The position numbers and the translations under genes are program-made. Shown here one piece after another: positions 1-64,000 of a stretch of 64,000 nucleotides of DNA. Origin of the DNA: Aristaeella lactis. Its GTDB lineage: Bacteria > Bacillota > Clostridia > Christensenellales > Aristaeellaceae. Location of the stretch: the NCBI RefSeq assembly GCF_018118585.1, contig NZ_CP069421.1:3038001-3102000 (forward strand), read 5' to 3'. The stretch's first letter is position 1, and the number at the start of each line of letters is the position of its first letter. Below the pieces are notes generated by a model. It was not told the DNA's origin, searched no databases, and saw nothing but the letters and a program-made list of their open reading frames with translations.

Positions 1-2
1 TG

Positions 3-92
3 CGGGAACTGGGCTATACACCTGCTGATTACCTCCGTGAATTCAGGACGAAAAAACCATACAGAATCAACCTTTTACAGGAGGAGCATATC
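3..92 (+). CDS. C-terminal end of an AraC-type regulator domain, open into the next gene (partial)
   Basis: The frame starting at base 3 reads RELGYTPADYLREFR, the typical last helix of an AraC/XylS DNA-binding domain (LGYTP..Y followed by basic residues). There is no stop codon between this and the ATG at 93, and the two stretches are in the same frame (93 minus 3 is a multiple of 3). The natural gene may therefore be an AraC-phosphotransferase fusion that begins left of the window. The alternative is that this reading is chance, or that a separate product starts at 93. The AraC assignment rests on about 15 residues only. Confidence 0.45.
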
Positions 93-1022
93 ATGATGAG
101 CCACCGGAAAATCCAGGAGATCCTGGCCTGCTGGGGCCTGGAGGATGAAACCGTCGCGGATGTGGTATATCCGGAAAGCGGAGCGATCAGCGATACCGCA
201 AAGTATATCGGAACAGACTATGTGATCAAATATACAGGAAATCCTGGCAATGTGGCCAGGGCGATCCGCATCACCAAAGCACTGGAGAATGTCGGGCTGT
301 ATGCGCCGGCCGTCGTGCCGACAAAGGACGGAAAAGAGTATGTGCAAAAAGGAGAACTGTATTTCTTCCTCACCCGGCGGGTGAAGGGAGAGCGCGTTCT
401 TGCCAGCAAGGTTTACCTGGAAGATTTTGAGCAGAAAGGCCGGTTTATCGGCGAGATTATCGGCCAGCTGGATCTGGCGCTTCAGCAGATCGATGTGCCG
501 GCGGATGAGGCGGATTCCTTTGCGGCAGTCCGGGACTGGGCACTTCCGGCATTGAAAGAAACGCTGTCCGCTGACAGCGCATTTACAGAGAATTATCTGC
601 GGGCAATGGAGAGACTGTACGGTGCGCTGCCGCGGCAGATGATCCACAGGGATCCCAATCCGGGGAATATCATCGTCTCCGGAGATAAATGGGGGTTCAT
701 TGACTTTGAGCTGAGCGAGCGAAATGTGAGAACATTTGATCCCTGCTATGCCGCAACGGCGATCCTGTCTGAAACCTTTGAGGAGGGGAATGAGACAAAA
801 CTGGCCAGATGGACCGGGATCCTGAAAGAGATCCTGTACGGGTATGATTCCGTGGTGCGCCTGACCGCAGAGGAGAAAGAAGCTGTTCCGTACATGGTCC
901 TGACCAACCAGCTGATCTCCACCGCCTGGTTTGCGGACAAGGACAGGTACCGGGACCAATATGAAACCAATCTCAAAATGACCCGGTGGATCATCCGGAA
1001 CTTTGATAAACTGAAGCTGTAA
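93..1022 (+). CDS. APH-type phosphotransferase (aminoglycoside phosphotransferase / homoserine kinase II fold)
   Basis: A 309-residue kinase of the APH superfamily. It has the catalytic loop MIHRDPNPGNII (about residues 183-194), in which Asp is the catalytic base and Asn binds metal, followed by the metal-binding GFIDFELSE. An AGGAGG site at 79-84, 8 bases before ATG 93, supports independent initiation here, although the frame is open further upstream into an AraC-like tail. The substrate cannot be read from sequence: members act on aminoglycosides, spectinomycin, choline, homoserine or methylthioribose. A hairpin terminator at 1041-1070 ends the unit. No resistance function is claimed. Confidence 0.85.
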   Translation: MMSHRKIQEILACWGLEDETVADVVYPESGAISDTAKYIGTDYVIKYTGNPGNVARAIRITKALENVGLYAPAVVPTKDGKEYVQKGELYFFLTRRVKGERVLASKVYLEDFEQKGRFIGEIIGQLDLALQQIDVPADEADSFAAVRDWALPALKETLSADSAFTENYLRAMERLYGALPRQMIHRDPNPGNIIVSGDKWGFIDFELSERNVRTFDPCYAATAILSETFEEGNETKLARWTGILKEILYGYDSVVRLTAEEKEAVPYMVLTNQLISTAWFADKDRYRDQYETNLKMTRWIIRNFDKLKL

Positions 1023-1040
1023 TTTCCGGGAGAAACAAGG

Positions 1041-1070
1041 AAACACCCCGTCTGTACGGACGGGGTGTTT
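1041..1070. terminator. Intrinsic hairpin terminator between converging genes
   Basis: A perfect 12-bp stem AAACACCCCGTC / GACGGGGTGTTT with a 6-base loop. Flanking T-rich sequence on both strands suits bidirectional use between the phosphotransferase and the sigma-partner gene. Confidence 0.85.
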
Positions 1071-1116
1071 CTTCCGGATTAACGCGGAGGGACAGCCTGA
1101 AGGGCTCTTTCCCGTA

Positions 1117-2103
1117 TTATTCGTTTGCGCACAGCCCGGAATCGTAAAGAGTGGATTCAATAACACCGGTTTCCACGTTGACATCCACCACATAGATTCC
1201 GTCCTTTTCCACAAAATCCGGACGGGTGCCCGGAGTACTGCCGGTCTGCCCCTGACACAGGTTGAACCATACGGAAAAGACCGGTTTTTCGTCTTCAATA
1301 CCGTAATAGCATGTATCTTCATCAATGTTCCCGGTTTCCTGGAAGCATTTTAAGAGATTCATCTGATCATCGGTCAGGTTATATACAGAGGCTATGGCCT
1401 GACGGGCCAGTTCGATCATTTCCTTTTCTGTAAGCTTTGCTACGGAACGTGACTGATCAGCCTCTTCCTGCCGAAGCTTTGTGAGGGTATTGATTTCATC
1501 TTCTGAAGGCATTCCGTCACAGCGGTATTCCGCCTGATGCCTTTGGGCAATCTCCGCAGCAAGCGGATAATAATCGGGCTGATTGGGATCGCGATTATTC
1601 TTATCCCAGTCCAGCATTGCATTCAACTGCTCCACGCCCCAGGCATCCGCCTCAAATCCTCCGGCTGTGTCTTCACCGTCGCGACTCCAGATCGCAGTTG
1701 CTTTTCCGTCCTTTACGGTTACAGTGTACTCACCGAGAACATAGCGCAGGTTTTCAAGGCCTGCAAATGAGACAACGGTTTCCTGATCGGTCTGTTCAAC
1801 TTCTCTTACAAAATAGCTGCCCTGCATGGTGGATGTGATGCCATATGCTTTCTCAAGTTCCCGGCTTGCCAGAGTCATATCGTCCACTTTCCGGGAAAAG
1901 ATAAGACCTGCTGCCAGGGCGGTCACACTGACGCAGATGATTGCGGCGAGCAGAATAAACGTAGCAGATATTTTTTTCACTGACTTTTCCTCCTTCTCAG
2001 ATGCTTCGATGCGCTGAGCAAGCCAGGGATCGGGCTTCAGGCCGGAAAGCTGGCGTTCAACAGAAGCATGGAATTCATCGGCTGATATCTTCTTATTATT
2101 CAT
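1117..2103 (-). CDS. Membrane-anchored partner (putative anti-sigma) of ECF sigma factor 1
   Basis: A 328-residue protein with a charged cytoplasmic N-terminus, one transmembrane segment at about residues 44-66 (ATFILLAAIICVSVTALAAG) and a large extracytoplasmic domain. The start is the ATG at 2103, preceded by GGGAGAG and overlapping the sigma stop by 8 bases; a longer frame to 2142 lies wholly inside the sigma gene. Position, overlap and topology are those of an anti-sigma factor, but no zinc-finger HHCC motif is visible. It is clearly paralogous to the 4589-5566 product: both have the same membrane segment, then (Y)GxTSTM.G.YF, VLG.YTV..K..KAT..WS.DGEDT.G and a W-G-x-E-Q-L stretch. The role as anti-sigma is inferred. 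Confidence 0.75.
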   Translation of the reverse strand: MNNKKISADEFHASVERQLSGLKPDPWLAQRIEASEKEEKSVKKISATFILLAAIICVSVTALAAGLIFSRKVDDMTLASRELEKAYGITSTMQGSYFVREVEQTDQETVVSFAGLENLRYVLGEYTVTVKDGKATAIWSRDGEDTAGGFEADAWGVEQLNAMLDWDKNNRDPNQPDYYPLAAEIAQRHQAEYRCDGMPSEDEINTLTKLRQEEADQSRSVAKLTEKEMIELARQAIASVYNLTDDQMNLLKCFQETGNIDEDTCYYGIEDEKPVFSVWFNLCQGQTGSTPGTRPDFVEKDGIYVVDVNVETGVIESTLYDSGLCANE

Positions 2104-2620
2104 CAAGCTCTCTCCCTTCCAGAATACACTTAAGCTTTTCACGTCCTCGTTTCAGCCGCCCGGAAACAGAGGATTGTGAAATACCCAAGGCATCAGCAAT
2201 CTCATTGACTTTCAGTCCCTGATAATAGTGCAGAAGAATGACTTCGCGCAGTTTTATCGGCAGCTTAGTAACGGCTGTTGTCAACTCTTCATCGTTTTCA
2301 TTTGTTTGAACTTCTTTATCCGGCATCATTTCAGGCGTGACTTTGTGGTTAAAAAAGCGAAACCAGCCGGAACGATTGATGTTGCAGCAAGTATTGATGG
2401 CGATCTTCATGATCCATGTTTTCTCGCTGCTTTCATATCGGAAAGTTTCCATGCTTTTATAAACCTTCAGGAATGTATCCTGTACGGCGTCTTCGGCTAA
2501 TGATTTGTCGCAGAGATAGAGATAACACATATGAAGTACCGGTTTCTGATACTTGTCTACGAGTTGTTCAAACTTCAGATTTCGATTCGGGGCAGTATCC
2601 GGGCCCGTAACACTGCTCAC
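2096..2620 (-). CDS. ECF-type RNA polymerase sigma factor 1
   Basis: A 174-residue sigma-70 family protein with region 2 (LAEDAVQDTFLKVYKSMETFRYES followed by KTWIMKIAIN) and region 4 (LPIKLREVILLHYYQGLKVNEIADALGISQSSVSGRLKRGREKL). The GTG at 2620 is the chosen start: it has an AGGAGGTGAT site, complementary to the 16S 3' tail over 10 bases, 10 bases upstream. The in-frame ATG at 2644 has no such site and falls on the predicted promoter -10 element. The partner gene overlaps its 3' end. Autoregulation is likely from the GTCTA promoter upstream. Confidence 0.88.
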   Translation of the reverse strand: MSSVTGPDTAPNRNLKFEQLVDKYQKPVLHMCYLYLCDKSLAEDAVQDTFLKVYKSMETFRYESSEKTWIMKIAINTCCNINRSGWFRFFNHKVTPEMMPDKEVQTNENDEELTTAVTKLPIKLREVILLHYYQGLKVNEIADALGISQSSVSGRLKRGREKLKCILEGRELDE

Positions 2621-2643
2621 GTGATCATCACCTCCTGTACTCA

Positions 2644-2673
2644 TATAGACAAATGAGAAACGAAAAATATCGT
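2644..2673 (-). promoter_or_regulatory. Candidate autoregulated ECF promoter of sigma 1
   Basis: On the minus strand TGTCTATA (2651-2644) lies 16 bases after ACGATA and is preceded by a T-tract, as in the better-matching promoter at 4454-4483. The -35 half is weak here. Three of the four sigma genes carry a GTCTA box at this position. Confidence 0.45.
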
Positions 2674-2744
2674 ATATGTGACAGAATTATGCTGATGCCT
2701 GTCAAATTATAAAACAGTTTATCATTTCCCCGGAAAAGAAAAAA

Positions 2745-2779
2745 GACTGTCCCGGTGCTTTGCAGAGCAACGGGACAGC
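2745..2779 (-). terminator. Terminator of the sigma 2 operon
   Basis: A hairpin with arms GACTGTCCCG and CGGGACAG around an inner TGCT/AGCA stem, followed on the minus strand by a run of six T. It is similar in sequence to the terminator at 4531-4576. Confidence 0.8.
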
Positions 2780-2811
2780 ATGAATGACTTATGATGATTG
2801 TGTCAGCATAA

Positions 2812-3936
2812 TCAACGTTCTACCAGCTCAAGGGTATAAGGAGTAAAGCGTTCCCCGGTGTCAGTGTCCAGCGGCTGGACGGTGATGGTGCTGCCAATAT
2901 CAGCGGAAGGAACCATTACCTTGATCAGCAGATGCATCCATTCTTCAGCATCGCTGAATCTTTCCAGATCTTTCCACTCGTTTGTCATGCAGGGAATCTC
3001 TTTTCCGTCTTTATCCAGTACACGGAACCATGGACTGCCGTGGAGCGGCAGGGTGATGGTGGGAACGGAACAGCCTTCCTCATCCTCCACCATGGAGTTT
3101 TCATATTCCTCCGGATCATAATCATCTTCCACTTCCACTTCGACGTAGCATCCCATATCCGTTGTGATTACTCTGGCTGAAAGCACCTTGTAGTTTTCCA
3201 GTTTAATGGGCAGGTTGGTTGCTTCATATGTATGGGTCTCAACAGTCTGGACGGGCAGGGTCACACTGAAGGGCACTTTTTCAGCGGTCGGCATGGTGAA
3301 ATCATCATTCAGGACAAACTTATAGAGCGAGAATGCACTGGAAACAGTCATGGTGTCGCCCAGTTCCATCTCATCAATAAAGAAAGTAATATCCATTGAG
3401 ATGGAACAGGCTGAATCATAGCGCTCATCCAGGCCCTGCATTATTTCATACTGCTTGTCGCCGGTTTTAACAACCAGATCAGAGGGGTTAAGAACATATA
3501 CCTTCGGGGCTGCCGCACGTTCGCCGGCGTAAGGAAGGGTATCCAGATCCTTATCCCAGTCAAAACCCCAGAGCAGTGCACCTTTTTCAGGATCAGCAAT
3601 ACAGGTGACCAGCATATGAACAGAGCGGCCGTCACACACGGCTTCGTCAACACGGATCTCCTTTATAATTCCATCTGCCTTGTAATCTACTTTGACATCC
3701 GGTTTCTGAATCTGTACTTCGCCGATATTATCTGTATGCAGGAAGTTCAGGATGTCCCCGCTGAAGGCAAGGGCTGTGGCCATCAGGGCCAGGATCAGAG
3801 CAATAGCGATCACCGCGGATCGCGGGATTATCCTTTTCATTTGTTTTTCCTCCTTGGTCTGCAGCGCATACCGGACGGAGGCCTCAAAAGCTTCCGGGGC
3901 AGGCTCAAAGCAGTCTTTCCAGTTCAAATCCTTCAT
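2812..3936 (-). CDS. Membrane-anchored partner (putative anti-sigma) of ECF sigma factor 2
   Basis: A 374-residue protein with a cytoplasmic N-terminus (about 35 residues, starting MKDLNWKDCFEPAPEAFEAS), one transmembrane helix at about 38-58 (SAVIAIALILALMATALAF) and a long acidic extracytoplasmic part. It starts 3 bases after the sigma 2 stop, with AGGAGGTG upstream. The layout is that of an anti-sigma or sensor partner, but the extracytoplasmic part is not similar by eye to the partners of sigma 1 and 3, so this pair is a different lineage. Family not recognised with confidence. Confidence 0.72.
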   Translation of the reverse strand: MKDLNWKDCFEPAPEAFEASVRYALQTKEEKQMKRIIPRSAVIAIALILALMATALAFSGDILNFLHTDNIGEVQIQKPDVKVDYKADGIIKEIRVDEAVCDGRSVHMLVTCIADPEKGALLWGFDWDKDLDTLPYAGERAAAPKVYVLNPSDLVVKTGDKQYEIMQGLDERYDSACSISMDITFFIDEMELGDTMTVSSAFSLYKFVLNDDFTMPTAEKVPFSVTLPVQTVETHTYEATNLPIKLENYKVLSARVITTDMGCYVEVEVEDDYDPEEYENSMVEDEEGCSVPTITLPLHGSPWFRVLDKDGKEIPCMTNEWKDLERFSDAEEWMHLLIKVMVPSADIGSTITVQPLDTDTGERFTPYTLELVER

Positions 3937-3939
3937 TCC

Positions 3940-4416
3940 TTACACCTCCTTTTCCAGCAAAATACGCAGTGCAGTTCTTGCCCGATGCAATCGTTGCTTG
4001 ACTGTGCCTTCGGGACAGCGAAGTATCTGTGCTGTCTCGCGCATGGAAAAGCCGTCGATATAAAAGAGTGTCACGGCGAGCCGCAGCTTTTCGGGAAGCT
4101 GCATCACAGCACTGTGAAGCACTTCATCCCGCAGGCGGTTATCCACGCCGTCCGGTTGTTCGATCTCTATCTCATCCACTGCCACTTCACGCCAGTGAGC
4201 GCGGTGCATCCGTTTGCATTCGTTGACAAGAATACGCATGATCCAGGCCTTAAAAAGACTCTCATCGCGCAACTGGGGCAGCTTGCGCCAGGCTTTCCAT
4301 ACGCATTCCTGCACGGCATCCTGCCGGTCCTGGGGGCTGCGCAGCAGGCTGGCAGAGACCCGGTACATTTGCTGGGTCAGCGCGGTTACCTGCTGTTCAA
4401 ATTCGAATTCAGTCAT
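3940..4416 (-). CDS. ECF-type RNA polymerase sigma factor 2
   Basis: A 158-residue sigma factor. Region 2 is visible as RQDAVQECVWKAWRKLPQLRD and FKAWIMRILVNECK; region 4 as LPEKLRLAVTLFYIDGFSMRETAQILRCPEGTVKQRLHRART. The ATG at 4416 has GAAAGGA about 10 bases upstream. A canonical ECF promoter lies in front (4454-4483), which suggests autoregulation. It is co-transcribed with its membrane partner 3 bases downstream. Confidence 0.9.
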   Translation of the reverse strand: MTEFEFEQQVTALTQQMYRVSASLLRSPQDRQDAVQECVWKAWRKLPQLRDESLFKAWIMRILVNECKRMHRAHWREVAVDEIEIEQPDGVDNRLRDEVLHSAVMQLPEKLRLAVTLFYIDGFSMRETAQILRCPEGTVKQRLHRARTALRILLEKEV

Positions 4417-4453
4417 GGACGTCCAATCCTTTCCTGTATCGGCCGATACACCC

Positions 4454-4483
4454 TATAGACACCCCGGACGGGAAAAAGGTTCA
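4454..4483 (-). promoter_or_regulatory. ECF-type promoter of sigma 2 operon
   Basis: TGAACC (4483-4478), then TTTTT, 16 bases in all, then TGTCTATA (4461-4454). This fits the AAC and CGTC/GTCTA elements typical of ECF sigma promoters and is the best of the three in this block. Confidence 0.68.
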
Positions 4484-4530
4484 CTGAATAAACGAAAAAA
4501 GCAGATCATTTTATCATTTTCCCATAAAAA

Positions 4531-4576
4531 AAGCTGCCCCGCTGCTTTCTAAAGCATCGGGACAGCTGGCTAACAC
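4531..4576 (-). terminator. Terminator of the sigma 3 operon
   Basis: Imperfect long stem (arms close to AGCTGTCCCGATGCTTT with two mismatches) followed on the minus strand by seven T. It resembles the terminator at 2745-2779, as if copied with the operon. Confidence 0.8.
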
Positions 4577-4588
4577 AGGTTGGCAGGG

Positions 4589-5566
4589 TCAGCCGTTGCT
4601 GTTCAGATCGGGTTCATACTGAATGTCTTCAATTATGCCTGTTTCCACATTGATATAGACCCAGTAATAACCGTCTTTTTCAGTATAAGGCGGATAATCA
4701 TCGGACTCACCAGCTTCCTTCTGCTGCAGGGTAAGCTGGATACTGAAGATCGGTTTTTCATCTTTCATATAGTAGGCGATAAACCAGTCTTCAACGTCTT
4801 CAGGATCAACCGGTTCCTGCGGATCGAAAGGATTGACATAGGGATCATACAGCTTTTCGCGCTGTTCGGATGTCAGGGCGTAAGCTTCGGTAACGGCGTC
4901 TTTGGCCAGCGCGATCAGATCGTCCTTGCTCCGTCCGGCAGCCTTTGCGGCGGCCATGGCTTTTTCCTTACCCAGCTGTTCACTTGTTTCCATGGGGTTG
5001 TTTTCCCGATTGTCGGGATTGTTGTGCTTTTCATCTATAGCGAGCGCTTTATAGGAGAAGGCACTGATTTCATGTTCTGTTGTCGCGATCCGGACCATTT
5101 CCTGCAATTGTTCCAGGCCCCAGGCTTCCGCGTCAAACATGCCGGAAGTGTCTTCTCCGTCGTGACTCCAGGAAACGGTAGCCTTTTTGTCTTTTATTTC
5201 AACTGTATAATCCCCAAGCACATAATAGGATCCCTTATAAACCACAGTTGCTTCGCTGTCTGTCTTTTCATTTACCGACGGGCTGAAGTAAGCTCCGAGC
5301 ATGGTGCTGGTAAGGCCATATTGATCATATACTGCTTTTTCTGCAATCTGCTGCGTGGTAACTCTGTTGGCAAAGATCAGTCCGGCTGCCAGGGCAGTCA
5401 CACTCAGGCAGACAATAGCGGCGATCAGAATAAATGTAGTAGAAACCTTCTTCACAGGCTTTTCCTCCTCGCTGAGAGCGTGAAGCACCTTCTGACGCTT
5501 CCGCTCGTCCCATACGAGCCCGGAAAGGTTCTGGTCAACGAGCTCTTTAAATTCATTGTTCTTCAT
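4589..5566 (-). CDS. Membrane-anchored partner (putative anti-sigma) of ECF sigma factor 3
   Basis: A 325-residue protein with a cytoplasmic N-terminus, one transmembrane segment (about residues 43-63, STTFILIAAIVCLSVTALAA) and an extracytoplasmic domain. It overlaps the sigma 3 stop by 14 bases, and AAAGGAG precedes ATG 5566. It is a paralogue of the 1117-2103 product: membrane segment, YGLTSTMLGAYF, VLGDYTVEIKD, SHDGEDTSGMF and the C-terminal V-x-V-E-T-G-I-I-E stretch are all shared. The anti-sigma role is inferred from operon position and topology. Confidence 0.75.
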   Translation of the reverse strand: MKNNEFKELVDQNLSGLVWDERKRQKVLHALSEEEKPVKKVSTTFILIAAIVCLSVTALAAGLIFANRVTTQQIAEKAVYDQYGLTSTMLGAYFSPSVNEKTDSEATVVYKGSYYVLGDYTVEIKDKKATVSWSHDGEDTSGMFDAEAWGLEQLQEMVRIATTEHEISAFSYKALAIDEKHNNPDNRENNPMETSEQLGKEKAMAAAKAAGRSKDDLIALAKDAVTEAYALTSEQREKLYDPYVNPFDPQEPVDPEDVEDWFIAYYMKDEKPIFSIQLTLQQKEAGESDDYPPYTEKDGYYWVYINVETGIIEDIQYEPDLNSNG

Positions 5567-6071
5567 TGTAATACCACTCCTTTAACCTGTCCCGTAAAAG
5601 TTCATTGGCCTTGTTCAGTCGGGACCGGACCCGGCCGTCAGATAATCCCAGCGCGCTTGCGACTTCCTTCAGCTTGAGTCCCTCGTAATACCGGAGAAGG
5701 ATCACTTCCCGGTACTTTGCTGGCAGATGCATGACCTCGGTCAGTACCGTGTTATCCGGAAACTCAAAGTCAGCAGGCTGTTCGGGCAGCACATCGATAT
5801 CTGTTGACCGGCTCTGGTGGCGGAACCACGCGGTTCTCAGCATGTCACGGCTGACGTTCATTGCGATGGCTGTCAGCCAGGTTTTCTCTGAGCTTTCCCC
5901 GCGATAATTGTCTAAATGCCGGTATGCCCTGATGAATGTCTCCTGCACAGCGTCCTGCGCGAGATCCGCGTCCTTCAGATAGAGGGCGCACATTCTCAAT
6001 AGGCTGCTGCCGTACTGTTCCATCAGCCGCTCTATGACTGAACGGCTGCTTTCCTGAATCTCCTGAGGCAC
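5553..6071 (-). CDS. ECF-type RNA polymerase sigma factor 3
   Basis: A 172-residue sigma factor: region 2 DLAQDAVQETFIRAYRHLDN and KTWLTAIAMN, region 4 LPAKYREVILLRYYEGLKLKEVASALGLSDGRVRSRL. The GTG at 6071 is chosen because AAAGGAG sits 8 bases upstream; the longer in-frame GTG at 6089 has no site. It is a close relative of sigma 1 (shared MC.LYL.D..LA.DAVQ.TF and ESSEKTW blocks). A GTCTAAT box upstream suggests autoregulation. Confidence 0.88.
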   Translation of the reverse strand: MPQEIQESSRSVIERLMEQYGSSLLRMCALYLKDADLAQDAVQETFIRAYRHLDNYRGESSEKTWLTAIAMNVSRDMLRTAWFRHQSRSTDIDVLPEQPADFEFPDNTVLTEVMHLPAKYREVILLRYYEGLKLKEVASALGLSDGRVRSRLNKANELLRDRLKEWYYNEEQ

Positions 6072-6091
6072 AGTACCAACTCCTTTCACCT

Positions 6092-6121
6092 ATTAGACGG
6101 AGCAGAATCACAAAGCTGCAT
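6092..6121 (-). promoter_or_regulatory. Candidate autoregulated ECF promoter of sigma 3
   Basis: CGTCTAAT (6099-6092) lies 16 bases after ATGCAG on the minus strand. The -10 box is convincing and the -35 weak. Same layout as at 2644-2673 and 4454-4483. Confidence 0.45.
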
Positions 6122-6350
6122 TTTTTTTGCAGAAGTTTTATACGGAATGCATTATACCCAATGAAGCGGGATTATTTAAGCTTCCAAAGAATTGAGAGAA
6201 ATCTGATTTGTTTGAAAAACAATCGAAATACAAAAAACGGATGTCACAAAATGACCTGCTTGCGCATTTAAATATGTGTAAGGTTCAAACAAAGACCATA
6301 CTCAGCTTTATGCTGTTAGATGGAATATACAAAGAAAGGAGAATGTACCG

Positions 6351-6455
6351 ATGAGTATTCGGATTCGCAGCCCCGGCATGAAAAAAGTTCCCGCAAAACA
6401 ATGCCAGCGAAGCATCCACCGCAAATGCGGTGACCGTTCTGTGGGAACTATATAA
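6351..6455 (+). CDS. Possible 34-residue cationic peptide
   Basis: A short frame with a strong AAAGGAG site 8 bases before ATG 6351. The product starts MSIRIRSPGMKKVPAKQ and contains two cysteines about eight residues apart, many Lys/Arg and almost no acidic residues. It lies in the otherwise gene-free stretch between sigma 3 and the secreted 6543 product, at the edge of the A+T-rich island. No leader motif or modification enzyme is seen, so antimicrobial function is only a thought. It may be chance. Confidence 0.3.
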   Translation: MSIRIRSPGMKKVPAKQCQRSIHRKCGDRSVGTI

Positions 6456-6542
6456 GTGTAAACCGATTTGGTATTTATGGCAAGTCCGTTAATGGGCAAG
6501 AAAGAAATAACTTATGAGATATTAATATGGAGGATATATATT

Positions 6543-6917
6543 ATGAAACGTGTGATTTCTGCAGTTCTGCTGGTTGCTATGATTTTGACGATGTGTGTTA
6601 CTGCTTGTGCCGATTGGACGAAAACCTGGAAGATTAATCCCACTGATGGCGGCAATTGGAAAAAAGGCCCGAATCATACTATGCCTGATTCTGGAAGCTT
6701 CTGGAAAGCCAAATATGTAGATGGTGTGTGGGAGACTTCTTCTGCCTATGTTTATAAGAAGAATGAAGGACGTGCGACACATATCGAAGATTTCAGTAAG
6801 GGAACAATGAGAACCCATCTCAATTATCTGGAAAACATGAAAACGGTTGGTAAAACATACTGGCTTGTTGGTAAAGGAAAGCGCAACACTTCTATAACGT
6901 ATACTTATAATTTCTAA
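6543..6917 (+). CDS. Small secreted protein, unknown family
   Basis: 124 residues with a clear signal peptide (MKRVISAVLLVAMILTMCVTACA). Either signal peptidase I cuts after ACA, or VTAC acts as a lipobox. The mature part is rich in Trp, Lys and Tyr (DWTKTWKINPTDGGNW). The start at 6543 has GGAGG about 8 bases upstream; an in-frame extension to 6468 lacks a ribosome site. It opens the plus-strand island and is followed by a strong hairpin. I do not recognise the family. Confidence 0.65.
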   Translation: MKRVISAVLLVAMILTMCVTACADWTKTWKINPTDGGNWKKGPNHTMPDSGSFWKAKYVDGVWETSSAYVYKKNEGRATHIEDFSKGTMRTHLNYLENMKTVGKTYWLVGKGKRNTSITYTYNF

Positions 6918-6925
6918 ACAAAACC

Positions 6926-6961
6926 AGGAAGGTTACGCAGTTTATACTGCGTAACCTTCCT
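6926..6961 (+). terminator. Strong hairpin between two secreted-protein genes
   Basis: A perfect 15-bp stem (AGGAAGGTTACGCAG and its complement) with loop TTTATA. No T-run follows, so it may attenuate or stabilise rather than fully terminate. Confidence 0.6.
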
Positions 6962-6988
6962 GAAAGCTGCAGATCGGAGGAAATAAAA

Positions 6989-7972
6989 GTGACTAGGAAA
7001 CCATGTTCTGGACTGTTTGTACTTCTCAGTATGATACTATTGTTTTCTTTTACTTGCATAATACCTGCAATGGCGGAAGTTCCTATCAGAAAACGGATTA
7101 CAGAACTTGGTGACTCACACATGGATATTGATGTAGACGTATTACCTGAATGGCCGGAGACTGTATTACAGATGAAAGTTGAGCGGAGCAGCTTTGATAG
7201 AAATAAAACGATGGAACTGGTAAAAAAATATAGTCTCTCCCCGAAGAAAGGGGAATCTTGGGTTTGTGAGATTGGTGGCAAACAAAATCCCGACTATGAA
7301 TTGTATTTCTGTGAGGAATCTGGTGCTTATGGGAGTATAGCTGTTGATCTATATGCACCGCATACCCTGATGGATGAAACAGACGAAGGCCAGTGTAAGG
7401 CTAACGCAACAACCAAAGCATTTCTGGATGAATTGGGACTCGACTATGAGTATCCATTCTATTACGTTGCTCCGATGGGGAAGAATGCTGGGGGTGTGCG
7501 GTTAATCGAAATTGTAGCCAGGCTTACCATTGATGGGATGCCATGTAATACAACAATCGGATGGACTCGTGATTCTGACAGCATGGGGGATGGAGATCCT
7601 ACGCCGGGAGCGTTTTTCGTTGTGACTGAAAGTGGAGAATTGACAACGGCTATTATCCGAAATCCTGTGAATGTAATCAAAACTAAGGAAAACCAAACAA
7701 TGATCAAAAGTTGGAATGCTGTCCTTGAGGATAATAAGGGATTGATCATGGAGCAGTTTGGTACTAAAGAAGATGCTGGGGCAACTCTGACACTGAAACA
7801 GATTGAATTTGTGATGATGGTTGACGCCCACCAAATAGCTTATCCTGCATGGGCTTATTGTTTTGACTGCTATGTACCTGCGGATCCAAACAGTTCGGGT
7901 CCATTTTCATACGACTTACTACTAACCTATGATGCCAGAACGGGTCATGAAGTATGGCGGTATATCAATTAA
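6989..7972 (+). CDS. Secreted protein of unknown function
   Basis: 327 residues from a GTG at 6989 (CGGAGGA upstream), with an N-terminal signal sequence (LFVLLSMILLFSFTCIIPAMA) cut before EVPIRK. The mature part is acidic with no repeats or metal motif that I recognise; it ends in LLLTYDARTGHEVWRYIN, like many clostridial secreted domains of unknown function. It sits between a small secreted protein and an ABC permease, so a role with that transporter is possible but not shown. Codon use is A+T-richer than in the flanking 13-60 kb. Confidence 0.7.
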   Translation: MTRKPCSGLFVLLSMILLFSFTCIIPAMAEVPIRKRITELGDSHMDIDVDVLPEWPETVLQMKVERSSFDRNKTMELVKKYSLSPKKGESWVCEIGGKQNPDYELYFCEESGAYGSIAVDLYAPHTLMDETDEGQCKANATTKAFLDELGLDYEYPFYYVAPMGKNAGGVRLIEIVARLTIDGMPCNTTIGWTRDSDSMGDGDPTPGAFFVVTESGELTTAIIRNPVNVIKTKENQTMIKSWNAVLEDNKGLIMEQFGTKEDAGATLTLKQIEFVMMVDAHQIAYPAWAYCFDCYVPADPNSSGPFSYDLLLTYDARTGHEVWRYIN

Positions 7973-8175
7973 TTCTTTATTAGGATGACTATACGGTTAC
8001 TTATTATATAAATAATGATATGGACATTTTGTCTGATCCGAAAATAGTCGTGCTTTAGATGAAGGCAAAACGGATCGGCTTCGATAGAAAGAGAGAAAAG
8101 GAACGAACCAAGAGATACAGTAGTATTTCAAAAAATACAACTGAAACATGATATCGGAATTGGCAAGGAGGCGTG

Positions 8176-9921
8176 ATGATATTGAGAGATATCGGTTTAC
8201 AGGTACAGCGGGGTCTGCGGAGTAAAGGATGCCTGTTTTCTATCTGCCTGATGTTGTATTCATTATTTTTTGTACATACAGATACGCCGGTTTTTTTTCG
8301 GATGCCTCTCATTTACTTTGGAAAAGATTGTACATTCTATTACCACTTTATTATTTCTTTCTGGTTGGGATTGTCACAGTTTGTTGTCCCTATTGCGGCT
8401 ATGCTACCCTTAACGTTTTTTCATTGCGATGATCTGAACAGCGGGTTTAAGAACCTGAGTGAATATCGTTTATCAAGAAGCCGCTATTTTATTCACCGTG
8501 TACTTGCAGCGGCTATTACCGCTATGGTTGCTGTATTGATTGCCTGTGTTCTTTTTACACTTTTCCTTTTGTGCGTATGTACGCTACAGGGAGGTGAAAA
8601 CGAAGCTTGGCTCAATAATCGACATGGATCTGCTTTTGAATGGCTTGCCACAGTTGAGCATTTTCCTTTTTTTATTTTGGTTCAATATGGACGGCTGATG
8701 GTTTCTGCCGCAACTTGGGCATTGGTTGCATCATGTTTCTCTATTTTGTGGGCTAATAAGGCGTTTGTAATAGTTGCCACCTTTGGTTTAAGCATTTTCC
8801 TGGATGTGGAACTGGAAAAGATGCTTGGGGAAGAGTTTACTGTTTCTTTCTTGCAAACGCCCGATTTAAACACTCATATTCCGCTTCAAGATTTATTTGG
8901 GAGGCAACTGCTTTATTTGGTGATTGCTGCAGCGGTTTGCATGATGACAGTAATCCTGTTTTCCTCCAAACGAATTTTGAAGCTGAGACAGAAACTGGTA
9001 CTCATTTTGGCGGCACATTTGCCCGGACGGGAGAAAAAGATTGAGTGGAATCTTGCAAACCGGAGTCGGGGCACATTTGCCGGAGAGGTATTTACCGATA
9101 TCCGGGCATTTACTTCATTTGCTACGATTTTGCCCGCTATTCTGATTCCTATTCTGGTAGTGGTGTGCAAGAATGTGTTTCATATACACCCACATAGTAT
9201 CGGAGATTTGTGGCTGGATGTTTTTGGTGGATTCTATTGGTTTGAACCAGAGGTTAACTTTACACCGATTGGCCTATGGATTCTGCTGTTGCTGCCGCCC
9301 ATGATGGGGGTAGCCCTGAGTCTTGATCGGGAATTCAGCAGCCGTACGCAAATGACGTTATACAGATTTCGAAATAAAACACGCTGGTGGGGGAGCAAGT
9401 GCGTTGCGACACTTATATATACCATAATGTGCTCCGCGGTCATGTTTTGCTCAGTTGCTATTTTCGGATGGCTCACAGGTGCCGATGGTATTGGTGTGCT
9501 TCTTGAGGATGAGGATGGTTTCCTGACAAGCAATTACTTTGTGCTGCTCCAGACTTTTGGCCTTTTTACAGGACAGATTATCATGCTGACTCAGCTGCAG
9601 GCGCTGATCCATATGCTGACCGGGCGGATGCAGTTGGGGATTATTTCCTATATTCTGCCATGCATTGCCTGCCTGATTACTTTTTCTGTTTTTGACAGGC
9701 TGAGGAATATATATGTTCCATACAATTGGGGAATGATTCTTCGAAGCAGCATTTTCAGTCCGGCTTTTGATTATGAGGAGTCAGGAGAGATAAGTCCGCT
9801 TTGTGCTACTAATGTCAACGGAGCGTTGGGAGCGCAAGCGGGTGTGTCGATAATCCTGGCAGGGATCAGTGTGCTGGCAGCCAGGATAGTTAAAATCTCA
9901 GAACGTGAGGTGAAGGAATGA
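8176..9921 (+). CDS. Large ABC transporter membrane protein
   Basis: About 581 residues with roughly ten hydrophobic segments in two halves (about 20-270 and 300-560) around a soluble stretch. Its stop overlaps the ATG of an ABC ATPase by 4 bases, so it is almost certainly that ATPase's permease. AAGGAGG at 8165-8171 precedes three possible starts (GTG 8173, ATG 8176, TTG 8182); ATG is given, though TTG has better spacing. The protein is too divergent to assign a substrate. Export of a peptide or of the neighbouring small proteins, or self-protection, are plausible. Confidence 0.72.
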   Translation: MILRDIGLQVQRGLRSKGCLFSICLMLYSLFFVHTDTPVFFRMPLIYFGKDCTFYYHFIISFWLGLSQFVVPIAAMLPLTFFHCDDLNSGFKNLSEYRLSRSRYFIHRVLAAAITAMVAVLIACVLFTLFLLCVCTLQGGENEAWLNNRHGSAFEWLATVEHFPFFILVQYGRLMVSAATWALVASCFSILWANKAFVIVATFGLSIFLDVELEKMLGEEFTVSFLQTPDLNTHIPLQDLFGRQLLYLVIAAAVCMMTVILFSSKRILKLRQKLVLILAAHLPGREKKIEWNLANRSRGTFAGEVFTDIRAFTSFATILPAILIPILVVVCKNVFHIHPHSIGDLWLDVFGGFYWFEPEVNFTPIGLWILLLLPPMMGVALSLDREFSSRTQMTLYRFRNKTRWWGSKCVATLIYTIMCSAVMFCSVAIFGWLTGADGIGVLLEDEDGFLTSNYFVLLQTFGLFTGQIIMLTQLQALIHMLTGRMQLGIISYILPCIACLITFSVFDRLRNIYVPYNWGMILRSSIFSPAFDYEESGEISPLCATNVNGALGAQAGVSIILAGISVLAARIVKISEREVKE

Positions 9922-10580
9922 TGGATAGCATTATTACACTGGATCATGTTTCCAAAAGCTACAGGCAGCAACAGGTGCTAAAGGATATCAGTGTTTCTTT
10001 CGCGAAAGGACGTATTCACGGGATCATAGGCCGGAATGGCAGTGGAAAAACACAGATGTTTAAAGTGATAGCAGGCTATGTGCTGCCTGATCATGGAACT
10101 GTTGTTGTCAATGGTGAAAAAATCGGTGTGAAGACAGATTATCCCCGGCATCTGGGTATGCTGATCGAAACACCAGGATTTCTGCCGGCATACAGCGGGC
10201 TGTTCAACTTGCAAATGCTGGCGGCGATGAATACGAAACTGACCAGGGAAAAACTCCTGAATACGCTTCACAATGTGGGACTGGATAATGCGATACATAA
10301 AAAGGTCGGCCAGTATTCCCTGGGAATGCGGCAGAGATTAGGAATTGCCCAGGCTATTATGGATGAACCCCAGATTATTATTCTGGATGAACCGTTTAAC
10401 GGACTGGACAATGCTGGCGTAAAAGAAATACGGAGCCTGCTGGTTAATCTGCGGAATGAGGGCAAAACAATCCTGCTATCCAGCCATCACGCAGAGGATA
10501 TCAAGGCATTATGTGATACGGTTCATGAGATGGAATCCGGAAAAATACAAACGATACAGGGCATTCAGACGGGAGATTAA
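9918..10580 (+). CDS. ABC transporter ATP-binding protein
   Basis: 220 residues with a full ATPase motif set: Walker A GRNGSGKT, signature LGMRQR (in YSLGMRQRLGIAQA), Walker B IIILDEP followed by FNGLD, and switch His in LLSSHH. The size and signature type are those of CcmA/BcrA-like ATPases of ABC-2 exporters, not of importers. It is translationally coupled to the permease by ATGA overlap. It probably powers export or immunity; the substrate is unknown. Confidence 0.88.
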   Translation: MMDSIITLDHVSKSYRQQQVLKDISVSFAKGRIHGIIGRNGSGKTQMFKVIAGYVLPDHGTVVVNGEKIGVKTDYPRHLGMLIETPGFLPAYSGLFNLQMLAAMNTKLTREKLLNTLHNVGLDNAIHKKVGQYSLGMRQRLGIAQAIMDEPQIIILDEPFNGLDNAGVKEIRSLLVNLRNEGKTILLSSHHAEDIKALCDTVHEMESGKIQTIQGIQTGD

Positions 10581-10681
10581 TGCTACAGGGTGTCGTTAGC
10601 TGGTGAAAACCAGCACAGGTATTGTTTGATCTGCACACGTATGTGTGGACAATATAAACAAAAAATGAGGAGGACAAAGGC

Positions 10682-11056
10682 ATGACAAAAAAAAGGATTA
10701 CCGCCCTGGCTTTGCTATTGATCCTGGTATGTGTATCCAGCGTATCGATGGCATCTACACACTTGATTTCACGACGCGCAATTGTAAGAAACAGTATCAC
10801 TGTCGATATCTGTGTACAGAATGGCAATATTGTTGCTTCATGCAGGGCGAATCTGTATTATGGTTCTAATCCTTCTGTGAGCATTTATCTTCAGAAACAA
10901 ATAAATGGAGTATGGATAACGGTGAGTTCAGGAAGCGGCACACTGGATGCTAAAACATCCACATGCGCGATATCTGGATCATATCGTGCATGCGCCAGTC
11001 TGAAAGTAACAGAAAGTAAAGGCAATGCTTCATCATCGGCTACACTCGATTACTAA
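10682..11056 (+). CDS. Small secreted beta-rich protein
   Basis: 124 residues with a signal peptide (MTKKRITALALLLILVCVSSVSMA) and AGGAGG before ATG 10682. The mature chain has four cysteines and a pattern (ASC.ANLYYG, IYLQKQINGVW, SGSYRACASLKV) like small secreted Ig-like proteins that clostridia often encode near sigma factors. Function unknown. It ends about 150 bases before the sigma 4 gene and may be part of the same module as the ABC pair. The preceding gap holds a GCTGGT/ACCAGC hairpin and a CACAC/GTGTG inverted repeat. Confidence 0.65.
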   Translation: MTKKRITALALLLILVCVSSVSMASTHLISRRAIVRNSITVDICVQNGNIVASCRANLYYGSNPSVSIYLQKQINGVWITVSSGSGTLDAKTSTCAISGSYRACASLKVTESKGNASSSATLDY

Positions 11057-11112
11057 ACAAAGTGATCGACATAGCATAAAATTTAAAATATGTAAAATTT
11101 GTACGTGCATCT

Positions 11113-11141
11113 TTGACATTGTTTTCTGCGGTCGGTATAAT
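11113..11141 (+). promoter_or_regulatory. Consensus housekeeping promoter of the sigma 4 operon
   Basis: TTGACA (11113-11118), 17 bases, TATAAT (11136-11141): a perfect sigma-A promoter. No GTCTA box is seen, so this sigma gene is not driven like sigma 1-3. Confidence 0.8.
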
Positions 11142-11207
11142 CAGTTCTTACAAAAGCCTATTGACGATCTGAAAAGAAATGATCAGATCAACAGGAGGGA
11201 AAGAGAA

Positions 11208-11771
11208 ATGATTGTACCAATCTTTATCCAGATGATAGAAGACCCCGTGGATCAGGATTGGATGACCGATTTATATACAAAGTACTATAAACTGATGATC
11301 TCTACTGCCGCCTTTTATCTGGGTGATCATCAGGATGTTGAAGAAATAGTCAATGACAGCTTGCTGTCTCTGTATGAAAAAATAGATCGTATCCGATCCC
11401 TTGAACCCAAAGCTCTTACATCCTATATTGTCATTACGGTGCGCAATACTTCCTTCAGTTATCTGAGGAGGAGAAAGCTAATTAATAAGCATTTTAAATA
11501 TCTTTCCGACTCCGGTAAAGAAAACATATCTGCAACAGATGATGTTGAGAGACAGGTTGAAGCCCGGGATCAGCTGGAAATCGTACACGGGATTATCAAC
11601 ACTTTATCTGAAAATGAGCAAGCAGCAATTCGCCTGAGATTTGAAATGGGACTGGACTGTAAAGAGATAGCGGAAATACTGGAAGTTTCCCCGGATGCAG
11701 TCAGGCAAACGATTCTCAGGGCAAGAAATCATATTCAGAAAGCGCTCCACAGAGGGGAGGTGCGGGCATGA
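11208..11771 (+). CDS. ECF-like RNA polymerase sigma factor 4
   Basis: 187 residues starting MIVPIFIQMIEDP at ATG 11208, with an AGGAGGG site upstream. A longer frame to 11025 would overlap the previous gene and the promoter. Region 2 (DVEEIVNDSLLSLYEKIDRI, YIVITVRNTSFSYLRRRK) and region 4 (LSENEQAAIRLRFEMGLDCKEIAEILEVSPDAVRQTILRA) are visible. Its stop overlaps the partner's ATG by 4 bases. It is distinct from sigma 1-3 and driven by a consensus housekeeping promoter. Confidence 0.86.
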   Translation: MIVPIFIQMIEDPVDQDWMTDLYTKYYKLMISTAAFYLGDHQDVEEIVNDSLLSLYEKIDRIRSLEPKALTSYIVITVRNTSFSYLRRRKLINKHFKYLSDSGKENISATDDVERQVEARDQLEIVHGIINTLSENEQAAIRLRFEMGLDCKEIAEILEVSPDAVRQTILRARNHIQKALHRGEVRA

Positions 11772-12571
11772 ATAGACAGGAGGATGTATCATACGAATTT
11801 GAGGATGAATATATTGATGATCTGATTCGCCTGGTATACAAACAGGAAAGACTTCGTGAAACCCAGGAAATAATAGAAAAGAGCGAGAAACCGTTAACTC
11901 CTGAGCAGGAAGAAATTGCCGCAAGACTTCGTGAACGGATACCTGCGGAATTGAAAGAAGCTGATCGTCAAAAAAACAAAGAGAAAAGAAAGTCAAAGAT
12001 ACTTCGGATTTTACCGAAGATCATGGAAATTGCTGCCTGCCTGATTCTTGTCGCGGCTATTGGCACGACCATAGCAATTGCCAAAGATGAATCTTTCAGA
12101 TCAGCGGTTATGCAGCTCCTGATCCAGATAGATCAGGAGGAAGGCGTGGCAAATATCAGCTTTGAGGAAAATGTCGGGGAGGCATTCGATGTCCCTGCGG
12201 ACTGGCTTGGGCTGTATTATCCCTCGAAAATCCCGGATGATTTTGCGGTGTCAGATATGTATGTCCATACAAACATGCCGTCTGTAGAATATAAGTCAGC
12301 AGACGGACGAATTATTCGTTTTGACGAGAATTCGCTCAGTACAGTATCCACACAAGGTATCGAAGAGGCTGAGGTAAGCCATATCACGATTCACGGCAGA
12401 CAGGCGCTCATGGTGGCGGATGACACTCCCGGGGATACATTCTACAGGATTACATGGTCCAATGATGAGAAATGGTTTGCGTTAACCACACTGAAAATGA
12501 CCAGGGAAGAGACCGTTGAACTGGCGGAAAGTGTACGCAAGATCCTACCCAAAGACGAAAAAGGAAAGTAA
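11768..12571 (+). CDS. Membrane partner (putative anti-sigma) of sigma 4, DUF4367-like C-terminus
   Basis: 267 residues: a cytoplasmic N-terminal part of about 85 residues rich in Glu/Lys, a transmembrane helix near residues 85-105 (IMEIAACLILVAAIGTTIAIA) and an outer domain. That domain (VPADWLGLYYPSKIPDDF.., then FYRITWSNDEKWFALTT..REETVELAESV) resembles DUF4367, common in sigma-linked membrane proteins of Bacillota. ATGA overlap with sigma 4 gives translational coupling. A role in restraining sigma 4 is inferred. Confidence 0.76.
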   Translation: MNRQEDVSYEFEDEYIDDLIRLVYKQERLRETQEIIEKSEKPLTPEQEEIAARLRERIPAELKEADRQKNKEKRKSKILRILPKIMEIAACLILVAAIGTTIAIAKDESFRSAVMQLLIQIDQEEGVANISFEENVGEAFDVPADWLGLYYPSKIPDDFAVSDMYVHTNMPSVEYKSADGRIIRFDENSLSTVSTQGIEEAEVSHITIHGRQALMVADDTPGDTFYRITWSNDEKWFALTTLKMTREETVELAESVRKILPKDEKGK

Positions 12572-12582
12572 GAGGATATAAG

Positions 12583-12618
12583 AAACCCGGATATCGCGTT
12601 TGCGGTATCCGGGTTTTT
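12583..12618 (+). terminator. Terminator of the sigma 4 operon
   Basis: Stem of about 15 bp (AAACCCGGATA..TATCCGGGTTT with an inner CGC/GCG) and a GTTT loop, followed by TTTTT. Confidence 0.9.
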
Positions 12619-12645
12619 GTGACAGGAGAACCGTCCTCTTGTCAC
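12619..12645. repeat. Inverted repeat of the GTGACA..TGTCAC type
   Basis: GTGACA at 12619-12624 and TGTCAC at 12640-12645 flank GGAGAACCGTCCTCT, forming an imperfect stem of about 10 bp downstream of clpB. Similar GACGGTTCTCNTGTCAC strings are, from memory, scattered in clostridial genomes; that recollection is unchecked. Confidence 0.55.
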
Positions 12646-12665
12646 ATATTCAGAAGATACTTGGG

Positions 12666-15263
12666 TTATACGATGACGATCTCGCCGTTGGTGTCCAGGT
12701 CGACGGTCAGTTCTGTGCCGGGAGCCACGTCGGCAGCGATGACCTTGCGGGCAATGAGGGTTTCCACCTTGCTTTGCAGGTAACGCTTGAGGGGACGGGC
12801 GCCGAAGACGGGATCGAAGCCCCGGTCAATGACGGCATTCAGGGCGGCGTCGGTCAGGGTGACCTTCAGCTGCTTATCTTCCAGGCGGCGGTTCAGGTTT
12901 TTGATCATCAGGCCCACGATGGAACCGATCTCGTTCCGGGTCAGGGGCTTGTAGCAGACGATTTCATCAATCCGGTTCAGGAACTCGGGACGGAAGCGGG
13001 TCTTCAGCAGACGGTCCACCTGCTCCCGGGCTTCCGCGGTGATTTCACCGTCGGCAATGCCTTCGAGGATATATTCGCTGCCCAGGTTACTGGTCATGAT
13101 CAGGATGGTGTTCTTGAAGTCCACGGTACGGCCCTGGCTGTCGGTGATACGGCCGTCATCCAGCACCTGCAGGAGGACGTTGAAGACATCCGGGTGGGCT
13201 TTTTCCACTTCATCGAACAGCACCACACAGTAGGGACGGCGGCGGACGGCTTCGGTCAGCTGGCCGCCTTCATCATATCCCACGTATCCGGGAGGTGCTC
13301 CGATGAGCCGGGAGACGCTGAACTTCTCCATGTATTCGGACATATCGATCCGGACCATGTTCTTTTCATCATCGAACAGGGCCTGGGCCAGGGCTTTGGC
13401 CAGCTCAGTCTTACCGACACCGGTGGGGCCCAGGAACAGGAAGGAACCGAGGGGACGGTTCGGATCCTGGATGCCGGCACGGGAGCGCAGGATGGCTTCG
13501 GAAACTTTCTTTACGGCCTCATCCTGGCCGATCACCCGCTCATGCAGGACGTCTTCCAGGTGGAGCAGCTTCTCGCGCTCGCCCTCCATCAGCTTGGAGA
13601 CGGGGATGCCGGTCCAGCGGCCGACGATCCGGGCGATTTCCTCTTCGGTGACCCGGTCGCGCAGGAGGCTGTTTTCGCCCTTGCTTTCCTCGGCGATTGC
13701 TTCTTCCTTTTCCAGTTCCTGCTTCAGCTTCGGCAGTTCGCCGTATTTCAGTTCCGCGGCGCGGTTCAGGTCATAGGAACGCTCCGCCTGTTCGATCTCG
13801 GCATTGACGCGCTCGATTTCCTCCCGCAGGGCGGTGACTTTGCCGATGGCGTTCTTTTCCGCTTCCCAGCGGGCTTTCATGGTGTTGAACTCATCCCGCT
13901 GCTCTGCCAGTTCCTTCTGAACCTCTTCCAGGTGCGCACGGGAAAGGGGATCATCATCTTTCTTCAGGGCGGCTTCCTCGATCTCCAGCTGCATGATGTG
14001 GCGGCGGATATCGTCCAGCTCTGTGGGCAGGGAGTCGATCTCCGTGCGGATCATGGCACAGGCTTCGTCCACCAGGTCGATGGCCTTGTCCGGCAGGAAG
14101 CGGTCGGTGATGTAGCGGTTGGACAGGGTGGCGGCGGCGATCAGGGCGTTGTCCTGGATCTTGACGCCGTGGAAAACTTCATACCGTTCCTTCAGACCGC
14201 GCAGGATGGCAATGGTATCCTCCACAGTGGGTTCGGAAACCATGACGGGCTGGAAACGACGTTCCAGGGCGGCGTCCTTCTCGATATACTGACGGTACTC
14301 GTTCAGGGTGGTGGCACCGATGCAGTGCAGCTCACCCCGGGCCAGCATGGGCTTCAGGATGTTGCCGGCGTCCATGGCACCGTCAGCTTTGCCGGCACCG
14401 ACGATGGTATGCAGCTCGTCGATGAACAGGATGATGCGGCCGTCGCTCTTTTTGATCTCCGCCAGGACGGCCTTCAGGCGCTCCTCGAACTCGCCGCGGA
14501 ACTTGGCACCGGCGATCAGAGAACCCATATCCAGGGAGAAGACAGTTTTATCCTTCAGGCTGTCCGGGACATCCCCGCGGACGATCCGCTGGGCAAGGCC
14601 TTCGGCGATGGCGGTTTTACCGACACCGGGCTCACCGATCAGGACAGGGTTGTTCTTGGTTTTCCGGGACAGGATCCGGATGACGTTCCGGATTTCGCTG
14701 TCACGGCCGATGACCGGATCCAGCTTCTGCTTCCGGGCAAGGTCCACCAGGTCAGAACCGTATTTCTTCAGCGCGTCATAGGTGTCTTCCGGGGTATCGG
14801 AAGTGACACGGGCGGCACCGCGGACTTCGCTCAGCGCTTTCAGGAAGGCGTCATCACGGTAGCCCTGGGCTTTCAGCAGGCGCTTCACATTGGCGGACGC
14901 CTTGGCGGTCAGGCCCATCCAGACGTGCTCAACAGACAGGTATTCATCCTTCATCCGCTGGGCGATCTTTTCAGCCTCTACCAGGGCCTGCTCCACATCA
15001 TTAGCGATGTAGACCTTGCCGGGCTCACGGCCGGAACCGGAGACACGGGGAGTGCGGTCCAGATTTTCTTTCAGGCCGGCAACAAACGCGGGCACGGAAA
15101 TACCGCACTTGGAAAGCAGCTGCGGAATCAGCTCGCTTTCATCTTCGGTCAGGGCGAGCATCAGGTGCTCCTGCTCTACCTGCATATGCTGATATTCGAT
15201 GGCAAGAGACTGGGCCCGCTGCAGGGCATTGACGGTCTTTTGCGTGAACTGGTTCATATTCAT
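12666..15263 (-). CDS. clpB: ATP-dependent chaperone ClpB (disaggregase)
   Basis: 865 residues, normal for ClpB, which pulls polypeptides out of aggregates with DnaK. It has an N-terminal Clp repeat domain (1-145), AAA+ 1 with Walker A GEPGVGKT at 210-217 and Walker B ILFIDELH, a long coiled-coil middle domain (about 400-530), and AAA+ 2 with GPTGVGKT near 605 and [13 protein letters not shown]. The coiled middle domain distinguishes it from ClpC/ClpA. AAGGAGG lies 8 bases before ATG 15263. A consensus promoter with a CtsR-like operator lies just upstream, so heat-stress control is expected. Confidence 0.97.
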
Positions 15264-15287
15264 AGGGCATTCCTCCTTTGAAGGCGG

Positions 15288-15304
15288 TTTGACTAACTTT
15301 GACC
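15288..15304 (-). promoter_or_regulatory. CtsR-like heat-shock operator upstream of clpB
   Basis: The minus strand reads GGTCAAA GTT AGTCAAA, a tandem heptamer matching the CtsR consensus (RGTCAAA-NAN-RGTCAAA) except for the middle spacer base. It lies just downstream of the -10 box, where a repressor would block transcription. Confidence 0.8.
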
Positions 15305-15313
15305 TTCGAGAAC

Positions 15314-15341
15314 ATTATACATCTTTCGGGGAGGATGTCAA
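15314..15341 (-). promoter_or_regulatory. clpB promoter
   Basis: TTGACA (15341-15336), 16 bases, TATAAT (15319-15314) on the minus strand: both hexamers match the sigma-A consensus exactly. Confidence 0.85.
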
Positions 15342-15469
15342 GCGCAATTCGAGAATTGCGCAATGAATTATTTCAAAGCATCGGGAATGCTTTGAAATAT
15401 GAATTATCAACTTCGTCGATATGAATTATTGAACAGCAAGCTGTTCAATATGAATTATGCCCTCCGGGC
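15342..15469. repeat. Hairpin array A (ATGAATT spacers)
   Basis: It starts with a perfect 9-bp stem GCGCAATTC / GAATTGCGC. Four more stem-loops then follow, each led by ATGAATT: ATTTCAAAGCAT.., a decayed ATCAAC.., ATTGAACAG.., ATGCCC... Stems are unrelated in sequence; the spacer is constant. It abuts the clpB -35 box. Same family as at 21619, 45127, 48574 and 60813. Confidence 0.85.
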
Positions 15470-15534
15470 ATATTGCAGTAAGGCATTTCCCGACGCGGCC
15501 TGCGGATTTGCTCAAGATGACACCCTAGACAGGC

Positions 15535-15554
15535 AGGAAGTAGGAGGTAGGAGG
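15535..15554 (+). repeat. AGGAAGTAGGAGGTAGGAGG repeat, copy 1
   Basis: Purine-rich 20-mer, identical over its length to copies at 15677-15696 and 52028-52047. Confidence 0.85.
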
Positions 15555-15605
15555 GGAGAGAGGGAAGTGGTGCCACGGTGTGGCATTCTGCGAAGCAGAA
15601 AACGA

Positions 15606-15674
15606 CCCGAACGAGTCAACAGAAACGAGCGGCAAGCGCGCTCCAAGCGTGAGCAGCGACGATTGAGGTTGCGG
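15606..15674 (+). repeat. Dispersed repeat R3, copy 1
   Basis: Ends in GCGACGATTGAGGTTGCGG (15656-15674). The same 19-mer with one change, plus preceding GAAAC.AGCGG and CTCCA blocks, occurs on the minus strand at 23076-23130. No coding frame is supported here. Confidence 0.6.
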
Positions 15675-15675
15675 A

Positions 15676-15696
15676 TAGGAAGTAGGAGGTAGGAGG
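15676..15696 (+). repeat. TAGGAAGTAGGAGG-type repeat, copy 2
   Basis: A 21-mer, exact match to 52027-52047, where it serves as the ribosome site of ispG. A short A+T-rich stretch (15700-15740: ACTTAAAACTTAAGACTGAAG) follows. Confidence 0.85.
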
Positions 15697-15805
15697 TTTT
15701 ACTTAAAACTTAAGACTGAAGATTTAAAAATGAATAATGGTGGATGGATGGCTCCGCCATCCTTTGAATTGATGAATTCTTCAGTGAAAAGTGAAGAGTG
15801 AAGTG

Positions 15806-15915
15806 CGATCGCCGTTACCAAAGTGCCTAAGGCACTTTGACGGCTGTAGCATGGCAGCCGTTACCCAAATCAAAGATTTGGACAGCTGCTCAACTTAAGA
15901 GTTGCCGTTGGCAAC
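15806..15915 (+). repeat. Second kind of hairpin array (GCCGTTAC/ACGGCTG spacers)
   Basis: Successive stem-loops: CAAAGTGCC-taa-GGCACTTTG (15819-15839), ACGGCTG..CAGCCGT formed by the spacer itself, CCAAATC-aaa-GATTTGG (15865-15881), CAACT-taag-AGTTG (15891-15904) and GTTGCC-gtt-GGCAAC (15901-15915). Arms differ from one another; GCCGTTAC recurs before stems one and two. Confidence 0.65.
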
Positions 15916-15964
15916 CGGGAACGGCAGGGGCGCGGAAATCGTTGCTTTTGGAGACGGGGTGTTT

Positions 15965-15994
15965 TTGGACATCCCGGGCGATCTATGGTATTAT
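15965..15994 (+). promoter_or_regulatory. Possible promoter of the PBP gene
   Basis: TTGGAC (15965-15970), 18 bases, TATTAT (15989-15994); overlapping TATACT is an alternative -10. Confidence 0.4.
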
Positions 15995-16045
15995 ATACTG
16001 TCTTGGTTTAGACCTTTTTGCACAGTAATGAACCGGAGGAGAAAG

Positions 16046-19018
16046 ATGTTCGGAAAGAAGAAACACGAAGAAGACTTTGAGGAATACGAAGAGTTTTCTT
16101 CTGAAGAAGGCAATGAGCCGTTTTTTCCGGAAGATGAAGACGCGGAAGCGGAATATGATTCCGCGGACGAAGCGTATTATCCTGAGGAATCCGGATATGA
16201 TGAATATGAGGAAGCTTATGATGAGGGAGAACCCTACGAGGAAGAAGCTTCCTGGGGCAGAGATGACGAGGAGTACGACGAGGAACCGGAAGACAAGCTG
16301 AAGACCCGCACGATATTCCGGCCTGAAACCCGGAAACCGAACTTTGTTGTCAGCGTTCTGCTGAATACGATCCGTGTGCTGCTTGTGATCCTGGTGCTGG
16401 CCGGTGTGGCCGGTCTCGGCGCGCTGGCGGGAATCGCCAAGGGCTATGTGGACACGGCTCCCGAGCTGAACCTGGTGGCAATGGACACCCAGGCGCAGAC
16501 CTCCTTTATCTATGATTCCAACGGCAACCTGATCACGGAATACAAAGGAACGGAAAACCGCGTGCTGGTGTCCCTGGACGCCATGCCGAAGATGCTCCGC
16601 AACGCGTTTATCGCTGTGGAGGATGCCCGCTTCTATTCCCACAGCGGTGTGGACCTGAAGCGTATTGTCGGCGCGCTTGTTTCCAACCTGACTTCCTCCG
16701 GAACCCAGGGCGGATCCACCATTACCCAGCAGCTGATCAAAAACACCCTGCTTTCTTCGGAACAGAGCTATAAGCGAAAGATCCAGGAAGCCTACCTGGC
16801 CCTGCAGCTGGAGAACCGGTATACCAAGGACCAGATCCTGGAGTGCTACCTGAACACCATTTTCCTGGGTGAAAACTACTATGGTGTAGAGGTGGCGGCA
16901 CAGGGCTATTTCGGCAAGGACCTGGGTGACCTGACCCTGCGGGAATGCGCTATTCTGGCCGGCGCCACCAACAATCCCTATTATTATAATCCGCGGCGGA
17001 ACCTGTATACCCGGAAGAGCGATGATAAGGACTACGCGAAGGTAACCAACAACCGGACAGACTATGTGCTACGGTGCATGTATGAGAACCAGTTCATTAC
17101 CCGGGAACAGTATGAGGAAGCCCTGAACCCGGCTACGGCCCATGTGCTTGAGGAAGCTCCTTCTTCCGGCAACAGCATGTACAAGTATCCCCATTATGTG
17201 GAATACGCCGTAAAGGAAGTTGTGGACATCCTGCTGGAGCTGAACGGACTGGAGGATAATGCCAAGAACCGTGCCGCGATGGAAAACAAATTCCGGACCG
17301 GCGGATACAGGGTAAAGCTGGCTATTGATACGAATATCCAGGAAACGGTGGAATCCACGCTGCAGAACTGGAGTAAATATCCGTCCCTGCGTGATCCGTC
17401 CGACAAGGTGTTCCGGACCAAAAATTCCGATGGTACCTATACAGAAACCATTCAGCCCCAGGCGGCCGCTGTTGTGCTTGATTACCGGACAGGCGAGCTG
17501 AAGGCGATCGTCGGTTCCCGGAATGAAGTGACGGTAAAGAAGACCCTGAACCGTGCCACGGACATGAAGATGCCGGTTGGCTCGTCCATCAAACCGATCG
17601 CGGTATACGCTCCGGCACTGGAACTGGGCGCCAGCCCGGCCACTGTGGTTTACAATATGCCGCTTCCCATTGAGGGATGGAAAGACGCCAAGGGCAACAA
17701 TTCCTTCCCGAAGAACTACGGCGGTGGAGGCTATGCCGGTCCGGAAACGCTGCGGACCGCCATGGCGAAATCCCATAATACCGCCGCGGCATACACGCTG
17801 ATGAACATGGTCGGCGTGAACCGCAGTGTCGATTTCCTGCACCGGCTGGGTATTGATGACGGCCATATTGACGCGACACCCTTTGGCCTCAGTCTTGGTT
17901 CCTCCGGTATCACACCGCTGCAGATGACCGTTGCCTTTGGCGTGTTGGCCAACGGCGGCGTTTACCAGAAACCGATCTCCGTGCTGGGCATCTCAGACTC
18001 CGCGGGCCATGTGGTCTGGGACGGACACCAGCACCAGGAACGCCGCACGGTTTTCCAGCCCAGTACTTCCTGGATGATCGTGGACATGCTGAAGAGCGTG
18101 GTCCAGAGCGGTACAGGTACAAGCGCGAAGATCAGCGGACAGATCGTGGGCGGCAAGACGGGTACCAACTCCGACCAGAAGGGCGTTTTCTTCTCCGGCA
18201 TCACCGGGTATTACGCTTCCGCCGTATGGGTCGGACATGATAACTATAAAGCCCTTTCCTCCAAGTCCACAGGTTCCGGTGCGGCCGCGCCGCTGTGGCA
18301 GGCCTATATGAGCAAGATCCACCAGGGCCTGGAGAAACGGGATATCCTGGACGGCAATCCTTCCGATTACGGCCTGGTCAAGGTGAAAACCTGCGCGGTC
18401 AGCGGTCAGCTGGCTACGGCGGCGTGCGAGAATGACGCCATGGGATACGGCACAGTGACAGACTGGTGGGCGAAGGGAACGGAACCGACAGTCAACTGCT
18501 CGATGCACACTATCCAGATGGTCTGCAGCGAGACAGGAATGATCGCATCCGAGTATTGTCCCAATCCGGTTCAGCGGGGTGTTGTGACGATCCCTATGGG
18601 TCATCCGCTGTACAACCTCAAGGACCAGTACCAGGATGTGATCGAGCAGTATCTCGGATCAACCGCTGCGGCAAGCAACCAGGTCTGTACCCTGCACAGT
18701 CAATTCTACCAGGGCTACCAGGATTACCAGAACTATCAGGACTACCAGGATTATCAGAACTATCCGGACTATCAGGATTACCAGAACAACCAGGGCAACC
18801 AGGGATATCAGGAATCGCAGCCGTTCCAGGATGCACGGAACCTGCTCAGCCAGGCGGACAATAAGATGGCATACATGGATCAGAACAGCGAGCAGTACCG
18901 CGCAATCCAGAACGCGGCGGATTATCTGCGGCTGCTGATCGGCGGCGGAAGCGCGAGCCAGACTGAAGTGATGTCGGCCATGGAGGCTTTGGTACAGGCC
19001 ATGGGAGGCATATACTGA
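16046..19018 (+). CDS. Class A penicillin-binding protein (bifunctional transglycosylase/transpeptidase)
   Basis: 990 residues. An unusually long acidic cytoplasmic tail (residues 1-90, mostly Glu/Asp/Tyr) precedes one membrane anchor (about 105-130). The GT51 domain follows with EDARFYSHSGVD near 191 and GGSTITQQ. The transpeptidase domain has SSIK (Ser513, acylated by substrate and beta-lactams), SHN and KTGT (704-707). The C-terminus beyond about 885 is a Tyr/Gln/Asp/Asn repeat (YQDYQNYQDYQ...). GGAGGA precedes ATG 16046; an upstream extension to 15902 covers the promoter region. It builds and cross-links peptidoglycan at the outer membrane face. Confidence 0.95.
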   Translation: MFGKKKHEEDFEEYEEFSSEEGNEPFFPEDEDAEAEYDSADEAYYPEESGYDEYEEAYDEGEPYEEEASWGRDDEEYDEEPEDKLKTRTIFRPETRKPNFVVSVLLNTIRVLLVILVLAGVAGLGALAGIAKGYVDTAPELNLVAMDTQAQTSFIYDSNGNLITEYKGTENRVLVSLDAMPKMLRNAFIAVEDARFYSHSGVDLKRIVGALVSNLTSSGTQGGSTITQQLIKNTLLSSEQSYKRKIQEAYLALQLENRYTKDQILECYLNTIFLGENYYGVEVAAQGYFGKDLGDLTLRECAILAGATNNPYYYNPRRNLYTRKSDDKDYAKVTNNRTDYVLRCMYENQFITREQYEEALNPATAHVLEEAPSSGNSMYKYPHYVEYAVKEVVDILLELNGLEDNAKNRAAMENKFRTGGYRVKLAIDTNIQETVESTLQNWSKYPSLRDPSDKVFRTKNSDGTYTETIQPQAAAVVLDYRTGELKAIVGSRNEVTVKKTLNRATDMKMPVGSSIKPIAVYAPALELGASPATVVYNMPLPIEGWKDAKGNNSFPKNYGGGGYAGPETLRTAMAKSHNTAAAYTLMNMVGVNRSVDFLHRLGIDDGHIDATPFGLSLGSSGITPLQMTVAFGVLANGGVYQKPISVLGISDSAGHVVWDGHQHQERRTVFQPSTSWMIVDMLKSVVQSGTGTSAKISGQIVGGKTGTNSDQKGVFFSGITGYYASAVWVGHDNYKALSSKSTGSGAAAPLWQAYMSKIHQGLEKRDILDGNPSDYGLVKVKTCAVSGQLATAACENDAMGYGTVTDWWAKGTEPTVNCSMHTIQMVCSETGMIASEYCPNPVQRGVVTIPMGHPLYNLKDQYQDVIEQYLGSTAAASNQVCTLHSQFYQGYQDYQNYQDYQDYQNYPDYQDYQNNQGNQGYQESQPFQDARNLLSQADNKMAYMDQNSEQYRAIQNAADYLRLLIGGGSASQTEVMSAMEALVQAMGGIY

Positions 19019-19090
19019 TTCAGGATTTATGATCCTGAATCAATGAACAATGAATAATGAACAATGAACAATGAATAATGATTTTGTCGG
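19016..19090 (+). repeat. Stop-codon inverted repeat plus AATGAACAATGAATAATG repeats
   Basis: An 11-bp stem TGATTCAGGAT / ATCCTGAATCA, whose first three bases are the PBP stop codon, is followed directly by tandem AATGAACA/AATGAATA units to about 19080. Further on, CATTCTGAATTGTGCATTCTG is a short direct repeat. Confidence 0.8.
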
Positions 19091-19130
19091 CATTCTGAAT
19101 TGTGCATTCTGATTTGTTTATGGAGGGGCC

Positions 19131-20915
19131 ATGAGACGACTGGTACCGGCGGTGCTGATCTGGATAATGCTCTGGATCGGTACTGCCCTGGCGGAAACAC
19201 CAGGCCTGAGTATCGAACCGTTCCGGGAGGAAATTCATCCCGGGCGTGCGGTCGTCGTGTCCTTTACGGTTCCAGAAGACGGTACCTGCAGTATCGGACT
19301 GACGGATGAAGTAGATAAAGTATTCCTGAATGTGACAGAAAACAGAACTGTAACGGCGGGGTACAACGCCATGTACTGGAACGGAACCTGCAACGGGGTG
19401 CCGGTGCAGGCCGGAAACTGGCGGATGATCATCCGGATGAACGAAATGACAGCTGAAACACCTGTTACAGTTGGTAAAAAGGTTCCCTGCCTGATCTCCG
19501 TCAGCGTGGAAAACCCGGTGGCGGAGGAAGGAGATACGGTTCTGTTCAGCTTTTACTCCACGGAGGAGGGAACGCTGGTGCTTCAGGAAGGAAGCGAAGC
19601 GGAACCGCTGTACTGGGATAACGTGGCTGCCGGAGCCGGGGAAGCCGGTTTCCAGGCGGAGATGGCACCCGGGCTGCACGAACTCACGCTGACCCTGGTT
19701 GGAGAGGACGGGATGGCTTCCGAACCGGTGAACCTGACCCTGGAAGTACAGGCGAAGGCGGACGCGGAAGCGACACCGGCATCGGAACTCCTGCCGGACT
19801 ACCTGCGGGAAAAGGCCGAAAACGGATTCACGCCGGCCCATACCAGTCCGTACCGGGGAGAAGACAAAACCCTGAACTACTGGACGCTTCCCATGGACAT
19901 TACGGATGAGGAAGCGGTCTGGAAAGCGCTGACCGTGCCGATTACCGTGCTGGATAACGGCAGGAAGAACGCGGAAAAAACGCAGGTCATTATCCGGTCG
20001 GAACCCCTGGATACCAGCGACGGTGTGGGAATGGTCACCTGTATCAGCCAGGGAGTCCATGTGCTGGAAAGAGGAGAAGAATGGTCCCTGATCGAATGCT
20101 ACTCCTCATCCTTCCATGACAGCGCCATCCTGAACTGGAATGTACTGGTTCAGGGATATGTTCCGACGGCTTACCTGAAGGAGGTTATCCCGAACCAGGA
20201 GATGGGACTTGTGGTGGACAAACTGACCCAGCGGCTCTATGTGTTCCGGGAAGGAAGGCTGTTCTCCACCCTGTCGGTCTCAACGGGACTGGCCAACGCG
20301 AAGCAGCCCTATAACGAAACCCGGTCTGGGGAGTTCCTGCTGGTCAGCAAGGTAGGGGAATTTTCCTCGGATAACATGAAATGCGCGCTGGCCCTGCGGT
20401 TCAATGACGGGGACCTGCTGCACGAAGTGCCTTATATCACCGGATCGGACGGGAGATACAAGGATTACAGCATCACTGAGCCGAAGCTTGGCACCAAGGC
20501 CAGCCACGGATGCATCCGGGTCCAGCGGCAGGAGTCGCCGGAAGGGGTAAACCAGAAGTGGCTGTGGAACAACTATAAGAAGAATACCCGGATCCTGATC
20601 TGGGAGGACTGGCAGGGAAGGCAGATTCCGGTACCGGAGGATGACATGGTCCTGTACAGCCTGAAAAAGAAAAGCGGGTATTACCATACGACGGATCAGT
20701 GCGGTACGGTGAAAGGCAAGAAAACGGAAACCCTGACCTACGGCCAGCTGGAGGAAGAAGCCTACCGGAAGCTGAAGCCCTGTCCGCTCTGCGCCGCGCC
20801 GGGCAGGCAGGATACGATCCAGTCGATCAATACGAAATACGCGGAGGGCGGCGACCATGATCCGGTGATGACCGAAGCACGGAAGAACTGCCCGAGGAAG
20901 CTGAAGGGAAAGTGA
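19131..20915 (+). CDS. Secreted L,D-transpeptidase (YkuD) with extra domains
   Basis: 594 residues with a signal peptide (LVPAVLIWIMLWIGTALA). Two Ig/FlgD-like beta segments (about 25-220) are followed by an SH3-like stretch and a YkuD catalytic domain with SHGCIRV (Cys461 nucleophile, His459 near it). Such enzymes form 3-3 peptidoglycan cross-links or attach proteins. The last 80 residues hold YYHTTDQC and KPCPLCA, a cysteine-pair motif seen at the ends of other secreted clostridial proteins, perhaps metal-binding. It follows the class A PBP gene and overlaps the CvpA-like start, giving a cell-envelope block. Confidence 0.9.
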   Translation: MRRLVPAVLIWIMLWIGTALAETPGLSIEPFREEIHPGRAVVVSFTVPEDGTCSIGLTDEVDKVFLNVTENRTVTAGYNAMYWNGTCNGVPVQAGNWRMIIRMNEMTAETPVTVGKKVPCLISVSVENPVAEEGDTVLFSFYSTEEGTLVLQEGSEAEPLYWDNVAAGAGEAGFQAEMAPGLHELTLTLVGEDGMASEPVNLTLEVQAKADAEATPASELLPDYLREKAENGFTPAHTSPYRGEDKTLNYWTLPMDITDEEAVWKALTVPITVLDNGRKNAEKTQVIIRSEPLDTSDGVGMVTCISQGVHVLERGEEWSLIECYSSSFHDSAILNWNVLVQGYVPTAYLKEVIPNQEMGLVVDKLTQRLYVFREGRLFSTLSVSTGLANAKQPYNETRSGEFLLVSKVGEFSSDNMKCALALRFNDGDLLHEVPYITGSDGRYKDYSITEPKLGTKASHGCIRVQRQESPEGVNQKWLWNNYKKNTRILIWEDWQGRQIPVPEDDMVLYSLKKKSGYYHTTDQCGTVKGKKTETLTYGQLEEEAYRKLKPCPLCAAPGRQDTIQSINTKYAEGGDHDPVMTEARKNCPRKLKGK

Positions 20916-21625
20916 CAGAGATGAATGTAGTTGACATTGTGATCCTGGGGATCCTGGGACTGAGCGTCCTGGTTGGACTGTACAGGGGGTTTATCTCCTC
21001 TGTGGCTTCCATGGGCGGATGCCTGCTGTCCCTGGGACTCAGTTTCTGGCTGAGTCCGAAACTGGCAGCAGCGATCCAGAGCAATCCGGATATCCTGAAG
21101 ACACTGGCATCCTATACCGATGCCGCGACAAAGCTGGGAGACCAGGCCCTGGCAAGCAGCAACGTTACCACGCTGACGGAAACCGGCATTTCCGAGATCA
21201 TTAACAAAGTCTCCCTGCCGGCACCGCTGAACACCCTGCTGCAGAACAACCTGACCAACCAGGTTTACGGCGCGGCCGCTGATGTGGGTACCTATGTTTC
21301 CCAGACGATTGTCGGAGCCATCCTGAATGTGATCTGCTTCATCGTGTGTTTCCTGGCTCTGCTGCTGGTGATCCACTTTGTGATCAATTTCCTGAAGGTT
21401 GTCTTTAAGTTCCCGGTGCTCAAGCAGCTGAATTCCATTGCCGGCGGTGCTTTCGGACTGATCCGCGGCGCGCTGCTGTGCTTCGTGGCGTTCGCCATGC
21501 TTCCGCTGATCCAGACCCTGCTGCCGGTGGAAAACATCAACCAGCTGGTGGAAGCCAGTACGCTGGCACCGCTGTTCAACAGCGGGAACCTGATCCTGGC
21601 GATTATGAATGGGAAGCTGTTCTGA
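20912..21625 (+). CDS. CvpA-family membrane protein
   Basis: 237 residues with four hydrophobic segments. The N-terminus (NVVDIVILGILGLSVLVGLYRGFISS) is typical of CvpA/colicin V production proteins, whose role in Gram-positives is unclear, possibly in envelope stress. Start: GTG 20912 overlaps the previous stop by 4 bases; ATG 20921 (MNVVDIV) is an alternative. Neither has ideal ribosome-site spacing. The stop lies inside a 13-bp inverted repeat that opens a hairpin array. Confidence 0.78.
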   Translation: MTEMNVVDIVILGILGLSVLVGLYRGFISSVASMGGCLLSLGLSFWLSPKLAAAIQSNPDILKTLASYTDAATKLGDQALASSNVTTLTETGISEIINKVSLPAPLNTLLQNNLTNQVYGAAADVGTYVSQTIVGAILNVICFIVCFLALLLVIHFVINFLKVVFKFPVLKQLNSIAGGAFGLIRGALLCFVAFAMLPLIQTLLPVENINQLVEASTLAPLFNSGNLILAIMNGKLF

Positions 21626-21759
21626 TTTTTCATGGAAAAATCAGAACAATGAAATATTTGCCTTCGGCAAATGTGAAATATTATGCGGCTTATGCCGCAT
21701 AATGTGAAATATCGCTTCGCGATGTGAAATATTGGCCTTCGGCCAATGTGATATTTACT
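21619..21759 (+). repeat. Hairpin array C (GTGAAAT spacers)
   Basis: It opens with GTTCTGATTTTTC-atg-GAAAAATCAGAAC (21619-21647), which contains the cvpA stop. Then stems ATTTGCC-ttc-GGCAAAT, ATTATGCGGC-ttat-GCCGCATAAT, ATCGC-ttc-GCGAT and ATTGGCC-ttc-GGCCAAT follow, separated by exact GTGAAAT. It closes with GTGATATTTACT. Confidence 0.92.
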
Positions 21760-21830
21760 GGCGGCCTGTAAACGGGGGAGGAACAAGACTCTTCCTCTGA
21801 TGACATTGATAGTATAAATGCAGAACGATG

Positions 21831-21866
21831 AAAAAACGCTTACGAATCATTCGTAAGCGTTTTTTC
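21831..21866. terminator. Bidirectional terminator
   Basis: AAAAAACGCTTACGAA and TTCGTAAGCGTTTTTT around a 3-base centre: T-runs on both strands, placed between convergent cvpA-like and msmK-like genes. Confidence 0.92.
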
Positions 21867-21896
21867 TTGACTGATACTTTTGTCTGATTGACAGCG

Positions 21897-23024
21897 TCAG
21901 GCGTCGATCAGACTTTTCTCGGTGGTGGGATCGAAGAGGTGCATGACCTTCGCGGGGAAGGTGATGTACAGCTTATTGCCGAAGGTCAGGCTTTCACGTT
22001 GTTCCTTGGTCAGATCCACGGTGGGGAGACGGACGATGATCTTGTCATTATTCTGGCTGGACAGGTGCAGGTGCAGCTCGCTGCCCATCATTTCATTGAC
22101 ATCGATGGTGCATTCGATAGCGCCTTCCTGATTATCAAACAGGACGGCGGTATGCTCCGGACGCACACCCAGGACGATTTCCTGGGAACCGACGCCCTTC
22201 TGCTCCAGGACCGCGTTCTGATCCTCGTTCAGCGGAAGTTTTACGCCGAGGATATCCACAACATAGCCGTTTGCTTCCTTGATCAGGTTGGCTTTCAGGA
22301 AGTTCATCTGGGGGCTGCCGATAAAGCCGGCCACGAACAGGTTCACGGGCGTATCGAACACTTCCTGGGGAGTGCCGACCTGCTCAATGAAACCATCCTT
22401 CATGATGACGATCCTGTCACCCAGGGTCATGGCTTCCGTCTGGTCATGGGTCACGTAGATGAAGGTAGTGTCCAGTTTCTGACGCAGGAGGATGATCTCG
22501 GCACGCATCTGGTTGCGCAGCTTGGCATCCAGGTTGGACAGGGGTTCGTCCATCAGGAATACCTTGGCGTTGCGAACCATGGCGCGGCCGATGGCCACAC
22601 GCTGGCGCTGGCCGCCGGAGAGGGCGCGGGGCTTCCGGGTCAGGTACTCGGTGATGCCCAGTACCTGGGCGGCGTTGGTCACGCGCTCATAGATCTCATC
22701 TTCCGGCATTTTTTTCAGCCGCAGGCTGAAAGCGATATTGTCGTATACCGTCATATGCGGATACAGGGCGTAGTTCTGGAAAACCATGGCGATATTCCGG
22801 TCTTTTGGCTGAAGGTCATTGACCACTTCACCGTCGATTTCCAGTGTGCCTTCGGAGATGTCCTCCAGGCCGGCGATCATCCGCAGGGTTGTGGATTTGC
22901 CGCAGCCGGAAGGTCCGACGAAAACCACGAATTCTTTATCCGCGATTTCCAGGTTGAAGTCATGGACTGCCGTGACTTTATTGTCATAGATCTTTTTGAC
23001 ATCGATCAGTTTTACACTTGCCAT
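21897..23024 (-). CDS. Sugar ABC transporter ATPase (MsmK/UgpC type)
   Basis: 375 residues. Walker A GPSGCGKST, signature LSGGQRQRVAIGRA, Walker B VFLMDEPLSNLD, switch His in VTHDQ, then a C-terminal TOBE/OB regulatory region (VLGVRPEH) as in ATPases energising maltose-type uptake. Start at ATG 23024 (MASVKLIDVKK), AAGGAG 10 bases before; the longer frame to 23156 reads through repeat R3 and is not supported. It is the last gene of a binding protein-MalF-MalG-ATPase operon; such ATPases can serve several sugar transporters. Confidence 0.93.
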   Translation of the reverse strand: MASVKLIDVKKIYDNKVTAVHDFNLEIADKEFVVFVGPSGCGKSTTLRMIAGLEDISEGTLEIDGEVVNDLQPKDRNIAMVFQNYALYPHMTVYDNIAFSLRLKKMPEDEIYERVTNAAQVLGITEYLTRKPRALSGGQRQRVAIGRAMVRNAKVFLMDEPLSNLDAKLRNQMRAEIILLRQKLDTTFIYVTHDQTEAMTLGDRIVIMKDGFIEQVGTPQEVFDTPVNLFVAGFIGSPQMNFLKANLIKEANGYVVDILGVKLPLNEDQNAVLEQKGVGSQEIVLGVRPEHTAVLFDNQEGAIECTIDVNEMMGSELHLHLSSQNNDKIIVRLPTVDLTKEQRESLTFGNKLYITFPAKVMHLFDPTTEKSLIDA

Positions 23025-23075
23025 ACTATAACTGCTCCTTCCGAATTCTTGATGCTTGAAGCTTTCTGAACAATC

Positions 23076-23130
23076 CCGCAAGCTCAATCGTCGCGGCTCC
23101 ACACTGTGGAGTCCGCTTGTTTCGCTTGAC
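23076..23130 (-). repeat. Dispersed repeat R3, copy 2
   Basis: The minus strand contains GCGGACTCCAC-agt-GTGGAGCCGC (hairpin) then GCGACGATTGAGCTTGCGG, which matches 15656-15674 with one change. It sits inside the 149-base gap between the MalG-type permease and the ATPase. CTGCCA/GGCAG nearby is a further small stem. Confidence 0.6.
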
Positions 23131-23173
23131 TTCGCATCCGATGAAATTTCTGCCACTGGCAGTCATCGAATGC

Positions 23174-24043
23174 TCACCCCTTAACAGCTCCTCCGGTGAC
23201 ACCTTCCACATAGTACTTCTGTAAGAACAGGAACAGAAGTGTTACGGGAATGGCCACCAGTACACCGCCTGCGCAGAACATGGTGTAGTTGTTGTTGATC
23301 TGGTCCGGCGTCAGCCAGTTATACAGACCGACCGCCACGTTCATACCGGCGGAAGCGCCGAAGGAAATGTAGCGGGCAAAGACATAGTCGCCCCAGGGGC
23401 CCATGAACGCTGTCAGGATCGTGTATATAACGATGGGTTTGGCCAGCGGCAGGATGATCTTTTTCAGCACCTGGAGACGGGTAGCACCGTCTACGCGGGC
23501 TGCTTCATCCAGGGATTTGGGGATGGTGTCAAAGAACCCCTTGGACACATAGTAGCCCATACCGGAGGAAGCAACGTAGACCAGGATCAGTCCGGGTACG
23601 GCGTTGGCCTGGGTCAGGCCCAGATCCTTCAGAACCCGGTAAAGGATAAGCATGGTCAGCATACCGGGGAAGAAGCCCAGGACAAGCATGAACCTCATCA
23701 GGGGCTTGCGCATCTTGAAACGGAAACGGCTCAGCGTGTAGCTCATACAGAGCACGATGACCGTCTGGAAGAGCGCGGTAAAGACGGAGATAATGAAGGT
23801 GTTTGTATACCAGCGGGTAAAGTCTGAGGAGAACAGCTTCCGGTAGTTGTCCAGGCCCCAGACATTCGGCTTAACGTAGCCTACCTGCCAGGTACTTTCC
23901 ACCCGGAAGGACTGCAGCACGATGCAGAAAAACGGGATCAGCCAGATTGCACTGATGGTGATCAGCAGAATATAGATCAGCGTGTTGCCCATTTTTCTGG
24001 AGGCCCGCAGTCCCATGTGACGCTTCATACTTGTTTCACTCAT
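23174..24043 (-). CDS. Sugar ABC transporter permease (MalG type)
   Basis: 289 residues, six transmembrane helices, with the ATPase-contact motif EAARVDGATRLQVLKKIILPLAKP near the expected place. ATG 24043 follows GAGGAGG by 10 bases and shares one base with the MalF stop (TGATG); the GTG one codon earlier is less likely. Ends FLQKYYVEGVTGGAVKG as is usual for MalG. It forms the channel with the 24043-25578 product. Confidence 0.93.
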   Translation of the reverse strand: MSETSMKRHMGLRASRKMGNTLIYILLITISAIWLIPFFCIVLQSFRVESTWQVGYVKPNVWGLDNYRKLFSSDFTRWYTNTFIISVFTALFQTVIVLCMSYTLSRFRFKMRKPLMRFMLVLGFFPGMLTMLILYRVLKDLGLTQANAVPGLILVYVASSGMGYYVSKGFFDTIPKSLDEAARVDGATRLQVLKKIILPLAKPIVIYTILTAFMGPWGDYVFARYISFGASAGMNVAVGLYNWLTPDQINNNYTMFCAGGVLVAIPVTLLFLFLQKYYVEGVTGGAVKG

Positions 24044-25578
24044 CACTGGAAGTCCTCCTCATTCTTAATACTCGGCAGCACATTGTAGACAATCAGGGCG
24101 ATGATCGATACCACCACGAAGACCAGGATACCGATTACGGAGGCCAGGTAGTACTTGGATTCCGCACCGGTGGAGATCTTGAACAGCCAGGTGATCAGCA
24201 GGTCCGTATAACCCACGGAACCTGCGGCTGAGGATGCTGCCGGGTTTGCCGGCGCGCCTCCTGTGAGCAGGAAAATTACGTTGAAGTTGTTGATATTGCC
24301 GATAAAACTTGTCAGCAGATACGGCCCTGTGATGAACAGCATATAGGGCAGGGTGATCCGGGTGTACTGCTGCCAGGGATTTGCACCGTCAATCCTGGCG
24401 GATTCGTAAAGGTCCGCCGGAATATTCATCAGGATACCGGTGGCCATCAGCATCAGATACGGAATACCGATCCAGATGTTGATGATGATGACGGTGATCC
24501 GGGCCCAGGTTGCGTCTTCCCAGAAGGGAAGGGCCTTATTAATCCAGCCCAGGCTCAGCAGGGCGCCGTTCACGATACCGTCCTTGGCGAACATTTTGGA
24601 CACATACAGCAGGGAAATGAACTGCGGAATAGCGATGGTCATAACCAGGATGGTCCGCCAGATCTTTTTGCCCTTGATACCCTTTTTGTTGATGGCCATT
24701 GCCACGAACATGCCGAGGAAGTAGTTGGTGAAGGTGGCGAAGAAAGCCCACATCAGCGTCCAGGACAGGATTTCACCGAAGGTGGCAGCATAGCTCTGGG
24801 TCCCGTTGGCGCTTTTCCAGGAAAGCAGGGTGTTGAAGTTATCAAGTCCCACCCAGTGGAAAAGGTTGCTGATGTATCCGTCATGGGCACCGTCATAGTT
24901 GGTAAAGGCAACCAGGATCATAAAGATAAGCGGCAAAACGGTGAAGACGATGATGCCTGTCATGGGCAGTGCCAGCAGCGTCTTGTGGAAGGATTCATCC
25001 ACCATGGAGCGCAGGTCTTCTTTTGAGCTCTTCAGCTTTTTGCCTGAAGCAAGGATCTTCTCCGCCATCTTGTTCTGGCGGATATTGACGCGCCAGGTAT
25101 AAATGAAGGCGATAATGAAGAAGATGGTCAGCACGCTGTAGAGCAGGATCTGGAAGGAGTTATCGTTGTACTTGGTGACATAAGCATCAAAGATCTCGTT
25201 ATACTCCTCGGTGGGTCCAACCTTGCCCAGGGAGGGCATCATGGACAGCCAGTATGCTCCGGACAGGATCATGTATCCGATAAAAACAACTTCAAACAGC
25301 AGGAACAGCAGACCCCGCAGGATCTGCCCCCTGGCCAGGCAGCCAAAGCCCATGACCAGGTAACTGAGTTTGGTTTTCCAGTCGCCGTTGACAAAGGTCA
25401 TCACAATGTCCTTTATCTCCCGGCCGATGGCGGTGACGCCCTTCTTCAGCAATTCCCCGAGCCGCCGAAAGACATTCAGGACCGCCACGGGAATCCCGGC
25501 GAAGAAGCGCCCTGCCTTGTACCCGAGTTTCCGTCCTTTGGACAGCTTCAGGTATTCCAGGTCACTGAGCTGTGCCAT
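24043..25578 (-). CDS. Sugar ABC transporter permease (MalF type, long form)
   Basis: 511 residues, longer than the usual 300 because of extra N-terminal cytoplasmic and membrane parts (about residues 1-200, two extra hydrophobic segments). The core has ESARIDGANPWQQYTRITLPYM, the EAA loop. Long MalF proteins of this kind accompany maltodextrin and galactan-oligosaccharide systems in Bacillota. It lies 107 bases downstream of the binding-protein gene, with a hairpin in the gap. Confidence 0.92.
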   Translation of the reverse strand: MAQLSDLEYLKLSKGRKLGYKAGRFFAGIPVAVLNVFRRLGELLKKGVTAIGREIKDIVMTFVNGDWKTKLSYLVMGFGCLARGQILRGLLFLLFEVVFIGYMILSGAYWLSMMPSLGKVGPTEEYNEIFDAYVTKYNDNSFQILLYSVLTIFFIIAFIYTWRVNIRQNKMAEKILASGKKLKSSKEDLRSMVDESFHKTLLALPMTGIIVFTVLPLIFMILVAFTNYDGAHDGYISNLFHWVGLDNFNTLLSWKSANGTQSYAATFGEILSWTLMWAFFATFTNYFLGMFVAMAINKKGIKGKKIWRTILVMTIAIPQFISLLYVSKMFAKDGIVNGALLSLGWINKALPFWEDATWARITVIIINIWIGIPYLMLMATGILMNIPADLYESARIDGANPWQQYTRITLPYMLFITGPYLLTSFIGNINNFNVIFLLTGGAPANPAASSAAGSVGYTDLLITWLFKISTGAESKYYLASVIGILVFVVVSIIALIVYNVLPSIKNEEDFQ

Positions 25579-25616
25579 ATCCGTGATCCACTCCTCTCCT
25601 GATGGGAAATCCGAAA

Positions 25617-25652
25617 TCGGCCGGAGCCGAAATGTTCTTCAGCTCCGGCCGA
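25617..25652 (-). promoter_or_regulatory. Intercistronic hairpin after the binding-protein gene
   Basis: Perfect 11-bp stem TCGGCCGGAGC / GCTCCGGCCGA with no T-run. Such hairpins commonly protect the abundant binding-protein transcript and reduce permease expression. Confidence 0.75.
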
Positions 25653-25685
25653 AAGGGTTCGAGTCAGATTATGCTGGTTCTGCTA

Positions 25686-27206
25686 TCAGTTCTTGACGAT
25701 GGTGATGGCTTCGCCGTCCCAGGTCACGGTGTAGTTGCCGGGCTCGAGGAAGACGATGTTGTTGTCGCCGACGTCATCGCCCAGATCCTGAATCAGTTCC
25801 TTGCCTTCGGTGACCTGGAGGAAGCCCTTGTCATTGCCCCAGTCAGCGGGCTTGACGATACGGCCGCCCATGTAGTCGCTCTGCGGCACATCCAGGGTCA
25901 CGCTGCCGTCCTTCAGGTAGTAGGTGTCAGCATCATCAGCGTTGTTCCAGCCGTTCCAGGCACCCACGAACAGCAGGGCGTTGGCATCCAGGGACAGGGA
26001 TTCGCTGATCTTGTTCTGATAATTGACCAGAACCTGCTTCAGGCCTTCTTCATCCGTGGCGTCCTTCGCTTCGTCAGCGATGACGTTGCCGATGTTCCAC
26101 CAGGCACCGCTGATAGCGCGCTGAATGGCACCGTAAGCCTTCTGCTCATACACGGCGGCCAGGATCGGGTCGTTCTTCACAGACTCATCAGCCTGGGCTT
26201 CCAGGTTGGCGGGGCCCCAGCCGTTGGATTCATGACGCTCCAGGGAGCATTCCTTGCCGGTCAGGTACTGGGCCAGCTTGTTCAGGGCGGCGTTCTTCAC
26301 CGGGTCTTCCTGCGGCTTGATGCCCATGAGCTTGAAGCCGAAGAAGCTGCCGACGTGATATTTAGCATCGTCCACTTTATAGGAGGGCAGATCCGCAACG
26401 CCCAGGTTGTCGCCCAGGATCTTCTTCGCGGTATCGGAACCCCAGGTACCGGAAACTACGATGGCGGAATTGCTTTCGAAGGAGGAAACTTCAGAGCTGT
26501 TGTTCCAGACATCGGAATCCAGCAGCTTCTTCATGCCCTTCAGGGCGATCAGGCCCTTGTCGCTGTTGAAGGTATCCACAACGTCGGTGGCATTGCCTTC
26601 GGAGTCCATGATCCAGGTGGAGGTGCAGCCGGTTCCGAAGAAGAAGCCGGCGGAGTACCAAACGTTCCGCAGGTCGAAGGAGAAGTACTTGCCGGCCTTC
26701 TCGCAGTCTTCGATCAGCTTTTCAAGGGAGTCAACATCCTCGTCCGGAATGACGCTCTTGTCATAGTACATGAAGTAGCCGTTGTCCGCGGTCAGCGGGT
26801 AGGCGTACATGGTGCCGTCCACGGTGACAGACTCAACGGAGTCAGCGTCGTAATTCGCGGTGACGAATTCGGCAGCCTTGGTTCCCAGCTTGGCCAGAGC
26901 CTTGGCAGTCAGCAGGCGGGACAGCTGGTCCTGCGCGAAGCAGTAGATGTCAGCGCCGGCTTCAACGTCCTGAACCATGTTGCTGGCGGCGTCGCCTTCA
27001 CCCATCTTTTCGATGGTGTACTTGAACTTGATGCCGTCGGGGTTGGTTTCGTTGTAACGGTCGAGCTGTTTGGTGGTCAGGTCGACGATAGCATCGGCCA
27101 CCCAGACCTTGATTTCGTATTCGCCGGCCAGGCCTTCAGCGGATGCGAAGGAAACCATGGAAAGTGCCATGACGGCCGCCAGTACGATAGCGAGGAATTT
27201 TTTCAT
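25686..27206 (-). CDS. Extracellular sugar-binding protein with C-terminal carbohydrate-binding-like tail
   Basis: 506 residues. Signal peptide MKKFLAIVLAAVMALSMVSFASA ends in a signal-peptidase I site with no lipobox cysteine, unusual for a Gram-positive ABC binding protein. Residues 25-400 match the MalE/family 1 fold (KVWVADAIVDL, NGYFMYYDKS). From about residue 405 there is an added domain with GAWNGWNN, GSVTLDVPQ and EPGNYTVTWDGE, resembling a starch- or glycan-binding beta-sandwich. It is the first gene of the operon with a strong promoter. The substrate is an oligosaccharide: alpha-glucan or beta-galactan, given the flanking hydrolases. Confidence 0.9.
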   Translation of the reverse strand: MKKFLAIVLAAVMALSMVSFASAEGLAGEYEIKVWVADAIVDLTTKQLDRYNETNPDGIKFKYTIEKMGEGDAASNMVQDVEAGADIYCFAQDQLSRLLTAKALAKLGTKAAEFVTANYDADSVESVTVDGTMYAYPLTADNGYFMYYDKSVIPDEDVDSLEKLIEDCEKAGKYFSFDLRNVWYSAGFFFGTGCTSTWIMDSEGNATDVVDTFNSDKGLIALKGMKKLLDSDVWNNSSEVSSFESNSAIVVSGTWGSDTAKKILGDNLGVADLPSYKVDDAKYHVGSFFGFKLMGIKPQEDPVKNAALNKLAQYLTGKECSLERHESNGWGPANLEAQADESVKNDPILAAVYEQKAYGAIQRAISGAWWNIGNVIADEAKDATDEEGLKQVLVNYQNKISESLSLDANALLFVGAWNGWNNADDADTYYLKDGSVTLDVPQSDYMGGRIVKPADWGNDKGFLQVTEGKELIQDLGDDVGDNNIVFLEPGNYTVTWDGEAITIVKN

Positions 27207-27318
27207 GGAGAGATCATCCTTTCATAAAAATATCATTATTCTTTTTCGTCGGACGACAAATTGTTCCAAAGAGCCATGTGACTTTTGGTTCAATTTATTC
27301 CGTTTCGACTGTGTGCTT

Positions 27319-27347
27319 ATCATAAAGCACAGTTACCGTTTTGTCAA
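27319..27347 (-). promoter_or_regulatory. Promoter of the sugar-transport operon
   Basis: TTGACA (27347-27342), 17 bases, TATGAT (27324-27319) on the minus strand; the leader is about 105 bases. Confidence 0.8.
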
Positions 27348-27383
27348 CAGGAAATTTTCTGAAACCCCTTATTTTACGTAATT

Positions 27384-27395
27384 GGTATCGTTTCC
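27384..27395. promoter_or_regulatory. Weak LacI-family operator candidate
   Basis: GGTATCGTTTCC fits the palindrome GNAANCGNTTNC with one mismatch and a central CG. It is about 40 bases upstream of the -35 box, so it would act as a distal site, or it may be chance. Confidence 0.3.
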
Positions 27396-27419
27396 GAAGA
27401 TTTGAGCCCCGGAGCCCTT

Positions 27420-29381
27420 TTACTGCAAAGAATTGAGCATCGCGTCATCAATTTTTCCCCAGGCTCCGTTTCCGGTTCCCTGGCATCTGACATAGATTCC
27501 GACGGTCACTTCGCTTCCGGCAGGATGATCAAATGCCGGAACGGTACCCGTGTTCCAGCTGTTCCAGCCGGTGATCGGGATCTGTTCAGAACGGGCGACC
27601 TCTGTACCGTCGACCTTTACATACGCATAGATATCGGTGGCTCCGCAGTCACCGCCCATAACGGATATGGAGAACTTAAACCTTCCTTCGGGCAGGTCAC
27701 TGACGGTCTGCTCGGCAGTGAATTCCACGCTGTCCTGCGCGGCGCTCCAGAAGTGCAGGTGTTTGCTGCCGGTCAGGGAATCCGTTTTCTTATCTTCCAC
27801 ATACAGTTCGCTGGCGCTCTTCAGGTCGGTGACGATCCAGGCATCGCCGCCGTCTTCAAAGCTGTAATCCTCCAGGTAGTTATACTCGATCATGGAAACA
27901 AAGCATTTCGCTTCCATGCCGCCGGCATCCCCCGTGACCACATACTGCGCGGGGCCGCCTTCATGCATCTTCCTATCCTCTTCTTCTGACAGGTTCCAGG
28001 TGACCGGAACGGCCTGCCGGCTGTCATCTGTCATGACGGCATTGACCGTTTCCGGGAGGCTGAGGGGCATGTTCAGGTCGCAGAGGACGGAGGGTTCCTC
28101 CAGGGCGTCCGGAACCGGGGTAATCTCATTACCGGTCCGCATGAGCCGGAAAACCTTCAGTGATTCAAGAGCGTGCCCCGCAGCATCAAAGAAGGCATGG
28201 TTGTCAACGGCACTTCCGCCATAATACTTGCCCGCGTCTTTGGGATCGTATACGGCGGCATAGCTGGAGGCCCAGCCGGAACCGTACTTTTCCCAAAGTG
28301 CATGATTCTCTTCCCAGCTGCTTGTGCCGACAGTGATCCAGGCGCCTTCCCAATAGCAGACGCCTATGCCGGCGGGAGTGCGGTTGACAATAGTGTCTGT
28401 GATATTCCGGATGCAATTTGCCTGCCCCTGGACGGAGAAGGGATAATCCTTCACAATGCCGCCGGTGTCGCCGATGGTATTGGCGGAGAAGTCAGTGTCC
28501 TCCGCGGTGAAGGCGTAGGACGTTTCCATCACCATGACTTTCTTGTTGTATGTTTCAGCGATCTCCGTCAGGATCGCGGAAAGGTTGTCCAGGGTTCCGT
28601 GCCAGTAAGGATAATAGGAAGTGGCAAAAACGTCATATTGAATCAGACCGTACTGCTCATAGTAGGCCATTTTGGAAGCGTAGGTACGGTAGCTGTCGGG
28701 ATTTTCGGGGTTGGCAAAATGAAGGGCGATCAGGGCATCAGGATAGATTTCCCGGACGGCCCGTGAACCGGCGTCCATCAGGTGGGCGATATCCCGCCAG
28801 ATCTTTTCTCCGCACAGGGCACCGTTGGTTTCATTACCCAGCTGCACCATGCCCACGTCCACGCCCGCATCCTTCAGCTGCTTCATGCAGTCCAGCGTGT
28901 ATTCGTACAGTTTGATTTCTTTTTCGTCGATATCCAGGCCTTTCCAGGCGCGGGGAACCATCTGCTTGCCGGGATCCGCCCAGAAATCAGAATAATGGAA
29001 GTCCACCAGCAGCTTCATGCCGCAGGCGGTGGCCCGCCTGCCGATCTCCACCGCGTTGCGGATGTCACAGTTGCCGCCGCCGAAACCGCGGCCTTCGGCA
29101 TCCCATGGATCATTCCAGACCCGGACACGGATATAGTTGATACCGTTATCCGCCAGCAACCGGAAAAGATCGGTTTCTTTTCCTTCATAATCATAGTATT
29201 TCACGCCGCTGGCTTCCTCCGCCAGGACGCTGGAAATATCCATGCCGAAGATGAAATCCTCCGGCAGGTTTTCCACTTTTTTCACATAGAGGGTGTCGGA
29301 AACGGCTTCCGCCCCGGCACACAGGCAGTGCAGGAGCAGGAAAAGGACCAGGGTCAGGATCAGCAAAGTCCGTCCGTTCAT
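27420..29381 (-). CDS. Secreted arabinogalactan endo-beta-1,4-galactanase (GH53)
   Basis: 653 residues. After a signal peptide (LLILTLVLFLLLHCLCAGAEA) comes a GH53 barrel: FGMDISSVL, YIRVRVWNDP, LLVDFHYSDFWADP, QLGNETNG (acid/base Glu184) and VMETSYAF (nucleophile Glu286). It cleaves beta-1,4-galactan side chains of pectin. Beyond about residue 430 are an Ig-like segment and a C-terminal carbohydrate-binding-type domain (SFEDG..W..TD; CQGTGNGAWGKIDDAML). It overlaps the upstream membrane-protein gene by 4 bases, and the sugar-uptake operon lies directly downstream. Confidence 0.94.
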   Translation of the reverse strand: MNGRTLLILTLVLFLLLHCLCAGAEAVSDTLYVKKVENLPEDFIFGMDISSVLAEEASGVKYYDYEGKETDLFRLLADNGINYIRVRVWNDPWDAEGRGFGGGNCDIRNAVEIGRRATACGMKLLVDFHYSDFWADPGKQMVPRAWKGLDIDEKEIKLYEYTLDCMKQLKDAGVDVGMVQLGNETNGALCGEKIWRDIAHLMDAGSRAVREIYPDALIALHFANPENPDSYRTYASKMAYYEQYGLIQYDVFATSYYPYWHGTLDNLSAILTEIAETYNKKVMVMETSYAFTAEDTDFSANTIGDTGGIVKDYPFSVQGQANCIRNITDTIVNRTPAGIGVCYWEGAWITVGTSSWEENHALWEKYGSGWASSYAAVYDPKDAGKYYGGSAVDNHAFFDAAGHALESLKVFRLMRTGNEITPVPDALEEPSVLCDLNMPLSLPETVNAVMTDDSRQAVPVTWNLSEEEDRKMHEGGPAQYVVTGDAGGMEAKCFVSMIEYNYLEDYSFEDGGDAWIVTDLKSASELYVEDKKTDSLTGSKHLHFWSAAQDSVEFTAEQTVSDLPEGRFKFSISVMGGDCGATDIYAYVKVDGTEVARSEQIPITGWNSWNTGTVPAFDHPAGSEVTVGIYVRCQGTGNGAWGKIDDAMLNSLQ

Positions 29382-30412
29382 TGGATTTCCTCCTCTGTAT
29401 TCAGATTCATCAGCAATTCGGCGCCTAGCTGTGCCAGGCCGTCTGTCAGATGGGGGGATCCGGCACCGATATACAGCCGGTAGGTTTCCTCCGGCGCATA
29501 GAGGATCCAGGTGCCGGCAACGGAAACTCCTGTTTCCGGATCATATACCGGGAGGCCTTCCTCCCCGGGGGCAAACCAGTCAGCATACTGTTCCCTGTCG
29601 CTGTCCGGGACGATATAGAGATCAGCAGTTTTGAGGGCTTCCGATCCGAACATGGCATACATGAAAGGATGAACCTGCACCATACGGATGGGTTCACCCA
29701 GTCCTTTTTCCAGGCGGGCGGCCAGCTGCGCCTCATTGCGCACCTCTCCGTCTACATAGAGCGCCAGCTTATGGACCGGATCCGTATCCGTAATCTGGTA
29801 GAAAACAAAGGAGCTGAAGAAGAACGCGGCCAGGGCCCAGATCCCCAGCAGGGGCAGGAGCTTTTTCAACTGCCAGGAGCGGGCAGGACGGCGGGAAGCG
29901 CTGCTTTCGGCTGTATCAGCGGGAGCTTCTTCCAGGGTTTCCACCCCGGCAATGTAGCTGTGAACGACGGACAGGTTCACCAGGCTTCCGTCGGCGGGCA
30001 TACGGGAAACCCAGCGTTCATCCAGGTTCAGCCGCTTCGGTTCCCCTTCACCGGTGTCCAGCAGGACCTTCCGGATCCGAATACTCTTCGGGATCGATAT
30101 GGATTCCCGGGTCAGGGTCATGCGGCCGGTGTACGTTTCCTTTTCTCCCTGGAGAAGCATATCCAGATGTCCCGCCTGAGTCCTGGCTTCCTGAATGCCC
30201 GGAACATGGAGCGAAATACAGATCCATCCCAGGACACAGGTTACGGCGATAAGGATCCAGTGGAGAGTCTGCGCGTTCCCGGTATGTATCATCAGGCACA
30301 GCACAACGAACACGATAACGGCACATAAGGCCAGAATCCGGAAAACGGCGGTCAGCCTTTTTTCACGTTTTTGCCACAAGGACAGTTCTTCTGCGGTAGA
30401 AAACCATTCCAT
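29378..30412 (-). CDS. Membrane protein of unknown function co-transcribed with GH53
   Basis: 344 residues: two helices near residues 24-68, a cytoplasmic-looking domain, a third helix near 186-210 and an outer C-terminal domain (DPVHKLALYVDGEVRNEAQLAARLEKGLGEP). The ATGA overlap with the galactanase gene implies coupled translation. I do not recognise the family; the arrangement could suit a sensor or assembly factor, but nothing shows this. Confidence 0.65.
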   Translation of the reverse strand: MEWFSTAEELSLWQKREKRLTAVFRILALCAVIVFVVLCLMIHTGNAQTLHWILIAVTCVLGWICISLHVPGIQEARTQAGHLDMLLQGEKETYTGRMTLTRESISIPKSIRIRKVLLDTGEGEPKRLNLDERWVSRMPADGSLVNLSVVHSYIAGVETLEEAPADTAESSASRRPARSWQLKKLLPLLGIWALAAFFFSSFVFYQITDTDPVHKLALYVDGEVRNEAQLAARLEKGLGEPIRMVQVHPFMYAMFGSEALKTADLYIVPDSDREQYADWFAPGEEGLPVYDPETGVSVAGTWILYAPEETYRLYIGAGSPHLTDGLAQLGAELLMNLNTEEEIQ

Positions 30413-30470
30413 ATAAGCGGTACATCCTTTTTTCCTTTGTTTAACCGCAATATAGCATCTTTTGCTTTCC

Positions 30471-30500
30471 TTGACAACCTGCCGCCTTTTGGTTCATGAT
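30471..30500 (+). promoter_or_regulatory. Possible promoter of the GH13 gene
   Basis: TTGACA (30471-30476), 18 bases, CATGAT (30495-30500); start codon at 30534. Confidence 0.5.
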
Positions 30501-30533
30501 ACAGGTGAAAACTGCGGAAAGAAGGGAATAACT

Positions 30534-32102
30534 GTGAAACGATTCGTCATCCTGATGCTGGTGCTGACACTGTTGACCGGTGCTTCCGCCGCGGAGGAAA
30601 AGAGTCTGGATATGGAAAATAACAATCGGATTTTTTATGAGATCTTTGTCGGATCTTTCTCGGATTCCAACGGGGATGGTATCGGCGATATCCGGGGCGT
30701 GATCAACCGGCTGGATTACCTGAACGACGGGGATCCGGAATCCGGAAACAGCCTGGGTATTGAGGGCATCTGGCTGACGCCGGTCTTTGCCTCTCCTTCC
30801 TATCACAAATATGACGTGACGAACTACTACCAGATCGACCCGGCGTTCGGGGCGATTGAGGACCTGAAGGAACTGATCACCCTGTGCCACGAGCGGAACG
30901 TGAAGCTGATTCTGGATCTTCCGTTGAACCATACAGGTGAGAACAACGAATGGTTTATCAATTTCAAAAAGGCGCACCAGGCAGGAGATCCCGAGGATCC
31001 GTTCTATGATTTCTATACCTGGATCCCATCGGACGAAACAACGCCTGCCGGCAGGCGCTTCCGGAAAATGAGCAATCCGGACCTGAAAGTGGAAGCGAAT
31101 TTCTCCGACCAGATGCCGGAACTGAACTTTGACAATGAACAGGTACGGCAGGCTGTTCTGGATGTGGCGGCTTACTGGCTGGACATCGGTGTGGACGGTT
31201 TCCGGTTTGACGCCGCGAAATATCCCTATTTCGGGGAGCATGACAAGAACGCGGAGTTCTGGACCTGGTATATGGGTGAACTGAAAAAGATCCGGCCTGA
31301 GATCTATGCCGTGGCGGAGGTCTGGGACGGGGATGCCATTACGGACCGGTACCTGAAGGCTTTCAACTGCTTCCGCTTTGCCACCGCGACGGTGGACGGC
31401 CTGATCGCGGAGACCGCCCTGGGCGGGAACGTGAACAAGTTTGTCCAGTCCACCCAGGCTTACCTGGACAACATTCATTCCATCAATCCGGAAGCGATGA
31501 ACATTCCTTTTGTGGCCAATCACGATACAGACCGGGCGGCGGGCTTCCTGACCGTGGCCAGCGGCTGTATGCAGATGGCGGCGAACCTGTATATCCTGAT
31601 GCCCGGATCTCCCTTCATCTATTATGGAGAGGAAATCGGCCTGCGCGGTTCCCGGGGCGGATCCAACACGGATGCCAACCGGCGCCTGGCCATGCCTTGG
31701 GGAGACGGGGATACCGTACAGGATCCGGTGGGCAGCAATTATGACAAATCCAAGTTCTCCACGGTGGAAGACCGGATCAAAACCGGCACGTCTATCCTGT
31801 GGCATTACCGGAAGCTGATCGCGATCCGGAAGGCATTCCCGGAGATCGCCCGGGGTGACTATACCGCGCTGGAGTTCAAGGACACCAAGCTCGGCGGGTT
31901 CCTCTGCACGCTGGACGGCAGCACAGTCGGCGTTTTCCACAACACAACGGAGAAGACGCTGAAGGTGGACCTTGCCAAGGCAACGGACTATCCTTTCGCG
32001 GAGATCGCCGCGTTCCTGTCGGTGGATCCCTTCGAAGGCTATGCCGAACTGGACGGAACCGTGCTGACGCTTGGAGCGCAGACGAGCGCGGTTATAAAGT
32101 AA
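30534..32102 (+). CDS. Secreted alpha-amylase family glycoside hydrolase (GH13)
   Basis: 522 residues from GTG 30534 (GAAGGGA upstream), with a signal peptide (VKRFVILMLVLTLLTGASA). The four GH13 regions are present: DLPLNHTGE, DGFRFDAAK (nucleophile Asp226), AEVWD (acid/base Glu262) and NHDTDR (Asp331). It cuts alpha-1,4-glucans or malto-oligosaccharides outside the cell. It is divergent from the GH53 operon, so this locus may feed starch products as well as galactan products to the neighbouring ABC transporter. The stop codon is the start of an AATGAACAATG repeat. Confidence 0.94.
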   Translation: MKRFVILMLVLTLLTGASAAEEKSLDMENNNRIFYEIFVGSFSDSNGDGIGDIRGVINRLDYLNDGDPESGNSLGIEGIWLTPVFASPSYHKYDVTNYYQIDPAFGAIEDLKELITLCHERNVKLILDLPLNHTGENNEWFINFKKAHQAGDPEDPFYDFYTWIPSDETTPAGRRFRKMSNPDLKVEANFSDQMPELNFDNEQVRQAVLDVAAYWLDIGVDGFRFDAAKYPYFGEHDKNAEFWTWYMGELKKIRPEIYAVAEVWDGDAITDRYLKAFNCFRFATATVDGLIAETALGGNVNKFVQSTQAYLDNIHSINPEAMNIPFVANHDTDRAAGFLTVASGCMQMAANLYILMPGSPFIYYGEEIGLRGSRGGSNTDANRRLAMPWGDGDTVQDPVGSNYDKSKFSTVEDRIKTGTSILWHYRKLIAIRKAFPEIARGDYTALEFKDTKLGGFLCTLDGSTVGVFHNTTEKTLKVDLAKATDYPFAEIAAFLSVDPFEGYAELDGTVLTLGAQTSAVIK

Positions 32103-32172
32103 TGAACAATGAACAATTAACAATGAACAATTAAATGTTTTTTCTGAATACCGTGACGCGGTATTCAGAAAA
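32100..32172 (+). repeat. AATGAACAATGAACAATT repeat plus hairpin
   Basis: From the amylase stop codon, AATGAACAATG and AACAATTAA units run to 32134. A 13-bp stem TTTTCTGAATACC / GGTATTCAGAAAA (32140-32172, 7-base loop) then precedes the next gene. Confidence 0.82.
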
Positions 32173-32191
32173 GTAAACGGAGGAAAGAACA

Positions 32192-33655
32192 ATGCCCTGT
32201 ACAACAGTGCTGGTGGGACGGAAAGCCAGCAATGACGGTTCAACCATGATCGCCCGGACGGACGACGGACATTTTGATGTGAAGAAGCTGATCGTGGTCA
32301 ACCCCAAGGATCAGCCGAAGAAATACACCAGCAAGATCTCCCATGTGGAGATCGACCTGCCGGACAATCCGCTGCGCTATACTTCCTGCCCCAGTGTGGA
32401 TCCGAAGGAAGGCGTCTGGGCAGCCACCGGCATCAATGAAGCCAACGTAGGCATGACGGCTACGGAAACCATCACCTCCAATCCGCGGGTGCTGGCGGCG
32501 GATCCGCTGGTGGTTTACAAGAAGGCAAAGACACGGAAGGAAAAAGACGTGCCCGGCGGCATCGGGGAAGAGGATATCGTGGTGCTGGTGCTGCCCTATA
32601 TCCGCACAGCGCGGGAAGGCGTGCTGCGGCTGGCAAAGCTGCTGGAGGAATACGGCACCTATGAGTCTAACGGGATTGCCTTCAATGATGATCATGAGGT
32701 CTGGTGGCTGGAGACCATCGGCGGACATCACTGGATGGCCCGGAAGATCCCGGAGGACTCTGTGGTGATCAATCCAAACCAGTTCGGGATGGACGGCTTT
32801 GACCTGAAAGATGCCTTCGGAAAACAGGAAGCAAACCTGTGTTCCGCGGACCTGAAGGAGTTTATCCGGGATAACCATCTGGACCTGAACCAGGACGGTG
32901 TGTTCAATCCCCGGTATATATTCGGAAGCCGGCGGGATATGGACCATATCTACAACACGCCGCGGGCCTGGTTCATGGGCAGGTACCTGACCCCGGAAAG
33001 TCATCGCTGGGATGGGCCGGACGCGGAGTTTACCCCGGAAAGCGACAACATTCCCTGGAGCCTGAAGCCGGACCGGAAGGTGGCGGCGGAAGACGTGAAG
33101 TATATGCTGTCCGGTCACTACCAGGGTACCCCGTACGATCCCTATATCAGCCGGGATACCGGAAAGCGGGGGATGTACCGGTCCATCGGTATCAACCGAA
33201 CCGGTGTCACATCCATCTGTCAGATCCGGCCGGACGTCCCGGATCCCATCAAAGGCATCGAGTGGATCATCTTTGGCTCCACCACCTTCAGCGCGGCGCT
33301 GCCTGTCTACACCAACGTCAGCCGCATGCCTGATTACCTGAGCAAGGTGACGCTGGACACCTCCACGGAGAACTATTACTGGAGCAGCCGCCTGATCGGC
33401 GCGCTGGCTGATCCCTGCTACGCGTCCGCAGTTCAGAACATCGAACGGTATGAGCTGGCGGTGATGACCAAGGGCCGGAAGCTGATCCGGGAATACGACC
33501 AGATGATGATGTCAACCGGGAACTACTCCATGACAGAGGAAGCCAACGAAAAGCTCAGCGCCATGGCAAAGGAGGAGACGGTCTCCACCCTGAACAAAGT
33601 GCTGCTGACAGCCAGCGAGAAAATGAAGAACGGATACAACCTGGCTGATAACTGA
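32192..33655 (+). CDS. C69-family dipeptidase (PepD type)
   Basis: 487 residues, starting MPCTTVLVGRKASNDGSTMIARTDD. Cys3 becomes the N-terminal nucleophile of this Ntn-hydrolase family after processing. ARTDD, GVWAATGINEANVGMTATETI and the later NGIAFNDDHEVWWLETIGG blocks are typical. No signal peptide, so it is cytoplasmic. It sits close to an M42 aminopeptidase and an oligopeptide transporter, consistent with breakdown of imported peptides. Confidence 0.93.
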   Translation: MPCTTVLVGRKASNDGSTMIARTDDGHFDVKKLIVVNPKDQPKKYTSKISHVEIDLPDNPLRYTSCPSVDPKEGVWAATGINEANVGMTATETITSNPRVLAADPLVVYKKAKTRKEKDVPGGIGEEDIVVLVLPYIRTAREGVLRLAKLLEEYGTYESNGIAFNDDHEVWWLETIGGHHWMARKIPEDSVVINPNQFGMDGFDLKDAFGKQEANLCSADLKEFIRDNHLDLNQDGVFNPRYIFGSRRDMDHIYNTPRAWFMGRYLTPESHRWDGPDAEFTPESDNIPWSLKPDRKVAAEDVKYMLSGHYQGTPYDPYISRDTGKRGMYRSIGINRTGVTSICQIRPDVPDPIKGIEWIIFGSTTFSAALPVYTNVSRMPDYLSKVTLDTSTENYYWSSRLIGALADPCYASAVQNIERYELAVMTKGRKLIREYDQMMMSTGNYSMTEEANEKLSAMAKEETVSTLNKVLLTASEKMKNGYNLADN

Positions 33656-33667
33656 ATAATGTGCTGA

Positions 33668-33702
33668 AAGGTCGCCTGTTCAGACGGACAGGCGGCCTTT
33701 TT
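33668..33702 (+). terminator. Terminator after the dipeptidase gene
   Basis: A 14-bp stem (AAGGTCGCCTGTTC with one or two wobble pairs, loop AGAC) followed by TTTTT. Confidence 0.9.
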
Positions 33703-33741
33703 ACGTACCGGCAGGGAAGGTGAAACTTGTATTGTAAGTAT

Positions 33742-33783
33742 GTATCCAGTAGACAGAATACAAAAGACAGTATCCGGTAGACA
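33742..33783 (+). repeat. Two tandem 28-base direct repeats
   Basis: GTATCCAGTAGACA (33742-33755) and GTATCCGGTAGACA (33770-33783) start 28 bases apart in a convergent intergenic gap. Confidence 0.65.
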
Positions 33784-33843
33784 CAAAAAGGACGAAGAGG
33801 AAGACTCCCAAACAGGCTATCTTTTTACAACTGTATACAAAAA

Positions 33844-33866
33844 CACCGGCAGAGAACCTGCCGGTG
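33844..33866 (-). terminator. Terminator of the M42 peptidase gene
   Basis: Perfect 9-bp stem CACCGGCAG / CTGCCGGTG with a 5-base loop; the minus strand continues into TTTTTG. Confidence 0.88.
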
Positions 33867-33887
33867 GGGAAGAAAACGCGGGAATTC

Positions 33888-34922
33888 TTATGCTGTAATG
33901 TATGACAGGGTCAGTTCAAAGGTGTTGCGCAATCCGTCAATATGGGTGCGTTCATAGCCGTGGCTGTTGGCAGTGCCGGGACCGATGGCGGCGTGGCGGA
34001 TATCATAACCGGCGAGCACGGAACCGTCTCCGTCAGAACCGTAGTGGGGTGTGAACACGTCCATGACGTAATCCAGACCGGCCTTTTTCGCAGTTTCCCG
34101 AAGTTCCGCGGTCATTTCGCTGTGATAGGGGAAACGGCTGTCCTTGGCAAAGATGGAAACCTTATGCTCTTCTGAATTCTGGTCCGGTCCCGTAGGGGCG
34201 ATGTCTAGCGCCAGGATATCCTTTACACCGTCCGGAAGCCAGGTGGTGCCGTGACCGAGCTCTTCATAGCAGGCGAAGTAGGCGATGACTTTCCGGTTGA
34301 GCTTCAGGCCGTTATCACGGATGGCTTTCATGACGTTCAGCAGTACCGCAGCGCAGGCCTTGTCATCAATGAACCGGCTTTTGATGTATCCGCCGGACCG
34401 GGTGAAGCGGGGTTCAAGGCCAATATAATCCCCGGTCTCAATGCCGAGGGCACGTGTGTCCTCCGCGGACCTGACCGGCCGGTCCAGCACCACGCAGACA
34501 TTGGTCCGAAAATCGCCCATGTTCTTGCGGAGTTCCTCTTCTGTTACGTGAATAGAGTTGGGCGTACGGCAGACGGTGCCGGTGAAGACTTCCCCGCTGC
34601 CGGCGTAAACCCGAACGTTTTCCGTGACACAGTAGAAGGGATACAGCCCGCCGACGGGGCAGACATTCAGGGTGCCGTCCGGATTGATCCGGCGGACCAT
34701 GAGGCCGATATCGTCCAGGTGGGCGGTGATCACCAGCGGATCACCTTCGCCGCCGAGATCCGTCAGGACACCGCCTTTATGAGTAAAGGAAGGCTCAAAG
34801 CCCAGGAAACGGATCAGATCAGCGGTTTTCTCCTGGATGGCGCGGAACTGACCTGTGGTGGAATCCACGGAAAGCAGCGTCTGGAAAGTATCAAGGGTGT
34901 AGGATTCATCAAAATAACTCAT
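33888..34922 (-). CDS. M42-family glutamyl aminopeptidase / TET-like metallopeptidase
   Basis: 344 residues. Metal ligands and catalytic residues are visible: TAHLDDIGLMV (His and Asp), FIDDKACAA (bridging Asp), YEELGHG (catalytic and metal Glu), LDIAPTG and, near the end, HGYERTHIDG (His ligand). Members remove N-terminal residues from peptides in the cytoplasm, often as dodecamers with two metal ions. It is divergent from the oligopeptide-binding protein gene. Confidence 0.94.
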   Translation of the reverse strand: MSYFDESYTLDTFQTLLSVDSTTGQFRAIQEKTADLIRFLGFEPSFTHKGGVLTDLGGEGDPLVITAHLDDIGLMVRRINPDGTLNVCPVGGLYPFYCVTENVRVYAGSGEVFTGTVCRTPNSIHVTEEELRKNMGDFRTNVCVVLDRPVRSAEDTRALGIETGDYIGLEPRFTRSGGYIKSRFIDDKACAAVLLNVMKAIRDNGLKLNRKVIAYFACYEELGHGTTWLPDGVKDILALDIAPTGPDQNSEEHKVSIFAKDSRFPYHSEMTAELRETAKKAGLDYVMDVFTPHYGSDGDGSVLAGYDIRHAAIGPGTANSHGYERTHIDGLRNTFELTLSYITA

Positions 34923-34973
34923 GCGGATATCCTCTTTTCATCATTCGGGAGGGGAACATCCCTGCCTGTTTTC

Positions 34974-35003
34974 ATTGTACATAATAAGGTATTGTTACGT
35001 CAA
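34974..35003 (-). promoter_or_regulatory. Promoter of the M42 peptidase gene
   Basis: TTGACG (35003-34998), 18 bases, TACAAT (34979-34974) on the minus strand. The rest of the 317-base divergent gap is A+T-rich and holds the opposite promoter. Confidence 0.6.
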
Positions 35004-35115
35004 AACAAATTGAAAAATCAGGATAATTTTTTTTCGGATACAACATACAGAAAAAACTGTAAAAACATGCTACTACATCTATGGAAAAACCGCCCAAATG
35101 TATAGCCAGCAACGT

Positions 35116-35144
35116 TTGCAATTCAAAAAAGGATATGTTATTAT
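35116..35144 (+). promoter_or_regulatory. Promoter of the oligopeptide-transport operon
   Basis: TTGCAA (35116-35121), 17 bases, TATTAT (35139-35144). The leader of about 90 bases includes a hairpin ATCGGGA-atga-TCCCGAT (35195-35212). Confidence 0.6.
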
Positions 35145-35239
35145 GCTGTAACACAACTTCATACACAAAAAAACCAGTATTTATTTTGTATTACATCGGG
35201 AATGATCCCGATTAATAAAATTTTAAAGGAGGCTCCCCC

Positions 35240-37657
35240 ATGAAGAAACTCTTTGCTCTGCTGTTGGCTGCATGCATGCTCATGAGCGTGACTGCCGTCT
35301 TCGCAGAAGAAGCTGCTTCCGCGGATATCCCGCTGGTTGTGGCTACGAGCACACTGTCCCAGAAATTCAGCCCCTATTTCGCTGATACTGCCTATGACCA
35401 GGATGTGGTCTCCATGACCCAGATCAGCATGATGACCACCGACCGTGTGGGCGGTATCATCTACAATGGTATTGAAGGCGAAACCATTCCCTACAACGGA
35501 ACTGATTACACCTACTACGGCACCGGCGACCTGACCGTCAACTATGACGAGGCCACCGACATCACCACCTACGGCTACAAAATGCGTAACGACCTGAAGT
35601 TCTCCGATGGAGAGCCCGTAACGATTGACGACGTCATCTTCACCTACTATGTGTACCTGGATCCCGCTTACAACGGCTCCACCACACTGAGCAGCTATGA
35701 CATCGTTGGTCTGCAGGCCTACCGGACCCAGATTCCGGAAGCGAACCTGGAATCCGTTACCAAGATCGCTAACGACATCAAGGCAGCCGGCTTCGGTTAT
35801 GAACTGAAGGAAGGCGATTCCTTCACGCAGGAAGAATATGATGCCTATTACAATGCCGCCACTGAACTGTGGAAGAACGACACCCAGGGCATCGTTGACT
35901 ACGTGATGGCGAAGTACGCCGCTGATTACGCTGAAGCCCAGATCGGCTACACTGTCGATGAAGTGAACGCTGACGAAGGCCTGAAGGTCGCTCTCGGTAT
36001 GGTTATGTGGGGATTCGGCAAGGTCGAAGAAGCTGACGGCAAGAAAGTCTTCACGACTTCTGACGGCAAGGCCTTCAACCTGACCGATGGCGAGCGTCCC
36101 GTGATCGACGACTATTTCAACGCCACCTACGCTGCCTATGAAGGCAATATCGATAATTACCTGGGCACCGAATCCGCTGTCGGCGCCACCACCGATGAAA
36201 TCTTTGCCAGCACGATGACCATGGTCGCTAAAGATCAGGGTGTTGACATGGATGCAGGCGTGCCGAACATTGCCGGTATCAAGCGTGTGGACGACTACAC
36301 GGTTGAAGTGCAGGTGAAGGGTTTCAGCGCTCCCGCTGTTTACAGCATCCTGGGCCTGAACATCACTCCTATGCATTACTACGGCGATCCCGCCCAGTAT
36401 GACTATGAGAACAACAAGTTCGGTCATCCCTTCGGCGATCTGAGCATCGCGCAGAGCAAGACCGACGCTCCCATGGGCGCCGGCCCCTACAAGTTTGTCA
36501 AGTATGACAACCGTGTTGTCTACTACGAAGCGAACGAGTACTACTACAAGGGAGCTCCGAAGACCAAGACCATGCAGTTCAAGGAAACCAACGCCGCTGA
36601 AGTTGCTTCCGCTGTGCAGACCGGCACCGCCGACGGCGGCGAAATGACCGGCAGCAAGACGAACTTCGAACTGCTGAAGAGCTTCAACAGCAACAACGAA
36701 GTGACCGGCGACGTGGTGACCACCTACAGCGTGGCCAACCTGGGCTACGGCTACATCGGTATCAACGCTGACACCGTGAACGTGGCGGGCGAACCCGGCA
36801 GCGAAGCCTCCAAGAACCTGCGCAAGGGTCTGGCGACTATCCTGGCTGTGTACCGTGACACCGCGTTTGACAGCTACTACGGCGATGCCGCGGCTGTGAT
36901 CAACTACCCGATCTCCTCCACGAGCTGGGCTGCCCCGCAGGCCACCGACGAAGGATACCGCGTAGCTTACTCCGTGGATGCGGAAGGCAATGATATCTAC
37001 ACTGCTGAAATGTCCGCTGAAGATAAGTATGAAGCCGCCAAGAAGGCCGCTATCGGCTTCTTCAAGGCTGCCGGCTACACCTTCGATGAAGCAGCCGGTA
37101 AGTTCACCGAGGCTCCCGAAGGCGCCAGCCTGAGCTACGAAGTGATCATCCCCGGCGATGGTACCGGTGATCACCCGTCCTTCGCAGTTCTGACCGATGC
37201 CCGCGAAGCCCTTGGCTCCTTCGGCATCGAACTGAAGATCAATGACCCGGCCGATTCCAACGTGCTGTGGGATGCCCTGGATGCCGGCACCCAGAACCTG
37301 TGGTGCGCAGCGTGGGGTTCCACCATCGATCCTGATATGTATCAGGTCTATCACAGCTCCAACATCGTTGGTAAGGGCGGCAGCGACAGCAACCACTATC
37401 ACATCCAGAGCGAAAAGCTGGATGAGATGATTCTGAACGCGCGCCAGAGCTCTGACCAGGCTTACCGCAAGGAAGTCTACAAAGACGCTCTGAACGAGAT
37501 CATGGACTGGGCGGTCGAAATTCCTGCTTATCAGCGTCAGAACATCGTTATCGCCAGCTCTCAGCGCGTGAACATCGACACTGTCACGCCTGACGTCACC
37601 ACCTACTGGGGATGGCTGAGCGAGATCGAAACGCTGGAAATGAACGCGACCAAGTAA
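35240..37657 (+). CDS. Oligopeptide ABC transporter substrate-binding protein (family 5, enlarged)
   Basis: 805 residues, against about 530-600 for usual OppA/DppA. N-terminal signal MKKLFALLLAACMLMSVTAVFA; LAAC could be a lipobox but comes early, and cleavage before EEA is as likely. Family blocks are LTVNYDEATDITTYGYKMRNDLKFSDGEPVTIDDVIFTY, VKGFSAPAVYSILG, GAGPYKFVKY and the C-terminal DPDMYQVYHSSN. About 170 residues inserted between about 165 and 335 (from ANLESVTKIANDI to VGATTDEIF) account for most of the excess. First gene of a five-gene transporter operon. Confidence 0.93.
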   Translation: MKKLFALLLAACMLMSVTAVFAEEAASADIPLVVATSTLSQKFSPYFADTAYDQDVVSMTQISMMTTDRVGGIIYNGIEGETIPYNGTDYTYYGTGDLTVNYDEATDITTYGYKMRNDLKFSDGEPVTIDDVIFTYYVYLDPAYNGSTTLSSYDIVGLQAYRTQIPEANLESVTKIANDIKAAGFGYELKEGDSFTQEEYDAYYNAATELWKNDTQGIVDYVMAKYAADYAEAQIGYTVDEVNADEGLKVALGMVMWGFGKVEEADGKKVFTTSDGKAFNLTDGERPVIDDYFNATYAAYEGNIDNYLGTESAVGATTDEIFASTMTMVAKDQGVDMDAGVPNIAGIKRVDDYTVEVQVKGFSAPAVYSILGLNITPMHYYGDPAQYDYENNKFGHPFGDLSIAQSKTDAPMGAGPYKFVKYDNRVVYYEANEYYYKGAPKTKTMQFKETNAAEVASAVQTGTADGGEMTGSKTNFELLKSFNSNNEVTGDVVTTYSVANLGYGYIGINADTVNVAGEPGSEASKNLRKGLATILAVYRDTAFDSYYGDAAAVINYPISSTSWAAPQATDEGYRVAYSVDAEGNDIYTAEMSAEDKYEAAKKAAIGFFKAAGYTFDEAAGKFTEAPEGASLSYEVIIPGDGTGDHPSFAVLTDAREALGSFGIELKINDPADSNVLWDALDAGTQNLWCAAWGSTIDPDMYQVYHSSNIVGKGGSDSNHYHIQSEKLDEMILNARQSSDQAYRKEVYKDALNEIMDWAVEIPAYQRQNIVIASSQRVNIDTVTPDVTTYWGWLSEIETLEMNATK

Positions 37658-37691
37658 GTTCTGGTAATCAACCAAGGAACTGAAATATCAT

Positions 37692-37733
37692 CCCTGGCCG
37701 GTCTCTGCCCCTGCGGACGGGGGCCGGCCAGGG
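37692..37733 (+). promoter_or_regulatory. Intercistronic hairpin after the peptide-binding protein gene
   Basis: 10-bp outer stem CCCTGGCCGG / CCGGCCAGGG with an inner CCCC/GGGG stem; no T-run. Likely transcript stabiliser between binding protein and permease. Confidence 0.78.
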
Positions 37734-37771
37734 AAAATTCTGCTTTACAGGGTCTGGGGGAGAATGTCAAC

Positions 37772-38767
37772 GTGTGGAAGTTTATTGTACGAAGGGTTTT
37801 TCTGGCTATTGTAATTGTGGTGCTGGGGTCCTTCATTATCTACGGCGTAATGCGCGCCATGCCTACGAGCTTTGTGGAAGCGATGGCCCGGCAGCGGGCT
37901 GCCGCCAGCGCCACGACGGGCGGACCGACGTACCAGGAATGGCTGGAACAGCTCAATGAATCGTACGAGATGAATACCAATATCTTCACCGGCTTTGTTC
38001 GCTGGCTGGGGAGGGTGATTCATGGAGACTTTGGTGACAGCTGGAAATATGGTGTCCCGGTAATTCAGAAATTCCAGGAAGTCATCTGGCATTCCGTGGC
38101 CCTGAACTTCGTGACGATCATCCTGGAAGTACTGATCTGTATCCCGCTGGGTATCAAAGCGGCGCGGCATCAGTACAGCGGTTTTGACTACGGCATCACT
38201 GTGTTTGCGATGCTGTGTATTTCGCTGCCTACATTTTTCCTGGCAACACTGCTGAAATTCGGCTTTGCGGTCAAACTCGGATGGTTTGACCTGTATGGTA
38301 TGGTCGGACGATTCCATGAGCAGTTAAGCCAGGGCGGTAAGATTCTTGATATTATCCACCACATGTTCCTGCCGGTGCTGACGCTCGCCATGCTGAACAT
38401 CGGCGGCCTGACGCGGTATACCCGTACGAACATGCTGGAAGTACTTAACGCAGACTACATCCGCACTGCCCGGGCCAAGGGCCTGCCGGAAAAGACGGTC
38501 ATCAACCGCCATGCTTTCCGGAACACCCTGATCCCGCTGGTAAGCTACATGAGCTACCTGATCCCGAGCCTGTTTTCCGGCTCGATGATCACGGAGACGC
38601 TGTACCAGATCCCGGGTATCGGTTATATAGCATATGACGCCATGGTGGCAGGAGACCTGCCCTTTACGATGTTCTATTCCGTGTTCGGTCTGATCCTTAC
38701 CCAGATCAGCCTTATGCTGGCTGATATCATGTATGCCGTGGTGGATCCGCGGGTACGTGTGAACTGA
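37772..38767 (+). CDS. Oligopeptide ABC transporter permease (OppB/DppB type)
   Basis: 331 residues from GTG 37772 (GGGGGAG upstream). Six helices; N-terminus FIVRRVFLAIVIVVLGSFIIYGVMRAMP is typical, although the usual LxPGDP loop is replaced by MPTSFVEAMARQ. The ATPase-contact loop NADYIRTARAKGLPEKTVI and the ending DIMYAVVDPRVRV are present. It pairs with the OppC-type protein 20 bases downstream. Confidence 0.94.
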   Translation: MWKFIVRRVFLAIVIVVLGSFIIYGVMRAMPTSFVEAMARQRAAASATTGGPTYQEWLEQLNESYEMNTNIFTGFVRWLGRVIHGDFGDSWKYGVPVIQKFQEVIWHSVALNFVTIILEVLICIPLGIKAARHQYSGFDYGITVFAMLCISLPTFFLATLLKFGFAVKLGWFDLYGMVGRFHEQLSQGGKILDIIHHMFLPVLTLAMLNIGGLTRYTRTNMLEVLNADYIRTARAKGLPEKTVINRHAFRNTLIPLVSYMSYLIPSLFSGSMITETLYQIPGIGYIAYDAMVAGDLPFTMFYSVFGLILTQISLMLADIMYAVVDPRVRVN

Positions 38768-38786
38768 CGGACAGGAGGAGACTGAA

Positions 38787-40550
38787 ATGAGCGATATAAA
38801 GAACAAGGCAATGGAACCGCAGGACCAGGAACAGCTGGCCCTGGACGACGGCCGCCGGGTGAAGGTGCTTTCTCCCGGAATGATGGTTTTCAAACGTTTT
38901 ATCCGGAACAAACTGGCGATCGCGGGAATTTGTATCCTGGTTTTCATGTTCACGTTCTCCTTCCTGGGAGGCGTGATCTCACCCTACCGCCAGGACCAGG
39001 TTTTCTACAAAGTGGACGCGGCGAACAAGGAGTATGCCGGTGCAGTGGTGAACACGGACTACCGCTTCACGACCGTGGACGGCAGCACGCTTTCCACCAT
39101 GGTAAGGGCCACGTTCAACAGCCAGGTGAAGGGGAAGGAAGGCAGTGAGATTGCCTTTACCGCGGATAAAAACACCTATACCGCAAAGAAAATCGATGAC
39201 GGCTTCTATGTGATCACGGCCGGTGAGGAACTGGGCACCGTGACACTGCTGGGTAAGATCGTGGATGTGAAGCCGGCGGAGGGCAAAGAGATCTCCGCTG
39301 AGCTGCAGGCCGCGGCTTCGTCAGCTATCAGCAGCAAGCAGACAGCCTTTGAACTGGATGGCGTCAGCTACACCCTGACAAAGGATATCGGCAAGAGCTA
39401 CAAGCTGAGCGGAATGAGCGAAGTAGCCCTGGCCAGTATGCTGAACTTCGATGCTGCCGGAAATGAATACAAAAAGACCGCTGCGTCCTATGAATTCCGC
39501 AGGAACTGTGAGACGGCCATGCATGCCGGGGAAACCTCCTTCACAGCAGACGGAGTGGAATATGCCCTGGAGATCGTCAGCGAGACGGACGCAGCAGTGC
39601 GTAACGCTGCGGGCGAAGATGTGGCCAAGGTATCCAACATCATCGTGAACCCGGTGACGAACGGTGTGGTGCTGCCGGCTGATTATAAGGAAGCACTGGT
39701 TGACGCGATCGCCAACAAGAAGACAAGCTTCGAGTATGTGAACGCGGCCGGAGAGACAGAAAAGCATACGATCACGATGCGTGCCAACAACTACGTCATC
39801 TATACGATGCAGCAGACCTATCTGATCGACATGTATTCCAAGCCCAGCGCTGCCCATCCCCTGGGAACGGACGACCACGGCATGGATGTGCTGACCCGCC
39901 TGATGTACGGCGGCCGCATCTCCCTGATGGTGGGCTTCATCGTTATGATCCTGGAAAACATCATCGGCATCATCGTTGGCGGTGTTTCCGGATACTTCGG
40001 CGGCTGGGTGGATACGCTGCTGATGCGTTTTGTGGACCTGTTCAACTCGATCCCGTATTACCCGATGATGATCATTGCCGGCGCGATCATGGACAGCTTT
40101 GAGGTTAACCCATACCTGCGATTGTACATGATGATGGCGATCATGGGTATCATGGGCTGGACGGGCGTGGCCCGTGTGGTCCGCGGCCAGATCCTGAGCC
40201 TGCGTGAGCAGGACTTCATGGTGGCGACTGAAGCAACCGGTATCAAGGTGTCCAGGCGGATTTTCCGTCACCTGGTCCCGAACGTGATGCCCCTGCTGAT
40301 CGTGCAGGCCACCATGGGCCTGGGCGGTATCATCCTGGCCGAGGCGACCCTGAGCTTCCTGGGCCTGGGTATCAAGTATCCGCTGGCATCCTGGGGAAGC
40401 ATTATCAACGCATCTTCCAATATTTATGTTATGACCAACTGCTGGCACATCTGGATCCCCGCGGGTCTGCTGATCGTGCTGACAGTTCTGGGATTCAACT
40501 TCGTGGGCGACGGCCTGCGTGACGCGTTTGATCCCAAGATGAAACGGTAA
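38787..40550 (+). CDS. Oligopeptide ABC transporter permease (OppC/DppC type) with large outer insertion
   Basis: 587 residues, about twice the normal size. After the first helix (about residues 45-65) comes an extracytoplasmic insert of roughly 270 residues (about 70-345), before the normal core PLGTDDHGMDVLTRLMYGGRISL and EATGIKVSRRIFRHLVPN. The insert has at least four imperfect repeats centred on T-x-F-x-x-DGV-x-Y (IAFTADKNTYTA, TAFELDGVSYTL, TSFTADGVEYAL, TSFEYVNAAGET). The core is intact, so transport is expected; the insert may meet the enlarged binding protein. Confidence 0.93.
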   Translation: MSDIKNKAMEPQDQEQLALDDGRRVKVLSPGMMVFKRFIRNKLAIAGICILVFMFTFSFLGGVISPYRQDQVFYKVDAANKEYAGAVVNTDYRFTTVDGSTLSTMVRATFNSQVKGKEGSEIAFTADKNTYTAKKIDDGFYVITAGEELGTVTLLGKIVDVKPAEGKEISAELQAAASSAISSKQTAFELDGVSYTLTKDIGKSYKLSGMSEVALASMLNFDAAGNEYKKTAASYEFRRNCETAMHAGETSFTADGVEYALEIVSETDAAVRNAAGEDVAKVSNIIVNPVTNGVVLPADYKEALVDAIANKKTSFEYVNAAGETEKHTITMRANNYVIYTMQQTYLIDMYSKPSAAHPLGTDDHGMDVLTRLMYGGRISLMVGFIVMILENIIGIIVGGVSGYFGGWVDTLLMRFVDLFNSIPYYPMMIIAGAIMDSFEVNPYLRLYMMMAIMGIMGWTGVARVVRGQILSLREQDFMVATEATGIKVSRRIFRHLVPNVMPLLIVQATMGLGGIILAEATLSFLGLGIKYPLASWGSIINASSNIYVMTNCWHIWIPAGLLIVLTVLGFNFVGDGLRDAFDPKMKR

Positions 40551-40567
40551 GACGGGAGGAAAGAAAG

Positions 40568-41719
40568 ATGGCAAAGAAAAATTCCAACTTTATTTCTGCC
40601 CGTGAATCGCGCAGAATCAGCAAGGCGAACGCGAAGATCACCAAAAAACTGGACGACAAACTGAACCGGAAGCATGTAAGCGAAAGCGAATACCTGACGA
40701 AGATGCATGATGAAGGCAACGTTGTCGAATTTGACGATCTTCATACATGCTTCTTTACCGATGTTGGTACGGTGAAGGCGGTAGACGGTGTCAGCTTCAA
40801 CGTGCCGGTCGGCAAGACGGTCGGTATTGTGGGCGAGAGCGGCTGCGGCAAGTCTGTGACGAGCCTGAGCCTGATGCAGCTCCTGCAGCGGCCCAGCGGA
40901 CAGATCGTATCCGGTGAGATCCGGCTGAACCTGGGAGATAAGGCCTATGACGTGGCGCAGATGCCGATCAAGGCCATGGAAAAGATCCGGGGCAATGTGG
41001 TCTCCATGATCTTCCAGGAGCCCATGACGAGCCTGAATCCCGTTTTCCGCATCGGTTTCCAGCTGGATGAGATCATCAAGCTGCATAACCCGGAACTGAG
41101 CGACGAGGACGTGAAGCAGCGCTCTGTGGACGCCATCAAGATGGTGGGCATCCCGGACGCTGAAGGCATTTACAACCGTTATCCGCATGAACTGAGCGGC
41201 GGTATGCGCCAGCGTATCGTGATCGCCATGGCGCTGGTATGCAACCCGCGGCTGATCATCGCGGATGAACCCACGACAGCGCTGGACGTGACCATCCAGG
41301 CCCAGATCCTTGAACTGCTTCGGAAACTGAAAGGCGAGATCAACGCGTCCATCATGCTGATCACCCATGACCTGGGCGTGATCGCGGAGATGGCGGACTA
41401 CGTGGTTGTCATGTATGCCGGCCGCGTGGTGGAAAAAGGACTGGCCAATGAAGTGTTCCTGGATCCCCGCCATCCCTATACGATCGGCCTGATGGAATCC
41501 AAACCCGTGATCAACAAGACAGTGGACCGGCTTTATTCCATTCCGGGTTCCGTTCCGAATCCCGTGAATATGCCGGACTACTGCTATTTCCGTGACCGTT
41601 GTGAAAAGTGTGTCGAAAAGTGCAAGGGAGAGTACCCGCCGGAAATCCATGTGACCGACACGCATATCGTCAGCTGCTGGCGGTATCTTGACGATCCGAA
41701 TCGAGGTGGCAACGAATGA
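40568..41719 (+). CDS. Oligopeptide ABC transporter ATPase (OppD/DppD type)
   Basis: 383 residues. Walker A GESGCGKS, signature LSGGMRQR, Walker [13 protein letters not shown], and the oligopeptide-type C-terminus with four cysteines (C-x5-C-x2-C-x3-C pattern in [15 protein letters not shown]). A basic N-terminal extension of about 50 residues ([19 protein letters not shown]) precedes the fold and is not usual for the family. It is followed by OppF with a 4-base overlap. Confidence 0.95.
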
Positions 41720-42726
41720 GTGAAGCGAGCACAAACGTTCTGGAGGTTCGCAACCTCTGCAAATATTTCCCGATTAAGGCCGGTCTTTTCGGCCGCGTTG
41801 TGGGCCACGTGCACGCGGTGGAGGATGTTTCCTTTACCCTGAAGCGCGGCACCACGATGGGTCTGGTGGGTGAATCCGGCTGCGGCAAGACCACGGTCGG
41901 CAAGACACTGCTGAATTTGACTCCCAAGACCAGCGGGGAAGTGATCTTCAACGGAAATGTCCATCTGGACCAGTTGTCTTCAAAACAGCTGCGTGAATTC
42001 AGGCCGAAGATTCAGATCATTTTCCAGGATCCCTATGCCAGCCTGTCCCCCCGTCTGCCTGTCGGTGAGATCATCGGCGAAGCGGTGCGGGAGCATCACA
42101 TTGTTCCGGACAACGAGCTGGATGCTTATGTTTCCCGGATCATGAAGAGCTGCGGCCTGTTTGATTACCAGAAGGACCGCTATCCGCATGAGTTCTCCGG
42201 CGGACAGCGCCAGAGGATCTGTATTGCCCGTGCTATCGCGCTGAATCCCGACTTTATCGTCTGCGATGAGCCGGTATCCGCGCTGGACGTTTCGATCCAG
42301 GCACAGATCATCAACCTGCTGGAAGACCTGCAGAAGGAATTCAACCTGACTTATCTGTTCATCAGCCATGACCTTTCCGTGGTGCAGCACATCTCCGACA
42401 CGGTAGGCGTGATGTACCTCGGCAACATGGTTGAGTTTGCCGATAAGAAAGAGATCTTCGCAAACCCGCTGCATCCCTATACCAAGGCCCTGTTCAGCGC
42501 TATCCCGATCCCGGATCCCACGGTGAAGATGAACCGGATCATCCTGGAGGGAAGCATTCCTTCCCCGGCGAACCCGCCGAGCGGATGCAAGTTCCATACC
42601 CGCTGCAAAGAATGCCGCGGAGTATGCAGCCAGAAGGCACCGCGGGTGATGGACATGGGCAACGGACACACTGTGGCCTGCCATATTTATGACCCGGAGA
42701 GCGGATATGACAAAGAAGAAGCCTGA
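41716..42726 (+). CDS. Oligopeptide ABC transporter ATPase (OppF/DppF type)
   Basis: 336 residues. Walker A GESGCGKTT, signature FSGGQRQRICIARA, Walker B FIVCDEPVSALD, H-loop in FISHD, and the family C-terminus SPANPPSGCKFHTRCKEC. Completes the binding protein-B-C-D-F set. Start ATG overlaps the OppD stop. Confidence 0.95.
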   Translation: MSEASTNVLEVRNLCKYFPIKAGLFGRVVGHVHAVEDVSFTLKRGTTMGLVGESGCGKTTVGKTLLNLTPKTSGEVIFNGNVHLDQLSSKQLREFRPKIQIIFQDPYASLSPRLPVGEIIGEAVREHHIVPDNELDAYVSRIMKSCGLFDYQKDRYPHEFSGGQRQRICIARAIALNPDFIVCDEPVSALDVSIQAQIINLLEDLQKEFNLTYLFISHDLSVVQHISDTVGVMYLGNMVEFADKKEIFANPLHPYTKALFSAIPIPDPTVKMNRIILEGSIPSPANPPSGCKFHTRCKECRGVCSQKAPRVMDMGNGHTVACHIYDPESGYDKEEA

Positions 42727-42976
42727 ACTGCCCGAAGGAGATGACGGCAGGACCGTCGCGGACATGAATGTGGAGGGAATGCCCTGGTATACCCCGAAGA
42801 ATCTGCTGCCGAAAACGGAGCGGAAACAGGGGGATAACAGCCAGCCTCTGCTGACAAAGGAAGAATCCCGGTACTATACCTGGGGCGCGCTGAAGGCGGC
42901 CCTGCTGGTGACCGGGGCGATCTGCGGCGGGATCGCGCTGTTCATCCTGTTCTGCCAGTTCATTTGGCTCCGCTGA
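42707..42976 (+). CDS. Small membrane protein at the end of the peptide-transport operon
   Basis: 89 residues: a charged N-terminal part (MTKKKPELPEGDDGRTVAD) and one helix at about 62-84 (ALKAALLVTGAICGGIALFIL). ATG 42707 overlaps the OppF end by 20 bases and has GGAGAG 5 bases before it. Function unknown; position suggests an accessory of the transporter. Confidence 0.68.
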   Translation: MTKKKPELPEGDDGRTVADMNVEGMPWYTPKNLLPKTERKQGDNSQPLLTKEESRYYTWGALKAALLVTGAICGGIALFILFCQFIWLR

Positions 42977-42984
42977 TAAACATC

Positions 42985-43016
42985 AAAAAAGAGAGATCGT
43001 GAAGATCTCTCTTTTT
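42985..43016. terminator. Bidirectional terminator
   Basis: AAAAAGAGAGATC and GATCTCTCTTTTT around a 5-base loop, between convergent genes. Confidence 0.92.
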
Positions 43017-43043
43017 GTTTATCTGTGCGGGATCCGAAGAAAA

Positions 43044-43547
43044 TCAGTCCAGCGGGATGTTCTGACCGTGATAGGTGCCTTTCATACAGGATTCAAGCAG
43101 GTTTGGCCAGAGATTGCCGCCGTCAATGCGCATGCCGAAATGCTTCCCGGAGGAATCCATTTCCACAAGGACAATATCTGTTGAATCGCCTTCAGGCATA
43201 ATGTAGAAGACAGCGATATCGCATACGGACAGTTTCAGGGCCTTATCCTTATTAACAGAAACAAACAGCGGGCAGGCTGCGTCTTTCTTCAGGTAAGAGG
43301 ACAGGGACAGGTAATTATCCGGCACCACAACAGCCCGCCGGCCTTCGTATTCAGCTATGACACATTTGTCCGACTCAGTGGTGAGGGGATTATCCTCATT
43401 GGCGATGGAAGCGGCGGAGAGTACTGCATCAACCTGGAACTGATAATTGGGGATCGCTGTCCTGGAATGGACGGCATAAACGATAAAGCCGATCGCGGCA
43501 ACCAGCAGCAGGACGGTCAGTATGACCAGGATACGGGTGATCTTCAT
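43044..43547 (-). CDS. Membrane-anchored protein of unknown function
   Basis: 167 residues with an N-terminal signal-anchor (ILVILTVLLLVAAIGFIVYAV) and an outer domain with three cysteines. ATG 43547 overlaps the previous gene's stop (ATGA), so the two are translated together. No family recognised. Confidence 0.65.
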   Translation of the reverse strand: MKITRILVILTVLLLVAAIGFIVYAVHSRTAIPNYQFQVDAVLSAASIANEDNPLTTESDKCVIAEYEGRRAVVVPDNYLSLSSYLKKDAACPLFVSVNKDKALKLSVCDIAVFYIMPEGDSTDIVLVEMDSSGKHFGMRIDGGNLWPNLLESCMKGTYHGQNIPLD

Positions 43548-44092
43548 GATTGGATATTATCCTCCTTGGACAGGCGTGAATGGACGGTACGGAACATATT
43601 TACAGCTCCGAGGGCAAGGATGGCGGCACCCAGCAGTATCAGCAACCCGGGATATTCCCGGGAAGCGTCTCCGCCGGAAAGAAGAAAGATGACTTCACCC
43701 GCCAACGCGGCAAAGGAGAAGACGGTGCAGCCCACAGCGGAACGGAGTATACGTCCGATGCTGTTTTCCTTCTGCAAGCGGGTCATTCTGTCCGGTGCGC
43801 GGAACAGTGCCCAGAGCCCGGCAGCCCAGTAAAAACAGGGGAAGAGGGCCAGCGCGGCGGGAAGAAATACATAAAGGATCCGGGTACCGGGGAAATCCAG
43901 CCAGAAAAACAGGACCAGAAGTATCAGGCAGCCAAGCCAGGGCAACAGGGCCCGCAAAAGAAGGCTTTTTTTGTCACAGTCAGGGGCAAGACCAAATACG
44001 GGACCCCGATACACGGGCACCCGTTTTTCCTTTCCGCGATCATCGAAGCGGGTCTCGTTGACCCAATCTTCCTTATACTTGCGTTCCTTCAT
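43544..44092 (-). CDS. Multi-pass membrane protein of unknown function, probably leaderless
   Basis: 182 residues from ATG 44092 (MKERKYKEDWVNETRFDD), with about four hydrophobic segments between residues 45 and 165. The open frame reaches 44188, but the added part covers the promoter. A consensus promoter (44099-44127) ends 6 bases before this ATG, so the message should begin at the start codon itself, and no ribosome site is present. Function unknown. Confidence 0.66.
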   Translation of the reverse strand: MKERKYKEDWVNETRFDDRGKEKRVPVYRGPVFGLAPDCDKKSLLLRALLPWLGCLILLVLFFWLDFPGTRILYVFLPAALALFPCFYWAAGLWALFRAPDRMTRLQKENSIGRILRSAVGCTVFSFAALAGEVIFLLSGGDASREYPGLLILLGAAILALGAVNMFRTVHSRLSKEDNIQS

Positions 44093-44098
44093 GACGTC

Positions 44099-44127
44099 AT
44101 TGTACAGACCGGCAGGAACTGTGTCAA
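44099..44127 (-). promoter_or_regulatory. Consensus promoter predicting a leaderless message
   Basis: TTGACA (44127-44122), 17 bases, TACAAT (44104-44099). The start ATG of the next gene is at 44092, where +1 is expected. Confidence 0.72.
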
Positions 44128-44196
44128 TATTACCGGAAAAAGATCCGCACAGATACTGAAACCGTGATAAACAGGAAACGGGCAGCATGTTTGTTC

Positions 44197-44225
44197 TTGA
44201 CTTCCCTGAAAGGATATGATATATT
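44197..44225 (+). promoter_or_regulatory. Promoter of the ABC exporter operon
   Basis: TTGACT (44197-44202), 17 bases, TATATT (44220-44225), divergent from the promoter at 44099-44127. Confidence 0.65.
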
Positions 44226-44333
44226 CCTGCTCACGTCGTAATGATGATTCAGGATTCATACAAAAGAATTCAGGATAATCCGCTGCGAGACAGTTCCCGA
44301 TGATATACGGGAGAACATCCGGAGGATTTTTTC

Positions 44334-45143
44334 ATGAGCTATATTTTTGTTGACCATCTCTGCAAGTCTTTTGTTGTCCGCAAAAAGCGGGAGAAGGGTG
44401 CTTTGCTGCGCCCAAAAGAGACAGTACACGCGCTGAATGACGTCTCCTTTGAGATTGAGAAAGGGGAACTGGTGGGCTATATCGGGCCGAATGGCGCGGG
44501 AAAGTCCACTACGGTCAAGATCCTTTCCGGGATCCTGGTGCCTGAAAGCGGTACGGTGACCGTGGGCGGGCGGGTTCCCTGGGAAAACCGGAAGGAGCAT
44601 GTGAGCCGCATCGGTGTTGTGTTCGGCCAGCGGACCCAGCTGTGGTGGGACGTGCCGCTGCTGGACAGCTATTCCCTGCTGAAGGACATCTACCGGGTGC
44701 CGGAGGAGAAGTACCGAAAGAGGCTGGACGAGCTGACCGGGGCACTGCAGCTGGGTGATCTGCTGCGGACGCCGCTGCGGCTGCTGAGTCTGGGTCAGCG
44801 GATGCGGGCGGAATTGTGCGGCAGCCTGCTGCACAGCCCGGAATTGTTGTACCTGGATGAACCGACCATTGGCCTGGACGCTGTGAGCAAACTGGCTCTG
44901 CGTGACTTTCTGCGGTGGGAAAACGCAGAAAAGGGAACCACAATTCTGCTGACAACGCATGATATGGAAGATATTGTGGCCCTGTGCTCCCGGGTGATGG
45001 TGCTGGGACATGGCAGCAAGCTGTATGACGGCGGGCTGCAGGAGCTTTTGTCTCAGTATGATACGACAAAGACGGTACAGGTGGAAGAACATCGGAATAT
45101 TGATCAGGTTATTGCGGCAATGTACAGGGATCTCGGGCTGTGA
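44334..45143 (+). CDS. ABC-2 type transporter ATP-binding protein
   Basis: 269 residues. Walker A GPNGAGKST, signature LSLGQRMRAELC, Walker B LLYLDEPTIGLD and switch His in LTTHDM. The long N-terminus (RKKREKGALLRPKETVHALNDVSF) and the pairing with two different ABC-2 permeases mark the DUF990/ABC2_membrane_6-linked subgroup, thought to act in export, sometimes of antibiotics or lipids. Its last codons form one arm of an 11-bp inverted repeat that begins a hairpin array. Confidence 0.92.
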   Translation: MSYIFVDHLCKSFVVRKKREKGALLRPKETVHALNDVSFEIEKGELVGYIGPNGAGKSTTVKILSGILVPESGTVTVGGRVPWENRKEHVSRIGVVFGQRTQLWWDVPLLDSYSLLKDIYRVPEEKYRKRLDELTGALQLGDLLRTPLRLLSLGQRMRAELCGSLLHSPELLYLDEPTIGLDAVSKLALRDFLRWENAEKGTTILLTTHDMEDIVALCSRVMVLGHGSKLYDGGLQELLSQYDTTKTVQVEEHRNIDQVIAAMYRDLGL

Positions 45144-45270
45144 AACCCGAGATCCCAATGAAATGTCTGACTTCGTCAGACGTGAAATATGGAACGGCGA
45201 TGCCGTTCCATGTGAAATATCGGCTTCGCCGATGTGAAATATTCGGCTGACGCCGAATGTGATAGTTACT
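45127..45270 (+). repeat. Hairpin array D (GTGAAAT spacers), inside an operon
   Basis: Opens with GGGATCTCGGG..CCCGAGATCCC, with the ATPase stop codon in the loop. Then GTCTGAC-ttc-GTCAGAC, ATGGAACGGC-gat-GCCGTTCCAT, ATCGGC-ttc-GCCGAT and ATTCGGC-tgac-GCCGAAT follow, each separated by GTGAAAT. Closes GTGATAGTTACT. Confidence 0.92.
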
Positions 45271-45324
45271 TTGGACTAAGCTAATCAGAAGTAACGATGT
45301 AAAAGGGAAGATTGTTATCTGATA

Positions 45325-45383
45325 CCGGGCGAAAGGCCCGGGAATTGATGGAGTATTTGCCTTCGGTAAAAGTGATGATTACT
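45325..45383 (+). repeat. Decayed second array unit
   Basis: CCGGGC-gaaag-GCCCGG hairpin followed by TATTTGCCTTCGGTAAAA and GTGATGATTACT, a damaged stem plus closing motif. It lies between the array and the permease gene. Confidence 0.6.
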
Positions 45384-45409
45384 CTGAACAGGAAGAAAAA
45401 GAGGTAGAG

Positions 45410-46201
45410 ATGAAAGCATATTATTCGATATTCCGGATGAGGCGGAAAATGGAGACGCAGTACCGGGGAGCGGTGTTGGGCGGACTGATCTGCCAGACGT
45501 TCTTCGGACTGGTGCTGGTGGCGATCTACCGGGCTATGTACGCAGGCAAACCGCAGCCCATGCCGCTGAGCAGTATTACCACCTATGTATGGCTGCAGCA
45601 GGCGTTTTTCCGAATGTTACTGAGTATGGACACAGATCTGCTGGACAGGATCCGGACAGGGGCGATTGCCTATGACCTGTGCCGGCCGCTGCACCTGTAT
45701 GGATATTACTATTCCCGGATTCTGGCAATGAAAATGACCGGGAGCATACTGCGTGCCCTGCCGATGCTGGTGATCGCGGCGCTGCTGCCGGAGGGATGGG
45801 GACTTGCCCTGCCGGCTTCCGTGCCGGCACTGCTGACTGCCCTGGCGGCCCTGATCCTGGGACTGTTCTGTATTTGCGCACTGGAAAACGTTACGATGGG
45901 ACTGACAATGCGTACACTGGATCCCCGGGGTGTGCAGGCAATGCTGAACCTGCTGCTGATGACGTTCAGCGGCAATATCCTGCCGCTGACACTGTTCCCG
46001 GACAGCTGGCAGCGGGTAATTACCCTGCTGCCCTATGCCCAGATGCTGGACGCGCCGATCCGGCTGTATAACGGAGAATATGCACTGGATAAGGTGCCTG
46101 AAGTGATGATCATCCAGATCTGCTGGACTGGGCTGCTGGTGACGGGCGGATGCCTGCTGTGGCGCGCGAACCAGAAGAAAATGATTGTACAGGGAGGCTG
46201 A
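45410..46201 (+). CDS. ABC-2 type permease, subunit 1
   Basis: 263 residues with six hydrophobic segments and a start like MKAYYSIFRMRRKMETQYRGAVLGG, typical of the paired DUF990-type ABC-2 permeases. Includes PRGVQAMLNLLLMTFSGNILPLTLFP, the usual late conserved block. About 265 bases of repeats separate it from its ATPase. Confidence 0.85.
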   Translation: MKAYYSIFRMRRKMETQYRGAVLGGLICQTFFGLVLVAIYRAMYAGKPQPMPLSSITTYVWLQQAFFRMLLSMDTDLLDRIRTGAIAYDLCRPLHLYGYYYSRILAMKMTGSILRALPMLVIAALLPEGWGLALPASVPALLTALAALILGLFCICALENVTMGLTMRTLDPRGVQAMLNLLLMTFSGNILPLTLFPDSWQRVITLLPYAQMLDAPIRLYNGEYALDKVPEVMIIQICWTGLLVTGGCLLWRANQKKMIVQGG

Positions 46202-46205
46202 GAAG

Positions 46206-47006
46206 ATGAATACCCTTCGCTTGTACTGCCGGTCCATGGCAATGCTGATGAAAAGCCAGTTGCAGTATCCGCTTTCCTTCCTGATGCAGACGCTGGCCCA
46301 GCTGGTGATGGAAGGCGGCGAACTGATGGCAGTGATCCTGCTGATTGACCGGTTTGACCGGGTAAACCAGTGGGGACCCGGAGACCTGTATTTCTTTTTC
46401 GGCCTGATGTCAGTTTCTTTTTACCTGACGGAAATCTTCGGCAGGGGACTGACGGGCAATTTCCCGTCCATGGTGCGGAACGGACAGCTGGATACGCTGA
46501 TGCTGCGCCCCAGGGGCATCCTCACGCAGGTACTGTGCAGCGGGGCGGATCCCAGGCGGATTGCCTGCATTGCCGTAGGTACGGTGAGCCTGATCATGGG
46601 CAGCCGGATTTCCGGTATTACCTGGTCTCCTTTGAAAGCGCTGATGATGGCGGAATCCGTCTTTTTCAGCTTCTGGCTGATCCTGGGGCTGTTTATGGTA
46701 GAGGCTATTCTGACCATCCACAGTGTGAAGTCCATTGAACTGGCCAATACACTGACCTACGGCGGGCGCAGTGCCTGCGAGTATCCGAGCGATATCTATC
46801 CCAGGCCTCTTCGAGTGCTGTTTACGGTTATCGCGCCGTTCGCACTGGTGATGCATGTGCCGGCATCCATCATCCTGGACAAGCCGCTGTTCGGCTGGCC
46901 GGTATGGACCGGGCTTGTGACGCCCCTGGCGGGGGTGGTACTGTTCGGCGTGATGTATCTGCTGTTCAGGAAAGCGATGAAGTACTATCGGTCAACGGGA
47001 AACTGA
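46206..47006 (+). CDS. ABC-2 type permease, subunit 2
   Basis: 266 residues, six helices, related in layout to subunit 1 (LSFLMQTLAQLVMEGGELMAV; FFFGLMSVSFYLTEIFGRGL; LMLRPRG). ATG 46206 follows GGGAGG by 7 bases and lies 4 bases after the previous stop; the longer frame to 46185 overlaps that gene. Last gene of the exporter operon. Confidence 0.85.
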   Translation: MNTLRLYCRSMAMLMKSQLQYPLSFLMQTLAQLVMEGGELMAVILLIDRFDRVNQWGPGDLYFFFGLMSVSFYLTEIFGRGLTGNFPSMVRNGQLDTLMLRPRGILTQVLCSGADPRRIACIAVGTVSLIMGSRISGITWSPLKALMMAESVFFSFWLILGLFMVEAILTIHSVKSIELANTLTYGGRSACEYPSDIYPRPLRVLFTVIAPFALVMHVPASIILDKPLFGWPVWTGLVTPLAGVVLFGVMYLLFRKAMKYYRSTGN

Positions 47007-47064
47007 TCACAAAATACAGATGGTCCGACTGTGTTCTGTGAAATGAAATAACAGCCCTCAGGGC
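47007..47064 (+). repeat. Degenerate inverted repeat and one array-like unit
   Basis: TCACAAAATACAG..CTGTGTTCTGTGA (imperfect stem starting right after the stop codon), then AATGAAATA and a GCCC-tca-GGGC stem. This looks like a worn copy of the array family. Confidence 0.5.
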
Positions 47065-47110
47065 AAAAGCTTAAGACGGTGAAACAGCCCGTATGGAAAC
47101 GAAAAATGAG

Positions 47111-47139
47111 TTGCCAGAGAAGGCAAAAAACGGTATAAT
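47111..47139 (+). promoter_or_regulatory. Promoter of the frr gene cluster
   Basis: TTGCCA (47111-47116), 17 bases, TATAAT (47134-47139). Confidence 0.72.
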
Positions 47140-47181
47140 ATTCGCAGACATTTTCGGATACTGAAACGAGGAGGGGACCCC

Positions 47182-47739
47182 ATGCTTCAGGATATTATAA
47201 ATAACGCAAAAGACAAAATGAAAAAATCCTGCGAAGTTTATGAGCGGGATATGATGGGACTGCGGGCCGGCCGCGCCAATCCCAAACTGCTGGACAGGAT
47301 TATGGTGGACTATTACGGCACACCCACTCCGATTCCGCAGATCGGCAACATCTCTTCCCCGGAACCCCGGCTGCTTGTGATCGCTCCCTGGGAACCCAAG
47401 ATGATCCCCCAGGTGGAGAAGGCCATCCAGAAGAGTGACCTGGGTCTGAATCCTTCCAACGACGGAAAGATCGTCCGCCTGGTGTTCCCGGAACTGAACG
47501 AGGAACGCCGTAAGGACCTGACCAAGGTTGCGTCCAAGGGCGCGGAAGAAACGAAGGTTGCCATCCGCTCCATCCGCCGGGATGCCATTGAACAGATCAA
47601 GAAGCTGAAGAAGAACAGCGAGATCACCGAAGACGACCAGCGGGACGCCGAAGAAGATATGCAGAAGCTGACCGATAAGGCCGTTAAGGAAGTTGACGAG
47701 ATCTTAGCTAAAAAAGAAAAAGAGATCATGGAGGTCTGA
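47182..47739 (+). CDS. frr: Ribosome recycling factor
   Basis: 185 residues, the normal length. LRAGRANPKLLDRIMVDYYGTPTPIPQIGNI and DGKIVRLVFPELNEERRKDLTK are hallmark blocks. With EF-G it splits post-termination ribosomes. It heads the conserved frr-uppS-cdsA-dxr-rseP-ispG-polC order of Bacillota; tsf and pyrH, which often precede frr, are absent here. Confidence 0.98.
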   Translation: MLQDIINNAKDKMKKSCEVYERDMMGLRAGRANPKLLDRIMVDYYGTPTPIPQIGNISSPEPRLLVIAPWEPKMIPQVEKAIQKSDLGLNPSNDGKIVRLVFPELNEERRKDLTKVASKGAEETKVAIRSIRRDAIEQIKKLKKNSEITEDDQRDAEEDMQKLTDKAVKEVDEILAKKEKEIMEV

Positions 47740-47761
47740 CGGACAACTCCGGCAGAAAACC

Positions 47762-47786
47762 AAAACCCGCCGGAAGGCGGGTTTTT
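47762..47786 (+). terminator. Terminator or attenuator between frr and uppS
   Basis: 10-bp stem AAAACCCGCC / GGCGGGTTTT with loop GGAA, then T-run. Confidence 0.9.
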
Positions 47787-47811
47787 GGCAGTATTATGAG
47801 GAGATAAACGC

Positions 47812-48573
47812 ATGAAGCTGAAGACGGCATTGTCACTGGCACTGAAAAAGACGCCAAGGACATCGGATGAGTTTGACAAGCTGCCGAAGCATGTAGCTAT
47901 CATTATGGACGGGAACGGCCGCTGGGCAAAGAAGCATAAGCTGAACGTGTCCAAGGGGCACCGGCAGGGAACAGAAACCCTGCGGGAGATCATCCGCCAT
48001 ACGGATGACCTGGGGATCGGCGCCCTGAGTCTTTATGCCTTCTCCACGGAAAACTGGAACCGTTCGGAAGAGGAAATAGCCGCGCTGATGCAGCTGATCC
48101 TGGATTTCTTTGCTTCCGAGATCGATGAGCTGGATGCCAAGAACGTACGGATCCTGATCCTGGGAGACAAGGGCGGCCTGCCGGAGAAACAGCGGGAAAC
48201 GCTGATCGAGGCGGAAAACCGGACAAAGAAGAATACAGGACTCCGGCTGAATATCGCCGTGAATTACGGCGGGCGCGCGGAACTGGTGCGGGCCGCGAGG
48301 CAGATCGCAACACTGGTCCGGAACGGGACGTTGCGGGAGGACGAGATCACCGAGCAGACGATCTCCGATTACCTGTATACCGCGGGACAGCCGGACGTGG
48401 ACCTGCTGATCCGGACCAGCGGGGAACAGCGGCTGAGCAATTTCATGCTGTACCAGAACGCGTACGCGGAATTCGTTTTCCCGACGGTTCTCTGGCCGGA
48501 CTTTACTGTGCATGACTATGATGAAGCGCTGGACGCGTTCGCGCACAGGGAAAGACGGTTCGGAGGACGATAA
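47812..48573 (+). CDS. uppS: Isoprenyl transferase (undecaprenyl diphosphate synthase)
   Basis: 253 residues. MDGNGRWAKKHKLNVSKGHRQG (catalytic Asp and substrate Arg), LYAFSTENWNRSEEE and DVDLLIRTSGEQRLSNFMLYQNAYAEFVF are cis-prenyltransferase signatures. Builds the undecaprenyl carrier for cell-wall synthesis from isopentenyl diphosphate, linking it to dxr and ispG downstream. Confidence 0.97.
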   Translation: MKLKTALSLALKKTPRTSDEFDKLPKHVAIIMDGNGRWAKKHKLNVSKGHRQGTETLREIIRHTDDLGIGALSLYAFSTENWNRSEEEIAALMQLILDFFASEIDELDAKNVRILILGDKGGLPEKQRETLIEAENRTKKNTGLRLNIAVNYGGRAELVRAARQIATLVRNGTLREDEITEQTISDYLYTAGQPDVDLLIRTSGEQRLSNFMLYQNAYAEFVFPTVLWPDFTVHDYDEALDAFAHRERRFGGR

Positions 48574-48719
48574 ATTCGAAAACAGAATCTCTGATTCTGC
48601 TTTCGAATCAATGAAATATCGCTTCGCGATGTGAAATATCCCGCTTCGCGGGATGTGAAATATTTGCCTTCGGCAAATGTGAAATGTTCGTCTGGCGACG
48701 AACATGATATATACATTAC
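48574..48719 (+). repeat. Hairpin array E (GTGAAAT spacers), between uppS and cdsA
   Basis: Opens with a 16-bp stem (one mismatch) starting just after the uppS stop (ATTCGAAAACAGAATC..). Then ATCGC-ttc-GCGAT, ATCCCGC-ttc-GCGGGAT, ATTTGCC-ttc-GGCAAAT and GTTCGTC-tggc-GACGAAC, separated by GTGAAAT. Closes with a variant ATGATATATACATTAC. Confidence 0.92.
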
Positions 48720-48735
48720 AGGAGAAGGACGAAGA

Positions 48736-49554
48736 ATGAAACAACGGTTTATTACGGGTTTGATGCTGACGGCTTTTCTGGCGATCAATCTGTGGCTGCC
48801 GAACTGGTGCATGGCCCTGGCAACACTGGTCTGCATCTGTTTCGCTGTATGGGAAGAATATCACGCGCTGTCCATAGCCGGACACCGGGTCGTGACCTGG
48901 CCTACCTGGGTGATCCTGGGCGTATCAATGCCGCTGACCTGGCTTTTCGGCGTGAAGGTGATCGTGCCGCTGCTGGCCCTGGCACTGTTTATTATGATCA
49001 CACAGATCCTGTTCCGGAAGGAGCCGGAGCTGACTGACCTGAGTATGAGCGCGCTGCCGCTGCTGACGGTGGCACTGCCCGGACTGAGCCTGGTGGCCCT
49101 GAGCCTGATCCCGGACCAGAAGGCCGTGGAAGTGGTGCTTCTTTGCCTGACCTTCGCGGTACCGCTGCTCGGTGACGTGATGGCGCTGTTTGTCGGCAGC
49201 GCGATCGGCGGACCGAAGTTCTGCCCGGCTGTCAGCCCGAAGAAGACGATCGCCGGCAGTATCGGCGGCCTGGCAGGCAGTGTAATTGCCGCAATGGCTG
49301 TATACGGACTGAGTGTTGCTATCTGCAACGCGTCGACCCTAGCTAAACTGCCTGTATGGTGGCATTACCTGGTGCTTGGTTTCACGGGCGGCATCGCCGG
49401 ACAGATCGGCGACCTGTTTGCCAGCCTGGTGAAGCGCCACAGCGGACTGAAGGACTTCTCCAACCTGTTCCCGGGTCACGGCGGAATGCTGGACCGGCTG
49501 GACAGCGTGCTGTTTATGGCAGTTTTAATGTATTGCTATTTAATGTTCAAATGA
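48736..49554 (+). CDS. cdsA: Phosphatidate cytidylyltransferase
   Basis: 272 residues with about eight helices. The C-terminal signature is present: SPKKTIAGSIGG..., then KRHSGLKDFSNLFPGHGGMLDRLDS. Makes CDP-diacylglycerol for phospholipids. Start at ATG 48736 (AGGAGAAGGA upstream); a longer frame to 48631 reads through hairpin array E. Its last codons form one arm of a 19-bp inverted repeat. Confidence 0.96.
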   Translation: MKQRFITGLMLTAFLAINLWLPNWCMALATLVCICFAVWEEYHALSIAGHRVVTWPTWVILGVSMPLTWLFGVKVIVPLLALALFIMITQILFRKEPELTDLSMSALPLLTVALPGLSLVALSLIPDQKAVEVVLLCLTFAVPLLGDVMALFVGSAIGGPKFCPAVSPKKTIAGSIGGLAGSVIAAMAVYGLSVAICNASTLAKLPVWWHYLVLGFTGGIAGQIGDLFASLVKRHSGLKDFSNLFPGHGGMLDRLDSVLFMAVLMYCYLMFK

Positions 49555-49607
49555 ACATTAAACAGCAATACTCAATGAACAATTAATAATGAACAATGAA
49601 CAATTAT
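49530..49607 (+). repeat. Gene-end inverted repeat plus AATGAAC repeats
   Basis: Left arm at 49530-49548 lies in the last codons of cdsA, the loop AAAT includes the first base of the stop, and the right arm is 49553-49571 (19 bp, one mismatch). AATGAACAATTAATAATG-type units follow directly. Confidence 0.85.
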
Positions 49608-49681
49608 GTATTGTTCTATTCCAATAGCCAGTACAGTTTGTGATTGTAAATTATGAATCGGATAATGAAAAGAAAGGCAGT

Positions 49682-50845
49682 ATGATGAGAAGTATTGCTA
49701 TTCTGGGGTCTACGGGGTCCATCGGGACGCAGGCGCTGGATCTGTGCCGGAGACATCCGGACAGGTATAAGGTGACCGCGCTGACTGCTCGGGGAAGCAA
49801 GGAAAAGCTGTTTGAACAGGTACGGGAATTCCGGCCGGAGACCGCAGGCCTGACGGAAGGCTTTGATCCCGCGGAAATCCCGGAAGACCTGAAATTCTGC
49901 CGTTTCCTTTCCGGAAAGGAAGCACTGCACGCGGCTGCCGCTGAAACGGACGCGGACATGGTGCTGGTCAGCATCGTGGGTATTGCCGGACTGCAGGGCG
50001 TGATGGATGCGCTGAAAGCCGGAAAACAGGTCCTGCTTGCCAACAAGGAGGCGCTGGTAACCGGCGGCCACCTGGTGACAGACCTTGCCCGGAAAGCGGG
50101 GAAGCCCCTGCTGCCGGTGGACAGCGAACACAGCGCAATCTTCCAGTGTCTGCAGGCAGACGGAACCAATAAGCCGATGAAGATCCTGCTGACCGCTTCC
50201 GGCGGCCCCTTCCGTACCTGGGATAAGGAAAGGATCCGGAAGGCGACAAAGGCGGAAGCGCTGAAACATCCCAACTGGAACATGGGCGCCAAGATTACCG
50301 TGGACAGTGCCAGCATGTTCAACAAGGGCCTGGAAATCATGGAGGCCCGGTGGCTGTTTGACATGCCCGAAGACAAAATAGAGGTCGTTGTCCATCCCCA
50401 AAGCATCGTGCACAGCGCGGTGGTCTATCAGGATGGCGCGGTACTGGCCCAGCTGGGTGAGCCGGATATGCGGGTGCCGATCGGCTACGCCATGGCTTAT
50501 CCGGAACGCATTGAGACCGGCGTACCCGCGCCGGATCTGTTCAAACTGGGCAGCCTGACCTTTGAAAAGCCGGATGAGGATAAGTTCCCGGCGCTGCGAC
50601 TGGCAAGGGAATGCCTGCGGGCCGGCGGTGCGGCCTGCACCGTGTTCAACGGAGCGAACGAAGAAGCGGTTGCCGCTTTCCTGCGGGAAGAGATTCCCTT
50701 CGGGGAAATCGCCGTACGGGTGGAACGGGCATTGGAGAAACTGGCCGGACTGCCGGCAAACTGCATTGAGGACATTTGGGAGGCTGATCGGCTCGCCAGA
50801 GCTGTATCCAATTCAGAATTCAGAATTCAGAATTCAGAATTATAA
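49682..50845 (+). CDS. dxr: 1-deoxy-D-xylulose 5-phosphate reductoisomerase
   Basis: 387 residues from ATG 49682. NADPH loop ILGSTGSIGTQALD, ANKEALVTGG, LPVDSEHSAIFQ and the metal site WNMGAKITVDSASMFNKGLE are present. Second step of the MEP isoprenoid pathway. The last nine residues (SEFRIQNSEL end) are encoded by an ATTCAGA tandem repeat at 50811-50841, so the C-terminus is repeat-derived. An upstream frame to 49640 has no ribosome site. Confidence 0.97.
   Translation: MMRSIAILGSTGSIGTQALDLCRRHPDRYKVTALTARGSKEKLFEQVREFRPETAGLTEGFDPAEIPEDLKFCRFLSGKEALHAAAAETDADMVLVSIVGIAGLQGVMDALKAGKQVLLANKEALVTGGHLVTDLARKAGKPLLPVDSEHSAIFQCLQADGTNKPMKILLTASGGPFRTWDKERIRKATKAEALKHPNWNMGAKITVDSASMFNKGLEIMEARWLFDMPEDKIEVVVHPQSIVHSAVVYQDGAVLAQLGEPDMRVPIGYAMAYPERIETGVPAPDLFKLGSLTFEKPDEDKFPALRLARECLRAGGAACTVFNGANEEAVAAFLREEIPFGEIAVRVERALEKLAGLPANCIEDIWEADRLARAVSNSEFRIQNSEL
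50811..50841 (+). repeat. ATTCAGA tandem repeat encoding the Dxr C-terminus
   Basis: ATTCAGA units follow one another head to tail up to the stop codon at 50843-50845. A small AATGCC-tgc-GGCATT stem follows. Confidence 0.85.
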
Positions 50846-50945
50846 TGCCTGCGGCATTTTGCGTACTATGAGAGTATGGCGGATTGTACAGGCGTACGGT
50901 TAAACAAACATTATGATTTAACAGATTATTTGAGAGGGCGTTAGT

Positions 50946-52016
50946 TTGTATATCATATTAGCGTTATTGTTACTGGCAATATTGATCACGGTGCATGAAT
51001 TCGGACATTTCCTGGCAGCCCGGGCAATGAAGATCGAGGTTCGGGAGTTTGCTATCGGCATGGGGCCGAAGCTGATTGGCTGGAAGAGCAAGAAGTACGA
51101 TACGGATTTCAGCATCCGGGCGATCCCGCTGGGCGGATTCTGTGCTTTCTACGGAGAGGATGACGCGAAGGGTATTTCAAAGGACGATCCCCGGGCGTTT
51201 CCGAAGCAGAATGTCTGGAAGCGGCTGTTTGTCATCCTGATGGGCCCGGTGATGAACTTTGTACTGGCCTTTGTGGTGGGTACCGTCTTTTTCTGGGTGA
51301 ACGGCGTTGAGACAATAACAGGCATCGATCCATATATTGTTGATGTTATGGCTGCAGGACCGGCTTATTCCGCCGGAATCCAGGCAAAGGACGTGGTGAC
51401 GGAAATCAACGGCGTGAACATGCTGGATGGTACAGAAACAACGCTGCTGGATACCATCGGCAACTGGAAAGAAGGCGACGCGCCGCTGAAAATGACGATC
51501 CTGAGGGGCGAGGAGACAGTTGAAACAGAACTTACTCCGGTCTGGGATGAGAAAGAACAGAAAATGAGGATCGGCGTGACCATTGGCGGGAAATACCGTA
51601 CAGAAACCGAGCCGGAAACCTTCCTGGGCGGCATAAAGGATTCCTGGGATTGGTGCAGTTATGCTTCGGGTGTTATGCTTCGGGCGCTGAAAGACCTGGT
51701 GACCACAGGGGAAGGCCTTGACCAGACCTCCGGACCGGTTGGAATTGTCAGCATGGTATCGACTGAAGTCCAGGAAGAGGGGCTGAGAGCTTTTATAAGG
51801 CTGCTGATGGTCATCTCCATTAACCTTGGCCTGATGAACTTGCTGCCGATTCCCGGATTGGACGGAAGCCGCCTGGTATTCGGCCTGGTGGAGGTTGTCC
51901 GGAGAAAACCTGTGCCGCCGGAAAAAGAAGCTATGGTGCACCTGGCGGGCATGGTGGTACTGTTCGGGTTTATGATATTTATCACATTTAAGGACATTAT
52001 GAAACTGTTTGGGTGA
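50946..52016 (+). CDS. rseP: Site-2 type intramembrane zinc protease (RseP/RasP)
   Basis: 356 residues from TTG 50946 with GAGAGGG upstream. HEFGH at 17-21 in the first helix holds the zinc site; MNLLPIPGLDGSRLVFG in a late helix carries the third ligand region. A PDZ domain (about 125-200: AGPAYSAGIQAKDVVTEINGV) lies between. Such proteases cut anti-sigma factors and signal peptides in the membrane, which may matter here given the four sigma/anti-sigma pairs in this window; that link is inference. Confidence 0.95.
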   Translation: MYIILALLLLAILITVHEFGHFLAARAMKIEVREFAIGMGPKLIGWKSKKYDTDFSIRAIPLGGFCAFYGEDDAKGISKDDPRAFPKQNVWKRLFVILMGPVMNFVLAFVVGTVFFWVNGVETITGIDPYIVDVMAAGPAYSAGIQAKDVVTEINGVNMLDGTETTLLDTIGNWKEGDAPLKMTILRGEETVETELTPVWDEKEQKMRIGVTIGGKYRTETEPETFLGGIKDSWDWCSYASGVMLRALKDLVTTGEGLDQTSGPVGIVSMVSTEVQEEGLRAFIRLLMVISINLGLMNLLPIPGLDGSRLVFGLVEVVRRKPVPPEKEAMVHLAGMVVLFGFMIFITFKDIMKLFG

Positions 52017-52026
52017 CAATTTCAGG

Positions 52027-52047
52027 TAGGAAGTAGGAGGTAGGAGG
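52027..52047 (+). repeat. TAGGAAGTAGGAGG-type repeat, copy 3, serving as ispG ribosome site
   Basis: Identical 21-mer to 15676-15696. Its last AGGAGG ends 6 bases before the ispG ATG at 52054. Confidence 0.88.
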
Positions 52048-52053
52048 GAAATC

Positions 52054-53118
52054 ATGAGCAGAATAGTGAAGGTCGGAGAGCTGCTGCTCGGCGGAGGGAA
52101 CCCGGTGCTGGTCCAGAGCATGACAAATACGGATACCCGGGACGCGGAGGCAACGCTGAAGCAGATCTGCGCGCTGCATGACGCGGGCTGCGATATTGTA
52201 CGGGTGAGCGTCTACGACGAGGCCTGTGCGGAAGCGGTGAAGACACTGGCCGCGAAGAGCCCTGTGCCGCTGGTTGCCGATATTCATTTTGACTATAAAC
52301 TGGCTATCCGCTCCGCGGAAAACGGTATCGCAAAGCTGCGGATCAACCCCGGCAACATCGGCGGGGAAGCCAAAGTACGGGAACTGGCGGACTGCGCCAA
52401 AGCCCATGGCATCCCGATCCGGATCGGTGTGAACAGCGGATCGGCGGAAAAGAACCTGCTGGCGAAGTACGGCGGTCCCACGGCGGAATGCCTGGTGGAG
52501 AGTGCGCTCGGACACGCGAGGATACTGGAAAAAGCCGGTTTTGACGATATTGTGCTGAGCATGAAGAGCAGCGATGTGAAGCTGACCATCGATGCTTACC
52601 GGCTGGCGCATGAACGCTGTGATTATCCCCTGCACCTGGGCGTTACGGAAGCGGGACTGCCCGGACAGGGAACTGTCAAGAGCGCCATCGGTATCGGTGC
52701 GCTGCTGGCGGACGGTATTGGTGATACGATCCGGGTGAGCCTGAGCGGAGATCCGGTACCGGAAGCGAAGGCGGCCTGGGATATCCTGCGGGCACTGAAC
52801 CTGCGGACGCGGGGCGTACAGCTGATCGCCTGTCCTACCTGCGGACGGACGTGCATTCCTGTGGAGCAGATTGCCCGCCGGGTGGAGGCGGAGCTTTCGG
52901 ATGTGACAGTTCCGCTGAAAGTGGCCGTGATGGGCTGCGTTGTGAACGGCCTGGGCGAAGGCCGGGAAGCGGATGTAGGCATTGCCGGCGGGAAGGATGG
53001 CGGGGTACTGTTCGTGAAAGGACAGGAACCGAGAAAAGTGAAGGGCGATCTGGCAGAAATACTGATTGAAGAAGTCAGAAAAATAATTAACAATGAACAA
53101 TTTACAATGAACAATTAA
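52054..53118 (+). CDS. ispG: (E)-4-hydroxy-3-methylbut-2-enyl-diphosphate synthase
   Basis: 354 residues. TIM-barrel part with PVLVQSMTNTDTRD and VADIHFDYKLA, and the iron-sulfur part with CPTCGRTC and MGCVVNGLGE (three cluster cysteines). Reduces MEcPP in the MEP pathway. The last residues (INNEQFTMNN) are encoded by an AATGAACAATT-type repeat, beyond where the usual C-terminus ends. The ribosome site comes from a dispersed purine repeat. Confidence 0.97.
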   Translation: MSRIVKVGELLLGGGNPVLVQSMTNTDTRDAEATLKQICALHDAGCDIVRVSVYDEACAEAVKTLAAKSPVPLVADIHFDYKLAIRSAENGIAKLRINPGNIGGEAKVRELADCAKAHGIPIRIGVNSGSAEKNLLAKYGGPTAECLVESALGHARILEKAGFDDIVLSMKSSDVKLTIDAYRLAHERCDYPLHLGVTEAGLPGQGTVKSAIGIGALLADGIGDTIRVSLSGDPVPEAKAAWDILRALNLRTRGVQLIACPTCGRTCIPVEQIARRVEAELSDVTVPLKVAVMGCVVNGLGEGREADVGIAGGKDGGVLFVKGQEPRKVKGDLAEILIEEVRKIINNEQFTMNN

Positions 53119-53157
53119 TGGTGGCTCCGAAGAAAGAGCATGAGGCTCTTTCTTCGG
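53089..53157 (+). repeat. AATGAACAATT repeat and hairpin after ispG
   Basis: AACAATGAACAATTTACAATG units overlap the ispG end. A 13-bp stem CCGAAGAAAGAGC / GCTCTTTCTTCGG (53127-53157) then lies just before polC. Confidence 0.85.
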
Positions 53158-53176
53158 GCAAATACCTGGAGTGGAA

Positions 53177-56100
53177 ATGAGCTACGAAGATCTGATGGCG
53201 CGAATAGCGCGGGAAATCCCGGCACTGGCGGGAAAACTGTCGGCACCGCGGGTAACCTATGTCAAATCTTTGAAAAAAGCATATATTACCTTTGAAAGCT
53301 CCGTACTGGCGGGAGAGAGGGAATTCCTGAAGCTGGAATCGATCCTGCGGGATCTGTTTCCCGGTCGTCCTTTGGCTGTACGGATCATTTCTCCCGGACT
53401 GAAATCCGCCTTTCTGGAGGATCCGTCCCCCTACCGGCAGGTACTGGATGATTTCCTGCGCAGGAATTATCCTATGGCCCGCGGCTGGATCGGAAAGATC
53501 GACTGGCGGATGGAGAAAAACCAGCTGACGGAAACAACGGATCTTCCCGGCGGAAACCGGGAGGAAGGTTTGCTGACCCTTGTTTTCCCGGATGATATCA
53601 GTCTGCAGGTGATGCGGAAAAGCGACGTTGCCGAACGGTTGTCAGTGGCGATCCGGGAGATCTTCGCGGCGAATCTCCGGGTGGAGATGACCGTGGAGGG
53701 AACGCGGGAAGAACGCCTGCGCCGGATGATTGAAGAGCGCCAGAACGTTGTGCTGACCGTGACGGCGGAAGAAATGGCGGAACGCTACGGAACCGGAATC
53801 GGAGGCGAGAAGGAAACAGCTCCGAAAAAACCGGCAGGTGAGAGAAAGCCGGCGGCAAAGACGGAGGGTGCCAAGGCAAAACCCGCTGCCCCGGCGGCTC
53901 CGGAACCGCCTGTTGGTAAGCCGATCATGGGCCGCAGCATTGCGGACAAGCCTGTTGAGATCAAAGAACTGACCGGTGAAAGCGGCCTGGTAGTGGTCCA
54001 GGGCGAAGTGTTCAAGCTGGAACAAAAAGAACTGAAGGGCGGCGAAATGCTGCTGGTGACCTTCGCGGTGACCGACTACACCAGTTCCGTGCTGTGCAAG
54101 ATCTTTTTCCGTTACCGTGCCCGCTACATGAAGAAGGAAGAGGCGGAAGCAACGCCGATCACCGATGAGGAGCGCGCGGCAGTTAAGGAAAAGGTGGACC
54201 GGATCAAGGAAGGCATGTGTGTCCGGGTCCGGGGTGAATGCCTGTATGACAACTATGCCAGGGACCTGAGCATTTCGGTCCGTGACATGGTGGAGACAAA
54301 GAAAGAGGAGCGCGAGGATACCGCGGAAGAAAAGCGGGTTGAGCTCCATATGCATACCAACATGTCCACGATGGATGCCCTGACGCCGGTGGAGAAGCTG
54401 ATCTCCCGGGCGGCAAAGTGGGGTCATCCGGCTGTGGCTGTGACGGATCACGGTGTCCTTCAGTCCTTCCCGGCGGCGTTCCGGGCGGCAAAGGGCAAGA
54501 TCAAACTGATTCCGGGCTGCGAAGGCTACCTGATTGACGAAAAACCGATTGTGGAGGATCCGGACGAGCGGCCCTATGACGGCCCGATCGTTGTGCTGGA
54601 CTTCGAAAGCACGGGTCTGAACACCGGCAAGGCGCGGATCATTGAGATTGGCGCTGTGAAACTGCAGGACGGTACGGTGATCGATAGTCTTGAGCAGCTG
54701 GTGGATCCCGGACAACCTGTGGGTCCGAAGATTACGGAGATCACCGGCATCAACGACGCGATGCTGGAGGGACAGCCGAAGGCAGAGGAAGCGCTGCCGA
54801 AACTGTTGGAGTTTATCGGCGATCTGCCGATCGCGGCGCATAACGCGCATTTTGACGCCAGCCTGCTGAAAGCGGAACTGAAACGCCTGGGGCTGACCTT
54901 TGACCATCCTGTGATGGATACCCTGAGCTATGCCCGGAAGCTTTATCCTGACCTGAAATCCTTCCGCCTGGCAGCCCTGTGCAAGCACCTGGGAGTGAGC
55001 CTGAAGAACGCGCACCGGGCGGTGCATGACGCGACCGCCACGGCCCTGTGCCTGAAACGCATGTTTGAGGACACCCGGGCCGCGCATCCGGGTGTTCAAA
55101 GCGAGAAGGAACTGAATGCCGCACTGACGAGTGGCGCCATCGGGGAAAGCTGGCATATCATCCTGCTGGCAAAGAACCGGACCGGCCTGGTGAACCTGAA
55201 CCGGCTGGTTTCCATCGGGCACCTGGATTATTTCAAACGTGTACCCCATATGCCGCGGCATATGATACAGAAATACCGGGAAGGCCTGATCCTGGGAAGC
55301 GCCTGTGAAGCGGGCGAGCTGTTCCGGGCGGTGCTGAACCGGGAAGACCATGAACGGCTGAAACAAATCGCCTCCTTCTATGACTACCTGGAGGTCCAGC
55401 CCATCGGAAACAACGCCTTCCTGCTCCGGGAGGGACAGGTTTCCTCCGAGGAAGAGCTGCGGGACCTGAACCGGGAGATCATTAAGCTGGGTGAAGAACT
55501 GAATATTCCGGTTGTTGCAACGGGCGACGTGCATTTCCTGGATCCAAAGGACGCCATCGGCCGGGCGATCATCCAGGCGGGCATGAAATACGATGACGCG
55601 GACAACCAGCCCCCGCTGTATTTCAAGACAACCAATGAAATGCTGGAGGAATTCTCCTACCTGGGCCCGGAAAAGGCGAAGGAGATCGTTATTGACAATC
55701 CCCGGAAGATCGCGGAGCAGGTGGAGGAGATCAAGCTGTTCCCGAAGCATCCGAAGGGTGAGGATACTTTCCAGCCCTTCTGGGATGACGCGGAGGACAT
55801 GATCCAGCAGATGACCTGGGATACGGCGGAGGAGCTGTACGGTTCGCCCCTGCCGGAGATCGTCGAGGCGCGGCTGAAGAAGGAACTGAAATCCATCGTG
55901 GGTTATGGCTACTGCACGCTGTATTCCATTGCCCAGAAGCTGGTTTCCCGCTCCCTGCAGGATGGCTACCTGGTCGGCAGCCGCGGCAGTGTCGGTTCCA
56001 GCCTGGTGGCCCGGATGTGCGGTATCACGGAAGTTAACGCGCTCCCGCCTCATTACCGCTGTACTCACTGCCACAAGGGCTTCTTCGACGTGGATAAGAG

Positions 56101-57640
56101 CCAGTATCATGTCGGTGTGGACCTTCCGGACAAGGACTGCCCGGACTGCGGAAAGCCCCTGACCAAGGACGGATTCGATATCCCCTTCGAAGTTTTCCTA
56201 GGCTTTGAGGGAGACAAGGTACCTGATATCGACCTGAACTTCTCCGGTGAATACCAGAACCGGGCGCACCACTATGTGGAAGAACTGTTCGGACATGACC
56301 ACGTGTTCCGCGCGGGTACGATTTCCGGCCTGGCGGACAAAACAGCATATGGTTATGTGCTGAAATACCTGGAGGAACGCGGCATCCAGGCGGGCAACGC
56401 AGAAAAGGAACGGCTGGCCCTGACCTGTACAGGTGTCAAGCGGACCACCGGCCAGCACCCGGGCGGCATGGTTGTTGTGCCCCTGGAATATGAGATCTAT
56501 GACTTTACCGCGGTACAGCATCCGGCGGATGACCTGGAAAGCGACTTCACCACGACGCACTTCGACTTTAACAGCATGCACGACATCCTGGTGAAGCTGG
56601 ACTGCCTCGGTCATGATGACCCGACCATGCTGCATGAACTGGAGCTGCTGACGGGGATCAACTTCAAGGACGTTCCGCTGGACGATCAGGGGGTGCGGAG
56701 CCTGTTTGCTTCCCCCGAAGCGCTGGGCGTCACCACGGAGGACATCCTGTGCAACACCGGCACCTACGGCGTTCCGGAATTCGGTACAGGCTTTGTCCGG
56801 GGCATGCTGGAGGAAACCAAACCCCACACCATGGAGGAACTGCTGCGGATATCCGGTCTGAGCCATGGTACAGACGTGTGGCTGGGTAACGCCCAGGAGA
56901 TCATCGCGTCCGGTACGGCAACGCTGAGCGAATGCGTCTGCTGCCGCGACGATATCATGAACTACCTGATCGACAAGGGCGTGAAGCCGAAGCTGGCCTT
57001 CACCACGATGGAAAGCGTCCGTAAGGGCAAGGGCCTGAAGCCGGAAATGGAACAGGCCATGCTGGACCAGAACGTTCCGGACTGGTTTATGGACAGCTGT
57101 AAGAAGATCAAATACATGTTCCCGAAGGGACACGCGGTGGCCTACGTGACCATGAGCCTGCGCGTTGCCTGGTTCAAGCTGCATGAACCCCTGGCTTACT
57201 ATTGTGCCTATTTCACGGTCCGCGGCGACGGCTTTGATGCCTCCACAATGATCCTGCCGCCGGAAGATGCCCGGAAAAAGATCAAGGAAATCCGGAACAT
57301 GGATTCACCGACAGCCCGGGACAAGGATACGGCAACGTGCCTGGAACTGGTGCTGGAAATGAATATGCGCGGAATCCGGTTCCTGCCGGTGGATCTGTAC
57401 AAGAGCGATGTCAAGAAGTTCAGGATTGAAGACGGAAACATCCGCTGTCCGTTTATCAGCCTGCCGGGCCTGGGTGAAAGCGCCGCAATCCCGATCGCTG
57501 AAGCGCGGAAAGACGGACCATTTATCAGCATTGAAGACCTGCAGGTCCGCGGCAAAGTAGGTTCATCCGTAATTGAAATGCTGCGCACGCACGGCGCACT
57601 GCAGGGACTGAGCGAAACCAACCAGATCAGTATGTTCTGA
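53177..57640 (+). CDS. polC: DNA polymerase III alpha subunit, Gram-positive PolC type
   Basis: 1487 residues. N-terminal domain, OB fold (about 260-340), PHP domain VELHMHTNMSTMDALTPVEKL, inserted DEDDh proofreading exonuclease VVLDFESTGLNTGKARIIEIGAVKL (about 475-650), polymerase core with PDIDLNFSGEYQ catalytic region, and a zinc-binding CTHCHKGFF..CPDCGKPL insert. Replicative polymerase of low-GC Gram-positives. ATG 53177 follows TGGAG; GTG 53171 is two codons earlier. The stop codon sits inside a perfect 19-bp inverted repeat. Confidence 0.98.
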   Translation: MSYEDLMARIAREIPALAGKLSAPRVTYVKSLKKAYITFESSVLAGEREFLKLESILRDLFPGRPLAVRIISPGLKSAFLEDPSPYRQVLDDFLRRNYPMARGWIGKIDWRMEKNQLTETTDLPGGNREEGLLTLVFPDDISLQVMRKSDVAERLSVAIREIFAANLRVEMTVEGTREERLRRMIEERQNVVLTVTAEEMAERYGTGIGGEKETAPKKPAGERKPAAKTEGAKAKPAAPAAPEPPVGKPIMGRSIADKPVEIKELTGESGLVVVQGEVFKLEQKELKGGEMLLVTFAVTDYTSSVLCKIFFRYRARYMKKEEAEATPITDEERAAVKEKVDRIKEGMCVRVRGECLYDNYARDLSISVRDMVETKKEEREDTAEEKRVELHMHTNMSTMDALTPVEKLISRAAKWGHPAVAVTDHGVLQSFPAAFRAAKGKIKLIPGCEGYLIDEKPIVEDPDERPYDGPIVVLDFESTGLNTGKARIIEIGAVKLQDGTVIDSLEQLVDPGQPVGPKITEITGINDAMLEGQPKAEEALPKLLEFIGDLPIAAHNAHFDASLLKAELKRLGLTFDHPVMDTLSYARKLYPDLKSFRLAALCKHLGVSLKNAHRAVHDATATALCLKRMFEDTRAAHPGVQSEKELNAALTSGAIGESWHIILLAKNRTGLVNLNRLVSIGHLDYFKRVPHMPRHMIQKYREGLILGSACEAGELFRAVLNREDHERLKQIASFYDYLEVQPIGNNAFLLREGQVSSEEELRDLNREIIKLGEELNIPVVATGDVHFLDPKDAIGRAIIQAGMKYDDADNQPPLYFKTTNEMLEEFSYLGPEKAKEIVIDNPRKIAEQVEEIKLFPKHPKGEDTFQPFWDDAEDMIQQMTWDTAEELYGSPLPEIVEARLKKELKSIVGYGYCTLYSIAQKLVSRSLQDGYLVGSRGSVGSSLVARMCGITEVNALPPHYRCTHCHKGFFDVDKSQYHVGVDLPDKDCPDCGKPLTKDGFDIPFEVFLGFEGDKVPDIDLNFSGEYQNRAHHYVEELFGHDHVFRAGTISGLADKTAYGYVLKYLEERGIQAGNAEKERLALTCTGVKRTTGQHPGGMVVVPLEYEIYDFTAVQHPADDLESDFTTTHFDFNSMHDILVKLDCLGHDDPTMLHELELLTGINFKDVPLDDQGVRSLFASPEALGVTTEDILCNTGTYGVPEFGTGFVRGMLEETKPHTMEELLRISGLSHGTDVWLGNAQEIIASGTATLSECVCCRDDIMNYLIDKGVKPKLAFTTMESVRKGKGLKPEMEQAMLDQNVPDWFMDSCKKIKYMFPKGHAVAYVTMSLRVAWFKLHEPLAYYCAYFTVRGDGFDASTMILPPEDARKKIKEIRNMDSPTARDKDTATCLELVLEMNMRGIRFLPVDLYKSDVKKFRIEDGNIRCPFISLPGLGESAAIPIAEARKDGPFISIEDLQVRGKVGSSVIEMLRTHGALQGLSETNQISMF

Positions 57641-57705
57641 ACCAACGGTTCAGAACATACTGATCAATTCATAATTCACAATTCATAATTCTTAATGAAT
57701 ATGAA
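57625..57705 (+). repeat. Perfect 19-bp inverted repeat over the polC stop, plus ATTCATA repeats
   Basis: GATCAGTATGTTCTGAACC (57625-57643, includes the stop) and its exact complement at 57647-57665, loop AAC. AATTCATAATTCACAATTC units follow. Confidence 0.92.
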
Positions 57706-57807
57706 TGGTTGAAAATGACTAAAAGGTTATATTTCAAGGGATTGAGCAGGAAAAAACGGCAGGAAAGGCGAAATGTATAAGATAACGGTTAAGGAGGGAT
57801 GACAGGC

Positions 57808-58146
57808 ATGTATCGCTCAATGAATCTGAAGGGCTTTGTGCTGATCCTGGCGGTTATGCTGGTTATTTTTCTTGTTTTTCACCTGACCATGAAAAGCGCC
57901 GTTGATGAGAAGGCGGAAAAGGCGCAGCTCCTGAAGATCCAGAAAACGAAGCTGGAAGAAGAATTTAAGAATCTGAACAATGAACTGAACATCATTGGTA
58001 CAGATGACTATATCATGACCAGCGCGGTGAGGGATTACGCCTATGTCCAGAAGGACGCGATCCGCTTTGAATATACCAATCCGGAGGCGCTGTACGCCTA
58101 TACGGAAGAGGAACTGCAGATTCTGATGGATGAAATGAACAACTGA
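57808..58146 (+). CDS. FtsB/DivIC-like septum formation initiator
   Basis: 112 residues: short cytoplasmic start (MYRSMNLKG), one helix (about 9-29, FVLILAVMLVIFLVFHL) and a coiled coil (about 33-65) with the ending EY-x-NPEALYAYTEEEL typical of clostridial DivIC-like proteins. AAGGAGGG is 9 bases before ATG 57808; an ATG at 57799 is too close. Likely part of the FtsL/FtsQ (DivIB) divisome complex. It lies 11 bases before ppx. Confidence 0.82.
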   Translation: MYRSMNLKGFVLILAVMLVIFLVFHLTMKSAVDEKAEKAQLLKIQKTKLEEEFKNLNNELNIIGTDDYIMTSAVRDYAYVQKDAIRFEYTNPEALYAYTEEELQILMDEMNN

Positions 58147-58157
58147 GGAGGCACACC

Positions 58158-59072
58158 GTGAGAACTGCTGTGATCGGGATCGGATCCAATTCAGTGCGGA
58201 GCCTGCTGGCGGAGGTCAGCGGGACCGGATTCCAGCGTCTCAAGCGGGACCGTGAAGGAACACGCCTGTTTGCCGGCCTGGATGAGGCGGGCAACCTGGA
58301 CCGGGACAGCATGGACAAAACCGTATCCGCGGTCCAGCGAATGGCACTGGACGCAAAGGGACTTGGCGCTGAAAAACTGGCCATCTTCGCGACCAGCGCT
58401 GCCCGGGACGCGGCTAACGGAGCCGAGTTCATGGCGGCGGTAGAGAAAGCCACGGGTATTCCGCTGCGGATCATCAGCGGAGAGGAAGAAGCGGAACTCA
58501 GTTTTCTAGGCGCGTCAGCGGCGGCATCCGCGGATCGCTGTGGGATGATCGATATCGGCGGCGGCAGCACAGAGATCGCTATCGGAACCCCGGCGGGCAT
58601 TGAATGCGCGTTCTCCTGCCAGATGGGAGCGGTTCGGCTGTACCGGCGGCTGCGCCTGGAGCGCAAAGAAGACATGAGGCCGGTGGAAGTCGCGGCGGCG
58701 GAGATCCTGGATGAAAAACTGCGTGAGTTTCCGGGACTGGCCTTGCCGGAAAACTGGGTCGGCACCGGCGGAACCTTTACGACCCTGGCAGCAATGGCGC
58801 TGCAGCAGCCCTGGACAAACCGGACAAACGTACAGGGAACCGTGATCACCTGCGGCCAGATCCGGGAAATCGGTGAGAAACTGGCCGGGATGAACGTTGA
58901 GGAACGGAAACAGCTTCCGGGACTTCAGCCGAGCCGCGCGGACATTGTGGTGCACGGCATCTGCATCCTGCTGGGTGTCATGGGACGGCTCGGGATGGAT
59001 CAGATCACCGTCAGCGAGTGGGGAAACCTGGACGGGTATATTACAAAGAATTACTGCCGTAATTCTTTGTAA
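58158..59072 (+). CDS. Ppx/GppA exopolyphosphatase-family phosphatase
   Basis: 304 residues from GTG 58158 (GAGGAGG upstream). ASKHA fold motifs: GIGSNSVRSLLAEV, TSAARDA, ISGEEEAELSF and IDIGGGSTEI. Acts on polyphosphate or (p)ppGpp; short clostridial forms lack the extra C-terminal domains. The last 10 codons, through the stop, form a perfect 14-bp hairpin. Confidence 0.9.
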   Translation: MRTAVIGIGSNSVRSLLAEVSGTGFQRLKRDREGTRLFAGLDEAGNLDRDSMDKTVSAVQRMALDAKGLGAEKLAIFATSAARDAANGAEFMAAVEKATGIPLRIISGEEEAELSFLGASAAASADRCGMIDIGGGSTEIAIGTPAGIECAFSCQMGAVRLYRRLRLERKEDMRPVEVAAAEILDEKLREFPGLALPENWVGTGGTFTTLAAMALQQPWTNRTNVQGTVITCGQIREIGEKLAGMNVEERKQLPGLQPSRADIVVHGICILLGVMGRLGMDQITVSEWGNLDGYITKNYCRNSL

Positions 59073-59109
59073 TGAAAACTGAAAAATGAAGACATAAAAC
59101 TTAAAAATG
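59041..59109 (+). repeat. Gene-end inverted repeat within the ppx C-terminus
   Basis: TTACAAAGAATTAC-tgcc-GTAATTCTTTGTAA (59041-59072): both arms are coding and the right arm ends with the stop codon. AATGAAAACTGAAAAATGAAG-like A+T repeats follow. Confidence 0.85.
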
Positions 59110-59134
59110 TCATAGTGTTGAACGGGAGAAAGAA

Positions 59135-59890
59135 ATGCTTGAGTTAAGGAATGTTTCCTTCCTGGTGGACGCGGAGGGAAAGGATAAAGAGATCATCCGG
59201 AATGTCAGCCTGACGGTACCGGACCGGAAACTGGTTGTTGTGACCGGACCGAACGGAGGCGGCAAATCCACCCTGGCGAAGCTGATCGCCGGCATTGAAA
59301 AGCCCACTGGCGGGCATATTTTTTTCAACGGGGAAGATATTACGGAACTGGGAATTACGGAACGGGCGCAGAAAGGCATTGCCTATGCCTTCCAGCAGCC
59401 GGTACGCTTTAAGGGCATCCGGGTCCTGGACCTGATCCGCATTGCGGCCGGAAAGACCCTTTCCATATCCGATGCCTGCGAATACCTGTCCTCTGTGGGC
59501 CTGTGCGCCCGGGATTATGTGGACCGGGAAGTGAACGCCAGCCTGTCCGGCGGCGAACTGAAACGGATTGAAATTGCCACGGTGCTGGCCAGGAAGGCCG
59601 TGCTGTCGGTGTTTGACGAACCGGAAGCGGGTATTGACCTGTGGAGCTTCCGGAATTTGACGGAGGTCTTCCAGCGGATGCGGGAGGATATCCGGGACAG
59701 CTCCATCCTGATCATTTCCCATCAGGAACGGATCCTGGAGATCGCGGACGAGATCATTGTGCTGAAGGACGGCCAGGTGGAGAAACAGGGAGCGCGGGAT
59801 GAGGTTTTCCCGCACCTGATGATTAATGAAAAGGCAGCTTTGTGCGAAGGTCCGTTCAAGGCACCGGTAAAGGGGGAGACGGAATGCTGA
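59135..59890 (+). CDS. sufC: SufC-like iron-sulfur cluster assembly ATPase
   Basis: 251 residues. Walker A GPNGGGKST, Q-loop AYAFQQP, signature LSGGELKRIEIA, Walker B SVFDEPEAGID and switch His in ISHQE. The GGG in Walker A and the EAGID ending are typical of SufC. It forms a two-gene unit with the downstream SufB/D-like scaffold; no SufS, SufU or SufE lies in the window. GGGAGA precedes ATG 59135. Confidence 0.92.
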   Translation: MLELRNVSFLVDAEGKDKEIIRNVSLTVPDRKLVVVTGPNGGGKSTLAKLIAGIEKPTGGHIFFNGEDITELGITERAQKGIAYAFQQPVRFKGIRVLDLIRIAAGKTLSISDACEYLSSVGLCARDYVDREVNASLSGGELKRIEIATVLARKAVLSVFDEPEAGIDLWSFRNLTEVFQRMREDIRDSSILIISHQERILEIADEIIVLKDGQVEKQGARDEVFPHLMINEKAALCEGPFKAPVKGETEC

Positions 59891-60810
59891 AGCTGGACGA
59901 GATTCAGAAGCGGCTGCTTCGCGAGGTGGCAGACCTGCATGAAATACCGGAAGGCGCGTATAATATCCGCTCCAACAGCGCTTCCGCGGGCCGGCAGTCA
60001 ACTGCCAATATTGAGATCACTTCCAAGGAAGACGTCAGCGGCCTGGAAATCCGGATCAAACCCGGAACGAAAAACGAGAGCGTGCATATTCCCGTGGTGA
60101 TGACCCAGAGCGGACTGAAGGAAGTGGTCTATAACGACTTCTTCATCGGTGAAGGCGCGGACGTGGTGATCATCGCGGGCTGCGGCATTGACAACTGCGG
60201 CAACCAGGATTCCCAGCATGACGGTATTCACCGCTTCTTTGTCGGGAAGAACGCCCGGATCCGGTATGTGGAAAAGCATTACGGTTCCGGAGACGGCAGC
60301 GGGAAGCGGATCCTGAATCCGGGTACGGAAGTATACATGGAAGAGGGAAGCTACGCCGAGATGGAAATGGTCCAGATCAAAGGCGTGGATGATACGGTGC
60401 GCACAACGACGGCGGAACTGGCAGCCGGATCCAAACTGGTGGTCCGGGAACGGCTGATGACCCACGGGGAACAGAGGGCGATCAGCAACTATGTGGTGAA
60501 CCTGAACGGGGAAGGTGCCAGCGCGGACGTGGTTTCCCGCTCGGTAGCCCGGGATCATTCCTTCCAGAAGTTTGACGCGAAGATCGTCGGCAATGCTGCC
60601 TGCCACGGGCATACGGAATGCGATTCCATCATAATGGATGAGGGCCGGATCCTGGCAGTACCTGCCCTGGAGGCCAACAACGTGGACGCAGAGCTGGTGC
60701 ATGAGGCGGCCATTGGCAAGATTGCCGGGGAACAGCTGATCAAGCTGATGAGCCTGGGACTGACCGCAGCGGAAGCCGAGGAACAGATTATTAACGGATT
60801 CCTGCAGTGA
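59884..60810 (+). CDS. SufB/SufD-family iron-sulfur scaffold protein (short form)
   Basis: 308 residues, shorter than SufB or SufD (about 420-480). The beta-helix core is evident: GCGIDNCGNQDSQHDG, EMEMVQIKGVDDT, SRSVARDHSFQKFDAKIVGN, CHGHTECDSIIMDEG and AVPALEANNVDAELVHEAAIGKI. Start at ATG 59884 overlaps the sufC stop by 7 bases. Short SufC-SufB/D pairs are thought to be minimal ancestral assembly systems (SMS type) in anaerobes. Confidence 0.9.
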   Translation: MLKLDEIQKRLLREVADLHEIPEGAYNIRSNSASAGRQSTANIEITSKEDVSGLEIRIKPGTKNESVHIPVVMTQSGLKEVVYNDFFIGEGADVVIIAGCGIDNCGNQDSQHDGIHRFFVGKNARIRYVEKHYGSGDGSGKRILNPGTEVYMEEGSYAEMEMVQIKGVDDTVRTTTAELAAGSKLVVRERLMTHGEQRAISNYVVNLNGEGASADVVSRSVARDHSFQKFDAKIVGNAACHGHTECDSIIMDEGRILAVPALEANNVDAELVHEAAIGKIAGEQLIKLMSLGLTAAEAEEQIINGFLQ

Positions 60811-60812
60811 AG

Positions 60813-60962
60813 TTAATCCCTGTTCTGCATAAGCAGAACAGGGATTAAATGAATTATTTTCCTTCGGAAAATATGAATTATCGGGCGTACCGCCCGATGT
60901 GAAATATCTGCCTTTGGCAGATGTGAATTATTCGCCGCAAAGCGGCGAATGTGATAGTTACT
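60813..60962 (+). repeat. Hairpin array F (ATGAATT/GTGAAAT spacers)
   Basis: Opens with a perfect 16-bp stem TTAATCCCTGTTCTGC-ataa-GCAGAACAGGGATTAA. Then ATTTTCC-ttc-GGAAAAT, ATCGGGC..GCCCGAT, ATCTGCC-ttt-GGCAGAT and ATTCGCCGC-aaa-GCGGCGAAT follow with ATGAATT, GTGAAAT or GTGAATT between. Closes GTGATAGTTACT. Confidence 0.92.
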
Positions 60963-60970
60963 GAATGACA

Positions 60971-61003
60971 AAAAGACAGCAGAGCGAATGCTCTGCTGTC
61001 TTT
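60971..61003 (-). terminator. Terminator of degV
   Basis: Perfect 14-bp stem AAAGACAGCAGAGC / GCTCTGCTGTCTTT, loop GAAT, with a T-run on the minus strand. Confidence 0.92.
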
Positions 61004-61019
61004 ACATTTGATTGTGCTG

Positions 61020-61895
61020 TTAAACCTGGGGCTTGGTGCCGATGAAGCACAGCGCGATGGTTCCGGGGCCGGCATGGGCACCGATGACCGGGCCGACATT
61101 CTCGATCAGCACATTGGCACCGGGAAGCTTCTGCTCGATCAGGGTTTTGACGCGTTCGGCATCTTCGAGGCAGTCCGCATTCAGGACGATGATGGGGCTT
61201 TCTTCCGGATCGGGAGCGAACTCCAGCATCTTGTCCACGATGAAGGCGATGGCCTTTTTACGGCCGCGGATCTTGTCGTTGGCGGACAGGGTGCCGTCAA
61301 CAGCTTCGGAAATAATGGGTTTCAGGTCCAGCATGGTGCCGACGGTGGCGGCTGTGGCGGAGATCCGTCCGCCGCGCTTGAGGTATTTCAGGTCGTCCAC
61401 GATAAAGTACGCCTGGGCACGGAGCTTGTTCTCCTCCAGCCAGGAGGCGACTTCCTCAATGGATTTTCCGGCACGGTACATCTCATGGGCTTTCAGGACC
61501 AGCAGAGTCATGGGACCGGAAATCCGCAGGGTATCCACAACGATGAACTTCCGTTCCGGATACTGCTCGAGCAGCTTTTCACGGGCACTGTAAACCGCCT
61601 GCAGGGTGCAGCTGAGCTTGCTGGAGAAAGCAACAAAGAGCAGATCCTTTTCCTTCAGGATCGGCTCGAAATAATCCATATAAGCCGCTTCGTTCAGGGC
61701 GGAGGTGACAGGAACGGCGCCGTTGCGCATGGCGGTGAAATAACTTTTGTGATCAAGCATCTGGCCAAGATCATCAAAGTATTCTTTGCCATCCAGGGCA
61801 TAGGGCATGTAGACGACCGGAATGTCGTACTGCTCCTTCAGGTGAAACGGCAGGTCGCTGTCGCTGTCTGTCATAAAAACGTATGTCTGTTCCAT
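61020..61895 (-). CDS. DegV-family lipid-binding protein
   Basis: 291 residues. FMTDSDSDLPFHL at the start, TSALN block, IVVDTLRISG and the DDLKYLKRGGRIS segment are typical of DegV (FakB) proteins, which bind fatty acids for the FakA kinase. No fakA is present nearby. GGAGG precedes ATG 61895; the promoter is weak (TTGCTT, 17, TAGAAT around 61930-61960). Confidence 0.93.
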   Translation of the reverse strand: MEQTYVFMTDSDSDLPFHLKEQYDIPVVYMPYALDGKEYFDDLGQMLDHKSYFTAMRNGAVPVTSALNEAAYMDYFEPILKEKDLLFVAFSSKLSCTLQAVYSAREKLLEQYPERKFIVVDTLRISGPMTLLVLKAHEMYRAGKSIEEVASWLEENKLRAQAYFIVDDLKYLKRGGRISATAATVGTMLDLKPIISEAVDGTLSANDKIRGRKKAIAFIVDKMLEFAPDPEESPIIVLNADCLEDAERVKTLIEQKLPGANVLIENVGPVIGAHAGPGTIALCFIGTKPQV

Positions 61896-61990
61896 GGCGG
61901 TGCCTCCTTCAAGGGATAAGTATGATGATGACGTATAACAAAATTATTCTATAGCAGGAACTGGAAAAAAGCAAGTACAGCCGTTGAAAC

Positions 61991-62021
61991 AGAAAAGCCG
62001 GGCAGTTTGTCACTGCCCGGC
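61991..62021 (-). terminator. Terminator of the 5'-nucleotidase gene
   Basis: Perfect 9-bp stem GCCGGGCAG / CTGCCCGGC, 7-base loop, followed by TTTT on the minus strand. Confidence 0.88.
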
Positions 62022-62037
62022 CTGGAGCGCCTGGTAA

Positions 62038-63726
62038 TTATTTGATCTGGGTTTCGGAACCGCGGGGCTGGCCATAGGCTTCCGCAGTGACCTTGCCCTG
62101 GAGCACTTCAGCGACGTAAGCCATAACCGCTTCGTCCATCGGGATACCGGTGTCGAAGCTGGCGCTGGAACGGGCAAATACATTGTAGGTATCGCCGCCG
62201 GCAGCGCAGAAGTTGTTGGTCACAACCGCATAGGTGGCTTCCGGATTGAAGGGCTCACCGTTGATCTTGGTGATGGTGACACGGTTGATGGAAGCGGGAG
62301 CAAAGTAGCTGCTTTCCTTGCCGTCAAGCGTGTATACATTTCCCTGGTCGAAGGCTTTGGTGGTGTCGAGGGTCCACTCGATACCGGAGGTCTGGGGATA
62401 ACCGCCGATCGCGTCAGGTGTGCAGAAGGTGGAAGCTTCGAGAGCTTCAAGCAATTCGGCACCGGTGACATAAACCACGGCAACGGTGTTGCCAAAGGGC
62501 AGCACGGTGTTGATATCCTTCTTGGTGATATCGCCCGCCGCGATGGCAGCACGGATGCCGCCGCCGTTGGTGATACCAACAACCGCATTGGGTTCAACCT
62601 GTTCAATGCCGCCTTCCTTCACAACAGACCAGACCATGGCGTCGGTGATCAGGTCGCCCAGGTTGGTTTCTTCAGTACGGTTTCCGGGAGCTTTATCACC
62701 GTTGAGCAGGACATCGGTGGCAGCGAATACAGTGTTGTATTCCTCATCTACTTTAGCGGTGATCTCCTGGGCAGCAGCCAGGACTGTCTGGTCAATGTAC
62801 TTAAAGCTGTACAGCTTGGAACCGATGTAGGTCGGGATCAGGAAATTGCTTTCGATTCCCTTGGATTCGTTGTCAATGACCACGACGCCGATGTTGGCGA
62901 ACTTGGTGCCGGTGGACTGGATGGACTGGCCGTCCTGGCCGGCGGTCATGACGGTGTGGCTGTGGCCGTCGAGTACCATATCGATGCCGGTCACCCTGGC
63001 CAGCGCGTCAACGGAACGGTAGCCGTTTACCTTGGATTCAGCGTCAACACCCAGGTGGAACAGACCGATCACGAGGTCCGCGTCAGCACGGATCGCATCC
63101 ACGGCATTCTGGGTGGTTTCATAAAGCTTGTCAAAGGCGGCAAAGGTGATCATGTTGATCAGACCGGGATTGACCTTGGTGACGGTTTCGGGAGTCTCCA
63201 CGCCGACGAAGCCGATCTTCAGGCCGCTTTCAGTGGTGATGATGGTGGAAGCGGGGAGGATGGTCTCACCGGTCTCATCCAGCGTGACGCTGGCGCAGAT
63301 CACCGGGAAGCTGGCTTTGGACAGGTTTTCCATCAGCTGGGCATAACCGAAGTCGAATTCGTGGTTGCCCAGGGTGACGACGGAGTAGCCGGCGGCATTC
63401 ATCATGTCAATGGCGGAAGCGCCCTTGCTGGAACTGACATAAACGGTGCCCTGGCTGAAGTCGCCGGAGTCGGCCAGGATCACTTCAGCGCCCAGGGATT
63501 TGAAGTAATCGCGCAGGCCGGCGATATAGGCATAACCGTCGATCTGACCGTGTACGTCGTTGGAATGCAGGATGACGGTCTTGCCGGTGTAGTCCTTGGC
63601 CAGTTCATACTGGATGTTCGCTTTCGCGGCGTAATCCGCGGAAGACCAGTCAGCTTCCTCCGCAAAGCCGGCGCAGCAACCCAGCAGAAGACACAGGGAC
63701 AACAGAATACCAAGAAGTTTCCTCAT
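62038..63726 (-). CDS. Secreted 5'-nucleotidase / 2',3'-cyclic phosphodiesterase family (UshA-like)
   Basis: 562 residues from ATG 63726 (MRKLLGILLSLCLLLGCCAGFA, AAGGAGGG upstream); cleavage after AGFA is likely, and LLGC is a weaker lipobox option. Metallophosphatase motifs: LHSNDVHGQIDG, LADSGDFSQGT, TLGNHEFDFG, GLFHLG and DGHSHT. The C-terminal nucleotidase domain has ITNGGGIRAAI and VTNNFCAAGGD. Releases phosphate and nucleosides outside the cell. Longer frame to 63789 covers the promoter. Confidence 0.94.
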   Translation of the reverse strand: MRKLLGILLSLCLLLGCCAGFAEEADWSSADYAAKANIQYELAKDYTGKTVILHSNDVHGQIDGYAYIAGLRDYFKSLGAEVILADSGDFSQGTVYVSSSKGASAIDMMNAAGYSVVTLGNHEFDFGYAQLMENLSKASFPVICASVTLDETGETILPASTIITTESGLKIGFVGVETPETVTKVNPGLINMITFAAFDKLYETTQNAVDAIRADADLVIGLFHLGVDAESKVNGYRSVDALARVTGIDMVLDGHSHTVMTAGQDGQSIQSTGTKFANIGVVVIDNESKGIESNFLIPTYIGSKLYSFKYIDQTVLAAAQEITAKVDEEYNTVFAATDVLLNGDKAPGNRTEETNLGDLITDAMVWSVVKEGGIEQVEPNAVVGITNGGGIRAAIAAGDITKKDINTVLPFGNTVAVVYVTGAELLEALEASTFCTPDAIGGYPQTSGIEWTLDTTKAFDQGNVYTLDGKESSYFAPASINRVTITKINGEPFNPEATYAVVTNNFCAAGGDTYNVFARSSASFDTGIPMDEAVMAYVAEVLQGKVTAEAYGQPRGSETQIK

Positions 63727-63779
63727 GCAAAATACCCTCCTTAGATGCATGGTTGATATGAATATGTAGGTCTTCGAAA

Positions 63780-63808
63780 AGTATAGCAAAGGAACCAGGG
63801 AAAATCAA
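63780..63808 (-). promoter_or_regulatory. Promoter of the 5'-nucleotidase gene
   Basis: TTGATT (63808-63803), 17 bases, TATACT (63785-63780) on the minus strand. Confidence 0.6.
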
Positions 63809-63957
63809 TGACCCGGGGAAAAACATTTTTCTCCGAAAACACACAAAGAATATCCGTTTTGTCCATATAAGAGGCCCTTGTTTGAAAGCCCTTGATTTTC
63901 CTTGCTTTCCGGACGAATATTCCTTTTTGTACACCGGATGGAGAGATGTATGAATCC

Positions 63958-63987
63958 TTGACGAAAAGCCGTTTTGTAGTGTAAATT
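63958..63987 (+). promoter_or_regulatory. Possible promoter leading out of the window
   Basis: TTGACG (63958-63963), 18 bases, TAAATT (63982-63987). The rest of 63809-63957 shows no gene. Confidence 0.4.
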
Positions 63988-64000
63988 AGTATTAGAAATT

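Follow-up and report, generated by a model that had tools for sequence, protein, structure and literature searches.

Gene-end hairpin arrays of the Gut-1 class in Aristaeella lactis and their possible birth by fold-back copying of DNA

The window analyzed here is a stretch of 64,000 nucleotides from the genome of Aristaeella lactis. It contains five loci in which a 7-nt linker recurs between hairpins that are mutually unrelated and almost perfectly paired. These arrays are best read as repeat elements of the Gut-1 class (RF01706) that lie mostly at the 3′ ends of genes, in the sense orientation, and whose hairpins were probably born by fold-back template switching of DNA and shuffled via their linkers. 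A probability of roughly 55% is given to the two parts of this reading jointly. During DNA synthesis, the new strand would fold back on a short inverted repeat and copy its own preceding bases, which form one arm and possibly the last codons of a gene. The copying would yield a perfect second arm, after which synthesis would resume. The 7-nt linkers could then act as short homologies through which units are lost, gained, or exchanged. Selection on RNA structure may act in addition and would account for both the stem grammar and the sense position. Fold-back template switching is preferred because it produces a perfect second arm in one event, because a short seed suffices, and because there is a published precedent.

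The original prediction was that the five loci share one design of hairpins and linkers, and all five read as described. They are listed below together with related sites in the window. The gene ends come from a home-made codon model.

15342–15472, + strand: ATGAATT-type array with a short leading hairpin; below the RF01706 cut-off; located between two divergent genes according to the home-made gene calls and thus an exception to the gene-end rule.
21618–21759, + strand: array of four hairpins at the end of the gene ending at 21625, with the end GTGATATTTACT; the leading hairpin overlaps the stop codon of this gene; RF01706 score 58.7 bits.
45127–45270, + strand: array A, four hairpins with the 3′ end GTGATAGTTACT; the left arm of the leading hairpin (45127–45156) consists of the last codons of the gene ending at 45143, and the stop codon lies in the loop; RF01706 score 50.2 bits.
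47007–47060, + strand: probable decayed array start that follows the gene ending at 47006 and consists of an imperfect hairpin with a single GTGAAAT downstream of it, at 47038; the matching site carries hairpins with linkers in three relatives (G321, G297, and G097).
48574–48719, + strand: array B, four hairpins with GTGAAAT linkers and an ATGATAT end; the leading hairpin (48574–48608) lies directly 3′ of the stop codon of the gene ending at 48573, and the first linker is ATGAAAT at 48611; RF01706 score 55.3 bits.
49530–49571, + strand: palindrome spanning the stop codon of the gene ending at 49554, with 19-bp arms and one mismatch; followed by AATGAAC-type heptamer repeats and no hairpin array.
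57625–57665, + strand: palindrome spanning the stop codon of the gene ending at 57640, with perfect 19-bp arms; followed by AATTCAT-type heptamer repeats and no hairpin array.
60813–60962, + strand: mixed ATGAATT/GTGAAAT array just 3′ of the gene ending at 60810, with a leading hairpin of 16-bp arms and the end GTGATAGTTACT; below the RF01706 cut-off.

The design is not confined to these loci. The window contains 19 copies of GTGAAAT where 9.1 would be expected, and none of 100 shuffles reached this number. In the whole genome (3.45 Mb), two exact linker-insert-linker patterns gave 64 + 53 matches in the GTGAAAT form and 12 + 43 in the ATGAATT form, and the same patterns read backwards gave none. 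A sample of 864 kb was parsed, comprising the window and 40 stretches of 20 kb, of which 37 were taken around hits and three were hit-free controls. The parser found 96 chains, 72 of them with two or more units, and none of the 96 in the three controls. Between the linkers, there were 244 hairpins (199 distinct), of which 228 had perfect Watson–Crick arms and a loop of at most 6 nt; since the parser itself demands pairing, with G-U accepted, this rate is selected accordingly. A laxer tally that required only 60% paired positions retained 245 hairpins among 311 linker-to-linker segments. The claim that nearly all stems are perfectly paired stood, and arrays with paired stems were found elsewhere in this genome and in its relatives, the point on which the original prediction had staked itself.

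A full array begins with an optional leading hairpin, continues with a first linker (often ATGAAAT or ATGAATT) and commonly three linker-closed hairpins, and closes with a last hairpin. In many arrays, the leading hairpin is longer than the others, with arms of up to about 20 bp, and in many the 3′ end is similar to GTGATAGTTACT. Two linkers, GTGAAAT and ATGAATT, had been named at first; both are found, and ATGATAT joins them as a third main type. The stems had also been described as unrelated between units. This holds in so far as 199 of the 244 hairpins are distinct, but they do not vary freely, the commonest form being RTYNGNC-loop-GN′CN′RAY with loops TTC or TGC. Copying alone would not account for this grammar or for the linker, which hints at a further constraint and counts against the fold-back reading.

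It had been stated that the arrays belong to no named family, which was wrong for three of the five loci. These reach the RF01706 gathering score of 50 bits (58.7, 55.3, and 50.2), and the two window arrays with ATGAATT linkers (15342 and 60813) score below the cut-off. In the window, each match spans three consecutive hairpins of a longer array. Across the genome, at least 57 matches have an E-value of 0.001 or better and at least 22 exceed the cut-off, with 150 of 361 candidates scored. Gut-1 is a candidate ncRNA of 2010 that was catalogued without a known function; in the accessible part of the source paper, it is reported from the human gut only and from environmental sequences only, and its authors viewed it as most likely an ncRNA unaffiliated with mRNAs (PMC2864571). 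Compared with Gut-1 as presented there, the elements described here are pieces of longer arrays that mostly follow stop codons (PMC2864571). Judged by position alone, they are not unaffiliated with mRNAs, as 53 of 70 arrays follow a same-strand gene, and they do show covarying stems in 27 units preselected by the parser. What is new relative to the Gut-1 catalogue is the array anatomy and the mode of evolution. A search of the open-licence literature found no description of gene-end arrays of this kind.

The relation to gene ends is close. The 70 arrays counted are those with at least two units and gene neighbors on both sides. In 48 of the 53 that follow a same-strand gene, the first linker lies −4 to 107 nt from the stop codon, and in nine arrays of this genome (G000; e.g., L110, L135, L139, and L140) the upstream frame terminates at the TGA contained in the first linker. 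The remaining 17 of the 70, including the array at 15342, do not follow the rule under the simple gene calls. Pairs of arrays on opposite strands also occur within a few hundred bases (1185784/1186140 and 1249117/1249340), the first of each pair being among the seventeen exceptions. Hairpins that overlap the stop codon with a score of at least 9 were found in 18 of 58 array genes and in 24 of 600 others (p = 5e-10). Where the leading hairpin spans the stop codon, the left arm is coding and the right arm is its reverse complement. Many of the 24 cases without an array are followed by AT-rich heptamer repeats, as judged by eye. At a score of at least 10 and without a T-run, such hairpins occupy 32 of 637 gene ends in G000, 15 of 211 in G297, 12 of 202 in G097, 14 of 206 in G323, and 1 of 8 in G321, against 0 of 134 in array-poor members of the genus; the rates of the array-rich genomes are biased upward because the stretches were chosen around arrays. 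A Gut-1-type linker follows these hairpins in 14, 3, 3, 3, and 1 cases, respectively, and a heptamer tract in 9, 8, 8, 6, and 0.

A role in termination, which had been proposed, is not supported, as the stems precede linkers and carry no T-runs. Separate terminator-like sites were found between the stop codon and the array in 4 of 48 cases and within 260 nt after the array in 5 of 48; genes without an array had such sites in 91 of 592 cases.

Evidence on the origin of the hairpins comes from comparisons between species, in which one genome represents each species. Where comparison is possible, most right arms match the gene end of the species that carries them, and outgroups have none. At array A, the coding ends of G000 and G321 differ, and the right arm fits its own end in each. 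At another gene end (L212 at 4356), the arrays of G297 and G323 are wholly different, and both leading hairpins fit that end, the one in G323 with one mismatch. At the gene ending at 49554, four of 18 relatives (G323, G297, G321, and G097) have palindromes with arms of 18–20 bp, in two registers, each fitting the coding end of its own genome, and 13 of 18 have no palindrome. Both at 49554 and at array A (G000 and G321), a reverse-complement copy thus lies beside its source and is missing from the outgroups, as template switching would leave it. In G321 and G097, the inner 8 bp at 49554 were already present within the coding end, and from the sequence only the outer part reads as new. In G315 (L178), the palindrome at this gene end is mismatched because its left arm is of the G000 type and its right arm, together with the downstream repeat, is of the G323 type. 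It looks as if interspecies recombination might have broken near the hairpin. At array A of G297 and G097 (L177 and L179), the stem extends across the linker and pairs ATGAAAT with its reverse complement ATTTCAT; a hunt for other hairpins grown through a linker returned only these two.

The original prediction left open whether the stems are kept paired by selection or created by inverted copying. Copying is favored at gene ends. For the inner hairpins, slow compensatory change is a poorer match than copying and shuffling, since units turn over and G-U pairs are missing; selection is possible there too. We infer that template switching is the mechanism for the inner hairpins as well; the birth of an inner hairpin was not seen in the species comparisons. 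The clearest palindrome across species, the one at 49554, precedes heptamer repeats and not a Gut-1 array, which counts against the fold-back reading.

A comparison of the same intergenic sites between close relatives had been suggested as a check, and between sister species it revealed gain, loss, and replacement of single units as well as of entire arrays. Array B has a counterpart in one of 18 relatives, where it is decayed; at this site, G320 was seen in part, with a 4-kb insertion recognized by its two ends. Array A has a counterpart in three of 10 relatives. Of 52 arrays in G297, 33 had an orthologous place in the G097 stretches and 38 in those of G323; four and five of these, respectively, were dropped because their flanks were below 85% identity. 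Arrays were unchanged or differed by point changes only at 11 of 29 loci (G297 vs. G097) and at 16 of 33 (G297 vs. G323). The remaining scored loci had gained or lost units, replaced units, no shared unit, or no array found. The classes were assigned automatically: at least three of the "changed" rows are by eye only a mutated linker or a change in loop length (L206 at 4421, L209 at 5892, and L214 at 6357), and some "absent" rows stem from short alignments. At one locus (L208 at 9032), the array is of the GTGAAAT type in G297 and of the ATGATAT type in G323, and the two have only the last hairpin and the 3′ end in common.

Within matched stems, 12 one-sided and two two-sided changes were counted among 454 pairs between G297 and G097, and 10 one-sided and three two-sided changes among 562 pairs between G297 and G323. 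A first, loose count for G297 and G097 (15 two-sided and 11 one-sided) had mixed in replaced units, and the stricter count is less favorable to concerted change. Since one-sided changes dominate, in-place correction of a stem is rare at this evolutionary distance. This dominance also weighs against the fold-back reading, as the arms are not corrected all the time. The stems seem to arrive perfect, decay slowly, and get replaced.

The leading alternative, which is considerably less probable and can be held only tentatively, is that the arrays are functional 3′-UTR RNAs (the Gut-1 RNA) with stems under selection for pairing and with linkers that serve as single-stranded contact sites for a protein or RNA. 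Such a function would agree with the sense position after genes, the conserved linker and loop grammar, the RF01706 match, and the low fold energy of array B: for positions 48570–48730 it is −58.1 kcal/mol, whereas shuffled versions average −33.7 (z = −6.96), and none of 200 shuffles folded as well. It would also agree with strong covariation. In 27 distinct aligned units with 17-nt inserts, preselected by a parser that demands pairing and accepts G-U, 186 of 189 stem cells are Watson–Crick pairs and none is G-U, and 48 of the 189 have changed on both sides. Covariation modelling, proposed beforehand as a check, gave these preselected units a score of 0.649 against 0.153 in shuffles, and 0 of 500 shuffles reached it. 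When partner columns were slid by 1 to 3 positions, pairing fell to 29–41%. Against an RNA function stand the loss or replacement of whole units and arrays between sisters and the patchy presence in the genus.

The missing G-U pairs speak against RNA less clearly. In 544 distinct hairpins with 3961 pairs, there are 14 G-T and 40 A-C oppositions, so that G-T is even the rarer of the two. A control of 219 terminators had 53 G-T and 48 A-C; the contrast between arrays and terminators has a p-value of 0.0005, with shared ancestry not removed. As terminators also lack an excess of G-T over A-C, the comparison is indecisive for RNA versus DNA, and the argument that the stems have no G-T and therefore are not RNA is weakened. 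An A-C on the array strand is a G-T on the opposite strand. Because A-C outnumbers G-T in the arrays, the folded strand might even be the opposite one. Single-pair differences within G000 gave a transition-to-transversion ratio of 52:56, which is near even, an indirect measure. If a folded RNA has an effect, this putative effect seems most likely to be a mild one on the 3′ part of the transcript.

It is unlikely that the arrays are a mobile DNA element moved by an enzyme that reads single-stranded hairpins (cf. REP/RAYT and IS200/IS605) with the linker as its recognition sequence. A mobile element would account for the dozens of copies, for presence and absence at the same locus in relatives, and for the patchy spread over the order. 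Within the genus, the arrays are concentrated in one group: among 45 genomes, six have 27 to 183 pattern matches, nine have one to three, and 30 have none. The six are G000 (183), G323 (108), G321 (104), G297 (99), G097 (93), and G315 (27, in a 70% complete genome). RF01706 was detected in 74 of 297 genomes of the order and in five of 398 of a phylum sample, the own genome included in both; stricter filters were applied in the order, so that weak hits can be missed. A scan of species genomes returned 74 stretches, 47 of them with well-paired inserts; 45 of these 47 come from records named Clostridia, Clostridiales, Eubacteriales, Christensenella, or Ruminococcus, and the other two from one Bacillota and, weakly, one Puniceicoccales. 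Arrays that adjoin terminators in some other families of the order also favor mobility. In G136, G219, and G012 (L243–L250 and L254–L256), paired facing arrays with a long outer stem were seen by eye, so bigger elements exist, and one array of such a pair adjoins an intrinsic terminator with the tail CAACTAAAT or CAACGAAAT.

The two kinds of enzyme compared, Y1 transposases and reverse transcriptases, do not follow the arrays, however. Y1 (RAYT) transposases are present in 28 of the 45 genus genomes and show no link with the arrays: the array-bearing G315 has none, and G179 has eight and no array match. They were therefore rejected as partners. A reverse transcriptase was likewise rejected as the maker, as PF00078 was absent from five of the six array-rich genomes, with four hits in G315 and further hits in several array-poor members. 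The stems differ between copies, and the right arm of the leading hairpin fits its target, neither of which suits a mobile element. A phage origin was also discarded: 53 viral stretches match the linker pattern, yet none has two hairpins in a row. When viral matches were examined, 10 of 54 passed the pairing test, six of them being one recurring sequence, and L312 has a single well-paired insert.

A dedicated cellular process in these Clostridia that writes the arrays, by folding the 3′ end of a gene, copying it in reverse, and adding hairpins spaced by a 7-nt word, is a similarly improbable idea. If it were true, structure and not sequence would be inherited and spread.

Neutral drift alone, in which heptamer-type repeats slip and the hairpins are functionless by-products, is very improbable: period 7 (41 windows) and period 12 (10) are the only strong periodicities among periods 4 to 12, and heptamer tracts also follow gene-end palindromes, but slippage makes no inverted copies, and the ordered architecture and sense position exceed what drift would be expected to give. 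Degenerate heptamer repeats are common in these genomes (AATGAAC, AATTCAT, ACTTAAA, ACTCTTC, and GGTAGGA types), and the Gut-1 linker has the same length of 7 nt as the heptamer unit. The 864 kb parsed in G000 contain 82 heptamer tracts, and the sisters G297, G097, and G323 have 39 or 40 each in some 260 kb; in 56 kb of array-poor relatives there is one. At the gene end at 49554, the heptamer tract of G321 and G097 does share the 3′ end of the arrays. Such sharing is not general, because it was found in only 1 of 82, 1 of 39, 0 of 40, and 0 of 39 tracts, a result that goes against the fold-back reading.

The arrays resemble several known systems in part. REP/BIME elements occur as many palindromic copies between genes, often at gene ends, with sequence-conserved stems and RAYT transposases. 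The arrays share the many palindromic intergenic copies and the frequent position at gene ends. They differ in that most of their hairpins are distinct (199 of 244), so that the palindrome is not conserved, and in that they do not track the Y1 transposase over the 45 genus genomes. Cyanobacterial STRR sequences are degenerate 7-nt repeats between genes, and in this they are similar to the arrays; to our knowledge, they have no hairpins between the heptamers, as the arrays do. Mitochondrial double-hairpin elements are structurally divergent hairpin repeats scattered through the intergenic regions of organelle DNA. In sponge mitochondrial DNA, repetitive hairpin-forming elements are intergenic, structurally divergent, and scattered (PMC2800124). 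These are elements of organelle DNA, and the available text describes for them neither a constant 7-nt linker nor a copy of a gene end (PMC2800124). Template switching is a published maker of perfect hairpins, described for microRNA and rRNA genes (PMC8794818). Like the hairpins described there, those at gene ends would be one-step, perfect reverse-complement copies beside their source that acquire mismatches later (PMC8794818). In contrast to the cases in that text, the hairpins here are recurrent, lie at gene ends, and are tied to arrays in one bacterial group (PMC8794818).

When stems stay perfectly paired although their sequence changes, this usually counts as proof that RNA structure is under selection, and the catalogue lists Gut-1 as a structured RNA. 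Should fold-back copying of DNA write the pairing in these arrays, covariation by itself would not prove an RNA function. If the fold-back reading is true, the arrays would offer dozens of natural replicates of the birth, exchange, and decay of hairpins between close species, and the template-switch origin of stems would be directly testable in a bacterium. Beside several of the arrays (e.g., L106 and L108 in G000) there is also another intergenic repeat, which is similar to TCCTTCGACTGCGCTCCCTTCGTACCGCTTGCTCAGGATGACA.
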